64,000 nucleotides of DNA from Pseudoroseomonas cervicalis (lineage in GTDB: Bacteria > Pseudomonadota > Alphaproteobacteria > Acetobacterales > Acetobacteraceae): positions 3,511,501 through 3,575,500 of the forward strand of contig NZ_JAUTAJ010000004.1 of the NCBI RefSeq assembly GCF_030818485.1, read 5' to 3'. A program made the translations under genes and the position numbers. Below, piece by piece: positions 1 to 64,000 of this stretch. The notes under the pieces were generated by a model. That model was not told the origin of the DNA, did not search any database, and saw only the letters and a list, made by a program, of their open reading frames with translations. Positions within the stretch are counted from its first letter, which is position 1. Every line of letters begins with the position of its first letter.

Positions 1-263
1 CAGAGCACGACCACCGGCTCCTCCGCGCCGAATTCGGCGCGCGCGGCCTTGAGGAATTCCAGCCCGTCCATGACCGGCATGTTCCAGTCGAGCAGCACCA
101 GGCGGGGCAGCTCCTCGCGGCAGGCGAACAGCGCCTCCTGGCCGTCAGCGGCCTCGCGCACCACGGCGCCGTGCCGTTCCAGCATGCGGCGCGCCACCTT
201 GCGCACCACACGGCTGTCATCCACCACCAGGCAGGTCAGCGCCTCGTCCACACCCCACTCCAT
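1..263 (-). CDS. CheY-like response regulator receiver protein (partial)
   Basis: The gene starts at an ATG at 261-263 and runs off the left edge of the window, so only the first 87 codons are visible. They show a receiver domain: an acidic pair D15-D16 followed by S17-R18 near the N terminus, and the likely phosphoacceptor D59 in the context LVLLDWNMPVMDG. There is no room for an N-terminal output domain. It is either a stand-alone CheY-type regulator or a receiver with a C-terminal domain outside the window. The family takes a phosphoryl group from a histidine kinase. No kinase gene is visible next to it. Confidence 0.9.
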   Translation of the reverse strand, partial: MEWGVDEALTCLVVDDSRVVRKVARRMLERHGAVVREAADGQEALFACREELPRLVLLDWNMPVMDGLEFLKAARAEFGAEEPVVVL

Positions 264-364
264 TGGCTGTCGGGCGCACCGGGGCGAGCCGGCGCAGCCT
301 TGTTTCACCCCAGGGACGTTTCCGGCTTATTAATCCTTCTTTCAGCCTTTCCGCGCTGCCCATG

Positions 365-387
365 AAAAAGGGGCGCCGCAGCGCCCC
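365..387 (-). terminator. Rho-independent terminator of the peptide ABC operon
   Basis: On the minus strand a perfect 7-bp stem GGGGCGC/GCGCCCC with a 4-nt loop (370-387) is followed by a run of five T (365-369). It lies about 70 nt downstream of the last gene of the ABC transporter operon and just before the response regulator gene, which runs in the same direction. Confidence 0.75.
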
Positions 388-420
388 CGTTCCGGCTTGC
401 CCATGGCCGGGCCTTGGTCG

Positions 421-457
421 GCCGCCATCTCCACAGGACGGCGGCAGCCCGAAAGAA
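421..457 (-). repeat. Stop-anchored repeat, copy 1
   Basis: The element begins on the first base after the TGA of the ATP-binding gene. It has a T-rich start, the core TCGGGCTGCCG, then an inverted repeat GCCGCC/GGCGGC (421-426 with 440-445). The same core follows the stop codons at 16764, 36617, 36798 and 46748, behind unrelated genes. Confidence 0.6.
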
Positions 458-1189
458 TCATTCCAGCTCGTGGGAGAGGGCGATCAGGTCCCTGGTGTGC
501 GGATGATGGGCCTCGCCCTCGCGCAGCTGGCCTTCGGTCAGCGTCTCGACGATGCGGCCGCCCTGCATCACGGCGAGCCTTTCGCAGAGATGCGCGATGA
601 CCGCCAGATTGTGCGAGACCAGGATGCAGGTGAGCTGCCGCGCCTGGCGCAGATCGGCCAGCAGGTTCAGCACCTCCGCCTGCACCGAGACATCGAGCGC
701 GCTGGTCGGCTCGTCCAGCAGCAGCACCGAGGGGTCGGCGATCAGCGCGCGGGCGATCGCCACGCGCTGGCGCTGCCCGCCCGAGAGTTGGTGCGGGTAG
801 CGGAAGCGCGCCGTGCGCGGCAGCGCCACCTCCTCCAGCGCCCGGGTGATGCGCTGTTCGGCATCGGCGATGCCATGCACCTCCAGCGGCTCGGACAGGA
901 TGCGGTCCACCGTCTGGCGCGGATGCAGCGAGCCATAGGGGTCCTGGAACACCATCTGCACGGTCTTGAAGAAGGCGCGGTCGCGCTTCGGGCCGAGCGG
1001 CCGGCCGGCCACCGCCATGCCGCCATCCCAGCCGCCATTCAGCCCGGCGATGGTGCGCAGCACGGTGGACTTGCCCGAGCCGCTTTCGCCCACCAGCCCG
1101 AAGGTCTCCCCCGCCTCGACGCGGAAGGAGACGTCGCGCACCACATGGTTGGCGCCGAAATGGACGTTGAGGTGCTCGATCTCGATCAT
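458..1189 (-). CDS. Oligo/dipeptide ABC transporter ATP-binding protein (DppF type)
   Basis: This is the second ATPase of a five-gene peptide-type importer. In its 243 residues the nucleotide-binding domain is complete: Walker A GESGSGKST at 34-42, Q-loop Q82, signature LSGGQ at 135-139, Walker B VLLLDEP at 155-161 and switch H193. It lacks the long C-terminal oligopeptide tail that many DppF proteins carry, so it is short for the group. The start ATG overlaps the stop of the upstream ATPase gene by 4 nt, so the two are translationally coupled and probably form a heterodimer on the cytoplasmic face. The transported substrate cannot be read from the sequence. Confidence 0.93.
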   Translation of the reverse strand: MIEIEHLNVHFGANHVVRDVSFRVEAGETFGLVGESGSGKSTVLRTIAGLNGGWDGGMAVAGRPLGPKRDRAFFKTVQMVFQDPYGSLHPRQTVDRILSEPLEVHGIADAEQRITRALEEVALPRTARFRYPHQLSGGQRQRVAIARALIADPSVLLLDEPTSALDVSVQAEVLNLLADLRQARQLTCILVSHNLAVIAHLCERLAVMQGGRIVETLTEGQLREGEAHHPHTRDLIALSHELE

Positions 1190-2028
1190 CGGCGCGGCTC
1201 CAGCCAGGCGGGGTCGCGGGTCAGGGTCGGCAGCCGCTCGCGGCGGACCGACAGGCTCGGCATGCAGTCCAGCAGGCCGCGGGTATAGGCGTGGCTCGCG
1301 CGGTGCAGGTCGCGCGCCGGCAGCTCCTCCATCACCTGGCCGGCATACATGACAACGACGCGGTCGCAGAAGCGGCTGACCAGCGGCAGATCGTGGCTGA
1401 TCAGCATCAGCCCCATGCCGCGGGCCGAGACCAGATCCTCGATCAGCTTCAGGATCTCGGCCTGCACGCTGGCATCCAGCGCGCTGGTCGGCTCGTCGGC
1501 GATCAGCAGGTCCGGGTTGGGGGCCAGCATCATGGCGATCATGACGCGCTGGCCCATGCCGCCCGAGACCTCGTGCGGGTAGCTCTCCAGCACCCGCTTC
1601 GGGTCGCGGATCTTGACCTGCTCCAGCAGGGTCAGCGCGGCCTCGCGCGCCTCGCGCTGGCCGCCTTTGTTATGGGCGAGCCAGGCCTCGGAAATCTGCC
1701 GGCCGACCGTCATCACCGGGTTCAGGCTGTATTTCGGGTCCTGCATGATCAGCCCGATGCGGCCGCCGCGCAGGCTGCGCATCTGCCGTTCGCTCGCCGC
1801 CTGCACATCGATGCCGTCGAAGCGCAGCGCCTCGGCGCGGACGCGTGCCGCCTGGGGCAGCAGCCGCATCAGCGCGCGGCCGGTCACCGATTTGCCGGAG
1901 CCGCTTTCGCCGACAATGCCGAGCTTCTCACGGCCCATACTGAAAGAAATACCGCGCACGGCGGGGTTGAAGCCGGACGGCGTCGGGAAATCGACGCGCA
2001 AATCGCGGATCTCAACGAGAGAACTCAT
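1186..2028 (-). CDS. Oligo/dipeptide ABC transporter ATP-binding protein (DppD type)
   Basis: The product has 280 residues, starting at MSSLVEIRDL. The reading frame stays open upstream, but that part translates the hairpin repeat at 2046-2103 and is not protein-like. Walker A GESGSGKS lies at 40-47, the signature VSGGMGQR at 154-161 and Walker B DLLIADEP at 173-180. Near the C terminus SHAYTRGLLDCMP matches the oligopeptide-transporter C-terminal motif. It partners the ATPase encoded immediately downstream. A 97-bp gap holding two hairpins separates it from the upstream permease gene, which is unusual inside this otherwise overlapping operon and could set the ATPase level separately. Confidence 0.92.
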   Translation of the reverse strand: MSSLVEIRDLRVDFPTPSGFNPAVRGISFSMGREKLGIVGESGSGKSVTGRALMRLLPQAARVRAEALRFDGIDVQAASERQMRSLRGGRIGLIMQDPKYSLNPVMTVGRQISEAWLAHNKGGQREAREAALTLLEQVKIRDPKRVLESYPHEVSGGMGQRVMIAMMLAPNPDLLIADEPTSALDASVQAEILKLIEDLVSARGMGLMLISHDLPLVSRFCDRVVVMYAGQVMEELPARDLHRASHAYTRGLLDCMPSLSVRRERLPTLTRDPAWLEPRR

Positions 2029-2045
2029 GCCACGCGCTCCTTGCC

Positions 2046-2103
2046 GTGGGGAAGGCTCTGCCTTCCCCACACCCCATCCGCCGGGGTGGCAGGGCCACCC
2101 CGG
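2046..2103. repeat. Two-hairpin intergenic element, copy A
   Basis: A perfect 11-bp stem with a TCT loop (2046-2056/2060-2070) is followed by a 10-nt spacer. A perfect 10-bp stem with an AGG loop comes next (2081-2090/2094-2103), then ACCCCGCC. The layout matches the element at 29944-29996, although the stem sequences differ. It sits inside the ABC operon, between the permease and ATPase genes. There is no T-run. Confidence 0.65.
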
Positions 2104-2125
2104 ACCCCGCCAACTGTCAGAAAAA

Positions 2126-3030
2126 TCATCGCTGCTTGGGGTCCAGAACGTCGCGCAGCCCGTCGCCCAGCAGGTTGAAGGCGAGGCTGGCGGTGAAGAT
2201 GGCGACACCCGGAATCACCGGCACCCACCACTGCTCCAGGATGAAGCGCCGCGCCGTCGCGATCATCGTGCCCCATTCCGGAATCGGCGGCTGCGCGCCG
2301 AGGCCGAGGAAGCCGAGGCCGGCAGCCGTCAGGATGATCGAGGACATGTCGAGCGTGACGCGCACGGTGAGCGAGGGCAGGCACATCGGCGCCACATGCT
2401 TCCAGATGATGCGCCAGGGCGCCGCACCCGTCATGCGCACGGCGGCGATGTAGTCGGTGTTGCGGATGGTCAGCGTCTCGGCCCGCGCCAGCCGCGCATA
2501 GGGCGGCCAGGCGGTCAGCGCGATGGCGATGACGGCGCTCTCGACCCCGGGCTTCATCGCGGCGACGAAGGCCAGCGCCAGGATCAGCCGCGGAAAGGCC
2601 AGGAACACATCGGTCACGCGCATCAGCACGCGGTCCCAGAAGCCCCCGGCATAGCCGGCGACGCAGCCGATGATCAGGCCGAGCGGCGCCACCAGCACCA
2701 CCACGGACACCACCATGCCGAGCGTCACCCGCCCGCCATAGACCAGACGCGACCAGGTGTCGCGCCCCAGCTCGTCGGTGCCGAGCCAATGCGCGGCGGA
2801 GGGCGGGGCGAGGCGGTTGGCCAGGTTCTGCACGCCGGGGTCGTGGGTGGCCAGCAGCGGCGCGGCCAGCGCCATCACCAGCATCAGCAGCACGATGGCC
2901 AGGCCGGCGACCGCCAGCCAGTTGCGGCGGAAGGCCAGCCAGAGCTGGTAGCGCCGGCCCCAGCGCGCCTGGGCGCGCGAGCCGGGCGTGTCGGAAAGCA
3001 GCCAGTCGCGGGTGGAGGTGGTCTCGGACA

Positions 3031-3031
<1 letters not shown>
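2126..3031 (-). CDS. Peptide-type ABC transporter permease (DppC type)
   Basis: This is an inner-membrane permease of 301 residues. An N-terminal segment is followed by a first membrane helix (NWLAVAGLAIVLLMLVMALAA region), then the OppC-type motif HWLGTDELGRDTWSRLVYGG and several further helices. The chosen ATG shares one base with the stop of the upstream permease gene (TGATG), so the two are coupled. With the DppB-type partner it forms the membrane channel. After the stop comes TTTTTCTGACAG, which weakly resembles the stop-anchored repeats elsewhere in the window. Confidence 0.93.
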
Positions 3032-4103
<1,072 letters not shown>

Positions 4104-4107
<4 letters not shown>

Positions 4108-5699
4108 GCCTTGGTGATGGCCTTGTAGAAGTGGCGGTCGTTCATCGGACCCATGTCGAAGCCGCGCACGCCGGCGCGGCTGACGGCGATCTCGATCTCC
4201 TGCAGCATGATGACGAAGGGCGAGTGCTGCTGGTGGTCCTTCTGCAGCTGCACATACATCTCGGCCCGCTTCGCCGCATCCGTCTCCTTCAGCGCCGCGA
4301 GCGTCCGGGCGGACAGCTCGGGGATCTCCCAGCTGGCGCGCCAGGCCAGCGTCCGGTTGCGGGCGTTGTCGCTGTTGTCGGTGTTGATGCTGAACGCCTC
4401 GGCATTGCTGTGCGGGTCGAAATAGTCCGAGCCCCAGCGCACCATGGCGATGTCATGCGTGCGGGCGCGGGTCTTGGTGATGACGGCGCGCTGCTCGCCC
4501 GGCAGCATGCGCAGCCGGATGCCGATCTCGGCCAGATTGGCCTGGATCGCCTGGGCGATGTCGGCGAAGGGCGCGGCCGAGGTGTAGTCGAAGGAGACCT
4601 CGAAGCCATTGCCCAGCCCCGCCTTCTCCAGCAGGGCCTTGGCCTCGGCGACATTGCGCTTGAAGGGCTGGTCGGTCACCGCGCCGGGGAAGCCGGCCGG
4701 CAGGAAGGCCTGGTGCACCGCATAGGTGGTCGGCACGATGGCCTTCTGGATGCCCTCATAGTCGAGCGCCAGCTTGATCGCCTGGCGCACCTCGGGCTTG
4801 GCCAGGTTCGGGTTCTTCTGGTTCAGCGACAGGTACATCAGGCTGGCCTTGCGGGCCGACTGCACCGTGTAGGCCGGGTTGCCCTCGAGCTGGCGGATCT
4901 GGTCGGCGCCGAGGTTGCGGACGATGTCGTAATCGCCCTTGGTCAGGCCGAGCAGCTGCGCCGAGGGGTCGGCGACATGGCGCATGATGATGCGCTTGAT
5001 CTGCGGCGCGACATTGCTGTGCGGGTTCGCCTCCAGCACCACGCTCTCGCTGGCGCGCCACTGGCGGATGGCATAGCTGCCGGAGCCCGCCGAATTCTGC
5101 TTCAGCCAGGCATTGCCGAGATCATCGCCCTGGGCGCGGGCGGTGACCACCGCCTTCTCGACCACCGAGCCCACCGCGGCGGAGAGGCAGTAGAGCAGGA
5201 AGGTCGGCGCCGTCGGCTCGGCCGTCTGCAGCACCACGGTGCGCGGGCCGGTGGCGCGGATGCGCTCGGCCACATTGTCCTTGGTGAAGCCGAACTGGTT
5301 GATGATGAAGGCCGGCGCCTTGTTCAGCAGCACCGCGCGGGAGAGGGAGAAGGCCACGTCCTCGGCCGTCACCGGCTGGCCGGAGGCGAATTTCGGCCCC
5401 TCGCGCAGGGTGAAGGTGAAGGTCTTGCTCTCATCCGAGACCTCCCACTTCTCGGCCAGCTCGCCGGTGATCTCGGAGGGGTTGGAATTCGGCGTGGTCA
5501 CCAGCTTCTGGTAGACATTCGCCGCCAGCTCGGAGGCGGTGTACTCGAACGCCTCATGCGGGTCGCAGGTGATGATGTCATCGATCTGCTTGGCGAAGAC
5601 CAGCACGCCCGGCGGGGTCTGGGCGGCGGCGCCCGACAGCGCGGCCGGGAGCGAGGCGGCGGCGGCCGAGGCCAGCAGCAGCGTGCGACGTGTCAGCAT
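4104..5699 (-). CDS. ABC transporter substrate-binding protein, family 5 (peptide type)
   Basis: This is the periplasmic binding protein of the importer, 531 residues, first gene of the operon. The N terminus MLTRRTLLLASAAAASLPAA with a later AxA-Q junction is a signal peptide with a twin-arginine-like start. The mature part has the SBP_bac_5 layout: an early LAANVYQKL region, the EWEVSDESKTFTFTLREGPKFASG type motif written here as EKWEVSDESKTFTFTLREG, and PEVRQAIKLALDY. I chose the ATG at 5697-5699 because AGGAGAGG lies a few bases upstream; the 20 extra codons open upstream look like leader. The family binds peptides, nickel, heme or other solutes, and the ligand here is unknown. Confidence 0.92.
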
Positions 5700-5864
5700 G
5701 GGTTCGGAACCTCTCCTGCAACTGCCCCCGGTGTAGCGCGCGGGACGGGGCCGCGCCACGGGTCAAGACGGGGTTCGCAGGGGGAGTTCGCAGTGTGGGA
5801 CAGCGGAGAATGGCGAAGTCGCAGCCCGGTCGCCCGGCCTGCCGCGCCGCATCATGACAGATTC

Positions 5865-7574
5865 TTAATCCTGGAAGGTGACGCGCAGCTCGCCTGGCGC
5901 CTGTTGCAGCCGCGCCGCGTGGCGGGTGGCCAGCCAGAGCGCGAAGGCGGCGCGCGCCGCCGCGCCGCCCATCAGGTCGGCCGCCTCGGGCCGGGCGGCG
6001 GGGGCGGGCAGGGGCTCGCCCTGGTGGCTCAGCACCAGGGTCACCACGCCCTCGCCGCTCCTCGCCAGCACCTCGGCCTCGGAAAGGCCGCGATCGGCCA
6101 GCAGCTCGCCGGCCTCGACCAGGAAATCCTGCACCCGCTCCATGGTGGCGCGCCGCGCGCCCCAGGCGCCGCCCATGGCCTGGGCGCGGCGCTCCGCCTC
6201 CAGATGCAGCCGGGCGTCGAGCGGCAGGGTGAAGCGGACCTCCCGCCGCACCAGGGGCAGGGTCGCCAGATGCATGACGAAGCAGGTCAGCGCCCCGAAG
6301 GTCAGCGCCGAGGCCAGCGCCGGCAGATGCGCGCGGAACGGCCCCGGGGCGATCAGCACGGCGAAGCCCATGATCAGCCCGAGCCCCACCACCAGGGAGC
6401 GGCGGATGTCGAGCATGCGCACCGTGATCAGCTGGCAGCCCGTCGCGATCATGAAGCAGGCGACATAGAGCAGCATGGCCGCCTTCACCGGCGGCGGGAT
6501 CAGGATGAACAGCGCCGCCAGCCGCGGCGAGAAGGCCAGCGGCAGCAGCAGCGCCGCCCCCACCCAGATGATGCGCAGCGACAGGGTGCGGTTGGCGATG
6601 GAGAGCCCCACGCAGGCCGAGGACGGCCCCGGCGCCATGCCGCCGATGCCGCCCGTGAGCGCCAGCGCCACGCCATGCGCCAGCAGGCCGCGGCGCAGCG
6701 GCGGGCCGTCCGGCTTCTCCCACCCGCCATCGGCGGCGCGCTGGAAGGCCACGAGATTGCCGAGGATGGTGGCCTTGGCCGGCAATGTCGCGAAGACGAA
6801 GGCGAGCGCCAGCCCGGCGGAGAGCCCGTCGAAGCGCGGCACCATGGGGGTGGGCCAGGCGAACCAGGGATTGGCCGCCAGCACGGCGGCCGCATCCGCC
6901 GCCGTGTAGCCGAGGGGCAGGGAGAGCAGGATGCCGAACGCAGCGCCGATCAGCATGCCATAGGGGGCGAGCCGCCCGCCGCGCAGCGCCACCCCGGCCA
7001 TCACCAGGAAGGCCAGCAGCGCCAGCAGGATGTCCCAGGGGCTGTCGGTGTCGAAGCGGCGCTGCAGCACCTGCAGCTGGTCCAGCATCACCGGCAGCAG
7101 GGTGACGCCGAGCAGGAAGACGACGACCCCCGCCATCTCGGTGGGCACCAGCGCCTCGGGCCGGCGGATCAGGAAGCTCGCCGCGATGGCGAAGAGCCCG
7201 GCCAGCAGCAGCAGCGCGCCGGCCTGGGCCGGGCCCAGCCCGGCGCCGGCGGCCAGCAGATAGGCGCCCATCATCACCGGGGTGGGGATGGAGGGCATCT
7301 GGTAGCCGGCGCCGAGCGGCCCGCGCGTCAGCGCCTGCAGCCCCTGCAGCAGGATGAAGCCCAGGATGGAGAGGGCGATGAAATTGGCCGCCTCCCGCGC
7401 CTGCAGCCCAAAGGCGGTGGCGGCGACCACCGGCAGCACCAGGTAGATGGCCTGGATGGCGATGTGCTGCGCCGCCAGGCCCAGCGCGGCGGGCAGGGGC
7501 AGGCGGTCCTCCACCGCGGCGACAACGCCCTCGGGGCGGCTGCGCGGGCGGTCCTGCCGGCGGGACAGGCTCAC
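5865..7574 (-). CDS. Nucleobase:cation symporter (NCS2, xanthine/uracil permease family) with C-terminal extension
   Basis: The protein is about 569 residues from a GTG at 7572-7574. The start is uncertain: a GTG at 7674-7676 would add an Arg-rich stretch that does not look like protein, and no clear ribosome site decides. The first 430 or so residues are a multi-helix permease; LVLPVVAATAFGLQ, GAGYQMPSIPTPVMMGAYL and GGIGGMAPGPSSACVGLS are typical of the xanthine/uracil family. About 130 residues without obvious helices follow. They begin near RLHLEAERRAQAMGG and look like a soluble domain. A phosphoribosyltransferase gene lies divergently upstream, which fits a purine or pyrimidine salvage role. 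Confidence 0.8.
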   Translation of the reverse strand: MSLSRRQDRPRSRPEGVVAAVEDRLPLPAALGLAAQHIAIQAIYLVLPVVAATAFGLQAREAANFIALSILGFILLQGLQALTRGPLGAGYQMPSIPTPVMMGAYLLAAGAGLGPAQAGALLLLAGLFAIAASFLIRRPEALVPTEMAGVVVFLLGVTLLPVMLDQLQVLQRRFDTDSPWDILLALLAFLVMAGVALRGGRLAPYGMLIGAAFGILLSLPLGYTAADAAAVLAANPWFAWPTPMVPRFDGLSAGLALAFVFATLPAKATILGNLVAFQRAADGGWEKPDGPPLRRGLLAHGVALALTGGIGGMAPGPSSACVGLSIANRTLSLRIIWVGAALLLPLAFSPRLAALFILIPPPVKAAMLLYVACFMIATGCQLITVRMLDIRRSLVVGLGLIMGFAVLIAPGPFRAHLPALASALTFGALTCFVMHLATLPLVRREVRFTLPLDARLHLEAERRAQAMGGAWGARRATMERVQDFLVEAGELLADRGLSEAEVLARSGEGVVTLVLSHQGEPLPAPAARPEAADLMGGAAARAAFALWLATRHAARLQQAPGELRVTFQD

Positions 7575-7738
7575 CGGCGCCGTCCGGCGGGGCGCGCTGC
7601 GGCGGGCAGGAGCATGGGGCTGGATTCTCCGGCGGATCGTTCCGTCGGTGTAGCCCGGGGCCGCCCGCCGCGCCACGGGGCGGCCGGCCTGGCGCTTTCC
7701 CTCTGGCGGGCCATGGCGCCGCGTGGCATCCGCGCCGC

Positions 7739-8425
7739 ATGGAACACTGGCAGGGCTTCGAGCCGCCTTCCCGCGCCGCCGCCTGGCAGGAGAGCTACCC
7801 CGCGCCGATGCCGGATGGCCGGGCGCTGCGTCTGCCGCTGCGCGATTACGGCGCCATCGCCGTCACCGGCTTCATCGCCAACCAGGCGGCGTTTGCCGTG
7901 CTGCGCCCGATGGTGGGCTGGATGGCGGCGGCGGCGCGGCCGCTGGGCGCCGAGCTGGTGGTCGGGCTGCCGACGCTGGGCCATGTCTTCGGCGGCGCGG
8001 TGGCCGAGGCGCTGGGCCACCCGAACTGGGTCGCCCCCGGCTATTCCCGCAAGAAATGGTACGATCCGGCGCTGTCGGTGCCGACCTCCTCCTCCACCGC
8101 GCCGGATGCGCGGCGGATGTGGCTGGACCCCAGGCTGCTGCCGCGGCTGGCCGGCCGGCGCGTGCTGCTGGTGGACGACGTGATCAGCACCGGCAGTTCG
8201 GCGCTGGCCGGGCTGTCGCTGCTGCGGCTGGCGGGTGTGGAGCCGGTCGGGCTGTGCGTGGCCATGGCGCAGGGCGATCGCTGGCGCCCCGACTGGCCGG
8301 AGGCGATTCCGGTCGCCGCCGCCTTCGCCACGCCGCTGTTCCGCCGCGCGGGGACCGGCTGGGTCCCCGACCCCGCAACCCTGCCCCGAGATCTCCTGTT
8401 GCCCCCCGCTTCGACGGGCCCCTGA
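7739..8425 (+). CDS. Phosphoribosyltransferase
   Basis: This 228-residue protein carries the type I PRPP-binding motif VLLVDDVISTGSS at about residues 142-154, with the acidic pair D146-D147. Such enzymes transfer phosphoribose from PRPP to a purine or pyrimidine base. The N-terminal part holds a hood-type segment, GAIAVTGFIANQAAF, followed by LGAELVVGLPTLGH. It is divergent from the nucleobase permease gene, so uptake and activation of one base is a reasonable inference. The exact base cannot be told. A strong terminator follows 26 nt after the stop. Confidence 0.85.
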   Translation: MEHWQGFEPPSRAAAWQESYPAPMPDGRALRLPLRDYGAIAVTGFIANQAAFAVLRPMVGWMAAAARPLGAELVVGLPTLGHVFGGAVAEALGHPNWVAPGYSRKKWYDPALSVPTSSSTAPDARRMWLDPRLLPRLAGRRVLLVDDVISTGSSALAGLSLLRLAGVEPVGLCVAMAQGDRWRPDWPEAIPVAAAFATPLFRRAGTGWVPDPATLPRDLLLPPASTGP

Positions 8426-8451
8426 AAAACTGATAGAAAAAAGAAGGGGGC

Positions 8452-8480
8452 GCGGGGGAATTCATTCCCCCGCTCTTTTT
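8452..8480 (+). terminator. Rho-independent terminator after the phosphoribosyltransferase gene
   Basis: A perfect 9-bp stem GCGGGGGAA/TTCCCCCGC (8452-8460/8465-8473) with loop TTCA is followed directly by TCTTTTTC. It closes the phosphoribosyltransferase transcript just before the DUF423 gene. Confidence 0.85.
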
Positions 8481-8505
8481 CGTGTGGATTGCCGAGGTCG
8501 TTCTG

Positions 8506-8883
8506 ATGTCCCGTCTCTGGCTGGCGCTGGGTGCGTTGAGTGGTTTCCTGGCCGTGGCCCTGTCGGCCTGGGCCGCGCATGGTCTGGCCCCGGTGCTGGA
8601 GCCCGTGGACGCCGCGCGGGTGCAGAATGCGCTGACCATGCAGGGCTGGCACGCGCTGGCGCTGCTGGCCGCCGGCCTGCTGGCCGAGCGCCGCGCCAAC
8701 TGGCTGCCGCATTTGGCCGGCGCCTGTTTTGCCGTCGGCAGCCTGGCGTTCTGCGGCGCCGTCTGGTGGCTGGTGCTGCAGGGCGAATCGCTCGGCCGCG
8801 TGGCGCCGCTGGGCGGCACGGCGCTGATGGCGGGCTGGCTGATCCTGGGCGTGGCGGGGCTGACCCGCCCGCGCGCCGCATGA
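8506..8883 (+). CDS. DUF423 family membrane protein (YgdD-like)
   Basis: This is a small inner-membrane protein of 125 residues with four hydrophobic segments. The family pattern is clear: SGFLAVALSAWAAHGL near the N terminus, then QGWHALALLAAGLL, then a C-terminal LGGTALMAGWLILGV. I prefer the ATG at 8506 over a GTG at 8482 because GAGG lies 8 nt before it. Its stop overlaps the start of the methyltransferase gene (ATGA). The function of DUF423 proteins is not established. Confidence 0.88.
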   Translation: MSRLWLALGALSGFLAVALSAWAAHGLAPVLEPVDAARVQNALTMQGWHALALLAAGLLAERRANWLPHLAGACFAVGSLAFCGAVWWLVLQGESLGRVAPLGGTALMAGWLILGVAGLTRPRAA

Positions 8884-9803
8884 TCCGCGCCGCCTATCTG
8901 GCCCATGAGGGGTTCGAGCGCGAGGTGGAGGAGGAGCTGCGCCGCGCCGGCGTGGCGATCGCCCGCTGGCACGGCCCCTTGGCGCTGACCGAGGCGCCGC
9001 CGGTGCCCTCCGCCTGGGCGCTGGATGTGTGGACCGACCCGCGCGAGATCCCGGTGCCCTCGATCAAGGGCGCGGCCGCGGCGCTGCGGGCGATCCAGCG
9101 CAACTGGTCGCTGGAGCCGGTGCTGCACCACCGCCGCGCGGCGCTGATCGAGGCGGCGCTGCCGCCCTTGAAGGGAAAGGCGCTGCGCTTCCCCGAGGCG
9201 GCGCCGACCGGGCATCTGGGCGGCTGGACGTTGCTCTCGCCCGAGCTGATGCTGGCCAGCCCGACCAAGACCAGCCCCTTCCTGCGCGGCGCGGTGCGCT
9301 TCGAGGAGGATCGCGAGGGGCCGCCCAGCCGCGCCTATCTGAAGCTGTGGGAGGCGCTGACCCGGCTCGGCCGCTGGCCGGGGCCGGGGGAGACGGTGCT
9401 GGATCTCGGCGCCGCGCCGGGCGGCTGGACATGGGCGCTGGCGCAGCTGGGCTGCCAGGTGGTCGCCGTGGACAAGGCGCAGATGGATCCGGGCGTCGCC
9501 GCCCTGCCGAATGTGACGATCCGCACCGAGAGCGCCTTCGGCCTGGAGCCGGAGCGCGAGGCGGCGGTGGACTGGCTGTTCAGCGACATCATCTGCTACC
9601 CGGCGCGGCTGCTCGGCCTGGTGCAGCGCTGGCGGGAAGCGGGGCGGGCGCGGAATTTCGTCTGCACCATCAAGTTCCAGGGCGAGACCGACCATGAGAC
9701 GGCCGCCGCCTTCGCCGCCATACCGGGCGCGCGGGTGTTCCATGGCGCGCACAACAAGCATGAGCTGATGTTCTGCCTGCTGCAGGCCGACCCGCCCGGC
9801 TGA
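8880..9803 (+). CDS. SAM-dependent methyltransferase, FtsJ/RlmM-like (rRNA 2'-O-methyltransferase family)
   Basis: The product has 307 residues. A C-terminal Rossmann methyltransferase domain has the SAM motif LDLGAAPGGWTWAL at about 175-188, then VVAVDKAQMDP and WLFSDIICYP. The C-terminal lysine in CTIKFQGETD would complete the FtsJ-type K-D-K-E set. The N-terminal part resembles the substrate-binding half of RlmM, which methylates the 2'-hydroxyl of a cytidine in 23S rRNA. RlmM of E. coli is longer (about 366 residues), so the target here is not certain. The ATG overlaps the DUF423 stop. Confidence 0.82.
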   Translation: MIRAAYLAHEGFEREVEEELRRAGVAIARWHGPLALTEAPPVPSAWALDVWTDPREIPVPSIKGAAAALRAIQRNWSLEPVLHHRRAALIEAALPPLKGKALRFPEAAPTGHLGGWTLLSPELMLASPTKTSPFLRGAVRFEEDREGPPSRAYLKLWEALTRLGRWPGPGETVLDLGAAPGGWTWALAQLGCQVVAVDKAQMDPGVAALPNVTIRTESAFGLEPEREAAVDWLFSDIICYPARLLGLVQRWREAGRARNFVCTIKFQGETDHETAAAFAAIPGARVFHGAHNKHELMFCLLQADPPG

Positions 9804-9969
9804 GGCCGAAGCCCGGCGCCTGCCCCAGGGCCGCGCAGGGGCGGCCCGGGCGCTCCCCGGCGCCGTCCTGCCGGCCGCGCAAACAGGCAGAAAGCCGCCG
9901 CCCCGCCCCAGGTTCCGTCATGTCTTTATGACTGGACTTGCCCGGCCCCGGCGGCCAGGGACAGGGGCG

Positions 9970-12346
9970 ATGCAGATCCACCGCTCCCCAGCCCTTGCCT
10001 GGCTGCGCCTCCTCCCGGTCCTGCTGATCGGCCTCTGGCTCGGCAGCGCCGCCGCCCATGCGCAGGGCCGCCCGGCCTCCTCCGCCAACCCGGCCCCCGT
10101 CGCCTCGGTCGACGATCTGGTGCGGCTGCTGGAGGATGATGCCGGCCGCGCCGCGCTGATCGCCCGGCTGCGCGCCGCCGGCCCCGCCGCCACCGCCCTG
10201 CCGCCGGAGCCCGAGCCCACCTTCGCCCGGCAGCTGGCCGAGTACAGCCAGGCGGTGGCCGAGCAGGCGGCGGCCGCGGCCGGCCATCTGGCGGCGCTGG
10301 GGCGCGGGCTGGGGCAGCTGGCCGGCGGCGCCGTGGCGGCGGATGAGGCCTTCTGGGCCGGCGCCTTCACCATCGGCCTGCTGGCCGCGGTGGTGCTGGG
10401 CGGCTACGCGCTGCTGCGGCTCCTGGCGCGGCCGCTGCTGCGCGCGCTGGACCGCCGCGCCGCTTCGCACCGCCCGGCCTGGCGGGTGCTGTTCGTGCCG
10501 CTGGCCTTCCTGGTGCGGCTGGCGGCGCTGCTGCTGGCCTGGGCCGGCGGCTATCTCTTCGCGCTCTCCTACGGCACCACCGGGCTGATCGCGGTGCACC
10601 AGACCCTGCTGCTGAACGCCTTCCTGGCGGTGGAGGGCAGCCGGGTGCTGATCCGCACCCTGTTCATGCCGGGCCGCCCCGGGCTGCGCCCGCTGCCGCT
10701 GGGCGAGGAGGGGGCGCGCGCCTGGTCCTTCTGGCTTGGCCTCGCGGCGCTGCTGATCGGCACCACCATGATGCTGCTGGCGCCGGTGCTGAACGCCAAT
10801 GCCTCGCCGGCGGCGGCGGCCTCGCTGCGGCTGGTGGTGATGCTGACGGTGCTGGTGCTGGGCATCCTGGCGGTGCTGCGGCACCGCCGCGCCGGGCGCC
10901 ACTGGGTGGAGGCGCGGCGCGACCGGCGCGGCCTGCGCGCGCTGGGCCGCGCCTGGACCGCCTTCGGCCATGTCTGGCACCTGCTGGCCATCCTCTACAT
11001 GGTGGTGCTGTTCCTGGCCTGGGTCGCCAACCCGGCGCGAGGCGATGGGCTTCATGCTGCTGTCGACGCTGCGCTCGCTGGCCGTGCTGGCGGTGGCGGC
11101 GCTGCTGCTGAAGCAGATCCGCCGCTGGCTGGCCGGCGGGCTCAGCCTGCCCGAGGCGGTGACGGAGCGGCTGCCGCTGCTGGAGCACCGGCTGAACCGG
11201 CTGATCCCGGCGATCCAGCAGGCGCTGCGGGTGGCGGTGCTGGTGGCGGTGGCGCTCGGCCTGTTCTGGGCCTGGCGGATCTTCGACCTGCCGGGCTGGG
11301 TGGAGACGCAGGCCGGCCGCAGGACGCTGGGCGCGCTGGTCTCGGCCGGGCTGATCCTGCTGTTCGGCATCGCCGCGCATCTCGCCCTCTCCTCCTGGGT
11401 CGAGTACCGGCTGAACCCGAATTACGGCACGGTGCCGACGCCGCGCGAGCGCACCCTGCTGGCGCTGTTCCGCAACGCCGCCACCATCGCGCTGATCGTC
11501 ATGGTGGCGATGCTGGCGCTGTCCGAGCTGGGGGTGAATATCGGCCCGCTGCTGGCCGGCGCCGGCGTGGTCGGCCTGGCGATCGGCTTCGGCGCCCAGC
11601 GCCTGGTGCAGGACATCATCACCGGCGTGTTCATCCAGCTGGAGAACGCGATGAACGAGGGCGATGTGGTCGCCGCCGGCGGCGTCTCCGGCGTGGTGGA
11701 GAAGCTGACCATCCGCTCGGTCTCGATCCGCGACGGCAATGGCACGCTGCACGTCATCCCCTTCTCCTCGGTGACGACGGTGGCCAACATGATGAAGGAT
11801 TTCGGCTTCCACGTGGCCGATATCGGCGTCGCCTACCGGGAGAGCATCCCCGAGGTGAAGGCGGCGATGCAGGAGGCCTTCGAGCGGCTGCAGCAGACCG
11901 AGCATGGCGCCTTCATCATCGGGCCGCTCGACATGCAGGGCATCACCAGCTTCGGCAATTCGGCGATCATGCTGCGCGCCCGCATCAAGACGCTGGCCGG
12001 CAAGCATTGGGGCGCCGGCCGCGCCTATAGCGAGATCCTGAAGGAGGTGTTCGACGCCCGCGGCATCGAGATGCCCTTCCCGCATGTCACGCTCTACATG
12101 GGCCAGGACAAGGAGGGGAAGGCGCCGCCTTTGCGCATCCTGGACGAGACGCCAGGGGCGCGGCCGGGCCAGGGGCCGCTGCCGCGGGGCGGCGCGGGGC
12201 CGGAGGGCGGGATGCCGGAGGGCGAGGTGCCGGAGGGCGAGGTGCCGGATGGCCGCGCCGCCGCGCCGCAGGCCGGGGCCAGCCAGGCGGGGATCAGCCA
12301 GGCCGGGATCAGCCAGGCGGGGGCCGGGCAGGGCGCCGCCCGCTGA
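9970..12346 (+). pseudogene. MscS-family mechanosensitive channel, disrupted by a +1 frameshift
   Basis: A signal peptide (MQIHRSPALAWLRLLPVLLI, cut after AHA) opens a reading frame with a periplasmic domain and about six helices. The frame breaks at 11031-11036. Up to WVANP the protein is in one frame, and from REAMGFMLLSTLRSLAVL it continues in the next. Removing one G at 11034-11035 joins them exactly. The second part holds the complete MscS core: the pore helix GPLLAGAGVVGLAIGFGAQR and the beta domain NEGDVVAAGGVSGVVEKLTIR. It ends in a low-complexity tail with repeated PEGEV and SQAGI units. The intact paralogue at 33163 confirms the layout. This is either a real frameshift or a single-base error in a GC run; the flanking coding is otherwise undamaged. 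Confidence 0.85.
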
Positions 12347-12470
12347 GGCGGCGCGGCGCGCGGGCGGTGCCGGCCAGGGCCTGACCGACCGGCTCCGCCG
12401 CCCCGCTCGCGCTCCAGGCGGCGGCGATGATCGCCCGGCCGGGGCCAGGCCCGTCTGGGGCCGCGGAGCG

Positions 12471-12513
12471 GCTGCGCTGAGGCGGGCGGCTGCGCCCGCC
12501 CCCTCAGCGCAGC
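12471..12513. terminator. Long hairpin between the MscS and MAPEG genes
   Basis: GCTGCGCTGAGG (12471-12482) pairs perfectly with 12502-12513. Inside it CGGGCG (12483-12488) pairs with CGCCCG (12493-12498) around a GCTG loop, leaving a three-base bulge. The arm covers the last codons and stop of the MAPEG gene. No T-run follows on either strand, so intrinsic termination would be weak. It may instead protect converging 3' ends. Confidence 0.5.
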
Positions 12514-12896
12514 AGCAGCAGGGCGCAGGCGGCCAGCAGGACCGCCCATTGCACCAGCATCGCCGGCGCCCGCAGCGTGTATTGCAGCGCCGAGCCCTCC
12601 GCCGCCAGCATGCCCGGCGGATGCGCCAGCCGCGCCGCCAGCAGCGCCAGCAGCAGGGCGTGCACCAGCCAGGGCGCGGCGCCGCCGGCCTCGGCCAGGC
12701 CCAGCAGCAGCAGGGTCAGCGGCACATATTCGGCGAAATTGGCCTGGATGCGGATCAGCCGCCGCAGCCGCTCCTGCCCGGCATCGCCGTGATGCGCGTT
12801 CCAGCGCGCCCGCCCGGCCGAGACGGCAAAGGACAGCGCCAGGAACAGCAGGCCCAGCAGCGCGCCATAGAAGGCGGTGAGGGTGGGGAAAGGCAT
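12504..12896 (-). CDS. MAPEG family membrane protein
   Basis: This is a 130-residue inner-membrane protein with four hydrophobic helices. The motif RLIRIQANFAEYVPLTLLLL at about 46-65 is the MAPEG signature, where the R-x-x-x-N-x-x-E pattern binds glutathione in characterised members. C-terminal features HPPGMLAAEGSALQYTLRAP also fit. Eukaryotic relatives are glutathione-dependent eicosanoid enzymes, while bacterial members mostly lack a known substrate. It converges on the disrupted MscS gene. Confidence 0.88.
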   Translation of the reverse strand: MPFPTLTAFYGALLGLLFLALSFAVSAGRARWNAHHGDAGQERLRRLIRIQANFAEYVPLTLLLLGLAEAGGAAPWLVHALLLALLAARLAHPPGMLAAEGSALQYTLRAPAMLVQWAVLLAACALLLLR

Positions 12897-13050
12897 GGCG
12901 GTCGCTCCCTCTCGGCCCCGGCGCCGGCGGCGCGGCCATAGCGGAGCCTAGGCCGGGCGGGGCGCCGCCGCCATGGCCTCGCCGCGCCCGGCGATCGCGG
13001 CAACCGGAGCCGGGGCGCGGGCGTTTTCGCCCCGTGGCGGAGGGCTGCGG

Positions 13051-13980
13051 ATGCACAGGGCGTGGTGGCTGATCCGGCAGACCGTGCTGGGCTTCATCGA
13101 GGATGACGCGCTGAGCCGCGGCGCGGCCATCGCCTTCTACACCGTCACCTCCCTGGCGCCGGTGCTGATCATCGCCATCGCCATCGCCGGCAGCGTCTTC
13201 GGCGAGGAGGCGGCGCGCGGCGCCATCGTCGACCAGCTGGGCGGGCTGATGGGCGCGGCCGGGGCGGAGCTGGTGCAGAGCATCATCGTCAGCGCCTCCA
13301 ACCCCACCTCCGGCCTGCTGGCCAGCGTGTTCGGCGTTGTCACCCTGCTGCTGACGGCCAGCGGCGTGTTCGGCGAGATCCAGTCCAGCCTGAACCAGAT
13401 CTGGCGCGCCGAGCCGCGCACCAGCGTCTCCCGCCTGCTGCAGGCGCGGGCGGCGAGCCTCGGCCTGGTGGCGACGCTGGGTTTCCTGCTGCTGGTCTCG
13501 CTGGTGGTCAGCGCGGCGCTGCATGCGCTGGGCCAGGCGCTGGACGGAAGGCTGCCGGCCGTCGCATTGGCGGTGCGGCTGGCCAATGTGCTGATCTCCT
13601 TTGCGCTGGTCGCCCTGCTGTTCGCGGCGATCTACAAGATCCTGCCCGACCGCAAGCTGGAATGGCGCGACGTGATCGTCGGCGCCATCGCCACCACCCT
13701 GCTGTTCAACCTCGGCAAGACGCTGATCGGGCTGTATCTCGGCAGCAGCGCCATCGGCACCACCTATGGCGCCGCCGGCTCGGCGGTGATCGTGCTGCTG
13801 TGGATCTACTATTCGGCGCAGATCTTCCTGCTCGGCGCCGAATTCACCAAGGCCTGGGCGATGCACCGCGATTCGCGGCGCTGGGAGGCGGCGCGGCGGC
13901 GCGAGGCGGCGGCGCCCGCTGCGGCGGCCGAGGATGTGCCGGAACGCCCGCCGATCGGCCTGCCGCCGGCCACCTCCTGA
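13051..13980 (+). CDS. YihY/BrkB family inner membrane protein
   Basis: The product has 309 residues and about six membrane helices. The N-terminal DDALSRGAAIAFYTVTSLAPVLI and the C-terminal GSSAIGTTYGAAGSAVIVLLWIYYSAQIFLLGAEFTKAWA are the family hallmarks. I chose the ATG at 13051 because GGAGGG lies about 10 nt upstream; the 26 codons open before it are not conserved in character. The family was once called RNase BN, but that enzymatic role is not supported. It ends in a soluble Ala/Pro-rich tail. Confidence 0.88.
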   Translation: MHRAWWLIRQTVLGFIEDDALSRGAAIAFYTVTSLAPVLIIAIAIAGSVFGEEAARGAIVDQLGGLMGAAGAELVQSIIVSASNPTSGLLASVFGVVTLLLTASGVFGEIQSSLNQIWRAEPRTSVSRLLQARAASLGLVATLGFLLLVSLVVSAALHALGQALDGRLPAVALAVRLANVLISFALVALLFAAIYKILPDRKLEWRDVIVGAIATTLLFNLGKTLIGLYLGSSAIGTTYGAAGSAVIVLLWIYYSAQIFLLGAEFTKAWAMHRDSRRWEAARRREAAAPAAAAEDVPERPPIGLPPATS

Positions 13981-14062
13981 GGCGGTTCTTGCCCCTTCCC
14001 ATCCCGGGGCCGGGCCGATAGGGCAGGGGCATGGCTTTTCCCGATTCCCGGACCCCGCGCCG

Positions 14063-14710
14063 ATGAGGCGGCGCCCCTCCTCTCCCCGGCTGCCGCGCGG
14101 CGCCGGCCGCCGTGCCGGCCCCTGGGCGGCCGTCGCCCTCGTGGTGGCCGGCCTCCTCGGCGCCGGCCAGGTCACCGAGGCCGATTGGATGCGCCTCGGC
14201 ACCAGCCTGTGGCGCGCCATCACCGCCCCCGAGACGCGCGAGGCGCCGCGCCGCGCCGCGCCGCCGGCCGAGCCCTTCTCCGGCCGGCCGCGGGTGATCG
14301 ATGGCGACACGCTGGATGTCGCCGGCATCCGCGTGCGCATGCAGGGCATCGACGCCTTCGAGAGCGACCAGCAATGCAGCCGCCGCGGCGGCGGCCGCTT
14401 CGCCTGCGGCGCCGAGGCACGCGACCGGCTGGCCGCGCTGATCGACGGGCGCGAGATCACCTGCACCCCGGATGGCACGCAGACGCATGGCCGCTCGGTC
14501 GCCGTCTGCACGGTGCGGCAGGGCGGGCAGGAGATCGACCTGAACGCCGCCATGGTGCGCTCCGGCCTCGCCTTCGACTGCCCGCGCTATTCGCGCGGCC
14601 GCTACGCGGAGGCGGAGGCGGAGGCCAAGGAACAGGGCGCCGGCGCCTGGGGCGGGCGCTTCGCCTATCCCTGGTCGCATCGCGACCGTTCGGGGGCCTG
14701 CGGGCGGTGA
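14063..14710 (+). CDS. Thermonuclease-family (SNase-like) protein
   Basis: This 215-residue protein has an Arg-rich N terminus and one hydrophobic segment ([16 protein letters not shown]), a signal anchor. The SNase fold follows: [23 protein letters not shown] at about 76-98 carries the calcium-site Asp residues and a catalytic-type Arg, and [34 protein letters not shown] is the usual C-terminal helix. It probably acts outside the cytoplasmic membrane on nucleic acid. Its stop overlaps the GTG start of mtgA (GTGA), so the two genes are coupled. The reason for pairing a nuclease with a glycan polymerase is not evident. Confidence 0.87.
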
Positions 14711-15402
14711 GGGGGCGGCGCGCCCTGGCCCGGCTGTGGCCGCGCCGCTGGTGGGCGCGGCTCGGCCTCGGGCTGCTGCTGGGGCCGCCGCTGCTGATCC
14801 TGCTCTTCCGCTTCGTCCCCGTGCCGGTGACGCCGCTGATGCTGCTGCGCGCCGCCCAGGGGCATGGCATCGAGCAGCACTGGGTGGCCTATGACGCGAT
14901 CGACCGCGCCCTGCCGCGCGCGGTGATCGCGGCCGAGGATAATGGCTTCTGCGGCCAGTGGTTCGGCTTCGACTTCCCGGCCCTGCGCGGCGAGATCGCG
15001 GCGCTGCTGGAGGGCGACCGGCCGCGGGGGGCCAGCACCATCACCATGCAGCTGGCCAAGAACCTGTTCCTGTGGCCGGGGCGCGACCCGCTGCGCAAGC
15101 TGCTGGAGGCCTGGCTGACGCCGCAGATTTCCCTGCTTTGGCCGAAGCGGCGGATCCTCGAGGTCTATCTGAACATCGTCGAGTTCGGCCCGGGCCTCTA
15201 TGGCGCGGAGGCGGCCTCGCGCGCCTTCTGGGGGCGCAGCGCGGCGGATCTCTCGGCCGGGCAGGCGGCGCTGCTGGCGGTGGTGCTGCCGCTGCCGCTG
15301 GAATGGTCGGCCGCCGCGCCGGGCCCCTATGTGCGGGAACGGGCGGCGCTGATCCAGCGCCGGGTCGGGCAGCTGGGCGGCGCGCTGGACTGCGCCGGCT
15401 AG
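14707..15402 (+). CDS. mtgA: Monofunctional biosynthetic peptidoglycan transglycosylase
   Basis: MtgA polymerises lipid II into glycan strands at the periplasmic face of the inner membrane. The 231 residues match the usual length. A membrane anchor ([18 protein letters not shown]) is followed by the GT51 motifs: the catalytic Glu in [16 protein letters not shown], then [20 protein letters not shown], then [22 protein letters not shown]. Translation starts at GTG 14707, inside the stop of the thermonuclease gene. There is no transpeptidase domain. Confidence 0.95.
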
Positions 15403-15403
15403 C

Positions 15404-16462
15404 TCAGGCCGTCGCCGTCGGGTGGGGGGCGATGACCGGGCCGGTGCCGCGCGCCAGGCGCAGCAGCGGCCGCTCCACCAGCCGGTGGAAGAGCAAGCCG
15501 GCGGCGGTGATGCCGGCGGCCAGCAGCGCCAGCAGCGCCCAGCCGGGCAGCAGCGCGGGCAGGTGCAGCGCCAGGGCCAGCCGCGCCAGCAGGCTGTAGG
15601 CCAGGAGATGCGTCAGATAGAGGCTGTAGGAGGCCTCGCCCAGCATCAGCAGCGGGCGGGGCAGGCGCAGCGGCGCCGCTGCCTCCCGCGCCGCCAGCCC
15701 GGCGATGAGGGCGCCGCTGGCCAGGCCATAGGCCAGGATGAAGCCCTGCGGCGGCAGCGCCGAACCGCCGGTGGCCGCCTGCAGCACGTCCAGCCCGGCG
15801 GTAAGGGCGAAGAGGCCGCCGCCCGCCGCGGCGAGGGCCAGCGGCCGGCGCGGCGGGGCGTGGCGCACCGCCCAGGCGGCCAGCACGCCGATCAGGAATT
15901 CCACATGGCGCAGCTCGAACAGCACATCGGCCAGGGCGCCGATGCCCCGGGGCAGCAGCAGCGACAGCGCCACCCAGGCCAGGCCCAGCGCCAGCCCGGC
16001 GCGCGGCGCCAGGATGGCCAGGGCGAAGAGCAGGTAGAACAGCATCTCATGCACCAGCGTCCAGGCCACGCCGAGCAGCAGGGGCTGGCCCGGCAGCAGC
16101 AGCAGCGAGGCGGCGAACTGCCCCGGCGGCAGCCCCGGCCCCGCCGCCGCCAGCCCGGCATAGAGCAGGGTGACGACCCAATAGGCCGGATAGACGCGGC
16201 TGATGCGCTTGCGCAGATAGGGCAGCACCCGCCCGGGCCGGCCGAGATCGCCGGCATGCCCATGCATGATGATGAAGCCGCTGAGCACGAAGAAGAAGTC
16301 GAGCCCGGCATAGCCGAAGGCGAAGGCGGCGCCGACCGGGCGCTGGCCGAACATGTTCTGGAAGGCGGTGTCGCTGATGTGGAACAGCATCACCAGCAAG
16401 GCGGCGATGCCGCGTCCGGCGTCCAGCACGGGCAGTCGTCGGGCGGGGAGCAGGGGCGGCAT
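15404..16462 (-). CDS. Acyltransferase family 3 (OafA-like) membrane protein
   Basis: The 352 residues carry about ten membrane helices. The N-terminal LDAGRGIAALLVMLFHISD holds the conserved Arg-Gly and the catalytic-type His. GYAGLDFFFVLSGFIIMH and YLRKRISRVYPAYWVV are the next family motifs. Such proteins O-acetylate or otherwise acylate surface glycans such as LPS, capsule or peptidoglycan. No glycan cluster surrounds it, so the acceptor is unknown. It ends one base from the mtgA stop, in convergent orientation. Confidence 0.9.
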   Translation of the reverse strand: MPPLLPARRLPVLDAGRGIAALLVMLFHISDTAFQNMFGQRPVGAAFAFGYAGLDFFFVLSGFIIMHGHAGDLGRPGRVLPYLRKRISRVYPAYWVVTLLYAGLAAAGPGLPPGQFAASLLLLPGQPLLLGVAWTLVHEMLFYLLFALAILAPRAGLALGLAWVALSLLLPRGIGALADVLFELRHVEFLIGVLAAWAVRHAPPRRPLALAAAGGGLFALTAGLDVLQAATGGSALPPQGFILAYGLASGALIAGLAAREAAAPLRLPRPLLMLGEASYSLYLTHLLAYSLLARLALALHLPALLPGWALLALLAAGITAAGLLFHRLVERPLLRLARGTGPVIAPHPTATA

Positions 16463-16763
16463 GGACGGCTCGGCACAGGGGTCACCGCAGCGTTACCGCG
16501 ATTCCGGCCGGCTGTGAAACGAATTGCGGGCCCGGGCGGGGGCGGGCGCCCTGGCGGCGCGGCGCTGTCCGGCCGGGCCGCGCGCCGAGGCGTGGCCGGC
16601 CCCGATGCCCGCACGCCTCAGCCAGCAGGATGGCGGTCACCCCGGAGGACCGCTTCCCCAACAGAGGGCGGCCGCCTGGGAAGGAGCCCGCCTTTCCAGC
16701 GGACAGCGGCAGCCCGAAAAAGAGTCCCGCCTTTCCACCAGACGGCGGCAGCCTGAAAAAAAA
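16463..16763. other. Intergenic stretch between acyltransferase and murU
   Basis: No gene is seen. The right half carries two tandem copies of the stop-anchored repeat (annotated separately). The left part, 16463-16520, is upstream of the acyltransferase gene and should hold its promoter; I see no convincing -35/-10 pair. Confidence 0.6.
16690..16763 (-). repeat. Stop-anchored repeat, two tandem copies behind murU
   Basis: Directly after the murU TGA the minus strand reads a run of T, then TCAGGCTGCCGCCGTC and a GGAAAGGCGG arm (16728-16763). Then 38 nt further on there is a second copy with TTTTTCGGGCTGCCG and GGAAAGGCGG (16690-16725). Each copy can form a CCGCC/GGCGG-type stem. This is the only tandem case in the window. 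Confidence 0.7.
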
Positions 16764-17489
16764 TCAAAAATGCGGGCGGGCGAGGCCGGTGGCGAGGGCG
16801 GCTTCGGCGCGGCGCAGGTCGGTCGGCGTCGAGAGGTGGAACCAGGCGCCGTCATGCACCAGGCCGTAGAGGCGCTCGGCCTCGATGGCGCGCTGCCACA
16901 GCGTCATCATGCCGAAGCGGCCCTCGGGCGCGTCCTGGAACAGGCGCGGATGGACGATCTGCACCCCGGCATAGACGTAGGGGGCGATCTCGCGCTCCTT
17001 CGGCCGGCGGGCGCGGCCGAGCGGGTCGAGCAGGAAATCGCCGCGGCCGACCTCGCTCTCCACCAGGGCGGAGCGGACCAGCAGCAGCAGCGCGTCCATC
17101 TTGTCGGATTCGAAGCGCTCGGCCAGGCGCTCCAGCGTCGGCCGCGGGCCGTCCAGCCAGAAGGCGTCGCCATTGACCACCAGGAAGGGGTCCTCGCCCA
17201 GCAGCGGCAGGGCGTCGCGCACGCCGCCGCCGGTCTCCTGCACCTCCTCCTCGCGCAGCACGCGGGGCGGGTTGGCGCGGGCGGCGCAGACCGCCTCGAC
17301 CTGCTCGGGGAACCAATGGGCGTTGACCACGATGTTGCCGATGCCGCCCGCCTCCACCCGGTCCAGCGCGTGGTCGAGCAGGGTGCGGCCGGCCAGCGGC
17401 AGCAGCGGCTTCGGCGTCGCCTCGGTGAGCGGCCGCATGCGGGTGCCGAGGCCGGCGGCCAGCACCATGGCGGAGGAGAGGGTGATCAC
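16764..17489 (-). CDS. murU: N-acetylmuramate alpha-1-phosphate uridylyltransferase
   Basis: MurU converts MurNAc-1-phosphate and UTP to UDP-MurNAc in the fosfomycin-insensitive cell-wall recycling route. The 241 residues form a sugar-nucleotidyltransferase fold. AMVLAAGLGTRMRPLTEATPKPLLPLAG at 7-34 is the nucleotide-binding loop with the conserved G-x-G-T-R and Lys. FLVVNGDAFW carries the metal-binding Asp. It lies 14 nt after amgK and close to tsaE, the same order seen around murU in other bacteria, which supports this function over a generic nucleotidyltransferase. Confidence 0.88.
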   Translation of the reverse strand: MITLSSAMVLAAGLGTRMRPLTEATPKPLLPLAGRTLLDHALDRVEAGGIGNIVVNAHWFPEQVEAVCAARANPPRVLREEEVQETGGGVRDALPLLGEDPFLVVNGDAFWLDGPRPTLERLAERFESDKMDALLLLVRSALVESEVGRGDFLLDPLGRARRPKEREIAPYVYAGVQIVHPRLFQDAPEGRFGMMTLWQRAIEAERLYGLVHDGAWFHLSTPTDLRRAEAALATGLARPHF

Positions 17490-17503
17490 GCGGCGGGGGT
17501 CCT

Positions 17504-18547
17504 TCAGGAGAGGCCGTCGGGGTTGCGCCGCTGTGCGGCCGGCACATGGCGGTCGAGGAAGGCGGCGAGCGGCGCCGTCGCCGGGTGTTGCAAGGCGCGC
17601 GCCAGCAGCGCCCAGCAGCGCGGGCCATGCGCCAGATAGGCCGGCTTGCCGTCGCGCCGCGCCAGCCGCACCCAGAGGGCGGCAACGCGCAGATGCCGCT
17701 GCGCCGCCATGGCGGCGAGCGCGGCGTGGAAGTCTTCCGGTCGCAGTTCCGGCCGCAGCGCCAGGTAGCGCGCCAGCGCGGCCTCCCGCACCGCCGGGGC
17801 GACGTCGCGCCGCGCATCCTCCAGCAGGCTGACCAGGTCATAGGCGGGGTGGCCCAGCCCGGCATCCTGGAAGTCGAGGATGCCGGTGCGGCGCGGCCCG
17901 GCGCGCCCGGGCAGGCGGATCAGGTTGGCCGGGAAATAGTCGCGATGGACAAAGCCGCCCGCGCCGGCGAAGGGCGCCAGCATGGCCCGCATCGCCGCCT
18001 GGAACTCGGCGCGGACGTCTTCCGGCGGCGCGGCGCCGAGGGCCGCCGGCCACCACCAGCCCAGAAAGGTGTCGGCCGCCGTCGCCGCCATGCGCTCGGC
18101 CTCCCAGAGCGGCAGGCCAGGGGGCGGCGGGGTGCGGTGCAGGGCGGCGAGCGTCTCCGCCGCCTCCAGATAGAGCGGCAGCGGATCGGCCCCGGCATCG
18201 AGCAGGGTGGCGTGGGTGTCGGCGCCGAAATCCTCGACCAGCAGCAGCCCGTCCGGCACCTCCTCGGCCAGGATCAGCGGCGCGGAGAGGCCGGCGCCGG
18301 AGATGTGCTGCGCCAGGCCGATGAAGGGCAGGATGTCCTGCGCCGGCGTCAGGCCGACTCGGCCGGCCTCGGCGCAATCCATCAGCAGGGCCGGGCGCGG
18401 CCCGCCGGCCAGGCGGGTGTAGCGGCGATGGCCGGCATCCTGCGGCAGCGGCAGGCGCGAAGCCGCGGCGTAGCCATGCCGGGCGAGGAAGGCGTCCACC
18501 TTGCTGGCAGGGGGGCTCGGGCTGGCGGGGTCGGGCGACGAGGTCAT
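17504..18547 (-). CDS. amgK: Anomeric N-acetylmuramate/N-acetylglucosamine kinase
   Basis: AmgK phosphorylates MurNAc at C1, feeding MurU. The 347 residues adopt the aminoglycoside phosphotransferase fold. The catalytic loop VHRDYFPANLI has H201 and D203, and the metal-binding ILDFQDAGLGHPAYDLVSLL has D225. A generic phosphotransferase annotation would be the cautious alternative, but the neighbours murU (downstream) and tsaE (upstream) fix the assignment. I see no anhydro-MurNAc kinase in the window. Confidence 0.88.
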   Translation of the reverse strand: MTSSPDPASPSPPASKVDAFLARHGYAAASRLPLPQDAGHRRYTRLAGGPRPALLMDCAEAGRVGLTPAQDILPFIGLAQHISGAGLSAPLILAEEVPDGLLLVEDFGADTHATLLDAGADPLPLYLEAAETLAALHRTPPPPGLPLWEAERMAATAADTFLGWWWPAALGAAPPEDVRAEFQAAMRAMLAPFAGAGGFVHRDYFPANLIRLPGRAGPRRTGILDFQDAGLGHPAYDLVSLLEDARRDVAPAVREAALARYLALRPELRPEDFHAALAAMAAQRHLRVAALWVRLARRDGKPAYLAHGPRCWALLARALQHPATAPLAAFLDRHVPAAQRRNPDGLS

Positions 18548-18646
18548 GCTGAAGCGGGGTGGTGACGCAGCCGGCGCCGCTTGCCAAGCACCGATTGCGC
18601 AGGCGCGAGATCCGGTGGCGTCACAGCCCGGCGGCCCCCGGCCGCG

Positions 18647-19108
18647 TCACAGCCCGGCCAGGGCGGGCAGCCGGTCCTCCCAGCCGGAGAGGCTGGCCTG
18701 TCGCGCCTCGCCCTCGGCATCGGGGCGGAGCGTGATGCGCAGCGCGTCCTCCGGCGTCAGCCAGCCCAGCCGGTCCGGCCATTCGACCAGCACGATGCCC
18801 TCGCGCGCCTCCTCCCAGCCCAGCTCCTCCAGCTCGTCGGGGCCGGAGAGGCGGTAGAGGTCGTAATGCGCGGCCGGGCCCTGCGGCAGCTCATAGCCCT
18901 GCACCAGGGTGAAGCTGGGGGAGGGCACCTCCAGCCCCGGATCGCCGGCGGCGGCGCGCAGGAAGGCGCGGCAGAAGGCGGATTTGCCGGCGCCGAGCGG
19001 CCCCTCCAGCAGCAGCGCGTCGCCGGGCCGGGCCAGCGCCGCGGCGCGTGCCGCCAGCGCCTCGGTGGCGGCGAGATCGGGGAGGGTCAGGTGCAGCGTG
19101 TCGGCCAT
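18647..19108 (-). CDS. tsaE: tRNA N6-threonylcarbamoyladenosine biosynthesis ATPase TsaE
   Basis: TsaE is the small ATPase that works with TsaB and TsaD to put t6A at position 37 of ANN-decoding tRNAs. The 153 residues match the family. Walker A EGPLGAGKS is at 35-43, SPSFTLVQGYE follows, and the motif HYDLYRLSGPDELEELGWEEA with IVLVEWPDRLG is typical. The frame stays open far upstream, but that is antisense to the reductase gene. The ATG at 19106-19108 gives a normal start. It heads the tsaE-amgK-murU group with a gap of 99 bp before amgK. Confidence 0.93.
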   Translation of the reverse strand: MADTLHLTLPDLAATEALAARAAALARPGDALLLEGPLGAGKSAFCRAFLRAAAGDPGLEVPSPSFTLVQGYELPQGPAAHYDLYRLSGPDELEELGWEEAREGIVLVEWPDRLGWLTPEDALRITLRPDAEGEARQASLSGWEDRLPALAGL

Positions 19109-19261
19109 CGCGGGCGCAATCTGCCCGCGCGGCGGGGGGCTCCACAAGCGCCCGCCTGGGCCGGGCTTCGCCGGGGCTTTGCGGGCGGCTTCGCCGGGGG
19201 CTTTGCCCAGGGACGGCAAAGCCTCTATGCACCGGCTCCAGACGCGAAGGGACACTTGCCC

Positions 19262-20302
19262 ATGCCTGACCACTCGCCCGCCCCCCATGTCGCGGTGGAG
19301 GCCGATGTCGCCATCATCGGCGCCGGCCCGACCGGGCTGTTCGCGGTGTTCGAATGCGGCATGCTGCGCATGAAATGCGTGGTGATCGACACGCTGGAGG
19401 CGATCGGCGGGCAATGCGCCGCGCTCTATCCGGAGAAGCCGATCTACGACATCCCCGCCCATCCGGCGATCGCCGGGGCGGAGCTGATCGCGCGGCTGGA
19501 GGAGCAGGCGGCGCCCTTCGCCCCGATCTACCTGCTGGGCCGCCGGGTCGATGCGCTGGCGCAGCGCCCGGAGGGCGGCTTCGAGCTGCGCACCAGCCGT
19601 GACGAGGTGGTGCGCGCCAAGGCGGTGATCCTGGCCGCCGGCGCCGGCGCCTTCGGCCCCAACCGGCCGCCGCTGAACGATTTGCCGGCCTATGAGGCCA
19701 GCGGCGCCGTGCGCTACCTGGTGGCGCGGCGCGAGGAGTTCCGCAACAAGCGGGTGGTGATCGCCGGCGGCGGCGATTCGGCGGTGGATTGGGCGCTGAG
19801 CCTGAAGGACATCGCCGCCAAGGTGACGGTGGTGCATCGCCGCCCGAAATTCCGCGCCGCGCCCGAGAGTGTCGCGCAGATGGAGGCCGCCGCCGCGCGC
19901 GGCGAGATCGACCTGGCCATCCCCTACCAGCTGCACAGCCTGCGCGGCGAGGGCGGCGAACTGTCCGAGGTGGTGCTGGCCACGCTGAAGGGCGAGGAGC
20001 GCGCGGTGCCGGCCGACCATCTGCTGGCCTTTTTCGGCCTGTCGATGGAGCTGGGCCCGATCGCCGAATGGGGGCTGGGGCTGGAGCGCAGCCATGTCAC
20101 CGTCGAGCCCTCCACCTGCATGACCAGCCTGGACGGGGTGCACGCCATTGGTGACATCGCGACCTATCCGGGCAAGCTGAAGCTGATCCTGCAGGGCTTC
20201 GCCGAGGCGGCGATGGCGGCGCATGCCATCCATCCGCGCGTCTTCCCGGGCGAGGCGCTGCATTTCGAGTACAGCACCTCGAAGGGCGTGCCGCTGGGCT
20301 GA
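19262..20302 (+). CDS. Ferredoxin--NADP reductase, thioredoxin reductase-like type
   Basis: The product has 346 residues and two dinucleotide domains. The FAD-binding site is DVAIIGAGPTGLFAVFECG at about 15-33 and the NADPH site is VVIAGGGDSAVDWALSL near 160. There is no CxxC redox pair between them, which separates it from thioredoxin reductase and fits the TrxR-like ferredoxin reductase group. GGQCAALYPEKPIYDIPAHP and DGVHAIGDIATYPGKLKLILQGFAEAAMAAH are typical of that group. It supplies or takes electrons from ferredoxin or flavodoxin in the cytoplasm. Confidence 0.9.
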   Translation: MPDHSPAPHVAVEADVAIIGAGPTGLFAVFECGMLRMKCVVIDTLEAIGGQCAALYPEKPIYDIPAHPAIAGAELIARLEEQAAPFAPIYLLGRRVDALAQRPEGGFELRTSRDEVVRAKAVILAAGAGAFGPNRPPLNDLPAYEASGAVRYLVARREEFRNKRVVIAGGGDSAVDWALSLKDIAAKVTVVHRRPKFRAAPESVAQMEAAAARGEIDLAIPYQLHSLRGEGGELSEVVLATLKGEERAVPADHLLAFFGLSMELGPIAEWGLGLERSHVTVEPSTCMTSLDGVHAIGDIATYPGKLKLILQGFAEAAMAAHAIHPRVFPGEALHFEYSTSKGVPLG

Positions 20303-20340
20303 CAGCGGCAGGCCGCGCAACCACAGGAAGGAAACCCGCC

Positions 20341-21003
20341 ATGGCTGAGGGCCGGCTGTTCATCGGCACCAAGATGTATTCCTCCTGGTCGCTGCGCGGC
20401 TGGCTCGCCGTGCAGCTGGCCGGGCTGGCGGTGGAGGAGGTGGTGATCCCGCTGGCCGGCGGCGCCACCGCGGCGGTGAAGGAGGCGACGCCCTCCGGCA
20501 CCGTGCCCTATCTGGAGCATCGCGGCGCCCGCATCTGGGAAAGCCTGGCGATCCTGGAATACTGCGCCGAGATCGCCCCTGGCCTGTGGCCCGCCGACAG
20601 GGCGCAGCGCGCGGCGGCGCGCAGCATCGCCTCCGAGATGCATGCCGGCTTCCGCGGCCTGCGCATGGCCATGCCGATGACCATCCTGAACCGCTTCCCC
20701 GGACAGGGCCGCACGCCGGAGGCGCTGGCCGACATCGCCCGCATCGAGGCGATCTGGCAGGCGGCGCTGCGCGATTCGGGCGGCCCCTTCCTGTTCGGCG
20801 CCGAGCTGACCGGCGCCGACATCATGTTCGCCCCCGTCGCCTGCCGCTTCCTGACCTGGGAGCCGGACCTCACGCCGCTCAGCCGCGGCTATGTGGCGGC
20901 GCTGCGGGCGCATCCGCTGATGGCCCGCTGGTATGCCGAGGCCGCCGCCGAGCCCGAGGCCTGGAAACTGCCGAAGTATGAGCAGGTGGGGGACGTGGCA
21001 TGA
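20341..21003 (+). CDS. Glutathione S-transferase family protein
   Basis: The 220 residues show a thioredoxin-like N-terminal half starting FIGTKMYSSWSLRGWLAVQLAG. SGTVPYLEHRGARIWESLAILEY is the glutathione-contact region with the cis-Pro and Glu-Ser pair, and a helical C-terminal domain follows. YSSWSLR is typical of a bacterial GST subgroup in which a Ser activates the thiol. AAGGAAA lies 8 nt before the ATG. The substrate is not known. Its stop overlaps the next gene (ATGA). Confidence 0.88.
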   Translation: MAEGRLFIGTKMYSSWSLRGWLAVQLAGLAVEEVVIPLAGGATAAVKEATPSGTVPYLEHRGARIWESLAILEYCAEIAPGLWPADRAQRAAARSIASEMHAGFRGLRMAMPMTILNRFPGQGRTPEALADIARIEAIWQAALRDSGGPFLFGAELTGADIMFAPVACRFLTWEPDLTPLSRGYVAALRAHPLMARWYAEAAAEPEAWKLPKYEQVGDVA

Positions 21004-21848
21004 GCGGCGCCGAAAGCCTGGACCATGTCGGGGTCTGCACGCGCGACGGGCCGGCCCTCTGGGCGGCCTATGAGCGGCTGGGCTTCGCGCTGACGCCGGT
21101 CGCCCGGCAATCCGGCCGCCGCAGCCCCGACGCGCCGGTCGAGCCCTTCGCCACCGGCAATCGCTGCGCCATGCTGCGCCAGGGCTATATCGAACTGCTG
21201 GCGATCCTCGACCCCGGCCTGTTCGCCAACCGGCTGGACGTGTTCCTCGACCGCTATGTCGGCATGCACATCCTGGCCTTCGGCATGGCGGATGCGGCGC
21301 TGGAGCTGGAGCGGCTGCGCCGGGCCGGCATCGACCTGCCGGGCGTCGCGCATCTGGAGCGCCCGGTGGACGATCCGGAGGGGCCGCGCGCCCGCTTCTC
21401 CCGCCTGCCGCTGCCGGATGCGCCGGAGGGGCGGCTGCAGCTGATCCAGCACCTGACGCCGGAGCTGCTGTGGCAGGAGCGCTGGCTGGAGCACCCGAAC
21501 CGCGCCGTGGCGCTGGAGGGGGCGATCCTGGTCGCCCCGGACGCCGCCGCCAGCGCCGCCGCCCTGTCGCGGCTGACCGGCGCGGCGCTGGAGCCCGACC
21601 CCGCCGGCGGCTATGCGCTGCGCCTGCCCCAGGGCGGCGTGCGCATCCTGCCGCCCGAGGCGCTGGGGGCCGTGCTGCCGGGGGTGGAGGCGCCGACGCT
21701 GCCCTTCCTGGCCGGCTATGTCATCCGCACCGATGACGGCAATGCCGCCATCCGCGCGCGCCTCGGCGAGGCGCTGCAGCCGGTGCCTGGCGGGCTGATG
21801 GTGCCGCCCGCCTTGGCCGGCGGCGCAGCCCTGGTCTTCGCCGCATGA
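21000..21848 (+). CDS. VOC superfamily protein (glyoxalase-like domain)
   Basis: The product has 282 residues. The opening LDHVGVCTRDGPALWAAYERLGFALTP is a vicinal-oxygen-chelate module with a metal-type His, and a second module starts near the middle (HPNRAVALEGAILVAPDAAASAAALSRLTG). This fits the glyoxalase-like domain family with two paired modules. Members are dioxygenases, isomerases or resistance proteins, and nothing here picks one. Overlaps at both ends with the GST and FkbM genes put it in the middle of a coupled operon. Confidence 0.83.
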   Translation: MSGAESLDHVGVCTRDGPALWAAYERLGFALTPVARQSGRRSPDAPVEPFATGNRCAMLRQGYIELLAILDPGLFANRLDVFLDRYVGMHILAFGMADAALELERLRRAGIDLPGVAHLERPVDDPEGPRARFSRLPLPDAPEGRLQLIQHLTPELLWQERWLEHPNRAVALEGAILVAPDAAASAAALSRLTGAALEPDPAGGYALRLPQGGVRILPPEALGAVLPGVEAPTLPFLAGYVIRTDDGNAAIRARLGEALQPVPGGLMVPPALAGGAALVFAA

Positions 21849-22618
21849 GCGAATCCGGCGCGGGCGCGGCGCCGCAGGCGGTGGCCATCGGCCGCTCGCT
21901 GCGCACCTATTATGCCGAGGGGCGGGCGGCGCGGCTGGACGCCTTCCTCGGCCGCTTCATCGGCCCCGGCGAGATCGGCTTCGACATCGGCGCGCATGTC
22001 GGCGACCGCACGGCGAGCTTCCGCCGCCTCGGCGCCCGGGCGGTGGCGGTGGAGCCGCAGCCGAAGCTCGCCCGGCTGCTGCGCCTGCTGTTCCGCCGCG
22101 ACCCGGAGGTCGCGGTGCTGAACCTGCTTTGCGGCAGCCAGAAGGGCACCGGGCGGCTGCATCTGAACTCCGCCAACCCGACCATCGCCACGGCGTCGGA
22201 GGCCTTCATCAAGGCCGCCGCCCAGGCCGAGGGCTGGCGCGACCAGGTCTGGGATGGCGCCGTGTCGCTGCCGGTGACCACGCTGGACGCGCTGGCCGAC
22301 GAGCATGGCACGCCGCATTTCATCAAGCTGGATGTCGAGGGCTATGAGGCCTCGGTGCTGGCGGGGCTGTCGGAGCCGGTGCGCTCGCTCTCCTTCGAGT
22401 TCACCACGCTGCAGCGGCGCGTCGCGCTGGATTCGCTGCGCATGCTGGAGGGGCTCGGCGATTACGAGTTCAACGCCTGCGTCGGCGAGGAGCACCGCTT
22501 CGTGCTGCCGAGCCCGGTGCATGCCGGCACCCTGGCGCGCTGGCTGGAGGCGCTGCCGGATACGGTGAATTCCGGCGACATCTACGCCTCGCTCGAGCCG
22601 CAGCGCGTCACCGCCTGA
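21845..22618 (+). CDS. FkbM family methyltransferase
   Basis: The product has 257 residues. The SAM-binding core is GEIGFDIGAHVGDRTASFRRLGARAVAVEPQPKLARLLRLLF at about 41-82, with VTTLDALADEHGTPHFIKLDVEGYEASVLAGL at about 142-173 as the FkbM C-terminal signature. These enzymes methylate hydroxyls on sugars, lipids or polyketides. It overlaps the VOC gene and is followed 88 nt later by a WecA-like sugar-phosphate transferase, so a surface-glycan acceptor is plausible but unproven. Confidence 0.88.
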   Translation: MSESGAGAAPQAVAIGRSLRTYYAEGRAARLDAFLGRFIGPGEIGFDIGAHVGDRTASFRRLGARAVAVEPQPKLARLLRLLFRRDPEVAVLNLLCGSQKGTGRLHLNSANPTIATASEAFIKAAAQAEGWRDQVWDGAVSLPVTTLDALADEHGTPHFIKLDVEGYEASVLAGLSEPVRSLSFEFTTLQRRVALDSLRMLEGLGDYEFNACVGEEHRFVLPSPVHAGTLARWLEALPDTVNSGDIYASLEPQRVTA

Positions 22619-22706
22619 TGTTCCGCCGTCCGGGGCCGCCTTGCGCGGCGCCGGGCGCTTCCCGCCGGGGCAGGCGCTGCCCCGGCCCTTCCTGGCCCGG
22701 TCCCGC

Positions 22707-23765
22707 ATGACGCTGTCCGCCTTCCTCAACCATCTGGGCTTCGCGGCGCTGCTGGCGCTGTTCTCGGCCGCGCTGGTGCGGCTGATGATCGCCTTCCCGA
22801 TCCTCGACCACCCCGACCACCGCAAGGCGCACACCAGGCCGACGCCGAAGGGGGGCGGGGTCGGCATCGTCTGCGCCTTCATCCTCGGCATGGTGGTGCT
22901 CTACCAGGTGGCGCAATTCGCCCGCATGGCGGATCAGCGCTTCGTCGGCGTGATCCTGGCGGCGGTGGCCATCGGCATCGTGGCGCTGCTCGACGACATG
23001 CGGGATTTCCGCTTCGTGGTGAAGCTGGCGGCGCAGGCGCTGGCGGCGCTGGTCGCCATCTTCAGCGGGCTGGTGGTGGACCGGCTGGCCATTCCCTGGG
23101 CCGGCATCGTGCCGCTGGGCCTGGCCGGCAGCCTGCTGACGCTGTTCTGGATCGTCGCCTGCACCAATGCGGTGAACTTCATGGACGGGCTGGACGGGCT
23201 GGTCGGCGGCACGCTGCTGGTCACCTGCGCCGGGCTCGGGCTGATCGCGGTGCAGGAGGGGGGCTGGTTCATCTACGCCGCCTGCCTGATCCTCGGCGCC
23301 GGCATATTGGGCTTCCTGCCCTTCAACCTGAACCCGGCGCGCATCTTCATGGGCGATGTCGGCAGCCAGTTCCTGGGCTTCATGCTGGCGGTGCTGGGGG
23401 TGGCCGCGGCGCGGCTGGATGTCGCGCAGCTTTCCTTCCTGCTGGTGCCGCTGCTGCTCTTCGCGCTGCTCTTCGACACCGGCTTCACCATCCTGCGCCG
23501 CGCCTGGATGGGCGAGCGGATCAGCGCGCCGCACCGCACCCATCTCTACCAGATGGCGCAGCGCAGCGGCCTCTCCGCCCGGCGGGTCGCCGCCATCCAT
23601 TGGGGCTTCGCCGCCTTCCAGGTGGCGCTGGCGCTGCTCTTCCTGCGGCTGCCGCCGGCGCTGAAGCCGCTGGTGGTGCTGCCGCCGCTGGCGCTGCAGC
23701 TGCTCTGGCTGGCCTATGTGGCGGCGCGGGCGCGCCGCGCCGGGCTCAGCTGGAAGGCGGGGTGA
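22707..23765 (+). CDS. Undecaprenyl-phosphate sugar-1-phosphate transferase (WecA/glycosyltransferase family 4)
   Basis: This membrane enzyme of 352 residues has about ten helices. Family motifs appear in order: HPDHRKAHTRPTPKGGG, LLDDMRDF with the Mg-binding Asp pair, NAVNFMDGLDGLVGG, and NPARIFMGDVGSQFLGF followed by a cytoplasmic HRTHLYQ loop. It should place a HexNAc-1-phosphate on undecaprenyl phosphate at the cytoplasmic face, starting a surface polysaccharide. I chose the ATG at 22707 over a TTG at 22641. Its 3' end overlaps the convergent lipoprotein gene by 20 bp. Confidence 0.9.
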   Translation: MTLSAFLNHLGFAALLALFSAALVRLMIAFPILDHPDHRKAHTRPTPKGGGVGIVCAFILGMVVLYQVAQFARMADQRFVGVILAAVAIGIVALLDDMRDFRFVVKLAAQALAALVAIFSGLVVDRLAIPWAGIVPLGLAGSLLTLFWIVACTNAVNFMDGLDGLVGGTLLVTCAGLGLIAVQEGGWFIYAACLILGAGILGFLPFNLNPARIFMGDVGSQFLGFMLAVLGVAAARLDVAQLSFLLVPLLLFALLFDTGFTILRRAWMGERISAPHRTHLYQMAQRSGLSARRVAAIHWGFAAFQVALALLFLRLPPALKPLVVLPPLALQLLWLAYVAARARRAGLSWKAG

Positions 23766-24375
23766 CCACCTCCATCTGCATCATGCCGGCCTCCCCCACC
23801 CATTGCTCGGAGCGCCAGATGCCGCCCGAGAGCGGGTCGGCCCAGTAGCGGTTGGTGAAGCTGGCGCCGGCGCCGTGGCAGCGCTCGCTGACCAGCAGCG
23901 CTTGGCCCTGCGGCGCGGCGCTGAGGCGGCAGTTCAGCGCGACGCCGAAGCGCATGCCCTCCGGCCGCCGGCCGCTATCCGTCAGGTCGAGCTGCCGGCG
24001 CAGCGTGGCCGGGCGGGCGGCCAGCGAGAGCGGCTCCTCCAGCGGGTCCGGCCCGTCCAGCCGGCTGGCGGCGATCCATTGCTTCAGCCCGGCGGTGGCG
24101 GTGATGCGCGCCCCCTCCGTCGCCACCACCAGCCCGCCCTGGCTGCGCCACAGCCGGGTCTCGCCGCTCTGCTGGATCAGCAGCGCGATGGCCCGGCCCC
24201 CCTGCCAGGACAGGCGCAGGCTCGGCGTATCGTCCTCGCTGGCGGCCAGCTCGGGCAGCGGGTCGGGCCGCTCCTCGCGCGGCGGCCCGTCCGGCCAGAG
24301 ACTGCCCAGGCCGCAGCCACCCAGCAGCAGGGGCAGGGCCAGCAGAAGGGGAAGCGGCGGGATGGTTCTCATCAC
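23746..24375 (-). CDS. YjbF/GfcB family lipoprotein
   Basis: The 209 residues start with a lipoprotein signal: PLLLALPLLLGGCG gives a lipobox with Cys about residue 21. The mature part fits the YjbF/GfcB group-4 capsule lipoprotein family, with LWRSQGGLVVATEGARITATAGL and C-terminal NRYWADPLSGGIWRSEQWVGE. Known members belong to exopolysaccharide or capsule export operons. Here it stands alone, convergent with the WecA-like gene, without its usual yjbG/yjbH partners. Either of two adjacent ATGs could be the start. Confidence 0.85.
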   Translation of the reverse strand: MMRTIPPLPLLLALPLLLGGCGLGSLWPDGPPREERPDPLPELAASEDDTPSLRLSWQGGRAIALLIQQSGETRLWRSQGGLVVATEGARITATAGLKQWIAASRLDGPDPLEEPLSLAARPATLRRQLDLTDSGRRPEGMRFGVALNCRLSAAPQGQALLVSERCHGAGASFTNRYWADPLSGGIWRSEQWVGEAGMMQMEVVTPPSS

Positions 24376-24407
24376 GGAACCGTTATAATCCTCCTGCCCC
24401 CCGCCTG

Positions 24408-26474
24408 TCAGCCATGCCGGACCCGTTCGGGGTCGGGCGCCGCTGTGGCGCGGCCCGGCGCCTGCAGCACCAGCAGCAGCACGGCCAGGCCGATGCCGAT
24501 CCAGTGCGGCGCCGGGATCGCCTCCGGCAGCAAGGCGGGGAAGACCATCAGCAGCCCGGCCAGCAGGAAGCCCGCCCGCTCCGCCGGCCGCAGCGCGCGG
24601 CGCGCCACGCCCTGGCAGCCGGCGGCGAGCGCCGCCAGCCCGGCGGCGGCCAAGAAGACCTGCCAGGCGACATCGCCCCAGCCCATGCCGGGGGCGAAGG
24701 CCAGCAGCAGGCCGACACCTTCCGGATCGGTGACGAAGACGAAGGGCAGCACGAAGGCCGGCAGGGTGTATTTCCAGGCCTGCAGCGTGGTGCGGTAGGG
24801 ACCCGCGCCGGTGATCGCCGCCGCGGCGAAGGGCGACAGCGCCGTGGGCGGAGACACTTCGGAGAGCACGGCGTAATAGAAAACAAACATATGCGCGGCG
24901 TAGTCCGGCACGCCGAGCTTCATCAGCGCCGGCGCCGCGACGACGGCCGAGATGATGTAGCTGGCGGTGACCGGCACGGCGAGGCCCACGATCCAGACGA
25001 TCAGCGCGGTGTAGAGGGCGGTCACCACCAGCGACCCGCCCGCCGCCTGGATGGCGATCTCGGAGAATTTCAGCCCGAGCCCGGTCAGCGTGATGCAGCC
25101 CACGATGATGCCGGCCGAGGCGCAGGTGGCGGCGATGCCCACCGCCTGGATGGCGCCCGAGGCCAGGGCGTCGATCAGCCGCGACGGCGTCATCGCCGTC
25201 TCCCGCCGCAGCCAGGACAGCACCACGGCGACGCCCATGGCGTAGAGCACGGCCAGCGTCGCGCTGTAGCCCAGCGCCATGAAGATGATGATCGCGATGA
25301 GGGAGGAGAAGTGGAAGCCGTAGCGCCGCACCAGCGCGCCGGCCGGCGTCACCGCCATGGATTCGGCCGGGCCGGCGGGGCCGAGGCGGCGCTGGTCCAG
25401 CTCCACCATGAAGAGCAGCGAGGCGTAGTAGAGCAGGGTCGGGATCACCGCCATGCGCAGCACGTCGAGATAGCCGATCTTGAGATACTCGGCGATCAGG
25501 AAGGCCGCCGCCCCCAGCACCGGGGGCGAGATGATGGCGCCCAGGCCCCCCGCCGCCAGCAGCCCGCCGGCATCATCGGCGCGGTAGCCGACACGCTTCA
25601 TCATCGGCCAGGCGACGGTGCCGAGTGTCACGGTGGTGGCGACGCCGGAACCCGAGGGGCCGCCCAGCAGGAAGGAGGAGAGCACCACGGTGCGCCCGGC
25701 GCTGGAGGGCCGCCCGCCGGTCAGCGCGAAGCTGAAATCGACGAAGAACTTGCCCGCGCCGCTGGCCTGCAGGATGGCGCCATAGAGGGTGAACAGGATG
25801 ATCAGCGTGGCCGAGACATCCACCGCCGTGCCGTAGATGCCGTCCAGCGTGATGGTCAGATGCGGGATCAGCCGCGCCGCGTCATAGCCGCGATGCGCCC
25901 AGGGCGCCGGCAGGTGGTTGCCGTAGAAGGCGTAGAGCAGGAAGGCCAGCGCCACCGCCGGCATGATCCAGCCGGTGGCGCGCCGCGTCGCCTCCAGCAC
26001 CAGCGCCACCAGCAGCCAGCCCACCACCAGATCCATCGGCTCGGGGAAGACATAGCGGTCCAGCAGGTCGTCGCCGCCGGCGATCAGGTACCAGGTGCAG
26101 TACAGCCCGGCCGCCAGCAGCACCACATCCCAGGGCATCAGCCGGTTGCGGAAGCGGCGCGCGGCGGGGAACAGCACAAAGGCCAGGGCGAGCGCGAAGC
26201 CCACATGCACGAAGCGCAGCGTGGTGGTGGGCACGATGTCCCAGGCGGCCCAGAGATGGAACAGGCTCATCGCCACCGCGATGAGGGTGACGGCATGCCG
26301 CGCCCAGCCCATGAAGCGGTTCTGGACGCCCTCCTCCTCCTCGATCAGCGCCTCGACGCGGGCGGCGGTGTCCTGGTCCAGCGCGCCCTCGGGGATCTCG
26401 GGCGGCAGCATATGGCCGGTGGTGTGCAGCGGCCGGGCCGGACGGGCCTCCGGCTCCGGCGTCGGGCGGGTCAT
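24408..26474 (-). CDS. TRAP transporter permease, fused small and large subunits (TAXI type)
   Basis: This is an inner-membrane protein of 688 residues. A cytoplasmic N terminus and about five helices correspond to the small DctQ-like part. A 12-helix DctM-like domain follows, with GRPSSAGRTVVLSSFLLGGPSGSGVATTVTLG and the repeated LLAAGGLGAIISPPVLGAAAFLIAEYL. The repeat near the C terminus includes SEVSPPTALSPFAAAAITG. It imports an organic acid using the Na or proton gradient. The ATG overlaps the stop of the TAXI binding-protein gene upstream by 4 nt. Confidence 0.93.
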   Translation of the reverse strand: MTRPTPEPEARPARPLHTTGHMLPPEIPEGALDQDTAARVEALIEEEEGVQNRFMGWARHAVTLIAVAMSLFHLWAAWDIVPTTTLRFVHVGFALALAFVLFPAARRFRNRLMPWDVVLLAAGLYCTWYLIAGGDDLLDRYVFPEPMDLVVGWLLVALVLEATRRATGWIMPAVALAFLLYAFYGNHLPAPWAHRGYDAARLIPHLTITLDGIYGTAVDVSATLIILFTLYGAILQASGAGKFFVDFSFALTGGRPSSAGRTVVLSSFLLGGPSGSGVATTVTLGTVAWPMMKRVGYRADDAGGLLAAGGLGAIISPPVLGAAAFLIAEYLKIGYLDVLRMAVIPTLLYYASLLFMVELDQRRLGPAGPAESMAVTPAGALVRRYGFHFSSLIAIIIFMALGYSATLAVLYAMGVAVVLSWLRRETAMTPSRLIDALASGAIQAVGIAATCASAGIIVGCITLTGLGLKFSEIAIQAAGGSLVVTALYTALIVWIVGLAVPVTASYIISAVVAAPALMKLGVPDYAAHMFVFYYAVLSEVSPPTALSPFAAAAITGAGPYRTTLQAWKYTLPAFVLPFVFVTDPEGVGLLLAFAPGMGWGDVAWQVFLAAAGLAALAAGCQGVARRALRPAERAGFLLAGLLMVFPALLPEAIPAPHWIGIGLAVLLLVLQAPGRATAAPDPERVRHG

Positions 26475-27445
26475 GCCAGCTTCGCGCCGCGGGCGTTCCA
26501 GAAGGCCTCAGCCGCGCGGTGCCAGGGGATGCCGGCGGCGGCGCTCTTCTGCGCCTCCAGGGTGAAGTTGCGCCCCTCCGCATGCACCCGCGCCAGCTCC
26601 TCGCGGCCGTCCCAGGCGGTGCGCAGCAGCTCCTCCACCTGGGAATCGGCCATGTCCTCGCGCACCGCCAGGATGTTGGCCACCGACATCTGTTTGTTGT
26701 CGGTCTTCTGGCCCGGATAGGTGCCGGCCGGGATCACCTCGGGGAAATAGACCGGGCCGTATTTCTCGACGATCTTCGGGATGAACTGGTCGTGGTCGAT
26801 CATCTGGATCTGCACGCCGGGCGAGGCGCCGAGATCGGTGATGGCGCTGGTCGGCACGCCGGAGACGAAGAAATAGGCGTCGAGCTTGCCATCCTTCACC
26901 GCATTGGTGCTCTCGGCCGGCGAGAGCCGCTCGCGCGCGCGGAAATCCTTGTCGCGGTCGAGGCCGGCGGCCTCGATCAGGCGGAAGGCCATCACCTCGG
27001 TGGCGCTGCCCGGGGCGCCGGTGGAGATGCGCTTGCCGCGCAGCCCCTCGATCGTGGTGACGCCGCTCGCCGCGGTGGTCACCGCCTGCATGCGGTTGGT
27101 GTAGAGCACGGCGATGGCGCGCGCCGGCACGGGGCGGGTGCGGAAGCGGTCATTGCCGCGCACCGCATCCACCGCCGCATCCACCTGGGAGAAGGCGAGA
27201 TCCGCCCGCCCGGCGCCCAGCAGCTGCAGATTGGCGACCGACCCGCCGGTCACCTCCACCGTCGCCGACAGGCCGGAGACCTGGCGGGAGAGCAGGTTCG
27301 CCAGCCCCCCGCCCAGCGGATAATAGACGCCGCCCGTGGTGCCGGTGGCGATGGAGAGCTGCCGCGCCTGGGCGCGGGCGCGGCCGGGGATCAGGGCGGG
27401 CAGGGAAAGCGTGGCGAGCAGGCCGCGCCGCGTCAGGCCGAACAT
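26471..27445 (-). CDS. TAXI family TRAP transporter solute-binding subunit
   Basis: The product has 324 residues and starts MFGLTRRGLLATLSLPALIP, an export signal with twin Arg, cut near ARAQA. The TAXI fold motifs are LSIATGTTGGVYYPLGGGLANLLSR, the TGGSVANLQLLGAGRADLAFSQVD region, and LRGKRISTGAPGSATEVMAFRLIEAAGL. Other members bind glutamate or other carboxylates. I chose the ATG at 27443-27445 because GGGAGG precedes it by a few bases; an ATG 21 nt further upstream has a poorer site. It is the first gene of the TRAP pair. Confidence 0.93.
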   Translation of the reverse strand: MFGLTRRGLLATLSLPALIPGRARAQARQLSIATGTTGGVYYPLGGGLANLLSRQVSGLSATVEVTGGSVANLQLLGAGRADLAFSQVDAAVDAVRGNDRFRTRPVPARAIAVLYTNRMQAVTTAASGVTTIEGLRGKRISTGAPGSATEVMAFRLIEAAGLDRDKDFRARERLSPAESTNAVKDGKLDAYFFVSGVPTSAITDLGASPGVQIQMIDHDQFIPKIVEKYGPVYFPEVIPAGTYPGQKTDNKQMSVANILAVREDMADSQVEELLRTAWDGREELARVHAEGRNFTLEAQKSAAAGIPWHRAAEAFWNARGAKLA

Positions 27446-27606
27446 GGAACCTCCCAGGTTTTTCATTCTTGGACCGGAAGCTTAGACCGCGCCCGCCTTG
27501 CTGCGGAAGCGCGGCGTGGGCCGCGGATTTTTTTGCGGAGTTGATACGGATCAAGGTCGGCGCCCGCGGGCGGGGGCAGAGTGGGCGCACCGCAGAGGAG
27601 GCGACC

Positions 27607-28302
27607 ATGAGCCCGCTGACCGCCAAGGACCTGATGACGCCCGATGTCGTCACCGTGCCGCCGGAGACGCCGGTCCTGGCCATCGCCCAGCTGCTGGCCG
27701 ATCGCGGCATCTCCGCCGTGCCGGTGCTGGGGGCGGATGGCGCGGTGCTCGGCATCGTCACCGAGGCCGACCTGATCCGCCGCCTGGCCGGGCATGACCA
27801 GCCGATGAGCCTGATGCGCCAGCTCTTCGCCGATCTCGACCGCATGGCCGAGCGCTATGCCAGCACCCATGGCGCGACGGCCGCCGATGTGATGACCCTC
27901 GGCGCCATCTCGGTCGGGCCCGCGACCCCGGTCTCCGCCATCGCCGAGCTGATGGAGCAGAAGCATATCCGGCGTGTGCTGGTGGTCGAGCAGGGCCGGC
28001 TGCGCGGCGTGGTCAGCCGGGCTGATCTGCTGCGCGCCCTGGTCGCGCCGCCGGTGGAGGCGGGCGACTATTCCGATGAGCGGCTGCGCCGCGCCGTGCT
28101 GGCCGCGATCAAACGCGAGCCCTGGGCGGAGACCTTCTTCACCCTGGTCGACGTCAAGGCCGGCGTGGTCGAGCTGCATGGCTTCAGCCGCAGCCCCGCC
28201 GTGCAGCGCGGCCTGAAGGTGCTGGCCGAACAGATTCCCGGCGTGAAGGGCGTGGTCGACAAGACCCAGCCCTTGCCGACCCATCTCTTCGCCGCGGCCT
28301 GA
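27607..28302 (+). CDS. CBS-domain and BON-domain protein
   Basis: The product has 231 residues. Two CBS modules come first (about 5-60, LTAKDLMTPDVVTVPPETPV, and 93-150, TAADVMTLGAISVGPATPVSAIAELM). A BON-like C-terminal module starts near RLRRAVLAAIKREPWAETFFTLVDVKAGVVELHGFSRSPA. CBS pairs sense adenine nucleotides, and BON domains are associated with membranes or osmotic stress. GAGGAG lies 7 nt before the ATG. It is divergent from the TRAP operon. Its regulatory target is unknown. Confidence 0.9.
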   Translation: MSPLTAKDLMTPDVVTVPPETPVLAIAQLLADRGISAVPVLGADGAVLGIVTEADLIRRLAGHDQPMSLMRQLFADLDRMAERYASTHGATAADVMTLGAISVGPATPVSAIAELMEQKHIRRVLVVEQGRLRGVVSRADLLRALVAPPVEAGDYSDERLRRAVLAAIKREPWAETFFTLVDVKAGVVELHGFSRSPAVQRGLKVLAEQIPGVKGVVDKTQPLPTHLFAAA

Positions 28303-28475
28303 GGCCAAGGCGAGAGCGGGGAGGCCGGGGGGAAGGGGCATCCTCCCGGTCTCACCAACCCGTCCACGGCCCGGACCTGCCGAATTCCCGCCCGGCAGGC
28401 CGGGCCGTCACGGGGCCTTCCATGGGGCGACCATGGCGCCCGGGCCGGGGCGGTTCCCCGGCGGGCGAACAGCAC

Positions 28476-28509
28476 GGCGCCGGGGGCGGCGAGGCCCCGG
28501 CGCCTTTTT
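28476..28509 (+). terminator. Rho-independent terminator after the CBS/BON gene
   Basis: A perfect 10-bp stem GGCGCCGGGG/CCCCGGCGCC (28476-28485/28495-28504) has a 9-nt loop and is followed by TTTTT. It lies 174 nt after the CBS/BON stop and 18 nt before the end of the convergent hydratase gene. Confidence 0.8.
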
Positions 28510-28526
28510 CCATGCCCCTGGCCCGC

Positions 28527-29309
28527 TCAGCGCCCGGCGAAGACCGGGCGGCGCTTCTCCAGGAAGGCCTGCACGGCGTTCCGGAAATCCTCGGTCTCGG
28601 TGTAGCGGCCGGCCTCGGCCAGCGTCTCGGGCGGGATCGGCAGCGGCCCGCGCAGCGCGCGCAGCGCCTGCTTGTGGAAGCGGTTGGACAGCGGCGCGCC
28701 CTCGCAGATCCGCGCCGCCAGCGCCTCGGCCTCGGCGAACACCGCCCCATCGGGCACGCAGCGGTTCAGCAGGCCGAGCGCCCTGGCCTCCTTTCCCTCC
28801 AGCACCCGCCCCTCGATCAGCAGCTCGCAGGCCACCGGATAGCCGACGATGCCGAGCAGCAAATCCAGCGCCGCATGCGGGTACCAGATGCCGAGCTTGC
28901 GGGCCGGGATGCCGATCCGCGCGCCCTCTCCACCCACGCGGAAATCGCAGGCGGTGGCCAGCGCCGCGCCGCCGCCCATGCACCAGCCGGCGATGGCGGC
29001 GACCACCGGATGGGTGCAGTCGCGGATGGCGGCGATGGCGCCACCCAGCCCCCCGGCATAGCGCGCATCCTTCTCCCGCCCGCCATGATCCTGGCCGAAG
29101 CGGCCGATATCGGCGCCGGCGCAGAAGGCCTCCTCGCCGGCGCCGCGCAGGATGACGCAGCCCAGCGAGGCATCGGCCGAGAGCTCGGTGAAGATCTCCG
29201 CCATCGCCTCCCACATGGGCAGGTCCAGGCAGTTGCGTTTCTCGATGCGGTCGATCACCACCGTGGCGACCGGACCCGTGCGGCTGACGCGCAGATGGGG
29301 GTTCGGCAT
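28527..29309 (-). CDS. Enoyl-CoA hydratase/isomerase family protein
   Basis: This is a crotonase-fold protein of 260 residues. The oxyanion-hole segments are FCAGADIGRFGQDHGG at about 62-77 and IAGWCMGGGAALATACDFRVGGEGARIGIPARKLGI at about 104-139. The catalytic Glu position expected after the second segment is not obvious (PHAALDLLLGIVG), so hydratase, isomerase or another crotonase reaction is possible. It stands alone on the minus strand, divergent from the PPOX gene. The fatty-acid context is supported only by the nearby hbd-etf genes. Confidence 0.85.
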   Translation of the reverse strand: MPNPHLRVSRTGPVATVVIDRIEKRNCLDLPMWEAMAEIFTELSADASLGCVILRGAGEEAFCAGADIGRFGQDHGGREKDARYAGGLGGAIAAIRDCTHPVVAAIAGWCMGGGAALATACDFRVGGEGARIGIPARKLGIWYPHAALDLLLGIVGYPVACELLIEGRVLEGKEARALGLLNRCVPDGAVFAEAEALAARICEGAPLSNRFHKQALRALRGPLPIPPETLAEAGRYTETEDFRNAVQAFLEKRRPVFAGR

Positions 29310-29430
29310 GGTCCCGGAACGGTGCGGGCGGGGCGCCGCCCTGTCAATCGCCGCGCCGCGCAACCGGCCGCGAGGCCGCAACCGCACCGGGTGCGCCCGG
29401 GTTCTCCTGCCGACAGAAGTGGAGGACCCC

Positions 29431-29937
29431 ATGCACAGCGACCGCAACGAGGACGAGATGCGCATGAAGGTGCGCGAGATGGTCTCGGGCATCGGCACCG
29501 CCATCATGACCACGATCGACGAGCAGGGGCGCCTGCGCGGCCGCCCGATGCGCGGCATCGGCCCCGACCAGGATGGCCGCACCCTGTGGTTCTTCACCCG
29601 GCTGGACAGCCCGAAAGTGGCCGAGCTGAAGACCGATTCGCGCGTGCTGCTCGGCTATGCCGATGTGAAGAGCCAGGATTATGTCTCGCTCTCCGGCCGC
29701 GCCCGCATCGTCACCGATACCGCCAAGAAGAAGGAACTCTGGGCCGAGCCGATGCGCACCTGGCTGCCGGAAGGGCCGGAAGGCGCGGATGTCGGGCTGA
29801 TCGCGGTCGAGATCGAAGGCGCGGAATACTGGGATGGCGTCTCCTCGACGCTGCGCTTCGCCTTCGGCTACGCCAAGGCTCTCGCCACGGGCGAGCCGGC
29901 GCACACCGGCGAGAATGCCAAGGTGGCGTTCCGCTAA
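29431..29937 (+). CDS. Pyridoxamine 5'-phosphate oxidase family (general stress) protein
   Basis: The 168 residues form a flavin-binding split-barrel. EMVSGIGTAIMTTIDEQGRLRGRPM, then RTLWFFTRLDSPKVAEL, then VLLGYADVKSQDYVSLSGRARIV fit the general-stress-protein 26-like branch, which binds FMN or F420 rather than acting as PdxH. GGAGG lies a few bases before the ATG. The end of the gene is followed at once by the two-hairpin element. Confidence 0.88.
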   Translation: MHSDRNEDEMRMKVREMVSGIGTAIMTTIDEQGRLRGRPMRGIGPDQDGRTLWFFTRLDSPKVAELKTDSRVLLGYADVKSQDYVSLSGRARIVTDTAKKKELWAEPMRTWLPEGPEGADVGLIAVEIEGAEYWDGVSSTLRFAFGYAKALATGEPAHTGENAKVAFR

Positions 29938-29943
29938 AACAGA

Positions 29944-29996
29944 TTGAGGGGGCTTTGCCCCCTCAAACTCCCCCAGCAGGGGACAGGGTCCCCTGC
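29944..29996. repeat. Two-hairpin intergenic element, copy B
   Basis: A perfect 10-bp stem with TTT loop (29944-29953/29957-29966) is followed by a 9-nt spacer starting ACTCCC. A perfect 9-bp stem with AGG loop comes next (29976-29984/29988-29996), then ACCCGCC. The architecture is the same as at 2046-2103. It lies between two convergent genes and could act as a bidirectional transcript end, though no T-run follows. Confidence 0.65.
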
Positions 29997-30004
29997 ACCC
30001 GCCA

Positions 30005-30883
30005 TCAGCGGGTCGGCTTCGGCGGGGTCACCGCGTAATCATAGAAGCCCTTGCCGGCCTTGCGGCCGAGCCAGCCGGCTTCGACATATTTCACCAGCAA
30101 GGGCGAGGGGCGGTACTTGCTGTCGCCCATGCCTTCATGCAGCACGCGCATGATCGCCAGGCAGGTGTCCAGGCCGATGAAATCGCCCAGCTCCAGCGGC
30201 CCCATCGGGTGGTTGGCGCCGAGCTTCATGGCGGCGTCGATGGAGCGCACATCGCCCACCCCTTCCTGCAGCGCCTGCACCGCCTCGTTGATCATCGGGA
30301 TCAGCACGCGGTTGACGATGAAGGCCGGATAGTCCTGCGCCACCGCCGTGGTCTTGCCCATGCGCTCGGCGAGCGCGGCGACGGCGGCGAAGGTCTCCTC
30401 CGAAGTCGCGATGCCGCGGATGATCTCGACGAGCTTCATCACCGGCACCGGGTTCATGAAGTGCATGCCGATGAAGCGTTCCGGCCGGTCACTCGCCGCC
30501 GCCAGCCGGGTGATGGGGATGGAGGAGGTGTTGGAGGCCAGGATCGCCTCCGGCTTCAGCAGCGCCGAGACCGATTTGAAGATGGCGAGCTTGGTCTCCT
30601 CGCGCTCCGTCGCCGCCTCGATGACGATGTCGCACTGGGCGAGCGCCGCCATCTCGGTCCCCGTGCTGATCCGCGCCAGCGCCGCATCCTTGGCCGTGGC
30701 GTCGAGCCCGCCCTTGGCCACCTGCCGGTCCATGTTCTTGGCGATGGTGGCCAGCGCCTTTTCCAGCGCGGCCGGGTTCACATCGACCAGCACCACCGGC
30801 AGACCGGCGAGGGCTGCGACATGGGCGATGCCATTGCCCATCTGCCCGGCGCCGATGACGCCGACCGACTGGATATCCGCCAC
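30005..30883 (-). CDS. 3-hydroxybutyryl-CoA dehydrogenase
   Basis: The enzyme interconverts acetoacetyl-CoA and 3-hydroxybutyryl-CoA with NAD(P). The 292 residues match the short form. The Rossmann motif [20 protein letters not shown] is near the N terminus. The catalytic His-Glu region includes [12 protein letters not shown] and [19 protein letters not shown], and the C-terminal domain has [16 protein letters not shown] chose the GTG at 30881-30883 because AGGAGAG precedes it; longer frames start with TTG. It lies 73 bp downstream of etfA and is probably cotranscribed with the ETF genes. Confidence 0.93.
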
Positions 30884-30956
30884 GAGATCTCTCCTGGAAG
30901 GGGGCGCCAACTGAAGGCGGGGTCCGGGTGGACCCTGTCCCCCCGGCCTTTACTCT

Positions 30957-31886
30957 TTACTTGCCGAGCTCGGTCTCGAGCTCGGGCAGGATCTTGAACA
31001 GGTCGCCGACCAGGCCGTAATCGGCCACCTGGAAGATCGGCGCCTCCTCGTCCTTGTTGATGGCGACGATGACCTTGCTGTCCTTCATGCCGGCCAGGTG
31101 CTGGATGGCGCCCGAGATGCCGACGGCGATGTAGAGCTCCGGCGCGACGATCTTGCCGGTCTGCCCCACCTGGTGGTCATTCGGCGCGTAGCCCGCATCG
31201 ACCGCGGCGCGGGAGGCGCCGACGGCGGCGCCGAGCTTGTCGGCCACCCGCTCGATGATGGCGAAGTTCTCGGCCGAGCCGAGGGCGCGGCCGCCGGAGA
31301 CGACGATGCGGGCGGCGGTCAGTTCCGGGCGTTCGCTCTGCGCGATCTCGGCGCCGACGAAGCTGGAGATGGCCGGGTCGGCGGCGCCGGGCGCCGGCTC
31401 GATGGCGGCCGAGCCGCCCTCGGCCGCGACCGGGTCGAAGGAGGCGGCGCGCACCGTCATCACCTTCTTGGCGTCGGCCGTCTTCACGGTGGCCAGCGCG
31501 TTGCCGGCATAGATGAAGCGGCGGAAGGTGTCCGGGCTCTCGACGCCGGCGATGTCGGTGATGATCTGCACATCCAGCAGTGCTGCGGCGCGCGGCAGGA
31601 TGTTCTTGCCCATGGCGCTGCCCGGGGCCAGCAGGTGGCTGTAGTTCGGCGCCAGCGCCACCAGCAGCGCGGCGGCGGGCTCGGCCAGGCCGTGCTCATA
31701 GGCCGGGCCCTCGGCGGTGATCACCTTGGTGACGCCATCGAGCTTCGCCGCGGCGGCGGCGGCCTCGGCACCGCCGAGCACCAGGACATGCACCTCGGCA
31801 TCGATCTGCCTGGCCGCGGCGACGGTGCTGCGGGTGGGCTGGCTGACGGTCGCGCCGCTGCGGTCGGCAAGGACGAGGACGGCCAT
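30957..31886 (-). CDS. etfA: Electron transfer flavoprotein alpha subunit
   Basis: EtfA binds FAD and, with EtfB, carries electrons from acyl-CoA dehydrogenases to ETF:ubiquinone oxidoreductase. The 309 residues contain the N-terminal alpha/beta domain and the C-terminal FAD domain: [73 protein letters not shown] is unmistakable when read in its parts (about residues 195-265). It starts 2 nt after the etfB stop, so the subunits are made together. hbd follows. Confidence 0.96.
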
Positions 31887-31888
31887 GG

Positions 31889-32635
31889 TCAGATCACCTT
31901 CGCTTCGGTCTTCAGCTTGGACACCAGCTCGGCCACCGAGCCCACCTTGACGCCGGCCTGACGCTTCGGCGGCTCCTCGACCTTCAGCACGGTCAGGCGC
32001 GGGGTGACGTCGACGCCGAGATCGCCCGGCTTCATCGTCTCCAGCGGCTTTTTCCGAGCTTTCATGATGTTCGGCAGGGACGCGTAGCGGGGCTCGTTGA
32101 GGCGCAGATCGGTGGTGACGATCGCCGGCAGCTTGAGGCTGACCGTCTCCAGCCCGCCATCGACCTCGCGCGTGACCTTGGCGCTCTGCCCGTCCAGCTC
32201 GACCTTGCTGGCGAAGGTGCCCTGGGCCCAGCCGAGCAGCGCGGCGAGCGCCTGGCCGGTGGCGTTCATGTCGTCATCGATGGCCTGCTTGCCCATGATG
32301 ACGAGGCCCGGCTGCTCGCGCTCGACGATCGCCTTCAGCAGCTTGGCGACGCCGAGCGGCTCGGTGCCCTCGGCCTCGATCAGGATGCCGCGATCGGCGC
32401 CCATGGCCAGCGCGGTGCGCAGCTGTTCCTGCGCCTGGGCCGGGCCGATGGAGACGGCGACGATCTCGGTGGCCGCGCCCTTCTCCTTCAGCCGGACCGC
32501 TTCCTCGACCGCGATCTCGTCGAAGGGGTTCATCGACATCTTGACGTTGGCGGTCTCGACGCCGGTGCCGTCCGCCTTGACGCGGACCTTCACATTGTAA
32601 TCCACCACCCGCTTGACGGGGACGAGGAGCTTCAT
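31889..32635 (-). CDS. etfB: Electron transfer flavoprotein beta subunit
   Basis: EtfB carries the AMP site of the ETF dimer. The 248 residues begin [20 protein letters not shown]. The stretch [24 protein letters not shown] and the recognition-type loop [21 protein letters not shown] at about 190-210 are characteristic. It is followed at once by etfA. In many alphaproteobacteria a cob(I)alamin adenosyltransferase gene lies between the small twin-TM gene and etfB; here that space is only 139 bp. Confidence 0.96.
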
Positions 32636-32774
32636 CGCCTGGCCGTGTCCTGCTTTTCTCGGTTCCGGTCCGGGGCCGCCCGCGCATGGGGGCCCCGCAG
32701 CCCCGAAAGGGGCCATTGTGCAGTTGCGGCGGCGAGCCTAGGCGCGCCGTGAGGCGGAGGCAAGGTGAGGGGGG

Positions 32775-32972
32775 TCAGCCCCGGCCCATGCTCAGCATCA
32801 GCAGGACAAACAGCAGCAGCGACAGGCCCTGCAGCCCGACGCGCCAGCGCATCAGCCGGTTGGAGCGGGCGCCATTGTCGTCGCCGCGCGCCAGGCCGAG
32901 CATGCCGGCCAGCATGACGCCCAGCGTGCCGAGCATGGCCAGGCCGAGCAGGATGGAGAGGAAGGTCTGCAT
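32775..32972 (-). CDS. Small twin-transmembrane protein (HIG1 domain type)
   Basis: The product has 65 residues with two helices, FLSILLGLAMLGTLGVMLAGM and LQGLSLLLFVLLMLSMG, separated by a short charged loop with the NRLMRWRVGLQ motif. This matches the bacterial hypoxia-induced (HIG1) twin-TM proteins. Mitochondrial relatives help assemble respiratory supercomplexes; the bacterial role is not established. It lies in front of etfBA on the same strand, as in other alphaproteobacteria. Confidence 0.85.
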   Translation of the reverse strand: MQTFLSILLGLAMLGTLGVMLAGMLGLARGDDNGARSNRLMRWRVGLQGLSLLLFVLLMLSMGRG

Positions 32973-33162
32973 GGTCGCCAGTTAGCGCGGTTTGGCCGCG
33001 CCGCAAGCGGGGCCGGGGGGTGGCGGGGCGGAAGCTGTCCATTGTTTCATCTTCCGGACGGCCGCCCGGCGGCGCGCCCGGTCCGGCTGGCGCGCTGGTG
33101 ACGGAGCGGTTGCAAAAGAGGGGCTTGACCGTTGGGGGGCGCCTGGGCTTCCGCTGCGCGCC

Positions 33163-35598
33163 ATGCGCTTCCTGCCCCTCCTGCTGCTGGTGCTGAGCTG
33201 GAGCCTGCCGGCTTTCGCCCAGACCCCTCCCGCCAATGGCGCCCCCCCGGCCGGCCAGGCCGCGCCGCTGCCCGCCGGGGAGGCGCAGCGCCTGCTCGGC
33301 CTGCTGCGCGACGATGCGCGGCGCGCCGAGCTGCTGCGCACGCTGGAGGCGCTCTCCGCCGCCGAGCGCGCGGCGCCCCGCCCGGCGCCCGCGCAGGGGC
33401 AGGCCCCCGCAGCGGCGCCGGCCGCCCCGGCTGCGGGCCAGCCCGCCCCGGCCAATGGCGCCGCCCCGCCCGCCAATGGCACCCCCGCCCCCGCCGCCAC
33501 GGCCGGCGCGGCGGTGGAGCAGCTGCTGGCGCCCAACACGCTGGGCGGGCAGATCCTGCTCGGCGCCTCGCAGCGCCTGTCCTGGCTGTCCGAGCAGATG
33601 GTGCGCGCGGCCGAGGCGGTGACCGACCTGCCCTCGCTGCTCGCCTGGTCCTCGGCCGCGGCGCGCGACCCGGTGACGCAGCGGCGCATCGCCGACGCGT
33701 CGTGGAAGCTGCTGCTGCTGTTCGGCCTGGGCGTGCTGGCGGAATGGACCGCCTGGCGGGCGCTGCACCGGCCGCGCCGGCGGCTGGATGCCAGCGTGCC
33801 GGCCGCCCCGCTGCGCGGCTGGGCCAGGCTGCGCCGGGTGCCGGCGGTGCTGGGCCGGCTGCTGCTGGACCTGCTGCCGATCGCCGCCTTCGCCGTGGTG
33901 TCCTACGGGCTGATCCCGGCGCTGCAGCCGCTGCCGACCACGCAGCTGGTGCTGCTGACCGCCAACAACGCCTATATCGCCTGCCGCCTGCTGATGGCGC
34001 TCGGCCGCATGCTGTTCTCGCCCGCCAGCGCGCATCTGCGGGTGCTGCCCTGCGCCGACCTGACGGCGGCCTATGTCACGGTCTGGCTGCGCCGGCTGGT
34101 GGTGGTGCTGGTCTCCGGCTACGCCATCGCCGAGGCCGGGCTGCTCTTCGGCCTGCCCTGGGGCGCCTATGACGCCATCCTGCGCATGGTGCTGCTGGTC
34201 ATCTCGGTCTTTCTCGGCATCATCGTGCTGCAGAACCGGGTGGCGGTGGCCAGCTTCCTGCGCGCGCCCCCGCTGAAGGAGGGCGACCAGCCCAATGCCG
34301 GCCGCCGCGCGCTGCGCCGCTTCCGCGACTGGCTGGCCGAGGTCTGGCACATCCTGGCCATTCTCTACCTGCTGGCGCTGTGGGGGGTCTGGGCGCTGGA
34401 GATCCGCGACGGCTTCTCCCGCCTGCTGCGCGCCAGCCTGCTGACGCTGCTGGTGCTGACGGTCGCCAAGGGGCTCGACATCCTGCTGCGCCGGGCGCTG
34501 GCGGGCAGCTTCCGCATCTCGATGGACCTGGCCGGGCGCTACCCGGCGCTGGAGCAGCGCGCCAACCGCTATGTGCCGCTGCTGAAGGGCAGCGTCTCCG
34601 CCGTGCTGACGGTGCTGACGGTGCTGACGCTGATGGAGGTCTGGGGGGTGCGCTCCTTCGCCTGGTTCGCCCCCGGCGCGCTGGGCAGCCAGCTGCTGCA
34701 CTCCCTGGTCTCGGTGGGCTTCACCGCCGCCATCGCCGTGCTGGTGTGGGAGACGGCGAATGCCGCCATCCAGCGGCATCTCGACCGCCTCTCCCGCGAT
34801 GCCGAGGCGGCGCGCAGCGCCCGCGTGCGCACGCTGGTGCCGATGCTGCGCACCACGCTGCTGATCGTCATCCTGCTGTTCGTCGCCTTCAACCTGCTCA
34901 CCGAGCTCGGCGTGAACGTGGCGCCGCTGCTGGCCGGTGCCGGTGTCATCGGCCTGGCGCTCGGCTTCGGTTCGCAGAAGCTGGTGCAGGACGTCATCAC
35001 CGGCGTGTTCCTGCTGTTCGAGGACGCGATGGCGGTGGGCGATGTCGTCAATCTCGGCGGCAAGAGCGGCGTGGTCGAGAAGCTGTCGATCCGCTCCATC
35101 ACGCTGCGCGACATCGATGGCAGCGTGCACATCATCCCCTTCAGCACGGTGACCGCCGTCACCAACATGACGCGCGACTTCTCCTTCGCCGTGCTGGATG
35201 TGCAGGTGGCCTATCGCGAGGACACCGACCGCGTGGTCGAGCTGCTGCAGGGCCTGTGCCAGGAGATGCGATCGGAGGCCAAATGGGGCCTGGTGATCCG
35301 CGACGAGATGGAGGTGCTGGGCGTCAACCAGCTCTCGCCGGACGGGCCGGTGATCCGGGTGCGCATCAAGACCGAGCCGATCCAGCGCTGGAACGTGCTG
35401 CGCGAGATGAACCGCCGCATCAAGCAGCGCTTCGACGAGATGGGCATCGAGATCCCGGCGGCGCGGCAGAAGCTGGTCTTCGAGGGCGGCGCGCCGGGGC
35501 CCCTGGCCCCCGGGGCAGCCCCGGGCGCGACCCCGGGCGGCGCCCCGCCCGCGGGCCCCGCCCAGCCGGGCGGCCAGCCGGCGACGCAGCCGAGCTGA
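33163..35598 (+). CDS. Large MscS-family mechanosensitive ion channel
   Basis: The product has 811 residues: a signal peptide (MRFLPLLLLVLSWSLPAFAQ), a Pro/Ala-rich periplasmic linker, about ten helices, then the MscS core. The pore helix is PLLAGAGVIGLALGFGSQKLVQDVITGVF and the beta domain starts MAVGDVVNLGGKSGVVEKLSIRSITLRD. The C-terminal tail after FEGGAPG is low-complexity Pro/Gly/Ala. It opens under membrane tension to release solutes in hypo-osmotic shock. It is a paralogue of the disrupted gene at 9970 and may cover that function. Confidence 0.93.
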   Translation: MRFLPLLLLVLSWSLPAFAQTPPANGAPPAGQAAPLPAGEAQRLLGLLRDDARRAELLRTLEALSAAERAAPRPAPAQGQAPAAAPAAPAAGQPAPANGAAPPANGTPAPAATAGAAVEQLLAPNTLGGQILLGASQRLSWLSEQMVRAAEAVTDLPSLLAWSSAAARDPVTQRRIADASWKLLLLFGLGVLAEWTAWRALHRPRRRLDASVPAAPLRGWARLRRVPAVLGRLLLDLLPIAAFAVVSYGLIPALQPLPTTQLVLLTANNAYIACRLLMALGRMLFSPASAHLRVLPCADLTAAYVTVWLRRLVVVLVSGYAIAEAGLLFGLPWGAYDAILRMVLLVISVFLGIIVLQNRVAVASFLRAPPLKEGDQPNAGRRALRRFRDWLAEVWHILAILYLLALWGVWALEIRDGFSRLLRASLLTLLVLTVAKGLDILLRRALAGSFRISMDLAGRYPALEQRANRYVPLLKGSVSAVLTVLTVLTLMEVWGVRSFAWFAPGALGSQLLHSLVSVGFTAAIAVLVWETANAAIQRHLDRLSRDAEAARSARVRTLVPMLRTTLLIVILLFVAFNLLTELGVNVAPLLAGAGVIGLALGFGSQKLVQDVITGVFLLFEDAMAVGDVVNLGGKSGVVEKLSIRSITLRDIDGSVHIIPFSTVTAVTNMTRDFSFAVLDVQVAYREDTDRVVELLQGLCQEMRSEAKWGLVIRDEMEVLGVNQLSPDGPVIRVRIKTEPIQRWNVLREMNRRIKQRFDEMGIEIPAARQKLVFEGGAPGPLAPGAAPGATPGGAPPAGPAQPGGQPATQPS

Positions 35599-35710
35599 GG
35601 CACGGCCGGGTCCGGGGGAGCGGGTCGCGGTGCCCGCGCAGCGGCCCGGCCCCGCGTGGCCCGGCCCGCCCTGTCCGGTCCGCCATGTCCGGCCCGCGGC
35701 CCCGGCATGC

Positions 35711-35740
35711 TTGCCATCGGCGCGTGGATGGTCCTATCCT
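35711..35740 (+). promoter_or_regulatory. Predicted promoter of the Ile-rich leader
   Basis: TTGCCA (35711-35716, 5 of 6 to the sigma-70 -35 consensus) and TATCCT (35735-35740, 4 of 6 to -10) are 18 nt apart. The leader ATG begins 7 nt after the -10 hexamer, so the transcript would start at or next to that ATG. This is a visual prediction only. Confidence 0.45.
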
Positions 35741-35746
35741 CCATCC

Positions 35747-35797
35747 ATGCGCCGCATTCGGACCATCCGGATCATCATTAGCGGCCCGGCCGCCTGA
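35747..35797 (+). CDS. Isoleucine-rich leader peptide (putative attenuator)
   Basis: A 16-codon frame encodes MRRIRTIRIIISGPAA. Five of the 16 codons are Ile (three ATC, two ATT), with three consecutive at positions 9-11. It sits 77 nt before the ACT-domain gene. No ribosome site precedes the ATG, but the predicted promoter would put transcription start at the ATG, giving a leaderless message. Downstream, CCCGGCCGC (35785-35793) pairs perfectly with 35815-35823, starting inside the end of the peptide. A second, weaker hairpin (35820-35833) overlaps the distal arm, so the two exclude each other. This is the layout of an amino-acid attenuator sensing Ile. No T-run follows, so control may be of translation. 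Confidence 0.6.
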   Translation: MRRIRTIRIIISGPAA

Positions 35798-35874
35798 GCG
35801 CCCTGCGGGGGGCAGCGGCCGGGACAAGCCCCGCGCGCCTGCTTCCCTTCCGCTCAGATCCGGAATCTTTACCA

Positions 35875-36150
35875 ATGTCCGATTGCGCTTCCTTCACGGT
35901 GGCCCGCTTCACCGTCCTGGCCGATTCCTATCCCGGCCTGCTCTCCCGCGTGCTCGAACCCTTCGCCAAGCGCGACCTGACGCCCGACCGCCTGCGCGCC
36001 CAGCGCGAGGGCGAGTATCTGCGCGTCGAGATCGGCCTGGACGCCATGCCGGTCGAGATGCTGCATCTGGTGGCCGGCAATCTGGGCCAGATCGTCGGCG
36101 TGCTGCGGGTCGAGGCCATGGAGGGCCGGCATATCCGCCTGGCCGCCTGA
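35875..36150 (+). CDS. Small ACT-domain protein, acetolactate synthase small-subunit-like
   Basis: The product has 91 residues, a single ACT fold: SFTVARFTVLADSYPGLLSRVLEPFAKRDLTPDRLRAQ then YLRVEIGLD and a second half ending in VLRVEAMEG. Its size and pattern resemble the short regulatory subunit of acetohydroxyacid synthase (IlvM) more than the longer IlvH. No catalytic ilv gene is adjacent; the next gene is an SMR exporter. The Ile-rich leader peptide in front supports a branched-chain amino-acid link. It could bind an amino acid and regulate an enzyme encoded elsewhere. No clear ribosome site precedes the ATG. Confidence 0.75.
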   Translation: MSDCASFTVARFTVLADSYPGLLSRVLEPFAKRDLTPDRLRAQREGEYLRVEIGLDAMPVEMLHLVAGNLGQIVGVLRVEAMEGRHIRLAA

Positions 36151-36275
36151 GCCGCCGGGCCAGGCCCGGCCGCCGGTTTGACCCCCCGGAGGGCGGCGCC
36201 CTAGACTGCGCCGCCTGCCCGGGAAGCCCTGATGACCTGCCCTGCCGCCCCGTCCGCCTCTCGCCGGGGCCGCGC

Positions 36276-36617
36276 ATGACCGCCTGGCTCACCCATCCCT
36301 GGGTCATCCTGGCCTGCGCCATCGTCGCCGAGGTGATCGCCACCTCGGCCCTCAAGGCCTCCGACGGCTTCACCCGGCTGCTGCCCTCCATCCTGGTGGT
36401 GGCGGGCTATGGCGTGGCCTTCTTCTGCCTGTCCCTGACGCTGCGCAGCATGCCGGTGGGGCTGGTCTACGCCCTGTGGTCGGGCATCGGCATCGTGCTG
36501 GTCTCGATCGCCGGCCTGGTGATCTACGGCCAGCGCCTGGACGCCCCGGCGCTGATCGGCATCGCCCTGATCATGGCCGGCGTGCTGACCATCAATCTCT
36601 TTTCCAAGTCCCACTGA
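36276..36617 (+). CDS. Small multidrug resistance (SMR) family transporter
   Basis: The 113 residues form four helices. The first, WVILACAIVAEVIATSALKASDGF, holds the membrane-embedded Glu (about residue 18) that exchanges protons for substrate in EmrE. GVAFFCLSLTLRSMPVGLVYALWSGIGIVLVS matches the family core. Members work as antiparallel dimers, exporting quaternary cations or guanidinium. Stop-anchored repeat sequence follows the TGA directly. Confidence 0.93.
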   Translation: MTAWLTHPWVILACAIVAEVIATSALKASDGFTRLLPSILVVAGYGVAFFCLSLTLRSMPVGLVYALWSGIGIVLVSIAGLVIYGQRLDAPALIGIALIMAGVLTINLFSKSH

Positions 36618-36650
36618 TTTTTTTGTCAGCTGCCGGTCCGGGCCGGGACG
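36618..36650 (+). repeat. Stop-anchored repeat behind the SMR gene
   Basis: After the TGA come seven T, then GTCAGCTGCCGGTCCGGGCC. It differs from the minus-strand copies by one missing G in GGCTGCCG and shares the GGTC-GGGCC continuation with the copy at 46749. A convergent copy lies 110 bp away, behind tyrA. Confidence 0.55.
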
Positions 36651-36760
36651 GGAGGGGCTGCACCCGGGCCGGACGCCTGGGCCCGGGGGAGGGTCTGCTC
36701 GGCGCGGCGCGGTGAACCCGGCGCGCCACCATGCCAGCAGCGCCACAGCCGAGCGCAGAA

Positions 36761-36797
36761 GCCCGCCTCTCAACCCGCTTGCGGCAGCCTGACAGAA
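36761..36797 (-). repeat. Stop-anchored repeat behind tyrA
   Basis: Directly after the tyrA TAA the minus strand reads TTCTGTCAGGCTGCCGC, then AAGCGGG and GAGAGGCGGGC. The core TCAGGCTGCCG is the same as behind murU. CCGC-AA-GCGG gives a short stem. Confidence 0.6.
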
Positions 36798-37685
36798 TTA
36801 AGCCTGCTTCAGCTCGATGAGGCTGCGGCGGATCTTGCGGCCGCGGCGGATGCGGTCCTCGATGAAGCCGGCCTCGCCCCAGCGCACGGCGCGGCCCAGG
36901 GCGTGCGCGTCCTCGGAGAAGCGCGCCAGCATTTCCAGCAGCGCCTCGCGGTTGTTGAGGAAGACGTCGCGCCACATGTCGACATCGCTCGCCGCGATGC
37001 GGGTGAAGTCGCGGAAGCCGGACGCCGCGAATTTCAGCACCTGCTCGCGCGTCTCCTGCGCCAGATCATCCGCCGTGGAGCAGATGGTGAAGGCGATCAT
37101 GTGCGGCAGGTGGGAGACAATGGCGACCACCTTGTCATGCGTCGCCGGGTCCATCGTCTCGATCATGGCGCCGGCGCGGCGCCACAGCTCGGCGATCCTC
37201 TCCTGGGCCGCGGCGTCGCCGCCCTCGACCGGGGTCAGGATGACGTAGCGGCCCTGGAACAGGCTGGCGAAGCCGGCATCGGGGCCGGAATGCTCGGTGC
37301 CGGCCATCGGGTGGGCGGGCACCAGATGCACGCCCGGCGGCAGCAGCGGCAGCAGGTCGCGCAGCACCGAGCCCTTGGTGGAGCCCACATCGCTCAGCAC
37401 GCAGCCCGGCGCCAGATGCGGCGCGATCTGCGCCATCACCGTGCCGAAGCGGCCGACCGGGGTGCAGAGGATGACCGCGTCGCAGCCCTCGACCGCCTTG
37501 GCCGGGTCGGTCTCCACCACATCGGCCAGGCCCAGCTCGCGCACCCGCGCGGCCACGGCCTCGCTGGTGTCGCAGGCCACGAGCGTGCCGGCGATGTCGC
37601 CGCGCTCGCGCGCCAGCCTTGCCAGGGAGGAGCCGATCAGGCCGAGCCCGATCAGGCAAAGCCGCCGGAAGAGCGGCTCAGCCAT
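36798..37685 (-). CDS. tyrA: Prephenate/arogenate dehydrogenase
   Basis: TyrA oxidatively decarboxylates prephenate or arogenate on the way to tyrosine. The 295 residues contain the N-terminal nucleotide site [18 protein letters not shown], then [22 protein letters not shown], the catalytic-type [13 protein letters not shown] with its two His, and a helical C-terminal dimer domain. There is no ACT domain. The start overlaps the end of hisC by 8 bp, and chorismate mutase lies upstream, giving a three-gene tyrosine/aromatic operon. NAD versus NADP use cannot be told with certainty. Confidence 0.94.
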
Positions 37686-38787
37686 GGGCCGTGGCGGGCA
37701 CGGGGGCGCCGATGGCGTCGATCACCATCTGGCATTCCTCGGCGGTGCCGATGGTGATGCGCAGGCAATGCGGCAGGCCATAGCCGCCCATGCCGCGCAC
37801 GATCAGCCCGCGCGACTTCAGGGTCGCATCGGCGGCCTTGGCGCCCTCGGGCGAGCCGAAATCGACCAGGATGAAATTCGTCTGGCTCGGCCAGACATCA
37901 TGGCCGGCCGCCTGCAGCGCCGCGACCATGCGGCCGCGCCACGCGGTGTTGTGGGCGACACACTTCTCGATCCAGCCCGGCTCGGCCAGCGCCGCCACGG
38001 CCGCGGCCTGGGAGGCGCTGGCGACGTTGAAGGGCCCGCGCACCCGGTTCAGCACGTCGATGATGTCGGGGGCCGCATAGCCCCAGCCCACCCGCATGCC
38101 GCCCAGGCCGAAGATCTTGCTGAAGGTGCGCAGCATGATGGTGTTGCCGGCCGCATCCACCAGCGCCTCGCCGGCATCATAGCCGGGGGTGGTGACGTAT
38201 TCGGCATAGGCGCTGTCCAGCACCAGCAGCACATCGTCGCGCAGCCCGGCCCGCAGGCGCGCCAGCTCCTCATTCGGCAGCAGCGTGCCGGTCGGGTTGT
38301 TCGGGTTGGTCAGGAAGACGATGCGGGTGCGCGGGCCGGCCGCGGCCAGGATGCCGTCGATATCGGCCTTCATGCCGCCGCCCTCGGCCGGGATCTCGGC
38401 CACCTTCAGCACCCGCGCGCCGGAGGCGCGGCCGGTGATGTCGTACATCATGAAGCCATAGGCCGACATGATGACTTCCGTGCCCTCGCCGGCATAGGCG
38501 GTGCAGAGCAGGGTGATCAGCTCGTCCGAGCCATTGCCGCAGATGATCCGCGCCGGGTCGAGGCCGAAGCGCGCGCCGATCGCCTCGCGCAGCTCCTTCG
38601 CGTTGCCGTCGGGGTAGCGATGCGCCTCGCGGGCCGCCTGCACGATCGCCTCGATCGCGGCGGGCGGCGGGCCGAAGGCCCCCTCATTGGAGGAGAGCTT
38701 GATGATCCGGTTCACCCCCGGCAGCTTCGACTCGCCGCCGACATAGGGGTCGATCGACAGGATGGAGGGGCGCGGCGGGACGGTCAT
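37678..38787 (-). CDS. hisC: Histidinol-phosphate/aromatic aminotransferase
   Basis: This is a PLP-dependent class I/II aminotransferase of 369 residues. [19 protein letters not shown] opens the fold, [13 protein letters not shown] and [13 protein letters not shown] follow, [11 protein letters not shown] binds the cofactor region, and the Schiff-base Lys is K224 in [18 protein letters not shown]. HisC proteins accept histidinol phosphate and often phenylpyruvate or prephenate. Position between chorismate mutase and tyrA, overlapping both, argues that here it works at least partly in Tyr/Phe synthesis. Confidence 0.92.
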
Positions 38788-39626
38788 CGGGTCACTTCTT
38801 CCGGCTCGGGCTCGGCATAGGCGCCGAGGATCTGCAGGCGGGGGAAGGGCAGGGCGGCCAGGCGCGGGTCGCCCTCCTCGAGCAGCCCCTCCACCTCGGC
38901 CAGCGCCATCGGGTTGGGCAGGTCGCGGCGCATCACCCAGCGCGGCGGCAGGCCGGCGCCGGCCAGCAGCGTGGTGATGCGGGCGCGCGACATCTCCGGC
39001 TCCGGCTCGATGCGCAGCAGGCTGCGGTCGCGCCCGGTGGCGTCCGCCATCAGCGGCGCCACGGCGAAGGCGGCCGGCTCCTGGTCGCGCGGGGCCAGGA
39101 AGGGCAGGGCGGCGACGATGCGCAGCCGCGGCGTGTCGAGCTGCGTCCACCAGGCGAGCTCCGGCCGCTCCCCCTCCTGCGGTGCCGGCAGCACGGCGAC
39201 GGCGGCCTCGCCATTGGCGACGCTGGCCAGCACGCGCGACGGCGTCGGGTGCAGCTTCAGCGGCGTCAGCAGGCCGAAATGCTCGCGCGCCAGCCGGGCC
39301 ACCAGCTCGGCCCCGGCCTCGCCCTGCACGCCGGCCTGGGCCGCCACGCTGAAATTGCCCTGCTGGGCGAGGGAGGAGGCGATGATCTCCCGCCACAGCC
39401 GGATGATGGCCGGGCGGGCCAGCGCGCCCTGGTTGCGGGCCAGCAGGCGGCGCAGGATCAGCGCCTCCCGCCCGGGGCGGAAGGTGGCCGCGCCGCCCTT
39501 CACCCGCTGCGACGCCATATGGGCGACCAGATCGGCCCGGCGCATCAGCAGGTCGTGCAGCGCGTCGTCGATCCGGTCGATCTCGGCGCGCAGGGTGGCC
39601 AGGTCGGGGGGAGGGAGGTCGGGCAT
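38784..39626 (-). CDS. Chorismate mutase with degenerate prephenate dehydratase/ACT-like C-terminal part
   Basis: The product has 280 residues. The first 90 are an AroQ-type chorismate mutase: [29 protein letters not shown] with the active-site Arg and later [19 protein letters not shown]. The remaining 190 resemble the P-protein layout. [16 protein letters not shown] may correspond to the dehydratase core, [27 protein letters not shown] to the first half of an ACT domain, and [18 protein letters not shown]...ILGAYAEP to its end. The dehydratase TRF triad is not visible, so only the mutase activity is supported. It heads the operon and overlaps hisC by 4 nt. Confidence 0.85.
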
Positions 39627-39748
39627 GGCGTCGGGCCAGCAATAAAGCGGCGCGGCCCCGCCGCCAAGCCATCCAGGCGCCGCCGCGGCACGGCGCGGCG
39701 AAGCGGCGGTGGATTTGTGGCAGGGACGCGCCTATTCCTGGCCGCCCG

Positions 39749-40987
39749 ATGAGCGAGGCGAAGCCCCACCATGCGCAAGCCATGCCCGAGCCGGCCGTGA
39801 CGATCGAGCCCAACCCCATCGCCCCCGGCCCCACCGCCCCCGACCTGACCGCCGAGGTCGCGCATCAGCGCGCCCATTTCCCGGATGGCCTGGCGCTGGA
39901 TTGCGGCGCCGTGGTCGCGCCGCTGGATGTCGCCTACCGCACCTATGGCACGCTGAACGCCGCGCGCAGCAATGCCGTGCTGGTCTGCCACGCCCTGACC
40001 GGCGACCAGTACCTGGCCGAGCGCCATCCCGTCACCGGCCGCCCGGGCTGGTGGGAGGCGGTGGTGGGCCCCGGCAAGCCGATCGACACCGAGCGCTTCT
40101 TCGTCATCTGCGCCAATGTGCTGGGCGGCTGCATGGGCAGCACCGGCCCGCGCGAGAAGCGCCCCGACGCCACCGGCGCCCTGACCGAGGAGCTGTGGGG
40201 CATCGATTTCCCCAACATCACCATCCGCGACATGGTGCGCGCCCAGCACAAGCTGGTGCGCGAGCATCTGGGGGTGGAGCGGCTGCTGGCGGTGGTCGGC
40301 GGCTCGATGGGCGGCATGCAGGCGCTGGAATGGGCGGCGACCTATCCGGAGATGGTGCATGCCTGCGCGCCCATCGCGACCGCCACCCATCACAGCGCGC
40401 AGAACATCGCCTTCCACGAGGTCGGCCGCGCCGCCATCCATTCCGACCCCGACTGGCGGGGCGGGCGCTACTGGGCCGAGCCCGGGCTGGTGCCGGCCAA
40501 GGGCCTGTCGGTGGCGCGCATGGTGGCGCATATCACCTATCTCTCCGAGGAGGCGCTGACCCGGAAATTCGGCCGCCGCCTGCGCGGCGCCCCGGCGCTG
40601 ACCTTCCTGGAGGATGTGTTCGAGGTGGAGAGCTATCTGCGCCACCAGGGCAGCAGCTTCACCCGCCGCTTCGACGCCAATTCCTACCTGACCATCACCC
40701 GCGCCATGGATTACTTCGACCTGGCGGCGGAGCATGGCGGCGACCTGGCGGCGGCCTTCCGCGGCACGGCGACGCGCTTCTTCGTGGCCAGCTTCTCCTC
40801 CGACTGGCTGTTCCCGACCGAGGAGAGCCGCACCCTGGTGCGGGCGCTGAACGCGGCGGCGGCCAACACCTCCTTCGTCGAGATCACCTCCGACAAGGGG
40901 CATGACGCCTTCCTGCTGGACGAGCCGGAATTCCATGCGGCGCTGGGCGGGTTCCTGCGCGGCGCGGCAAGCCGGTTGAAGATTTAA
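39749..40987 (+). CDS. metX: Homoserine O-acetyltransferase
   Basis: MetX acylates homoserine at the start of methionine synthesis. The 412-residue alpha/beta hydrolase has [17 protein letters not shown], then [17 protein letters not shown]. The nucleophile is S186 in [17 protein letters not shown], and the triad is completed by the Asp in [11 protein letters not shown] and His in DKGHDAFLL near the C terminus. Acyl donor preference (acetyl or succinyl) is not certain. An ATG 33 nt downstream is an alternative start. In many relatives metW follows; here an AT-rich hairpin block follows instead. Confidence 0.93.
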
Positions 40988-40990
40988 GAA

Positions 40991-41112
40991 TCTTCTTTTT
41001 CTGAAGAAAAAGAAGCAAAAAGACTTTCTTTCAGTTGGCGTCCCGCCTCAGGCCAGACGCGGGACGCCAAACTGACAAAAGTTTTTTGGTTCTTTTTTCC
41101 TAAAAAAGAACC
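40991..41112. repeat. AT-rich triple hairpin block after metX
   Basis: Three stems occur in 122 bp. CTTCTTTTTC/GAAAAAGAAG (40992-41001/41006-41015, loop TGAA) comes first. A long stem follows at 41031-41046/41059-41075, with TTGGCGTCCCGC paired perfectly and one bulged A. GGTTCTTTTTT/AAAAAAGAACC comes last (41088-41098/41102-41112, loop CCT). The outer flanks are also inverted copies of each other, so the whole block is one large imperfect palindrome. T-runs on both strands make it a good bidirectional terminator. Its AT content is far from its surroundings. Confidence 0.75.
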
Positions 41113-41254
41113 CTTTCTTTCCCCCTGTATGCCCGCGCCCGCTGCAATGCAGCATCCAGCTTTCTTGCCGCCACTTTGGGGCTGGACGATCTAAAATTGC
41201 TGCGATACCCCGCCGCCGCGCAATGAACGGCGCAGCTGCCCTGAGACGACCCGA

Positions 41255-42574
41255 ATGGCGGAGCCGATGACCCAAGCCAGTGCGACTTCCTCTTCCCCCA
41301 GCCTGACGCGGCAGGACATCCGCACCCTCGTCCTCGCCTCGCTCGGCGGCGCGCTGGAATTCTACGATTTCATCATCTTCGTCTTCTTCGCGGCGGCCAT
41401 CAGCCACCTGTTCTTCCCGCCCGACATGCCGGAATGGCTGCAGACGGCGCAGACCTTCGGCATCTTCGCCGCCGGCTACTTGGCGCGGCCGCTGGGCGGC
41501 ATGATCATGGCGCATTTCGGCGACAAGGTCGGCCGCAAGCGCATGTTCACCTTCTCCATCTTCCTGATGGCGGTGCCCACGCTGCTGATCGGCCTGACGC
41601 CGACCTATGAGACCATCGGCTATGCCGCGCCGATCCTGCTGCTGGTCTTCCGCATGATGCAGGGTGCGGCGATCGGCGGCGAGGCGCCGGGCGCCTGGGT
41701 CTTCGTGGCCGAGCATGTGCCGCCGCACCGCGTGGGCCTGGCCGTCGGCCTGCTGACCGGCGGGCTGACCGGCGGCATCCTGCTGGGCTCGCTGATGGCC
41801 ACCGCCATCAACCTGGCCTTCACCCCGGCCGAGGTCTCCAGCTTCGCCTGGCGCATCCCCTTCCTGCTGGGCGGCGTGTTCGGCCTGCTGGCGATGTATC
41901 TGCGCCGCTGGCTGCACGAGACGCCGATCTTCGAGGAGATGCGCCGCCGCGCCGAGCTGGTGCGGGACCTGCCGATCAAGCAGGTGCTGCGCGGCCATGG
42001 CCGCTCGATCATCGTCTCCATGCTGATGACCTGGATGCTGACCGCCGGCATCGTCGTGCTGATCCTGATGACGCCGCCGCTGATGCAGAAGCTGCACGCG
42101 ATCCCGGCGACGCAGACCCTGGTCGCCAGCATCGCCGCCACCCTGGCGCTGACCCTCTCCGCCATGCTGACCGGCGCGGCGCTGGACCGCTTCGGCACCC
42201 GCAAGGTCATGGTGGTGGGCGGCCCGGCGCTGATCCTGGCCGCCTATGCGCTGTGGATGGGCACCGCCGCCAACACCGCCCTGCTGCTGCCGCTGCACGC
42301 GCTGGCGGGGGCCGCCGTCGGCGTCATCACCATCGTGCCCTATGTGATGGTGCATGCCTTCCCGCCGGCCATCCGCTTCAGCGGCATCTCCTTCTCCTAC
42401 AACATGGCCTATGCGGTGTTCGGCGGCATCACGCCCCCGGCCGTGTCGCTGATGCTGGCGGCCGACCACCTGGCCCCGGCGCATTACGTGGCGGCGGTGG
42501 CGGCGGTGGGCATGGTCACCGTGCTGGCGCTCTCCACCCGGGCGCACCGCCCGGCCGCCACCCAGCCGGCCTGA
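41255..42574 (+). CDS. MFS transporter, metabolite:H+ symporter-like
   Basis: The product has 439 residues and twelve helices. LGGALEFYDFIIFVFFAAAISHLFFP in helix 1, the loop motif AHFGDKVGRKRMF between helices 2 and 3, and RMMQGAAIGGEAPGAWVFVAEH in helix 4-5 are typical of the metabolite/H symporter branch (proline/betaine, citrate or ketoglutarate carriers). A second ATG 12 nt downstream has a better-placed GGAG. The substrate is unknown. The gene stands 180 bp after the triple hairpin. Confidence 0.9.
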   Translation: MAEPMTQASATSSSPSLTRQDIRTLVLASLGGALEFYDFIIFVFFAAAISHLFFPPDMPEWLQTAQTFGIFAAGYLARPLGGMIMAHFGDKVGRKRMFTFSIFLMAVPTLLIGLTPTYETIGYAAPILLLVFRMMQGAAIGGEAPGAWVFVAEHVPPHRVGLAVGLLTGGLTGGILLGSLMATAINLAFTPAEVSSFAWRIPFLLGGVFGLLAMYLRRWLHETPIFEEMRRRAELVRDLPIKQVLRGHGRSIIVSMLMTWMLTAGIVVLILMTPPLMQKLHAIPATQTLVASIAATLALTLSAMLTGAALDRFGTRKVMVVGGPALILAAYALWMGTAANTALLLPLHALAGAAVGVITIVPYVMVHAFPPAIRFSGISFSYNMAYAVFGGITPPAVSLMLAADHLAPAHYVAAVAAVGMVTVLALSTRAHRPAATQPA

Positions 42575-42658
42575 AACCCCCAGGCGTGCCGCCGAAGCGC
42601 GGCACACCCCCAAGCAACGCCTTCGGCGGCGCGGCATGACTATGCTAAGCGCCGCCGC

Positions 42659-44416
42659 ATGGCCCGTCTTCCTCCCCCCGAGACCAGCAAAGCCCTGATC
42701 GCCCGGCTGTGGCGCCACTATGTGCGCCACCACCGGGGGGGGATCGCGCTCGCTTTGCTCTGCACCGCGGCGCTGGCGGGCTTCACCGCGCTCTACCCGG
42801 TCGTCATCCAGCAGGCCTTCGACCTGTTCACCGCCGGCGACACCCGCATCGTCTGGCTGGTGCCGCCCGCCATCATCCTGATCACCGCGCTGAAATCGCT
42901 CGCGCAATACGGCCAGGCCGTGTCCGTCCAGGCGGTGGTGCTGCGGGTGATCGAGGCGCTGCAGAACGACCTGTTCCGCGCCCTGACGCGGGCCGACTTT
43001 GCCACCGTGGCGCAGGAGGCGCCGGCCCGCCACGCCGCCCGCTTCACCGCCGACGCCCAGGCCATCCGCGAGGCGCTGACCAAGGCCATCAACGCGCTGG
43101 CCGATGGCCTGACCGTGGTCGGGCTGGTCGCCGCCATGGTCTGGCTGGACTGGCATATGAGCCTAATCCTGCTGGTGCTCTACCCGCTGGCCGTGGTGCC
43201 GGTGACCAAGCTCGGCAAGCGCATCCGCCGCGCCTCGGGCGGCATGCAGGAGCGGGTGGGCGAGGCGGCGGCGATGCTGACCGAGAGCTTCTCCGCCGCC
43301 CGCGTGGTGCGCAGCTACGGGCTGGAGCGGCAGGAGGAGGCGCGCGCGGCGCGGGCCTTCGCGGCGCTGCGCGAATCGCTCTACGCCATCGCCCGCACCC
43401 GCGCCAAGCTGGACCCGATCCTGGAGGCGCTGGGTGGGCTGGCGGTCGCCGGCGTGCTGGCCTTTGTCGGCTGGAAGGTCAGCAGCGGCCTCGGCACGGT
43501 GGGCGAGTTCACCGGCTTCATCTCCGCCCTGCTGCTGGCGACGCGGCCGATGCGGGCGCTGGGCTCGCTCAACGCCTCGCTGCAGGAAGGCTTTGGCGGG
43601 CTGATCCGCGTCTTCGGCGTGATGGACCGCCACGCCAGCATCGCCACCCCGCCCGGCGCGCCCTCCCTGCCCGAGGGCGCCGGGCGCCTGACCTTCGAGC
43701 ATGTCGGCTTCCGCTATCCGGACCTCGACCAGGCGGCGCTCGAGGATCTTTCTTTCAGCGCCGAGCCGGGGCAGACGGTGGCGCTGGTCGGACCCTCAGG
43801 CGCCGGCAAATCCACCGCCCTCGCCCTGCTGCCGCGGCTCTACGACCCGACCGCCGGGCGCATCACCCTGGACGGCGCCGAGATCCGCGAGGTCTCGCTG
43901 GACTCCCTGCGCGCCGCCATCGCCTATGTCGGCCAGGATGCGGTGATCTTCGATGACAGCGCGCTGGCCAACATTGCCTGCGGCCATCCCGGCGCCGACC
44001 GCGCGGCGGTGGAGGCGGCGGCGCGCGCGGCCGCCGCGCATGATTTCATCGCCGCCCTGCCGGCCGGCTACGACACGGTGCTGGGCCCCTCCGGCTCGCG
44101 CCTGTCGGGCGGGCAGCGGCAGCGCATCGCGCTGGCCCGCGCCCTGCTGCGCAACCCGCGCGTGCTGCTGCTGGACGAGGCGACCAGCGCGCTGGACGCC
44201 GAGAACGAGGCGGCGATCGGCCGCGCGCTCGAGCATCTGCGCCAGGGCCGCACCACGCTGGTGGTGGCGCACCGCCTGGCCACGGTCTACGCCGCCGACC
44301 AGATCGTGGTGATGCAGGAGGGCCGCGCGGTGGAGCGCGGCCGCCATGCCGAGTTGATGGCGCAGGACGGGCTCTATGCCCGCATGGTGCGCACCCAGGC
44401 CTTCGAACTGAGCTGA
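42659..44416 (+). CDS. ABC exporter, fused permease and ATPase (MsbA-like)
   Basis: The product has 585 residues: a six-helix exporter domain (about 20-310), then an ATPase domain. Walker A GPSGAGKST is at 378-386, the signature is LSGGQRQRIALARAL, Walker B is VLLLDEATSALD, and the switch His is in VVAHRLATVYA. It works as a homodimer that flips or exports lipids, lipid A or other hydrophobic compounds. MsbA is a candidate, but an unrelated exporter is equally possible as no lipid A gene is adjacent. The start ATG lies 84 nt after the MFS stop. Confidence 0.9.
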   Translation: MARLPPPETSKALIARLWRHYVRHHRGGIALALLCTAALAGFTALYPVVIQQAFDLFTAGDTRIVWLVPPAIILITALKSLAQYGQAVSVQAVVLRVIEALQNDLFRALTRADFATVAQEAPARHAARFTADAQAIREALTKAINALADGLTVVGLVAAMVWLDWHMSLILLVLYPLAVVPVTKLGKRIRRASGGMQERVGEAAAMLTESFSAARVVRSYGLERQEEARAARAFAALRESLYAIARTRAKLDPILEALGGLAVAGVLAFVGWKVSSGLGTVGEFTGFISALLLATRPMRALGSLNASLQEGFGGLIRVFGVMDRHASIATPPGAPSLPEGAGRLTFEHVGFRYPDLDQAALEDLSFSAEPGQTVALVGPSGAGKSTALALLPRLYDPTAGRITLDGAEIREVSLDSLRAAIAYVGQDAVIFDDSALANIACGHPGADRAAVEAAARAAAAHDFIAALPAGYDTVLGPSGSRLSGGQRQRIALARALLRNPRVLLLDEATSALDAENEAAIGRALEHLRQGRTTLVVAHRLATVYAADQIVVMQEGRAVERGRHAELMAQDGLYARMVRTQAFELS

Positions 44417-44466
44417 GCCGAACCGGGCGGGGCGGCGCGCCCGCCCGGTCATTCCCGGATCGATTT

Positions 44467-44485
44467 GAGAGTAATTCTTATTAAC
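44467..44485 (+). promoter_or_regulatory. Fur-box-like operator before the siderophore receptor
   Basis: GAGAGTAATTCTTATTAAC matches the 19-bp Fur consensus GATAATGATAATCATTATC at 12 of 19 positions. It is an AT-rich island 58 nt before the receptor ATG in otherwise GC-rich DNA. Binding would repress the receptor when iron is plentiful. The iron regulator in this organism could be Fur or another family member. Confidence 0.5.
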
Positions 44486-44543
44486 AAGCTCGCGAGGAGC
44501 GCCTAGAAGGCTGCAACTCGTTCTCAGTCGCTTCCGAGGCACT

Positions 44544-46748
44544 ATGACCACCGATCCTGGACTCCGGCGCTCTCCCCGCCGCGCGCTGCTGCTCTCCGCC
44601 ACCGCCCTGGCGCTGGTCTCCCTGCCGGCGGTGGCCCAGAATGCGGTGCCGAATGCGGCGCCCGAGGCCGCCTCGGGCGCCGTGGCGCTGCCCGAGCTGT
44701 CGGTGACCGGCCGCGCCGAGCGCGCGCTGGAGCCGGTGCAGGGCTTCGTCGCCCGGCAGAGCGTCACCGGCAGCAAGACCGACACTCCGATCCTCGAGGT
44801 GCCGCAATCGCTCTCGGTCATCACCCGCGACTCGATGAACGCCCGCCAGGTGCAGACGCTGGAGCAGGCGATGTCCTACAGCGCCGGCGTGCAGGCCGGC
44901 ATGTATGGCAATTCCGGCCGCTATGACTGGTTCCGCATCCGCGGCTTCGACGCCCACACCAACGGCATCTATCTGGACGGGCTGCGCTACAATCTCGGCG
45001 CCCTGACCAGCAAGTTCGAGCCCTACGGGCTGGAGCGCCTCGAGGTGCTGCGCGGCCCGGCCTCCGTCCTGTTCGGCCAGAACGAGCCGGGCGGCATGGT
45101 CAACATGGTCTCCCGCCGCCCGACCCAGACGGCGCAGGGCGAGGTGCGGCTCTCCGCCGGCACCAATGACCGCAAGCAGGCCGAGTTCACCACCAGCGGC
45201 CCGCTCGATGCCGCGGGCGAGTGGTCCTACAGCCTGACCGGCGTGCTGCGCGACGCCAATCTGCAGAGCGGCCATGGCAAGGATGACCGCACCTTCATCG
45301 CCCCCGCCCTGACCTGGCGCCCGAGCGACAACACCCGCTTCACCTTCCTCGCCCACTATCAGCGCGACCTGACCCATGGCGACGAGTTCCTGCCCTATAC
45401 CGGCACGGTGACGCGCTCCGCCTTCGGCCGGGTGCCGACGACCATCTTCAGCGGCGAGCCCAATCTCGACCACTACAACCGCACCGTCTGGGGCGCGGGC
45501 TACGAGTTCGAGCACCGCTTCGACGAGGTGTTCAGCGTCCGCCAGAACCTGCGCTACACCAAGGTCGATTACGACTGGTACCAGACCTACGGCCTCGGCC
45601 TGGCGTCGGGCAGCCAGCGGCTGATGAACCGCTACGCCTACCAGTCGGTGGTCGAGGGCTCCTCCATCGCCGTCGACAACCAGCTCGAGGCGCGCTTCGA
45701 CACCGGGCCGCTGCGCCACACCGTGCTCGCCGGCCTCGACTACAGCCGCACCCTCTATGGCGCGCGCAACAGCGGCGCCACCGCCTCGCCGCTCGACCTC
45801 TACCGCCCGGTCTATGCCGGTGTCGGGCCGCGCCTGGCCACCACCGCCGACACCATGACGACGACCGACGTGCTCGGCCTCTATCTGCAGGACCAGATCC
45901 GCTTCGGCGAGCGCTGGGTCGCCACGGTCGGCATCCGCCAGGACTGGTACGACCAGGATGTGCGCAACCGCCGCACCGGTGGCCTGACCAGCAGCGATGG
46001 CGACGCCTTCACCTGGCGCGCCGGCCTGACCTACCAGGCGCCGAACGGCCTCGCCCCCTATGTCAGCTACACCGAATCCTTCATGCCGGAGACCGGCGTG
46101 AACTTCTATGGCGAGGCCTATGAGCCCACCACCGGCCGCCAGTACGAGGCCGGCGTGAAGTACCAGCCGCCGGGCGGCAGCAGCTTCGCCCAGCTCGCCG
46201 TCTTCGACCTGACCAAGCAGAATGTCCGCGGCACCGACCCGAACAACCCGCTGAACTCGGTGCAGACCGGCGAGATCCGCGTGCGCGGCGTCGAGCTGGA
46301 GGCGATGGTCAACCTCGCCCCGGGCTTCGACCTGCTCGGCTCGCTCACCTGGTGGGATGCCGAGATCACCCGCAGCACCAACGCCGCCACCCGCGGCAAC
46401 CGGCCGAATGGCGTGCCCGAGTGGCTGGCCTCGCTCTACGCCCAGTACAGCTTCGCCGAAGCCACCGGCCCGATCAGCGGCCTGACCATCGGCGGCGGCG
46501 TGCGCTATGTCGGCCGCACCCCGGTGGGCGACGCCCATCTGGCCAGCGCCGTGCCCGCCGTCACCCTGTTCGACGCCGCGATCAGCTACGACCTCTCCAA
46601 GCTCGGCACCACCTTCAACGGCTTCAACGCCCAGGTGAACGCCCGCAACCTGGAGGACAAGCGCTTCGTCGCCAGCTGCGGCAGCCTCGGCTCCTGCTTC
46701 TACGGCGAAGGCCGCAGCGTCATCGGCACCCTCGCCTATCGCTGGTAA
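44544..46748 (+). CDS. TonB-dependent siderophore receptor
   Basis: This is an outer-membrane receptor of 734 residues. It has a signal peptide (RRALLLSATALALVSLPAVAQ), then a plug domain with VPQSLSVITRDSMNARQVQTLEQAM and RIRGFDAHTNGIYLDGLRYN, then VLRGPASVLFGQNEPGGMVNMVSRRP. A 22-strand barrel follows, ending with the typical aromatic terminus YRW. The pattern is that of ferrichrome-type hydroxamate receptors; the actual ligand is unknown. A Fur-like box precedes the gene. No siderophore synthesis or TonB genes are adjacent. A stop-anchored repeat and a terminator follow. Confidence 0.93.
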   Translation: MTTDPGLRRSPRRALLLSATALALVSLPAVAQNAVPNAAPEAASGAVALPELSVTGRAERALEPVQGFVARQSVTGSKTDTPILEVPQSLSVITRDSMNARQVQTLEQAMSYSAGVQAGMYGNSGRYDWFRIRGFDAHTNGIYLDGLRYNLGALTSKFEPYGLERLEVLRGPASVLFGQNEPGGMVNMVSRRPTQTAQGEVRLSAGTNDRKQAEFTTSGPLDAAGEWSYSLTGVLRDANLQSGHGKDDRTFIAPALTWRPSDNTRFTFLAHYQRDLTHGDEFLPYTGTVTRSAFGRVPTTIFSGEPNLDHYNRTVWGAGYEFEHRFDEVFSVRQNLRYTKVDYDWYQTYGLGLASGSQRLMNRYAYQSVVEGSSIAVDNQLEARFDTGPLRHTVLAGLDYSRTLYGARNSGATASPLDLYRPVYAGVGPRLATTADTMTTTDVLGLYLQDQIRFGERWVATVGIRQDWYDQDVRNRRTGGLTSSDGDAFTWRAGLTYQAPNGLAPYVSYTESFMPETGVNFYGEAYEPTTGRQYEAGVKYQPPGGSSFAQLAVFDLTKQNVRGTDPNNPLNSVQTGEIRVRGVELEAMVNLAPGFDLLGSLTWWDAEITRSTNAATRGNRPNGVPEWLASLYAQYSFAEATGPISGLTIGGGVRYVGRTPVGDAHLASAVPAVTLFDAAISYDLSKLGTTFNGFNAQVNARNLEDKRFVASCGSLGSCFYGEGRSVIGTLAYRW

Positions 46749-46775
46749 TTTTTTCGGCTGCCGGTCAGGGCCGGG
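46749..46775 (+). repeat. Stop-anchored repeat behind the receptor gene
   Basis: Directly after TAA come six T and CGGCTGCCGGTCAGGGCCGG. Both this copy and the one at 36618 are followed 30-40 nt later by CCTGGGCCCGGGGG, so the two plus-strand copies share an extended form. Confidence 0.6.
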
Positions 46776-46835
46776 AGGGGAGGGAGACCTCCTCAAACCT
46801 GGCACCTGGGCCCGGGGGCGCGAGAGGAACGGGGA

Positions 46836-46861
46836 GGGGGAGGCCATCGGCCTCCCCCTTT
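46836..46861 (+). terminator. Rho-independent terminator after the siderophore receptor
   Basis: A perfect 10-bp stem GGGGGAGGCC/GGCCTCCCCC (46836-46845/46849-46858) with loop ATC is followed by TTT. A degenerate second copy of the same unit lies about 95 bp downstream. Confidence 0.7.
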
Positions 46862-46992
46862 CTGCGTTGGGTCCGGGACCTTCAGGGATGGGGGCGCCGG
46901 ATCCGGAGCGGCGTCCATGATCCGGAACGCGGAAGGAAGGCCATCGGTCTCCCCGTCTTGCGTCCGGCCCCGCGCCTCGCCATACCGCGCGC

Positions 46993-47661
46993 ATGGCGCA
47001 GGATCTCTCCACCCAGGCCGGCCGCCGCGCGGCCTGGCTGAACAGCCTGTTCGTCGACCACGCCGTGCTGCGGCTGGGCTGGCGCAACTGGGGCGTGGTG
47101 GCGCCCGGCCGCTTCTACCGCTCCAACCACCCGAGCCCCTGGCAGATGCGCCGCGCCGTGCGCGCCGTCGGCATCCGCAGCATCGTCAATCTGCGCGGCC
47201 ACCGGGAGAGCTGCGGCTCCGACGCGCTGGGCCGCGCCATGGCGGCCGAGCTCGGGCTGGAGCATGTCGACGCGCCGCTGGAAAGCCGCGGCGCGCCGCA
47301 CAAGGACCGGCTGCTGCGCCTGGCCGGGATCTTCCGCGACCTGCCCGAGCCGGTGCTGATCCACTGCAAATCCGGCGCCGACCGCACCGGCCTCGCCGCC
47401 GGGGTCTGGCTGCTGCTGCAGGGCCGCCCCGTGGAGGAGGCGATGCGCCAGCTCTCCTGGCGGCATGGCCATGTCTCGGCCAGCAAGACCGGCATCCTCG
47501 ACGCCTTCTTCCGGGATTACGCTGCCTTCCAGAAGGCCAACGGGCCGAAGCCCTTCCTGGACTGGCTGCGCGAGGATTACGACGAGGACCGGCTGCGCCA
47601 GAGCTTCCGCAGCCGCGCCTGGGCCGACCGGCTGGTCGACGGCATCCTGCGCCGCGAATAG
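46993..47661 (+). CDS. Tyrosine/dual-specificity phosphatase-like protein
   Basis: This is a cytoplasmic protein of 222 residues. The P-loop is IHCKSGADRTG with nucleophile C125 and R131 (C-x5-R). GVVAPGRFYRSNHPSPWQMRRAVRAVGIRSIVNLRG upstream is typical of the bacterial DSP-like/Siw14-like group, whose members act on phosphotyrosine, inositol pyrophosphates or other phosphate esters. A general acid Asp is not obvious. It is alone between the receptor gene and a convergent Bug gene. Confidence 0.88.
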   Translation: MAQDLSTQAGRRAAWLNSLFVDHAVLRLGWRNWGVVAPGRFYRSNHPSPWQMRRAVRAVGIRSIVNLRGHRESCGSDALGRAMAAELGLEHVDAPLESRGAPHKDRLLRLAGIFRDLPEPVLIHCKSGADRTGLAAGVWLLLQGRPVEEAMRQLSWRHGHVSASKTGILDAFFRDYAAFQKANGPKPFLDWLREDYDEDRLRQSFRSRAWADRLVDGILRRE

Positions 47662-47706
47662 GCTGCGCCGCCGCCCCGTGCCCGGGGCCGCGGCGCGCCC
47701 TGTCGC

Positions 47707-48702
47707 TCAGTCGGCGCGGGCGCCGGAGGCCTGCACGGCGGCCTGCCACATCGGCCGCTCCGCCTTGCCGCGGGCGATGGCGTCCTCCGGCGTCGACCAG
47801 AGCGGCGTGCCGCCGGCCTGCAGGAAACGCTGCTTCAGCCCCTCATCCGCGGTGATCTCGCGCAGCGCCGCGTTCATCCGGTCGATGATCGGGCGCGGCG
47901 TGCCGGCGGGGGCGACAAAGGCGCCCCAGGAGGTGATGACGAAATCCTCCACCCCGGCCTCGGCCATGGTCGGCACCTCCGGCAGGCTCGGCCAGCGCTG
48001 CGCGCCGGTCACGGCGAGCGCCCGCATCCGCCCCTCCTGGATCACCGGCACATAGGAGGCGAGGTTGTCGATGGCGAAGGTGACATCGCCCGCCAGCATC
48101 GCCGGGATGGTCTGCGCCGCGCCGCGGAAGGGCACATGCGTCGCGTCCAGCCGCAGCCGGTTGCGGAAGATCTCGCCCGAGAGATGCGGCGTGGTGCCGA
48201 CGCCGGGCGAGCCGAAGGAGGCGCCATTCGGCCGCTGCCGCACCCAGGCGATGAATTCCTGCAGCGTCCTGGCCGGCACATGCTGGGTCGAGACTACCAC
48301 GACATTGGGGAATTCCCAGGTCAGCGAGACCGGGGTGAAGTCGCGGTCGATGTCCCAGGGCATGCGGCTGTAGAGATATTGGTTGATCGAGAAATGCCCG
48401 ATCGTCGCCGCGCCGAAGGTGTAGCCATCGGGCGCCGATTTGGCGACGGCGTCCATGCCGATATTGCCGCCCGCGCCGGGCCGGTTCTCGATGATGAAAT
48501 TCTGCCCCAGCTTCTGGCTCAGCCGCTCGGAGAGCAGCCGGGTCAGCAGGTCGGTCGAGCCGGCCGGCGGATAGGGCACCACCATGCGCACCGGGCGCTC
48601 GGGCCATTGCCCCTGGGCGCGGGCGGCGCCCGGCAGCAGGGCCGGGGCGGTGAGGGCAGGCGCGGCCAGGGCAGCGCCCAGCAGGGCGCGGCGGGTGGTC
48701 AT
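47707..48702 (-). CDS. Tripartite tricarboxylate transporter (Bug) substrate-binding protein
   Basis: The product has 331 residues with the signal MTTRRALLGAALAAPALTAP, cut near ARAQ. Bug-family motifs are WPERPVRMVVPYPPAGSTDLLTRLL, NFIIENRPGAGGNIGMDAVAKSAPDGYT, and the VPFRGAAQTIPAMLAGDVTFAIDN loop. The start at 48702 has GGAGG six bases upstream, and CATAATAAA lies just before as a possible -10 region. Bug genes commonly occur as orphans without membrane subunits, as here, and the ligand is unknown. Confidence 0.93.
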   Translation of the reverse strand: MTTRRALLGAALAAPALTAPALLPGAARAQGQWPERPVRMVVPYPPAGSTDLLTRLLSERLSQKLGQNFIIENRPGAGGNIGMDAVAKSAPDGYTFGAATIGHFSINQYLYSRMPWDIDRDFTPVSLTWEFPNVVVVSTQHVPARTLQEFIAWVRQRPNGASFGSPGVGTTPHLSGEIFRNRLRLDATHVPFRGAAQTIPAMLAGDVTFAIDNLASYVPVIQEGRMRALAVTGAQRWPSLPEVPTMAEAGVEDFVITSWGAFVAPAGTPRPIIDRMNAALREITADEGLKQRFLQAGGTPLWSTPEDAIARGKAERPMWQAAVQASGARAD

Positions 48703-48793
48703 GACGATCCTCCATGTACTTTTATTATGGAGGAAGCATGCCCGAGCCCCCGGCACCGCGCCAGCCCGGGGCGGCGCCAGCCCGGGGGAACTC

Positions 48794-49720
48794 CTAGGGC
48801 CAGCGCACCTCGGGCGGCATCGACATCAGGATCGCCTCGGTGTTGCCGCCGGTCTTCAGCCCGAACAGCGTGCCGCGGTCATGCAGCAGGTTGAACTCGA
48901 CATAGCGGCCGCGGCGGACCAGCTGGTGCTCGCGCTCCGCCTCGGTCCAGCTCTCCTGCATGCGGCGGCGGATGATGGCGGGGTAGGCGGCCAGGAAGGC
49001 CTCGCCGACATCCCGGGTGAAGGCGAAATGCCGGTCGAGATTCTCGCCCTCCGGCTCGTCGCGGCCCAGCCAGTCATAGAAGATGCCGCCCAGCCCGCGC
49101 GGTTCTTTGCGGTGGGGCAGGAAGAAATACTCGTCGCACCAGGCCTTGAAGCGCGGATAGTAGGCCGGGTCGTGCCGGTCGCAGGCGGCCTGGAAGGCGG
49201 CATGGAAGGCGGCGCCATCGGCCAGCGACTCGGGCGCGTCCATCTGCATGGGGGTCAGGTCGCCGCCGCCGCCGAACCAGGCGCGGCGCGTGACGATGAA
49301 GCGCGTGTTCATATGCGCCGCCGGCACCCGCGGTGAGCGCATATGCGCCACCAGCGACACCCCGGTGGCCAGGAAGCGCGGATCCTCCTCGGCGCCCGGG
49401 ATCTGCCTGCGGAATTCCGGGCTGAACTCGCCCCAGACGGTGGAGACATTCACCCCCACCTTCTCGAACACCCGGCCGCGCATCACCGACATGACGCCGC
49501 CGCCGCCGCCCGGGCGCGCCCATTCGCTGCGCTGGAAGCGGCCGGCGGGCAGGGCGCCATGCGGGCCGCCCTGCAGGCTGTCCTCGATCGCCTCGAACTC
49601 GGCGCAGAGCCGGTCGCGCAGCGACTCGAACCAGGCGCGGGCCGGCCCGGCCAGGCGGTGCGGCGGCGGGGCTGTGGCCTGGCCGGCGGCGTCACTCTGG
49701 GGAAGGGCGGGCTCGGACAT
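48794..49720 (-). CDS. hemF: Oxygen-dependent coproporphyrinogen-III oxidase
   Basis: HemF uses O2 to decarboxylate coproporphyrinogen III to protoporphyrinogen IX. The 308 residues match the family. [27 protein letters not shown], then [21 protein letters not shown], then [24 protein letters not shown], and C-terminal [34 protein letters not shown] are all signatures. It is divergent from petABC, whose cytochromes need heme. The 331-bp gap between them may hold both promoters. Confidence 0.96.
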
Positions 49721-50051
49721 GGCGGGACCTGCTGGCGGAAGGGCGGGGGAAGGCGCTAGCCCGGCTGCCGCCGCGCCGCAACCGGGGCCGCCCCGCACCG
49801 CGCGCCCGTCCGCCCCGGGGAGGGGGCGGGGCCGCGTAACTGTGGCGCAACCGTACCGCAACCGGGCGGAAGTCACATCGCGTCGCCCCGCGGCGATTGC
49901 CACCCCGCAGGCGCTGCCCTTATATGGCGCCGGCGCATGGCGTTGCAGCGCGGCTTCGCGCATGCCCTGTGCCTCCGCATCTGCGGACAAGGATCAGCGG
50001 TCGGCCCGCCTGCCAGGACTCCGGGGCGGCCGCCAAAAGGGACGATGAGGC
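49721..50051. other. Divergent promoter region between hemF and petA
   Basis: No gene is seen in these 331 bp. The right part has one promoter-like pair (annotated). The segment 49840-49880 contains a repeated GCAACCG motif (GCGCAACCGTACCGCAACCG), which could be a direct-repeat operator of unknown protein. I see no FNR-type palindrome. Confidence 0.5.
49897..49926 (+). promoter_or_regulatory. Predicted promoter of petABC
   Basis: TTGCCA (49897-49902, 5 of 6) and TATATG (49921-49926, 4 of 6) are 18 nt apart, about 125 nt before the petA ATG. The -35 hexamer and spacer equal those predicted before the Ile-rich leader. Prediction by eye. Confidence 0.4.
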
Positions 50052-50636
50052 ATGGCCGATACGCTTGCGCCGAGCAGCTCCCCCAATGAGGGACACACCC
50101 ACGGGGGTGGCGACCATGGTCCCGAGGGGACCAAACGCGACTTCCTGAAACTCCTGGCGGGCTCCTTCGCGGCGGTCGGCGTGGGCGCGATCGTGTGGCC
50201 GTTCATCCATTCGATGAACCCGGCCAAGGACGTGCTGGCGCTGGCCAGCACCGATGTGCCGCTGTCGCACATCGCCGAGGGCCAGGCGGTCACCGTCATG
50301 TGGCGCGGCAAGCCCGTCTTCGTCCGCCACCGCACGGCGAACGAGATCCAGGAGGCCGAGGCCGTGCCGCTGGGCGAGCTGCGCGACCCGCAGCCGGACA
50401 GCGCGCGCGTGCAGCGCAAGCCCTGGCTCGTGGTGCTGGGTGTCTGCACCCATCTCGGCTGCGTGCCGCTCGGCCAGAAGCCGACCGATGCGCGCGGCGA
50501 TTTCGGCGGCTGGTTCTGCCCCTGCCACGGCAGCCACTACGACACTTCGGGCCGCATCCGCCGTGGCCCGGCGCCGTCCAATCTCGCGGTGCCGGAGTAC
50601 ACCTTCTCCTCCGACACCCAGATCCGCATCGGCTGA
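50052..50636 (+). CDS. petA: Ubiquinol-cytochrome c reductase Rieske iron-sulfur subunit
   Basis: The product has 194 residues. The N terminus is Gly/His-rich, then [26 protein letters not shown] is a twin-Arg-like uncleaved anchor (K-R here). The 2Fe-2S ligands are C132 and H134 in CTHLGC, and C156 and H159 in CPCHGSHYD, with C137 and C158 forming the disulfide. It takes electrons from quinol at the Qo site to cytochrome c1. It is the first gene of the bc1 operon, and petB follows after 12 nt. Confidence 0.97.
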
Positions 50637-50648
50637 GGACCGCACCCC

Positions 50649-51920
50649 ATGGCATCCGGCCTGCACGACAGCAGCTTCACTAACCCGGTGGTGCGTTGGA
50701 TCGACCAGCGCATGCCCGTGTTCACCATGATGCAGAAGGAGTACGGGACCTTCCCGACTCCGCGGAATTTCAACTACTTCTGGAATTTCGGCGCGCTGGC
50801 CATGATCAATCTGATGATCATGATCGCCACCGGCATCTTCCTGGCGATGAACTACACGGCGCACACCTCGCTCGCCTTCGAGAGCGTGGAGCGCATCATG
50901 CGCGACGTGAACTATGGCTGGCTGATCCGCTACGTTCACATGAACGGCGCCAGCATGTTCTTCATCGTCGTGCTCGTCCATGTCTGGCGCGGCATGTATT
51001 ACGGCTCCTACAAGGCGCCGCGCGAACTGCTCTGGATGCTGGGCGTCGTCATCTTCCTGCTGATGATGGCCACCGCCTTCATGGGCTATGTGCTGCCCTG
51101 GGGCCAGATGTCCTTCTGGGGCGCGACGGTCATCACCAACCTGTTCTCGGCCATCCCGCTGGTCGGCAACAGCATCGTGACGCTGCTCTGGGGCGGCTTC
51201 TCGGTCGACAACCCGACGCTGAACCGCTTCTTCAGCCTGCACTACCTGCTGCCCTTCGTGATCTTCGGCGTGGTGTTCCTGCACATCGCCGCGCTGCACA
51301 TCACCGGCTCGAACAACCCGCTGGGCATCGAGCCCAAGGGCCCGCAGGACACGCTGCCCTTCCATCCCTACTACACGATGAAGGACAGCGTCGGCATCGT
51401 CGTCTACTTCATCGTCTTCGCCTTCCTGGTGTTCTTCTCGCCGAACTATCTCGGCCACCCGGACAACTACATCCCGGCCAACCCGCTGGTGACGCCCGCG
51501 CATATCGTGCCGGAATGGTACTTCCTGCCCTTCTACGCGATCCTCCGCGCGGTCCCGAACAAGCTCGGCGGCGTGCTGATGATGTTCGGCTCCATCGCCA
51601 TCCTCTTCGTGCTGCCCTGGCTCGACCGCTCGCCGGTGCGCTCCATGCGCTTCCGCCCGATCGCGAAGTGGGCCTTCCTGCTCTGGACGGCGAACTTCTT
51701 CGTCCTGATGTGGGCGGGCGGCATGCCGGCCGAGGGCGTCTATGTGGTGATCTCGCGCCTGGCGACCGCCTACTACTTCGCCTACTTCCTGGTGATCCTG
51801 CCCCTGCTGGCGAAGATCGAGCGGCCGCTGCCGCTGCCCGAGAGCATCGCCAAGGCCGTGCTGCGCGGCGGTGGACCCCTGCCCGGCGCCGCCGCGGCCA
51901 AGCCGATGGAGAAGGCGTGA
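50649..51920 (+). CDS. petB: Cytochrome b of the bc1 complex
   Basis: This is the membrane core of complex III, 423 residues, full-length (b6 and subunit IV parts in one chain). [31 protein letters not shown] opens the fold. Heme His pairs lie in the helices around [25 protein letters not shown] and [23 protein letters not shown]. The Qo motif [18 protein letters not shown] is present with the PEWY sequence. Its stop shares one base with the cytochrome c1 start (TGATG). Confidence 0.97.
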
Positions 51921-52702
51921 TGCCTGTTCGCACCCTGAAAGCGGCGGCCCTCGCGGCCGCCCTGTCCCTGGGCCTGATGGCGGCGCCCCCGGCCCAGGCG
52001 GCGGAAGGCAGCATCCATATCCCCGACACCCGCTTCTCCTTCGACGGGCTGTTCGGCACCTTCGACCGCGGCGAGCTGCAGCGCGGCTTCCAGGTCTATA
52101 AGGAAGTCTGCTCGGCCTGCCATTCGATGCGGCTGCTCTCCTACCGCAACCTGCGCGACATCGGCCTCTCCGAGGCCGAGGTGGCGGCGATCGCGGCCTC
52201 CTACCAGATCCAGGACGGCCCGAACGACAATGGCGAGATGTTCGAGCGCCCGGGCCGCGCCTCGGACCGCTTCCGCCGTCCCTTCGCCAATGACGCCGCC
52301 GCGCGCGCCGCCAACAATGGCGCCCTGCCGCCGGACCTGTCGGTGATCACCAAGGCCCGCGTCGGCGGCGCCGACTACATCCATGCCCTGCTGATGGGCT
52401 ATGAGGATCCGCCGCCGGCCGGCGTGACCGTCATGGAGGGCATGCACTACAACAAGTATTTCCCGGGCCATCAGATCGCCATGGCGGCGCCGATCAACTC
52501 GGACGGCCAGGTGACCTATGCCGATGGCACGCGCGCCACGGTCGACCAGATGACCCGCGACGTCTCCGCCTTCCTCACCTGGGCGGCGGAGCCGGAGCTG
52601 GAGACCCGCCGCTCCATGGGCGTGCGCGTGATCCTGTTCCTGATCATCCTGGGCGGCCTGACCTATGCGGTGAAGCGCAAGGTCTGGGCGAACGTCCACT
52701 GA
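51920..52702 (+). CDS. petC: Cytochrome c1 of the bc1 complex
   Basis: The product has 260 residues. The signal peptide ([22 protein letters not shown]) leads to a periplasmic domain with the heme site C64-SA-C67-H68 (VCSACHSMRLLSYRNL). The likely axial Met is in HQIAMAAPI. A single C-terminal helix (VRVILFLIILGGLTYAVKRKVW) anchors it. It passes electrons to a soluble or membrane cytochrome c. A terminator 46 nt after the stop ends the operon. Confidence 0.97.
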   Translation: MPVRTLKAAALAAALSLGLMAAPPAQAAEGSIHIPDTRFSFDGLFGTFDRGELQRGFQVYKEVCSACHSMRLLSYRNLRDIGLSEAEVAAIAASYQIQDGPNDNGEMFERPGRASDRFRRPFANDAAARAANNGALPPDLSVITKARVGGADYIHALLMGYEDPPPAGVTVMEGMHYNKYFPGHQIAMAAPINSDGQVTYADGTRATVDQMTRDVSAFLTWAAEPELETRRSMGVRVILFLIILGGLTYAVKRKVWANVH

Positions 52703-52747
52703 CACGGCGCCGGCCGGGCCCCGCCCGGCCGATCGCCCCGGAACGCA

Positions 52748-52773
52748 GGGCCGCCCCTCGGGGCGGCCCTTTG
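52748..52773 (+). terminator. Rho-independent terminator of petABC
   Basis: A 9-bp stem GGGCCGCCC/GGGCGGCCC with a CTCG loop is followed by TTTG. The T-run is short. It lies 46 nt after petC and before mtnP. Confidence 0.7.
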
Positions 52774-52841
52774 TGGTTTCGGGCGATTCTCCTGTATGGG
52801 GCGGCCATCCTTCCTCTCTTCCCGTTCCGGGGGTGACCTGC

Positions 52842-53726
52842 ATGAGCGAGACCATCGAACCCGTCATCGGCCTGATCGGCGGCTCCGGCCTCTACGATAT
52901 CGACGGCCTCGAGGACCGCGAGTGGAAGCGGGTCGAGAGCCCCTGGGGCGAGGCCTCGGACGAGCTCCTCTTCGGCCGGCTGGCCGGGGTGAAATGCGTC
53001 TTCCTGCCGCGCCATGGCCGTGGCCACCGGGTGCCGCCCTCGGCGCTGAACTACCGCGCCAATATCGACGTGCTGAAGCGCGCCGGGGTGACCGAGATCC
53101 TCTCCCTCTCCGCCGTCGGCTCGCTGAATGGCGATCTGCCGCCGGGCACCTTCGTCATCGTCGACCAGTTCATCGACCGCACCTTCGCCCGGCAGAAGAG
53201 CTTCTTCGAGACCGGCTGCGTCGCGCATGTCTCGGTCGCCCACCCGGTCTGCCCGCGCCTTGGCGACGCGGCGGAGGAGGCGGCGCGCCAGATCGGCCTG
53301 AAGCACAAGCGCGGCGGCACCTATTTGGTGATGGAGGGGCCGCAATTCTCCACCAAGGCGGAGAGCGAGCTGTACCGCGCCTGGGGCTGCGACGTGATCG
53401 GCATGACCAACATGCCGGAGGCCAAGCTCGCCCGCGAGGCGGAGCTCTGCTACGCGACCATCGCCATGGTCACCGATTTCGATTGCTGGCACCCCGACCA
53501 TGACGCGGTGACGGTGGATGCGGTGGTGAAGGTGATGCACGCCAATGCCGACCGCGCCAAGGCGCTGGTGAAGACGCTGGTGCCGATGCTGGGCGCGCCG
53601 CGCGGCGCCTGCCCGGCCGGCTGCGACCGGGCGCTGGAATACGCCATCGTCACGCCGAAGGAGCTGCGCGACCCGGCGCTGGTGGCGAAGCTGGACGCCG
53701 TGGCCGGCCGCGTCATCCATCGCTGA
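52842..53726 (+). CDS. mtnP: S-methyl-5'-thioadenosine phosphorylase
   Basis: MtnP cleaves methylthioadenosine with phosphate into adenine and methylthioribose-1-phosphate. The 294 residues have the phosphate-binding IGLIGGSGLYDIDGLED, then LPRHGRGHRVPPSALNYRANI, and the purine-site loop GTYLVMEGPQFSTKAESELYRAWGCDVIGMTNMPEAKLAREAELCYA. Substrate preference for MTA over purine nucleosides is inferred from these signatures. The 3' end overlaps the convergent RNA ligase-like gene by 14 bp. Confidence 0.94.
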   Translation: MSETIEPVIGLIGGSGLYDIDGLEDREWKRVESPWGEASDELLFGRLAGVKCVFLPRHGRGHRVPPSALNYRANIDVLKRAGVTEILSLSAVGSLNGDLPPGTFVIVDQFIDRTFARQKSFFETGCVAHVSVAHPVCPRLGDAAEEAARQIGLKHKRGGTYLVMEGPQFSTKAESELYRAWGCDVIGMTNMPEAKLAREAELCYATIAMVTDFDCWHPDHDAVTVDAVVKVMHANADRAKALVKTLVPMLGAPRGACPAGCDRALEYAIVTPKELRDPALVAKLDAVAGRVIHR

Positions 53727-54270
53727 GCGGCGGGGGCGGGGGCGCTGCCTCCGCCCCGGTTCCGCCGAAGCCGAAGCGCGCGGCCGCCTCCCAGGGGCCG
53801 CCGCGGTAATGCCAGAGGCACAGCGCCTCGCCGCGCCCCTGCCAGGGGGTGAAATCGCGCTGCAGCGCCGCCAGCAGGCTGCGCGCCGCCTCCGGCGTCA
53901 CCTTGTTCTGCACCGTCACATGCGGGCGGAAGCCCTTGGCGTCCTGCGGCGTCAGCCAGGGGCGCCAATCCCGCGCCAGCTCTTCTCTCAGCGCCATCAG
54001 CGCTGTGCTCTCCACGCTGTAGGCGGTGCCGCGGCCCAGGCTGCGCAGCCCGGCGAAGCGCAGCGCCGGCATCGGCGTGGCGGCCGCCAGCGCCGCCAGC
54101 CTGTCCTCCACCGCCGCCCGCTCCGCCCCTGGCAGGGCGTGGAACAGCGTCAGATGGGCGGAAAGAACATTGCGCCCGGGCGGGAAATGGGCGCGGCGCA
54201 GCGCCTCCAGCCGGGCGAAGCTCGTCGCGTCCAGCGCCAGGGTCAGGATCAGCGGGGCGGCGTCGTCCAT
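53713..54270 (-). CDS. 2'-5' RNA ligase family (2H phosphoesterase) protein
   Basis: The product has 185 residues. Two His-x-Thr motifs, HLTLFHAL at about 39-46 and HVTVQNKV at about 118-125, define the 2H phosphoesterase fold. Related proteins are 2'-5' RNA ligases (ThpR) or cyclic phosphodiesterases. The upstream frame stays open, but the ATG at 54268-54270 begins the conserved part. It is divergent from lysA. Confidence 0.85.
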   Translation of the reverse strand: MDDAAPLILTLALDATSFARLEALRRAHFPPGRNVLSAHLTLFHALPGAERAAVEDRLAALAAATPMPALRFAGLRSLGRGTAYSVESTALMALREELARDWRPWLTPQDAKGFRPHVTVQNKVTPEAARSLLAALQRDFTPWQGRGEALCLWHYRGGPWEAAARFGFGGTGAEAAPPPPPLSDG

Positions 54271-54354
54271 GCGCAGAGGATGGGGCGGAAGCGCCGTCCC
54301 GCCAGGGATGGATCCGCGCTTCAATCGGCGCGGTGCGCACCCTAATATGAGGGG

Positions 54355-55694
54355 ATGGCCGTTCCGTCCCCCCTCGCGCCGCATGGCGCCGATCCCGCCT
54401 TCGCCGACCTGATCGCCGCCCGCCCGGCGCTGTCGCTGCACGCCCATGACGGGCTGCTGATGGAGGAGGTGCCGCTCGCCCGCATCGCGCGGGAAGTGGG
54501 GACCCCCACCTGGGTCTATTCGGCGAACACGCTGCGCCGCCGCTACCGCGCGCTGCGCGACGCGCTGCGGGGTGCCGGGCTCGAGGCCAGCATCCACTAC
54601 GCCACCAAGGCCAATGACAACCAGGCGGTGCTGCGCGTGCTGGGCGCCGAGGGCGCCGGCGCCGACATCGTCAGCATGGGCGAGCTGCGCGCCACCATGG
54701 CCGCCGGCATCCCGGCCGGCGCGACGGTGTTCTCCGGCGTCGGCAAGAAGCCGGAAGAAATCCGCTTCGCCCTGGCGCAGGGCATCTTCCAGCTAAATGC
54801 GGAAAGCGTGGAGGAGATCGACATGATCGCCGCCATCGCCGCCGAGCTCGGGGTCCGCGCGCCGGTGGCGCTGCGCGTCAACCCGGATGTGGACGCCAAG
54901 ACCCACGCCAAGATCACCACGGGCAAGGCCGAGAACAAGTTCGGCATCGCCTATGAGGATGCGCTGCCGCTCTATGCCCGCATGGCGGCGCTGCCCTCGA
55001 TCCGCCCGATCGGCATCGCCACCCATATCGGCAGCCAGATCACCGAGGGCGTGGCGCCCTTCCGCGCCGCCTATGCGCGGCTGGCCGAGATGGTGCAGGC
55101 GATCCGCGCCCAGGGCCTGCCGATCGAGCGGGTCGATTGCGGCGGCGGCCTCGGCATCCCCTATCGCGACGAGGTGGCGCCGCCGCCCGAGGCGCTGGCC
55201 GGCGCCATCCAGGCGACGCTGGGCGGGCTCGGCCTGCCGGTGATGCTGGAGCCGGGGCGCTGGATCGCGGGGCCCGCCGGGGTGCTGCTGGCCTCCATCG
55301 TGCTGCAGAAGCAGGGGCGTGGCCGCCGCTTCCTGGTGGCGGACGCCGCCATGAACGACCTGGTCCGCCCCGCCATGTACGAGGCCTGGCATGGCATCCT
55401 GCCGCTGGACCCGAAGCGCCACGCGGCGCCGCTGGCCCCGGCCGATATCGTCGGCCCGGTCTGCGAGAGCGGCGACACCTTCGCCCGTGGCCGCGCCATG
55501 CCCGACATGGCTCCCGGCGATTTCATCGCGTTTTTAGATGCCGGTGCCTATGGTGCGGTGATGAGCAGCACGTACAACGCCCGCCCGCTGGCGGCCGAGG
55601 TGCTGGTGGATGGCAGCCGCCACGCCGTCGTGCGCCCCCGGCAGACGCCTGAGGACCTCCTGGCGCATCAGCGCCTGCCGGAGTGGCTGACCGC

Positions 55695-55698
<4 letters not shown>
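54355..55698 (+). CDS. lysA: Diaminopimelate decarboxylase
   Basis: LysA converts meso-diaminopimelate to lysine. The 447-residue PLP enzyme has the cofactor Lys K85 in IHYATKANDNQAVLRVL, GADIVSMGELRATMAAGIP, the glycine-rich phosphate site VDCGGGLGIPY, and the C-terminal active-site CESGDTFARGR. It is the last step of lysine synthesis in the cytoplasm. The stop overlaps the start of the DUF4175 gene (ATGA), a pairing common in this group. Confidence 0.96.
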
Positions 55699-58298
<2,600 letters not shown>

Positions 58299-58319
58299 GC
58301 CGGCGCGGCCGCGCCGCCG

Positions 58320-59336
58320 CTAGGGCCAGCGCAGCTCCGGCAGCCGCAGCAGGTTCAGCCGCGCCACCGACAGGGTGCGGTTCTCCAGCGCGGCCGGCAC
58401 CTCCAGCTGCGGCGGGCCGCCGGCCGGGTCGGGCCGCTGCATCAGCGGCAGCAGGCCGCGCGCCAGGGTGGCGTTGCGCGCGCCCAGGCTGCCCGATTGC
58501 ACCAGCGCATCCAGCAGCCGCTCCGCCCCCGCCAGGCGCAGCGTGCCGGCGCCGGCCGGCTGCAGCGCCGCATCCAGCGCCAGGGTGGCGGCGGCGCTGG
58601 CGGCGGCGCCACCCCAGCGCAGCGTCAGCCCGCGCAGCTCCAGCGCGCCGCCGGCATCGCGCCAGGCGGCGGCGCGGCGCGCCAGGTCGGGGCCGGGCGG
58701 CAGCGGGCCGGTCAGCGCGGCATCCAGCGTCGCCGCCTCGATCCGCTGGCCGAGCGGCGTCGGCGCCGGCAGCACCAGCCCGGTCGCCGCCAGCTGCACG
58801 GCGCGCGGGTCGCCGCCGGGCAGCAGCGTGCCGTCCAGCCGCGCCACTTCCAGCATCTGGCCGGGCGGGCCCAGGCGCAGCGCCTCGGCCAGCAGCGGCA
58901 CGCCCTGAAGCGGCGCGCGCAGCGGGATCTCGGCTTCCACCCGGGCGGCGCTGTAGGGCAGGTCGATGGGGCCCAGGCGCAGCGCCTGGGCGCCGCCGGG
59001 CTCCAGCCGCAGCCGGTCCCAGGCCTCGGCGTGCAGCGACAGGCGCAGGGCCTCGGCCTGCCAGGACAGGCCCTCGGGCAGGGCCAGGCGCGGCTCGGGC
59101 AGGGTGACGCTGGCGGCCAGCGGCCAGCCGCCGCGGCGCGGCGGGCCATGGGCGATCTGCCAGCCCTCGGCGCGGCGGGCCTCGGCCCAGCGCAGCGCCT
59201 CCTGCTCCAGCCGGTCGGTGATCAGGTACCAGGCCAGGCCATGCAGCGCGGCCAGCAGCAGGACCAGCCCGGCCAGCAGGCGGGGCAGGCGGCGGCGGCG
59301 CGGCGGCTCGGCGCGCGCGCGGATGCGGTCGGTCAT
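58320..59336 (-). CDS. DUF2125 domain-containing protein
   Basis: The product has 338 residues. An Arg-rich N terminus and one signal-anchor helix (LPRLLAGLVLLLAALHGLAWYLI) lead to a beta-rich extracytoplasmic part with RLEQEALRWAEARRAEGWQIAHGPPRRGGWPLAASVTLPEPRL, typical of DUF2125. The family is alphaproteobacterial and of unknown role. It converges on the DUF4175 gene, 21 bp away. Its upstream region carries the DnaA box in a hairpin. Confidence 0.87.
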   Translation of the reverse strand: MTDRIRARAEPPRRRRLPRLLAGLVLLLAALHGLAWYLITDRLEQEALRWAEARRAEGWQIAHGPPRRGGWPLAASVTLPEPRLALPEGLSWQAEALRLSLHAEAWDRLRLEPGGAQALRLGPIDLPYSAARVEAEIPLRAPLQGVPLLAEALRLGPPGQMLEVARLDGTLLPGGDPRAVQLAATGLVLPAPTPLGQRIEAATLDAALTGPLPPGPDLARRAAAWRDAGGALELRGLTLRWGGAAASAAATLALDAALQPAGAGTLRLAGAERLLDALVQSGSLGARNATLARGLLPLMQRPDPAGGPPQLEVPAALENRTLSVARLNLLRLPELRWP

Positions 59337-59722
59337 GCGGCGGAGGCTAGCCCGGTTGCTGCGCTGCGGAAACCGGGGGCGGGCCCGGGGCGCCGCGCGG
59401 GCCGCGGCCGGGGGGAGCGCAAGCGAAGCGGAGCGTCGCCGATTCGCCCCGCCTCGCAGCGGGGGCTGGGGCGGTTTTCCGCAGAGTTATCCACACGAAA
59501 TCCCCAGCCCCTGCGCGGCGGCGGGGGCGATGTCCGGCGGGCTGGCAAGGGGGATTCTGCCGCTCCCGCCATGCTTGCGCGGAAGCTGATGAAAAACAGT
59601 CACTTGCAGGTTCCCTCGGCGAATCGGAACCGGTGACGTGACCGTGCCGTGACGGCAAAAAGGCAATGCCCGCAGGGGCTTGGGGCGCGTTGCTGGCAGG
59701 GGGTGGAGCCGCGGCCGGCTCC
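59337..59722. other. Intergenic region with DnaA boxes upstream of the DUF2125 gene
   Basis: No gene is seen in these 386 bp. They hold a perfect DnaA box inside an inverted repeat (59462-59511). Further on, GGTTCC and GGAACC about 16 nt apart form another small inverted repeat around 59610-59632, followed by three close GTGAC-type motifs. A second perfect DnaA box lies just inside the end of plsC. Confidence 0.6.
59462..59511. promoter_or_regulatory. Perfect inverted repeat with a DnaA box in its loop
   Basis: GGGGCTGGGG (59462-59471) pairs perfectly with CCCCAGCCCC (59502-59511). The 30-nt loop contains TTATCCACA at 59487-59495, the exact DnaA box consensus. It lies about 150 bp upstream of the DUF2125 start. 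Confidence 0.6.
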
Positions 59723-60481
59723 TTATCCCACAGAATTATCCACAAGCGGCGGCTGCACCGCTGGGCCGCCCCCGGCGCGCACCAGCCGGTCGGTCTCGGT
59801 CTCGATCGCCGCCTCCAGCTGGCCGAGCAGGGCGGCACGGCCGAGGCCGGGCGGCAGGGCGGGCAGGATCGCCACGGTGATGTCGCCGGGCTGCTTCGGC
59901 GCGAAGGCGCCGCGGCCCCAGCGCAGGCCGCTGTCGGTCGCCACCGGCACCACCGGGGCCGGGCTGGCGGCGGCCAGCGCCACCACCCCCGGCTGGTAGG
60001 GCACGCGGTGGCCGGGCAGGGTGCGGGTGCCCTCGGGGAAGATGACGATCTGGTCGCCCTGCGCCAGGGCGGCGGCGGCCTGCTTCACCATGCGCTTCAG
60101 CGCCGAGGCGCCGCCCTTGCGGTCCACCGCGACCGAGCCGTAATGCCGCGCCAGCCGGCCCCAGGCCGGGATCTTCAGCAGCTCCTGCTTCAGCACATAG
60201 ACCGGCTCCGGCAGCAGCGCGAGCCAGACCACCGTGTCATAGGCCGATTGGTGCTTGGCGGCGATCACCACCGGCCCCTCCGGCAGGTTCTCGCGCCCGG
60301 TGACGCGCAGCCCGATGCCGCAGACCCGCTTCAGCACCCACAGGATCAGCCGCGCCCAGCCCTGCACGAAGCGGCGCAGCACCCGGCGGGGAAAGGGCAG
60401 CAGGGCCAGGCCGAAGATGCAGGCCAGCGCGGTCAGCGCGAAGAACAGCGCGTTGAACAGCGCCGAACGCAGCAGGATCAC
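59723..60481 (-). CDS. plsC: 1-acyl-sn-glycerol-3-phosphate acyltransferase
   Basis: PlsC acylates lysophosphatidic acid at the inner membrane. The 252 residues begin at GTG 60481 (VILLRSALFNALFFALTALA), which overlaps the stop of the upstream ydcF-like gene (GTGA). The catalytic H-x4-D motif is KHQSAYDTVVW, and FPEGTRTLPG is the second acyltransferase motif. It is the last gene of the ftsE-ftsX-ydcF-plsC run. The final codons of the gene lie over a second DnaA box. Confidence 0.92.
   Translation of the reverse strand: MILLRSALFNALFFALTALACIFGLALLPFPRRVLRRFVQGWARLILWVLKRVCGIGLRVTGRENLPEGPVVIAAKHQSAYDTVVWLALLPEPVYVLKQELLKIPAWGRLARHYGSVAVDRKGGASALKRMVKQAAAALAQGDQIVIFPEGTRTLPGHRVPYQPGVVALAAASPAPVVPVATDSGLRWGRGAFAPKQPGDITVAILPALPPGLGRAALLGQLEAAIETETDRLVRAGGGPAVQPPLVDNSVG
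59736..59744 (+). promoter_or_regulatory. Second perfect DnaA box at the end of plsC
   Basis: TTATCCACA occurs at 59736-59744, and a near match TTATCCCACA with one inserted C starts four bases before it (59723-59732). Both lie over the last codons of plsC, 241 bp from the first box. The near match includes the plsC stop codon. Confidence 0.5.
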
Positions 60482-61080
60482 GGGACGGGCTTCTCCGGTT
60501 TCAGGGCCGACAATCCGAGCGTCGCCCCGATGAACTTGCCATATTCCCGCAGCAGCAGACCGGGGCGGGGGCCATCCGCCTGCACGGGGTGCGGCACCAG
60601 CTCCACCCCGGGCAGGGTGCGGCGCAGCTCCAGCAGGGCGCGGGGCATATGGAAGGCGGCGGTGACGACGCGCAGGCTGCGGATCTGCCGCGAAGCGGCC
60701 CAATCCGCAACCTCCTGGCCATTGCCGCGGGTGCTGGTCGCCTCCCGCCCCAGGGTGACGCGGGCGGCGAAGCCCTCCGGCAGCGGGTCGGGCAGGCCGG
60801 CGCGGCGGGCCAGCTCCTCCAGCGTCGCGTCGCGCCCGGTGCCGGAGATGATGAGATAGCGCGCATGCCCCTCGGCCAGCAGGCGCAGCCCGGCATCGAC
60901 GCGCTGCGGGCCGCCGGTCAGCACGGCGATGCCATCGGTCTGGCGCAGCGGCAGCTCGGGCCGGGCGCGGCTCTGCCCGGTGAACAGGGCGAAGCCCGCC
61001 ACCACCAGGATGGCCAGCAGCGCCGGCAGCAGCCAGAGCCGGCTCCAGCCGCCATCGCGGCTGCCATCGGGCAGGCTCAT
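60478..61080 (-). CDS. YdcF/ElyC family (DUF218) protein
   Basis: The product has 200 residues with one N-terminal anchor helix (LWLLPALLAILVVAGFALFTG) and an extracytoplasmic DUF218 domain: DGIAVLTGGPQRVDAGLRLLAEGHARYLIISGTG is the conserved start, and RVVTAAFHMPRALLEL follows. ElyC influences envelope integrity and undecaprenyl lipid use in E. coli, while the activity of the family is unresolved. It lies between ftsX and plsC with a 4-nt overlap to plsC. Confidence 0.87.
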   Translation of the reverse strand: MSLPDGSRDGGWSRLWLLPALLAILVVAGFALFTGQSRARPELPLRQTDGIAVLTGGPQRVDAGLRLLAEGHARYLIISGTGRDATLEELARRAGLPDPLPEGFAARVTLGREATSTRGNGQEVADWAASRQIRSLRVVTAAFHMPRALLELRRTLPGVELVPHPVQADGPRPGLLLREYGKFIGATLGLSALKPEKPVP

Positions 61081-61090
61081 GGTGTCTCTC

Positions 61091-61946
61091 TCACGGCAGG
61101 CGCTGCAGCCAGCGGCGGACGCTGAGCTGGGCGGTGGCCCAGCCGATCAGCCCGGCGAAGGGCGGCAGCAGGGCCAGGTCGAGCCAGGGCAGCGCCGTCC
61201 AGGGCGCCACCTCGCCCCCGGCGAGCGGCGCCGCGATGCTGGACAGGGCGGCCAGCGTCGGCACCGCCAGCGCCGCCCCGGCCAGCGCGCCGCCGGCGGC
61301 CAGCAACCCGATGCGGCGGGCGAAGCGGCCGGCGATGTCGCCCTGGGTGGCGCCGAGATCATGCAGGATCTCGATCGCCTGGCGGCGGGCGGCGAGGCCC
61401 GCGCGGGTTGCCACCGCCACCACGGCGACCGCGACGGCGACCACCAGCGCCAGCACCGCCAGCGCCACGCCCTGCACGCTGCGGGCGAGTGCGGCCAGCC
61501 GCGCGACCCAGATGCCATGCGCCTCCAGCTCGGCGCCGGGAATCGCCTCGGCCAGGCGCTGCGCCACCGGGGCGGGGTCGAGCGCCAGGTTGCGCATGCG
61601 CAGCTCCAGCACCGCCGGCAGGGGGAGGGAGGGCACATCGCCCAGCCAGGGGCGCAGCAGCTCGCGCATGCGGGCGGAATCGACCGGCGCGGCCTCCGCC
61701 ACCTCCGGCATCTCGCGCAGCAGGGCCAGGGCCTCGTCGATGCGGCCCGACTGCTCGGGCGGCAGCTGCACGGTGACGGCGGCGGCGGCGCCATGCTGCC
61801 AGCGCTGCTGCAGCGCCTCCGCGCCGCGGCTGCCGGCGAGGGCGAGGGCCGCCAGCAGCGCCATGGCGGCGACGAGGCCCGGCAGCAGCCGGTCCGACAG
61901 CGCCCGCTTCAGCCCGAGCGGATCGCGCGCATAGCGGGTGCGGCGC

Positions 61947-61954
<8 letters not shown>
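61091..61954 (-). CDS. ftsX: Cell division protein FtsX
   Basis: This is the membrane partner of FtsE, 287 residues. A cytoplasmic N terminus is followed by one helix ([19 protein letters not shown]) and a periplasmic domain starting [29 protein letters not shown]. Three further helices include [22 protein letters not shown] and a C-terminal pair. FtsEX couples ATP hydrolysis to activation of peptidoglycan hydrolases at the division site. The start overlaps the ftsE stop by 8 bp. The protein diverges from enterobacterial FtsX, as usual in alphaproteobacteria. Confidence 0.9.
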
Positions 61955-62621
<667 letters not shown>

Positions 62622-62812
62622 GCGGAGCCACATGCCACGCCCGGGCCGCCGCCGCCACCCGCCAGCGTTTACGAAGGGTTTCGCCACACGGTGCCGGCTG
62701 GGGCCGGGCCTGGAGCGCGGCGGCGCGGCCGCCGGGCTTGCGGCCCGTCTTCGCGGCCGGCGCTTGCGGCTGGGGCTTGCGGCTTGGGCGGCGCCCCGGC
62801 ATAGCCCGCTGC

Positions 62813-63376
62813 ATGCGTCTTCAATGCCCGGATTGCGCCGCCGCCTATGAGGTGCCGGAGTCGCTGGTCGCCCCCGGCCGGCTGGTCCGCTGCGTCCGCT
62901 GCGGCCATGGCTGGGTGCCGCTGCCGGCGCCGCCGCGCGCCCTGCCGCGCACCGAGATGCCGCCGATCCGCCCCTCCTTCGGCCTGGCCGACAAGGCGGA
63001 ACCCGCGGGCGAGGGGCGCGCGCCGCAGAGGGCAGGGGCGGAGGCCGCCGGGCGGCAGGATGCGGCGCCGGAGACCGCCCGGGCCGCGACGCCGCGCCAG
63101 CAGGCCGCCACCGGCCCGGCCGCTGCCGCCGCGCCGCCAGCCGCGTCTTCGCCAGCCTCGCCCTCGCCAGCCGCGCCGCCGCCGGCGCGGCCCAGCCAGA
63201 ACCTGCCGGTGCCGGTGCCCACCCCGGTCAGCGCGCCGCCGCGCGGCGCCGGCCTGGCCTGGCTGCTCTCCCTGCTGCTGCTGGCGGCCGCGCTCGGGGC
63301 GCTGTGGCATTGGCGGGGGCCGATCGCCGCCGCCTGGCCGCCCATGCGGCGCCTCTACCAGCTGCTGGGCGGCTGA
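62813..63376 (+). CDS. MJ0042-type zinc-ribbon membrane protein
   Basis: The product has 187 residues. An N-terminal zinc ribbon has ligands C5, C8, C27 and C30 (CPDC and CVRC), as in the MJ0042 family, followed by GHGWVPLP. About 90 residues of Ala/Pro-rich linker lead to one C-terminal helix (AWLLSLLLLAAALGALWHW). It is divergent from ftsE, an arrangement common in alphaproteobacteria. Function unknown; a membrane-bound regulator is a usual guess. Confidence 0.88.
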   Translation: MRLQCPDCAAAYEVPESLVAPGRLVRCVRCGHGWVPLPAPPRALPRTEMPPIRPSFGLADKAEPAGEGRAPQRAGAEAAGRQDAAPETARAATPRQQAATGPAAAAAPPAASSPASPSPAAPPPARPSQNLPVPVPTPVSAPPRGAGLAWLLSLLLLAAALGALWHWRGPIAAAWPPMRRLYQLLGG

Positions 63377-63492
63377 GGCGCCACCGGGGCATTTTCTGCC
63401 TCGTCAGGTCATCTGACGAATTGACCCCGGCCGGCGCCGGGTGCGAGCCTCCGGCCCCAGGGCGGCGCCCAGCCGCACGGAGGAAACAAGCC

Positions 63493-64000
63493 ATGACGAT
63501 GACGAGGCGCGGCCTGCTCGGGGCCGGCGGCGCGCTGCTGGCCAGCGGTGCCGCGGCGCAGAGCTTCCCCTTCACGCCGAACCAGCGCTACCCGGACCCG
63601 GCGGTGCAGATCCTCGACCCCAGCTTCGCGCGCTACCGCATCTACAGCTCGACGCTGGAGCAGGTGGCGAGCGGCATGCGCTGGGCCGAGGGGCCGGTCT
63701 ATTTCCCCGAGGGCGGCTACCTGCTCTGCAGCGACATCCCGAACAACCGCATCATGAAGTTCGACGAGAAGGATGGCAGCTTCACCGTCTTCCGCGCCGG
63801 CGCCAACTACGCCAATGGCAATGCGCGCGACCGGCAGGGCCGGCTCGTCACCTGCGAGCATTCGGTGACGCGCCGCGTCACCCGCACCGAGCGCGATGGC
63901 AGCATCACCGTGCTGGCCGACAGCTATGAGGGCAAGCGGCTGAACGCGCCGAACGACATCGTGGTGCGCTCGGACGAGACGATCTGGTTCACCGACCCGC
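63493..64000 (+). CDS. SMP-30/gluconolactonase family protein (partial)
   Basis: The gene begins at ATG 63493, with GGAGGAAA about 7 nt upstream, and runs off the right edge after 169 codons. A twin-Arg-type signal (MTMTRRGLLGAGGALLASGA) is cut near AAAQ. The visible beta-propeller has MRWAEGPVYFPEGGYLLCSDIPNNRIMKFDEKDG, with the metal-ligand-type Glu, and LNAPNDIVVRSDETIWFTDP with the conserved Asn-Asp. The family hydrolyses sugar lactones or related esters. The substrate is unknown. Confidence 0.88.
   Translation, partial: MTMTRRGLLGAGGALLASGAAAQSFPFTPNQRYPDPAVQILDPSFARYRIYSSTLEQVASGMRWAEGPVYFPEGGYLLCSDIPNNRIMKFDEKDGSFTVFRAGANYANGNARDRQGRLVTCEHSVTRRVTRTERDGSITVLADSYEGKRLNAPNDIVVRSDETIWFTDP

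Follow-up and report, generated by a model that had tools for sequence, protein, structure and literature searches.

What does a short isoleucine-rich reading frame do in front of a lone ACT-domain gene? This question was raised by a window of 64,000 nucleotides, i.e., the whole stretch of DNA analyzed, from Pseudoroseomonas cervicalis (contig NZ_JAUTAJ010000004.1, positions 3,511,501 to 3,575,500 of the forward strand; coordinates below are those of the window). An initial annotation had proposed an isoleucine-sensing attenuator acting on an orphan regulatory subunit.

Leader and ACT gene in the window

All features lie on the forward strand. A −35-like hexamer TTGCCA (35711-35716) is separated by 18 nt from a −10-like hexamer TATCCT (35735-35740), which ends 6 nt upstream of the ATG (35747) of a leader ORF, MRRIRTIRIIISGPAA* (35747-35797). 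This ORF, whose ATG, frame, and stop position are kept in orthologs, comprises 16 codons, five of them for isoleucine and three of these consecutive; its translation presumably begins at the very first base of the transcript. The triplet ATC ATC ATT (35771-35779) consists of the specifier codon ATT (35777-35779) and two extra isoleucine codons; a preceding CGA is absent. A perfect 9-bp stem, P3, starts inside the ORF. Its 5' arm CCCGGCCGC (35785-35793), identified from the sequence and from P3 statistics in orthologs, lies within leader codons 13-16, its 3' arm GCGGCCGGG (35815-35823) was identified from the sequence and from a survey of hairpins and stops in homologous leaders, and the stop codon TGA (35795-35797) falls between both arms. 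The initial annotation mentioned a second hairpin and gave no coordinates for it; the further pairing found in the window is P1: its 5' arm UCCGGAUC (35766-35773), a candidate anti-Shine-Dalgarno sequence, forms eight perfect pairs with the 3' arm GAUCCGGA (35857-35864), which overlaps the Shine-Dalgarno region of the ACT gene, and the pairing shows covariation in orthologs. TTGCCA, the 18-nt spacer, TATCCT, the ATG, the 16-codon ORF with five isoleucine codons, the 9-bp stem, and the 91-residue gene were all found where the initial annotation had placed them.

The gene behind the leader (35875-36150) encodes a lone ACT-domain protein of 91 amino acids, as indicated by a weak Pfam match, remote profile matches, and the predicted fold. 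The match to Pfam ACT_4 (E = 0.034) was below the cut-off, no cut-off was reached in the copies of Pfam and NCBIfam searched, and the protein stayed below the curated family cut-off for the small subunit of acetohydroxyacid synthase (AHAS; IlvH/IlvN/IlvM). The predicted structure is an ACT fold (pLDDT 92.2). Nearest structures were ACT domains of PGDH, IlvN, and GTP pyrophosphokinase, the match to IlvN having an E-value of 4.3e-5 and a TM of 0.72, with PGDH ACT domains equal or better. Remote profile matches to AHAS small subunits (E = 0.0016 and 0.0078) had an unrelated copper-ATPase between them (0.0029). Three of 18 aligned members matched ACT_5 with E-values up to 0.01; profile PF22629 matched two other genes of the own genome and not the 91-aa gene. 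The best 120 of 321 relatives carry the precomputed Pfam accession PF26954.1, and database names among these 120 were hypothetical, ACT domain-containing, and acetolactate synthase small or regulatory subunit. As had been annotated, no AHAS large subunit gene adjoins the ACT gene; ilvB and ilvH are intact and located together elsewhere in the genome. Judging from the modeled fold and the remote matches, the protein is a probable regulatory subunit. An origin as split-off C-terminal domain of threonine ammonia-lyase was also considered; profile comparison, a weak test covering 3 of 8 IlvA tails, gave no support. The ACT gene is preceded by a gene for an MscS-type channel, and a gene for an SMR-family small multidrug transporter (36276-36614) follows immediately 3'.

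Conservation and distribution of the leader

Among 150 genomes from the family of the window, 72 had matches to the ACT gene; a class sample of 289 genomes gave matches in 43, the own genome counted. Upstream regions were counted for 72 of the 74 family matches, leaving out L107, whose frame is broken, and L122, which matched weakly within a long frame. With the own genome set aside, those of the 42 class matches were counted as well. The core was defined as CGAATT or, in the four loci nearest to the window, as ATTA[CG]C plus CC[CG]G. It was present in 107 of these 114 regions (family 70/72; class 37/42, including L116 with a core at −26 nt and no leader, which looks spurious); 103 of the 114 contained CGAATT, the other four ATTA[CG]C without CGA. 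The usual form comprises an ATG lacking a Shine-Dalgarno sequence near a −10 hexamer, about 7-17 codons, the in-frame core CGA-ATT-A[CG]C-nnn-CCG-GCn, and a GC hairpin. Two genus mates of the window locus (L008, L009) and the family member L010 keep the ATG near the −10 hexamer, ATT-AGC, and the hairpin. This conservation, together with the 107 of 114 ortholog upstream regions, indicates that the leader in the window is more than chance.

An in-frame ATG was located 5-25 codons upstream in 142 of 149 ACT leaders and in 82 of 84 leaders found before ileS. A Shine-Dalgarno-like motif preceded this ATG in 2 of 142 ACT and 1 of 82 ileS leaders. In 43 and 25 of the 142 ACT leaders, the motif TANNNT ended 6 and 7 nt, respectively, upstream of the closest in-frame ATG; a hexamer sharing ≥4 of 6 bases with TATAAT did so in 23 and 19 of the 82 ileS leaders. 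Judged by their sequences, the ACT and ileS leaders carry the signature of leaderless transcripts, a −10 hexamer about 7 nt before the AUG and no Shine-Dalgarno sequence, which supports the leaderless start proposed for the window. The −10 peak was not clear among 15 leuA leaders, and the leaderless sign is weak there.

A stop codon is located within the hairpin in 113 of 149 ACT leaders (84 TGA, 13 TAA, 16 TAG), 79 of 84 ileS leaders, and 11 of 15 leuA leaders. This position of a stop codon of varying kind speaks for translation of the leader. The hairpins of the other 36 ACT leaders yielded no in-frame stop, and several of these ORFs overrun the ACT start, which suggests occlusion or coupling instead of Shine-Dalgarno pairing alone. 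Leaders of this kind, with a stop-less hairpin and a frame running over the ACT start codon, include L079, L087, L089, L100, and others.

An exact pattern search matched 62 of the 150 family genomes as compared to 2 for the reversed control. Among 39 stretches at matches away from ACT genes (not all such matches; at least G063:C53 was left out), 28 lay before ileS, one before a gene for an AAA_33 protein, and ten before nothing recognized. A match in G000 (C4:2589892) with neither leader ATG nor recognized gene looks like chance. In the own genome, a canonical element precedes ileS (model R1, E = 2.4e-6), and model R1 matched 90 of the 289 class genomes at E 0.01. A further 77 loci were read from matches of R1 and of R2, in which the specifier is masked, whose position had not yet tied them to ACT or ileS: 21 before ileS, 15 leuA, 13 ACT, three genes for threonine ammonia-lyase-like proteins without ACT domain, three AAA_33, three genes for a protein that had no Pfam or NCBIfam match in the one copy searched, one ribF, and 18 before nothing recognized. 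Downstream genes were assigned by similarity to reference proteins, family names being checked on one or two representatives. Among 303 stretches in all, 297 were distinct and 36 had no assigned gene. In G378, leader, ACT gene, and ileS lie in succession.

When the GTDB species collection was scanned for the exact motif, blind to genes, at least 119 stretches were obtained; among the matches listed, at least 52 preceded ileS, at least 46 ACT, at least 8 AAA_33, at least 3 ilvA-like genes, and at least 10 none, and five of ten gene-less loci there (L330, L336, L339, L371, L401) sit at the end of their stretch. In a phylum sample of 299 genomes, whose class make-up is not given, R1 had matches at 0.001 in 19 genomes, all belonging to the window's class; 12 of these loci were read, of which ten lay before ileS, one before ACT, and one apparently by chance (one of the 12, in G171, was already in the earlier set). 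Genera bearing the element include Roseomonas, Azospirillum, Thalassospira, Tabrizicola, and Asaia. The arrangement is not confined to one locus; it is widespread in the class. A script search of ilvB leaders in six genomes found none with ≥35% I, L, and V.

Specifier codons and RNA pairing

The specifier was AUU at all distinct loci before ACT (145/145), ileS (83/83), AAA_33 (10/10), and ilvA-like genes (5/5), counts that are partly due to selection since many loci were found through ATT; the core was re-located in two ileS, one AAA_33, and one ilvA-like locus, all four with AUU. All 15 leuA leaders carried CUU, and these loci were found by R1 despite its ATT and by R2 with the specifier masked. 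As far as codon content can tell, the leaders contain the regulatory codons of ribosome-mediated leader-peptide regulation, AUU at isoleucine-linked genes and CUU at leuA. The isoleucine specificity assumed for the window is thereby supported, the same element standing before ileS and threonine ammonia-lyase-like genes and a leucine codon before leuA. With the masked model R2, which has low sensitivity, specifiers for other amino acids were not found beside any recognizable gene. The share of leucine before the core was 24% in leuA, 10% in ACT, and 5% in ileS leaders; that of isoleucine was about 8.5% in ACT and ileS leaders as compared to 4.4% in genes of the window.

In three genes of the window, two further stretches being excluded for an internal stop, ATT accounted for 2 of 68 isoleucine codons and CGA for 1 of 110 arginine codons. 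Both are rare there and yet kept in the leaders; hence, selection seemingly acts on codons or RNA and not on the peptide. By its codons, the window element (L007) is a variant without CGA that carries extra isoleucine codons. Together with L008, L009, and L010 it lacks CGA and keeps ATT-AGC and the hairpin; the residues of the isoleucine region are I-I-I in the window and I-V-I, I-I, and I-T-I in these relatives, respectively. Two leuA leaders of one genus also lack CGA and read L-L-L-L. An extra residue of the specified kind within three codons was present in 6 of 6 leaders without CGA versus 67 of 260 with CGA (P = 0.0004, with only about two independent losses). The isoleucine run as the conserved feature found no support. 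Comparison with relatives upheld the leader core and the hairpin; the run itself proved a local form, the usual form being one AUU after CGA. As a search criterion the run was dropped: among 30 loci, scanned before orientation and 17 of them reversed, it occurred in the window and in one II case. Model R1 gave the window element a low score (E = 0.0055, partial match), and R2 recovered neither this element nor that before ileS of the own genome.

RNA pairing was analyzed as duplex energy of native as compared to swapped segment partners, with permutations that ignore tree structure. Pairing of the 5' part of the leader with the Shine-Dalgarno region of ACT genes gave z-values of −13.9 (n = 70), −9.4 (n = 37), −9.1 (n = 29), and −6.1 (n = 13) in four slightly overlapping samples, and 0 of 20000 permutations were as low as the native pairing. 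The pooled value was −20.7 (n = 147) and, after removal of repeated stretches, −20.3 (n = 143 distinct loci, 0/5000). The P3 arms gave −15 at ACT and −9.9 at ileS. Among the 21 segment pairs compared, ACT loci showed a weaker term between core and Shine-Dalgarno region (−6.9). A second inner pairing, between the core and the stretch behind the hairpin, was also supported at ACT (−7.4, −7.6). At ileS the P3 arms alone stood out; the same swap test did not support the inner pairing there, and leader-Shine-Dalgarno pairing was absent at ileS (z −1.0; n = 84, n = 83 without repeats), leuA (1.0, n = 15), and AAA_33 (−0.5, n = 10). Therefore, a single read-out cannot account for all members. The ACT signal is unlikely to stem from shared base composition, because ileS and other segment pairs lack an effect of this kind. 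Thus a predicted structure sequestering the Shine-Dalgarno sequence, as in a translational attenuator, is present at ACT genes and was not seen at ileS or leuA. The P1 arm lies upstream of both specifier and stop codon, its end at a median distance of 4 nt from the former and 25 nt from the latter (n = 136); consequently, a ribosome at the specifier would mask this arm and a ribosome at the stop should not.

Proposed mechanism and related systems

Sequence, conservation, the match of codon to gene, and covariation argue that the leader is probably a peptide switch which reads the supply of isoleucyl-tRNA and acts on the translation of the lone ACT gene. Where the transcript starts, that the ribosome stalls, which way control runs, and what the ACT protein does, we infer as follows. 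Transcription would start at the leader AUG or adjoining it. With ample isoleucyl-tRNA, the ribosome would reach the stop inside the GC hairpin and leave; the 5' coding part of the leader would then pair with the ACT Shine-Dalgarno region and keep initiation low. With scarce isoleucyl-tRNA, the ribosome would wait at AUU and cover the anti-Shine-Dalgarno arm just upstream, so that the ACT gene is translated. The ACT protein may be a feedback or stabilizing subunit of branched-chain amino-acid enzymes. Leaders that overrun the ACT start would need an occlusion variant of this switch.

Escherichia coli ilv and leu attenuators consist of a leader peptide with several Ile, Leu, or Val codons, ribosome stalling, and an intrinsic terminator. 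A classical transcription attenuator of this type, in which stalling picks an antiterminator or a terminator hairpin, would account for regulatory codons that adjoin a strong GC hairpin as in the ilv and leu operons, and the Caulobacter ilvBN leader is described in this way (PMC4117421; statements on the papers cited here refer to the portions available). However, a U-tract as in intrinsic terminators of the trp/ilv type was not found behind the leader hairpin at ACT, ileS, or leuA: the mean T fraction in the 8 nt past the hairpin was 0.27, 0.22, and 0.18, and T runs ≥4 within 12 nt occurred in 11 of 149, 5 of 84, and 2 of 15 leaders, respectively. We consider such an attenuator unlikely; of the isoleucine-sensing attenuator proposed initially, the isoleucine-specific leader found support, a terminator-type mechanism did not. 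Rho-dependent termination is a possible read-out, above all at ileS and leuA.

It appears highly improbable that the ORF is incidental and that CGANUUA functions as an RNA or protein binding site, whether riboswitch-like or an sRNA target. The nucleotide invariance of CGA and AUU does exceed what a peptide needs, CGAATT being kept in 103 of the 114 gene-picked ACT loci and in 45 of 45 aligned sequences, the latter picked for having it; but the leaders retain their frame, leaderless ATG, and stop position while the stop codons change, and the change from AUU to CUU in the core tracks isoleucine versus leucine genes. Arrest by the nascent peptide R-I-[TS]-x-P-A, sensing a metabolite instead of codon starvation, would fit a short conserved C-terminal peptide adjoining the stop codon. 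This explanation is very hard to credit, as P and A vary (T-A-A, S-A-A, A-A-A, or an early stop after RIIT) and follow the bases of the hairpin, and the invariant codons are rare synonyms.

Beyond the isoleucyl-tRNA switch, we tentatively suggest, though we would not yet favor it, that the element is a modular ribosomal counterpart of the T-box. Its fixed scaffold would comprise a leaderless AUG, a few codons, CGA, one specifier NUU, and a hairpin containing the stop, with the single specifier swapped between Ile AUU and Leu CUU according to the gene. CGA is read by tRNA-Arg(ICG) in most bacteria, through an I:A pair of reportedly poor efficiency (PMC3711424). We infer that CGA may sensitize the next codon; inhibitory CGA codon pairs of yeast (PMC6301793, PMC6379720) are a mere analogy. 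A ribosome held at CGA could make one codon suffice as sensor, and where CGA is lost, as in the window and two leuA leaders, extra codons for the same amino acid would replace it. The lone ACT protein would then be a starvation-induced regulatory arm of an isoleucine regulon. Many Alphaproteobacteria may thus use a leader peptide to adjust isoleucyl-tRNA synthetase and branched-chain functions to supply, and an AAA_33 protein and the as yet unstudied ACT protein would be linked to isoleucine. Such a single-codon sensor would be testable, and the worth of CGA before the sensing codon directly measurable.

The branched-chain attenuators of Caulobacter ilvBN (PMC4117421) and Corynebacterium ilvB-II (PMC10272879) share with the element a leader peptide bearing Ile, Leu, or Val codons and sense charged tRNA by stalling, as is predicted here, but they contain several codons and an intrinsic terminator, whereas here a single codon is usual and the U-tract is missing. 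The LEU element, reported for Actinobacteria (PMC1262725), likewise places a leader peptide before leuA; it has a leucine run and a pseudoknot, whereas here one specifier, mostly isoleucine, follows CGA, and Shine-Dalgarno pairing occurs at ACT and not at leuA. Sinorhizobium trpL (PMC10117765) is a leaderless translated leader ORF, as the isoleucine element appears to be, but is the Trp leader of a transcription attenuator. A translational T-box before actinobacterial ileS also regulates this gene, its Shine-Dalgarno sequence being sequestered in the T-box (PMC1262725), and the amino acid of T-boxes is likewise set by a specifier codon (PMC2494555); T-boxes, however, bind tRNA directly without translation (PMC7583486).

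Rfam gave five sub-threshold matches in the window from 35000 to 37000 (E 0.4-3.7), none over the gathering score and none a T-box, and no match at gathering score in 17 related loci. Apart from a leader CDS of Caulobacter crescentus ileS, CCNA_03934, in a ribosome-profiling study (PMC4117421), a literature search, most subscription papers lying outside it, found no description of the element. CCNA_03934 is likewise a leader ORF before an alphaproteobacterial ileS and served there as negative control. The alphaproteobacterial list of Corbino et al. 2005 (PMC1273637), in the portion available, comprises serC, speF, suhB, ybhL, and metA, and an ilvB leader peptide is mentioned as already described, citing Vitreschak 2004.

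Several further arrangements were observed. An AAA_33 P-loop protein is encoded behind an isoleucine leader at L231, L236, L256, L162, and other named loci, among others in Bradyrhizobium, Methylobacterium, Nitratireductor, Pseudovibrio, and Sulfitobacter. The ACT-less threonine ammonia-lyase-like proteins behind the leader at L227, L238, and L240 have about 310-320 aa, and these genomes contain a full-length threonine ammonia-lyase copy elsewhere. At L223, L229, and L254, in three genomes of one genus, a 170-aa protein follows the leader; the L223 protein was searched and had no Pfam or NCBIfam match, and it appears SnoaL-like by eye. The ACT leader of L257, LVVVVRLITGPVSL, has Val, Leu, and Ile codons around CGA-CTC-ATT, its register being set by hand. 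Finally, tandem pairs of leaders before one gene were seen at L094 and L098, before ACT in G309, G181, and G406, and in G199 (C1:888161 and 888362).
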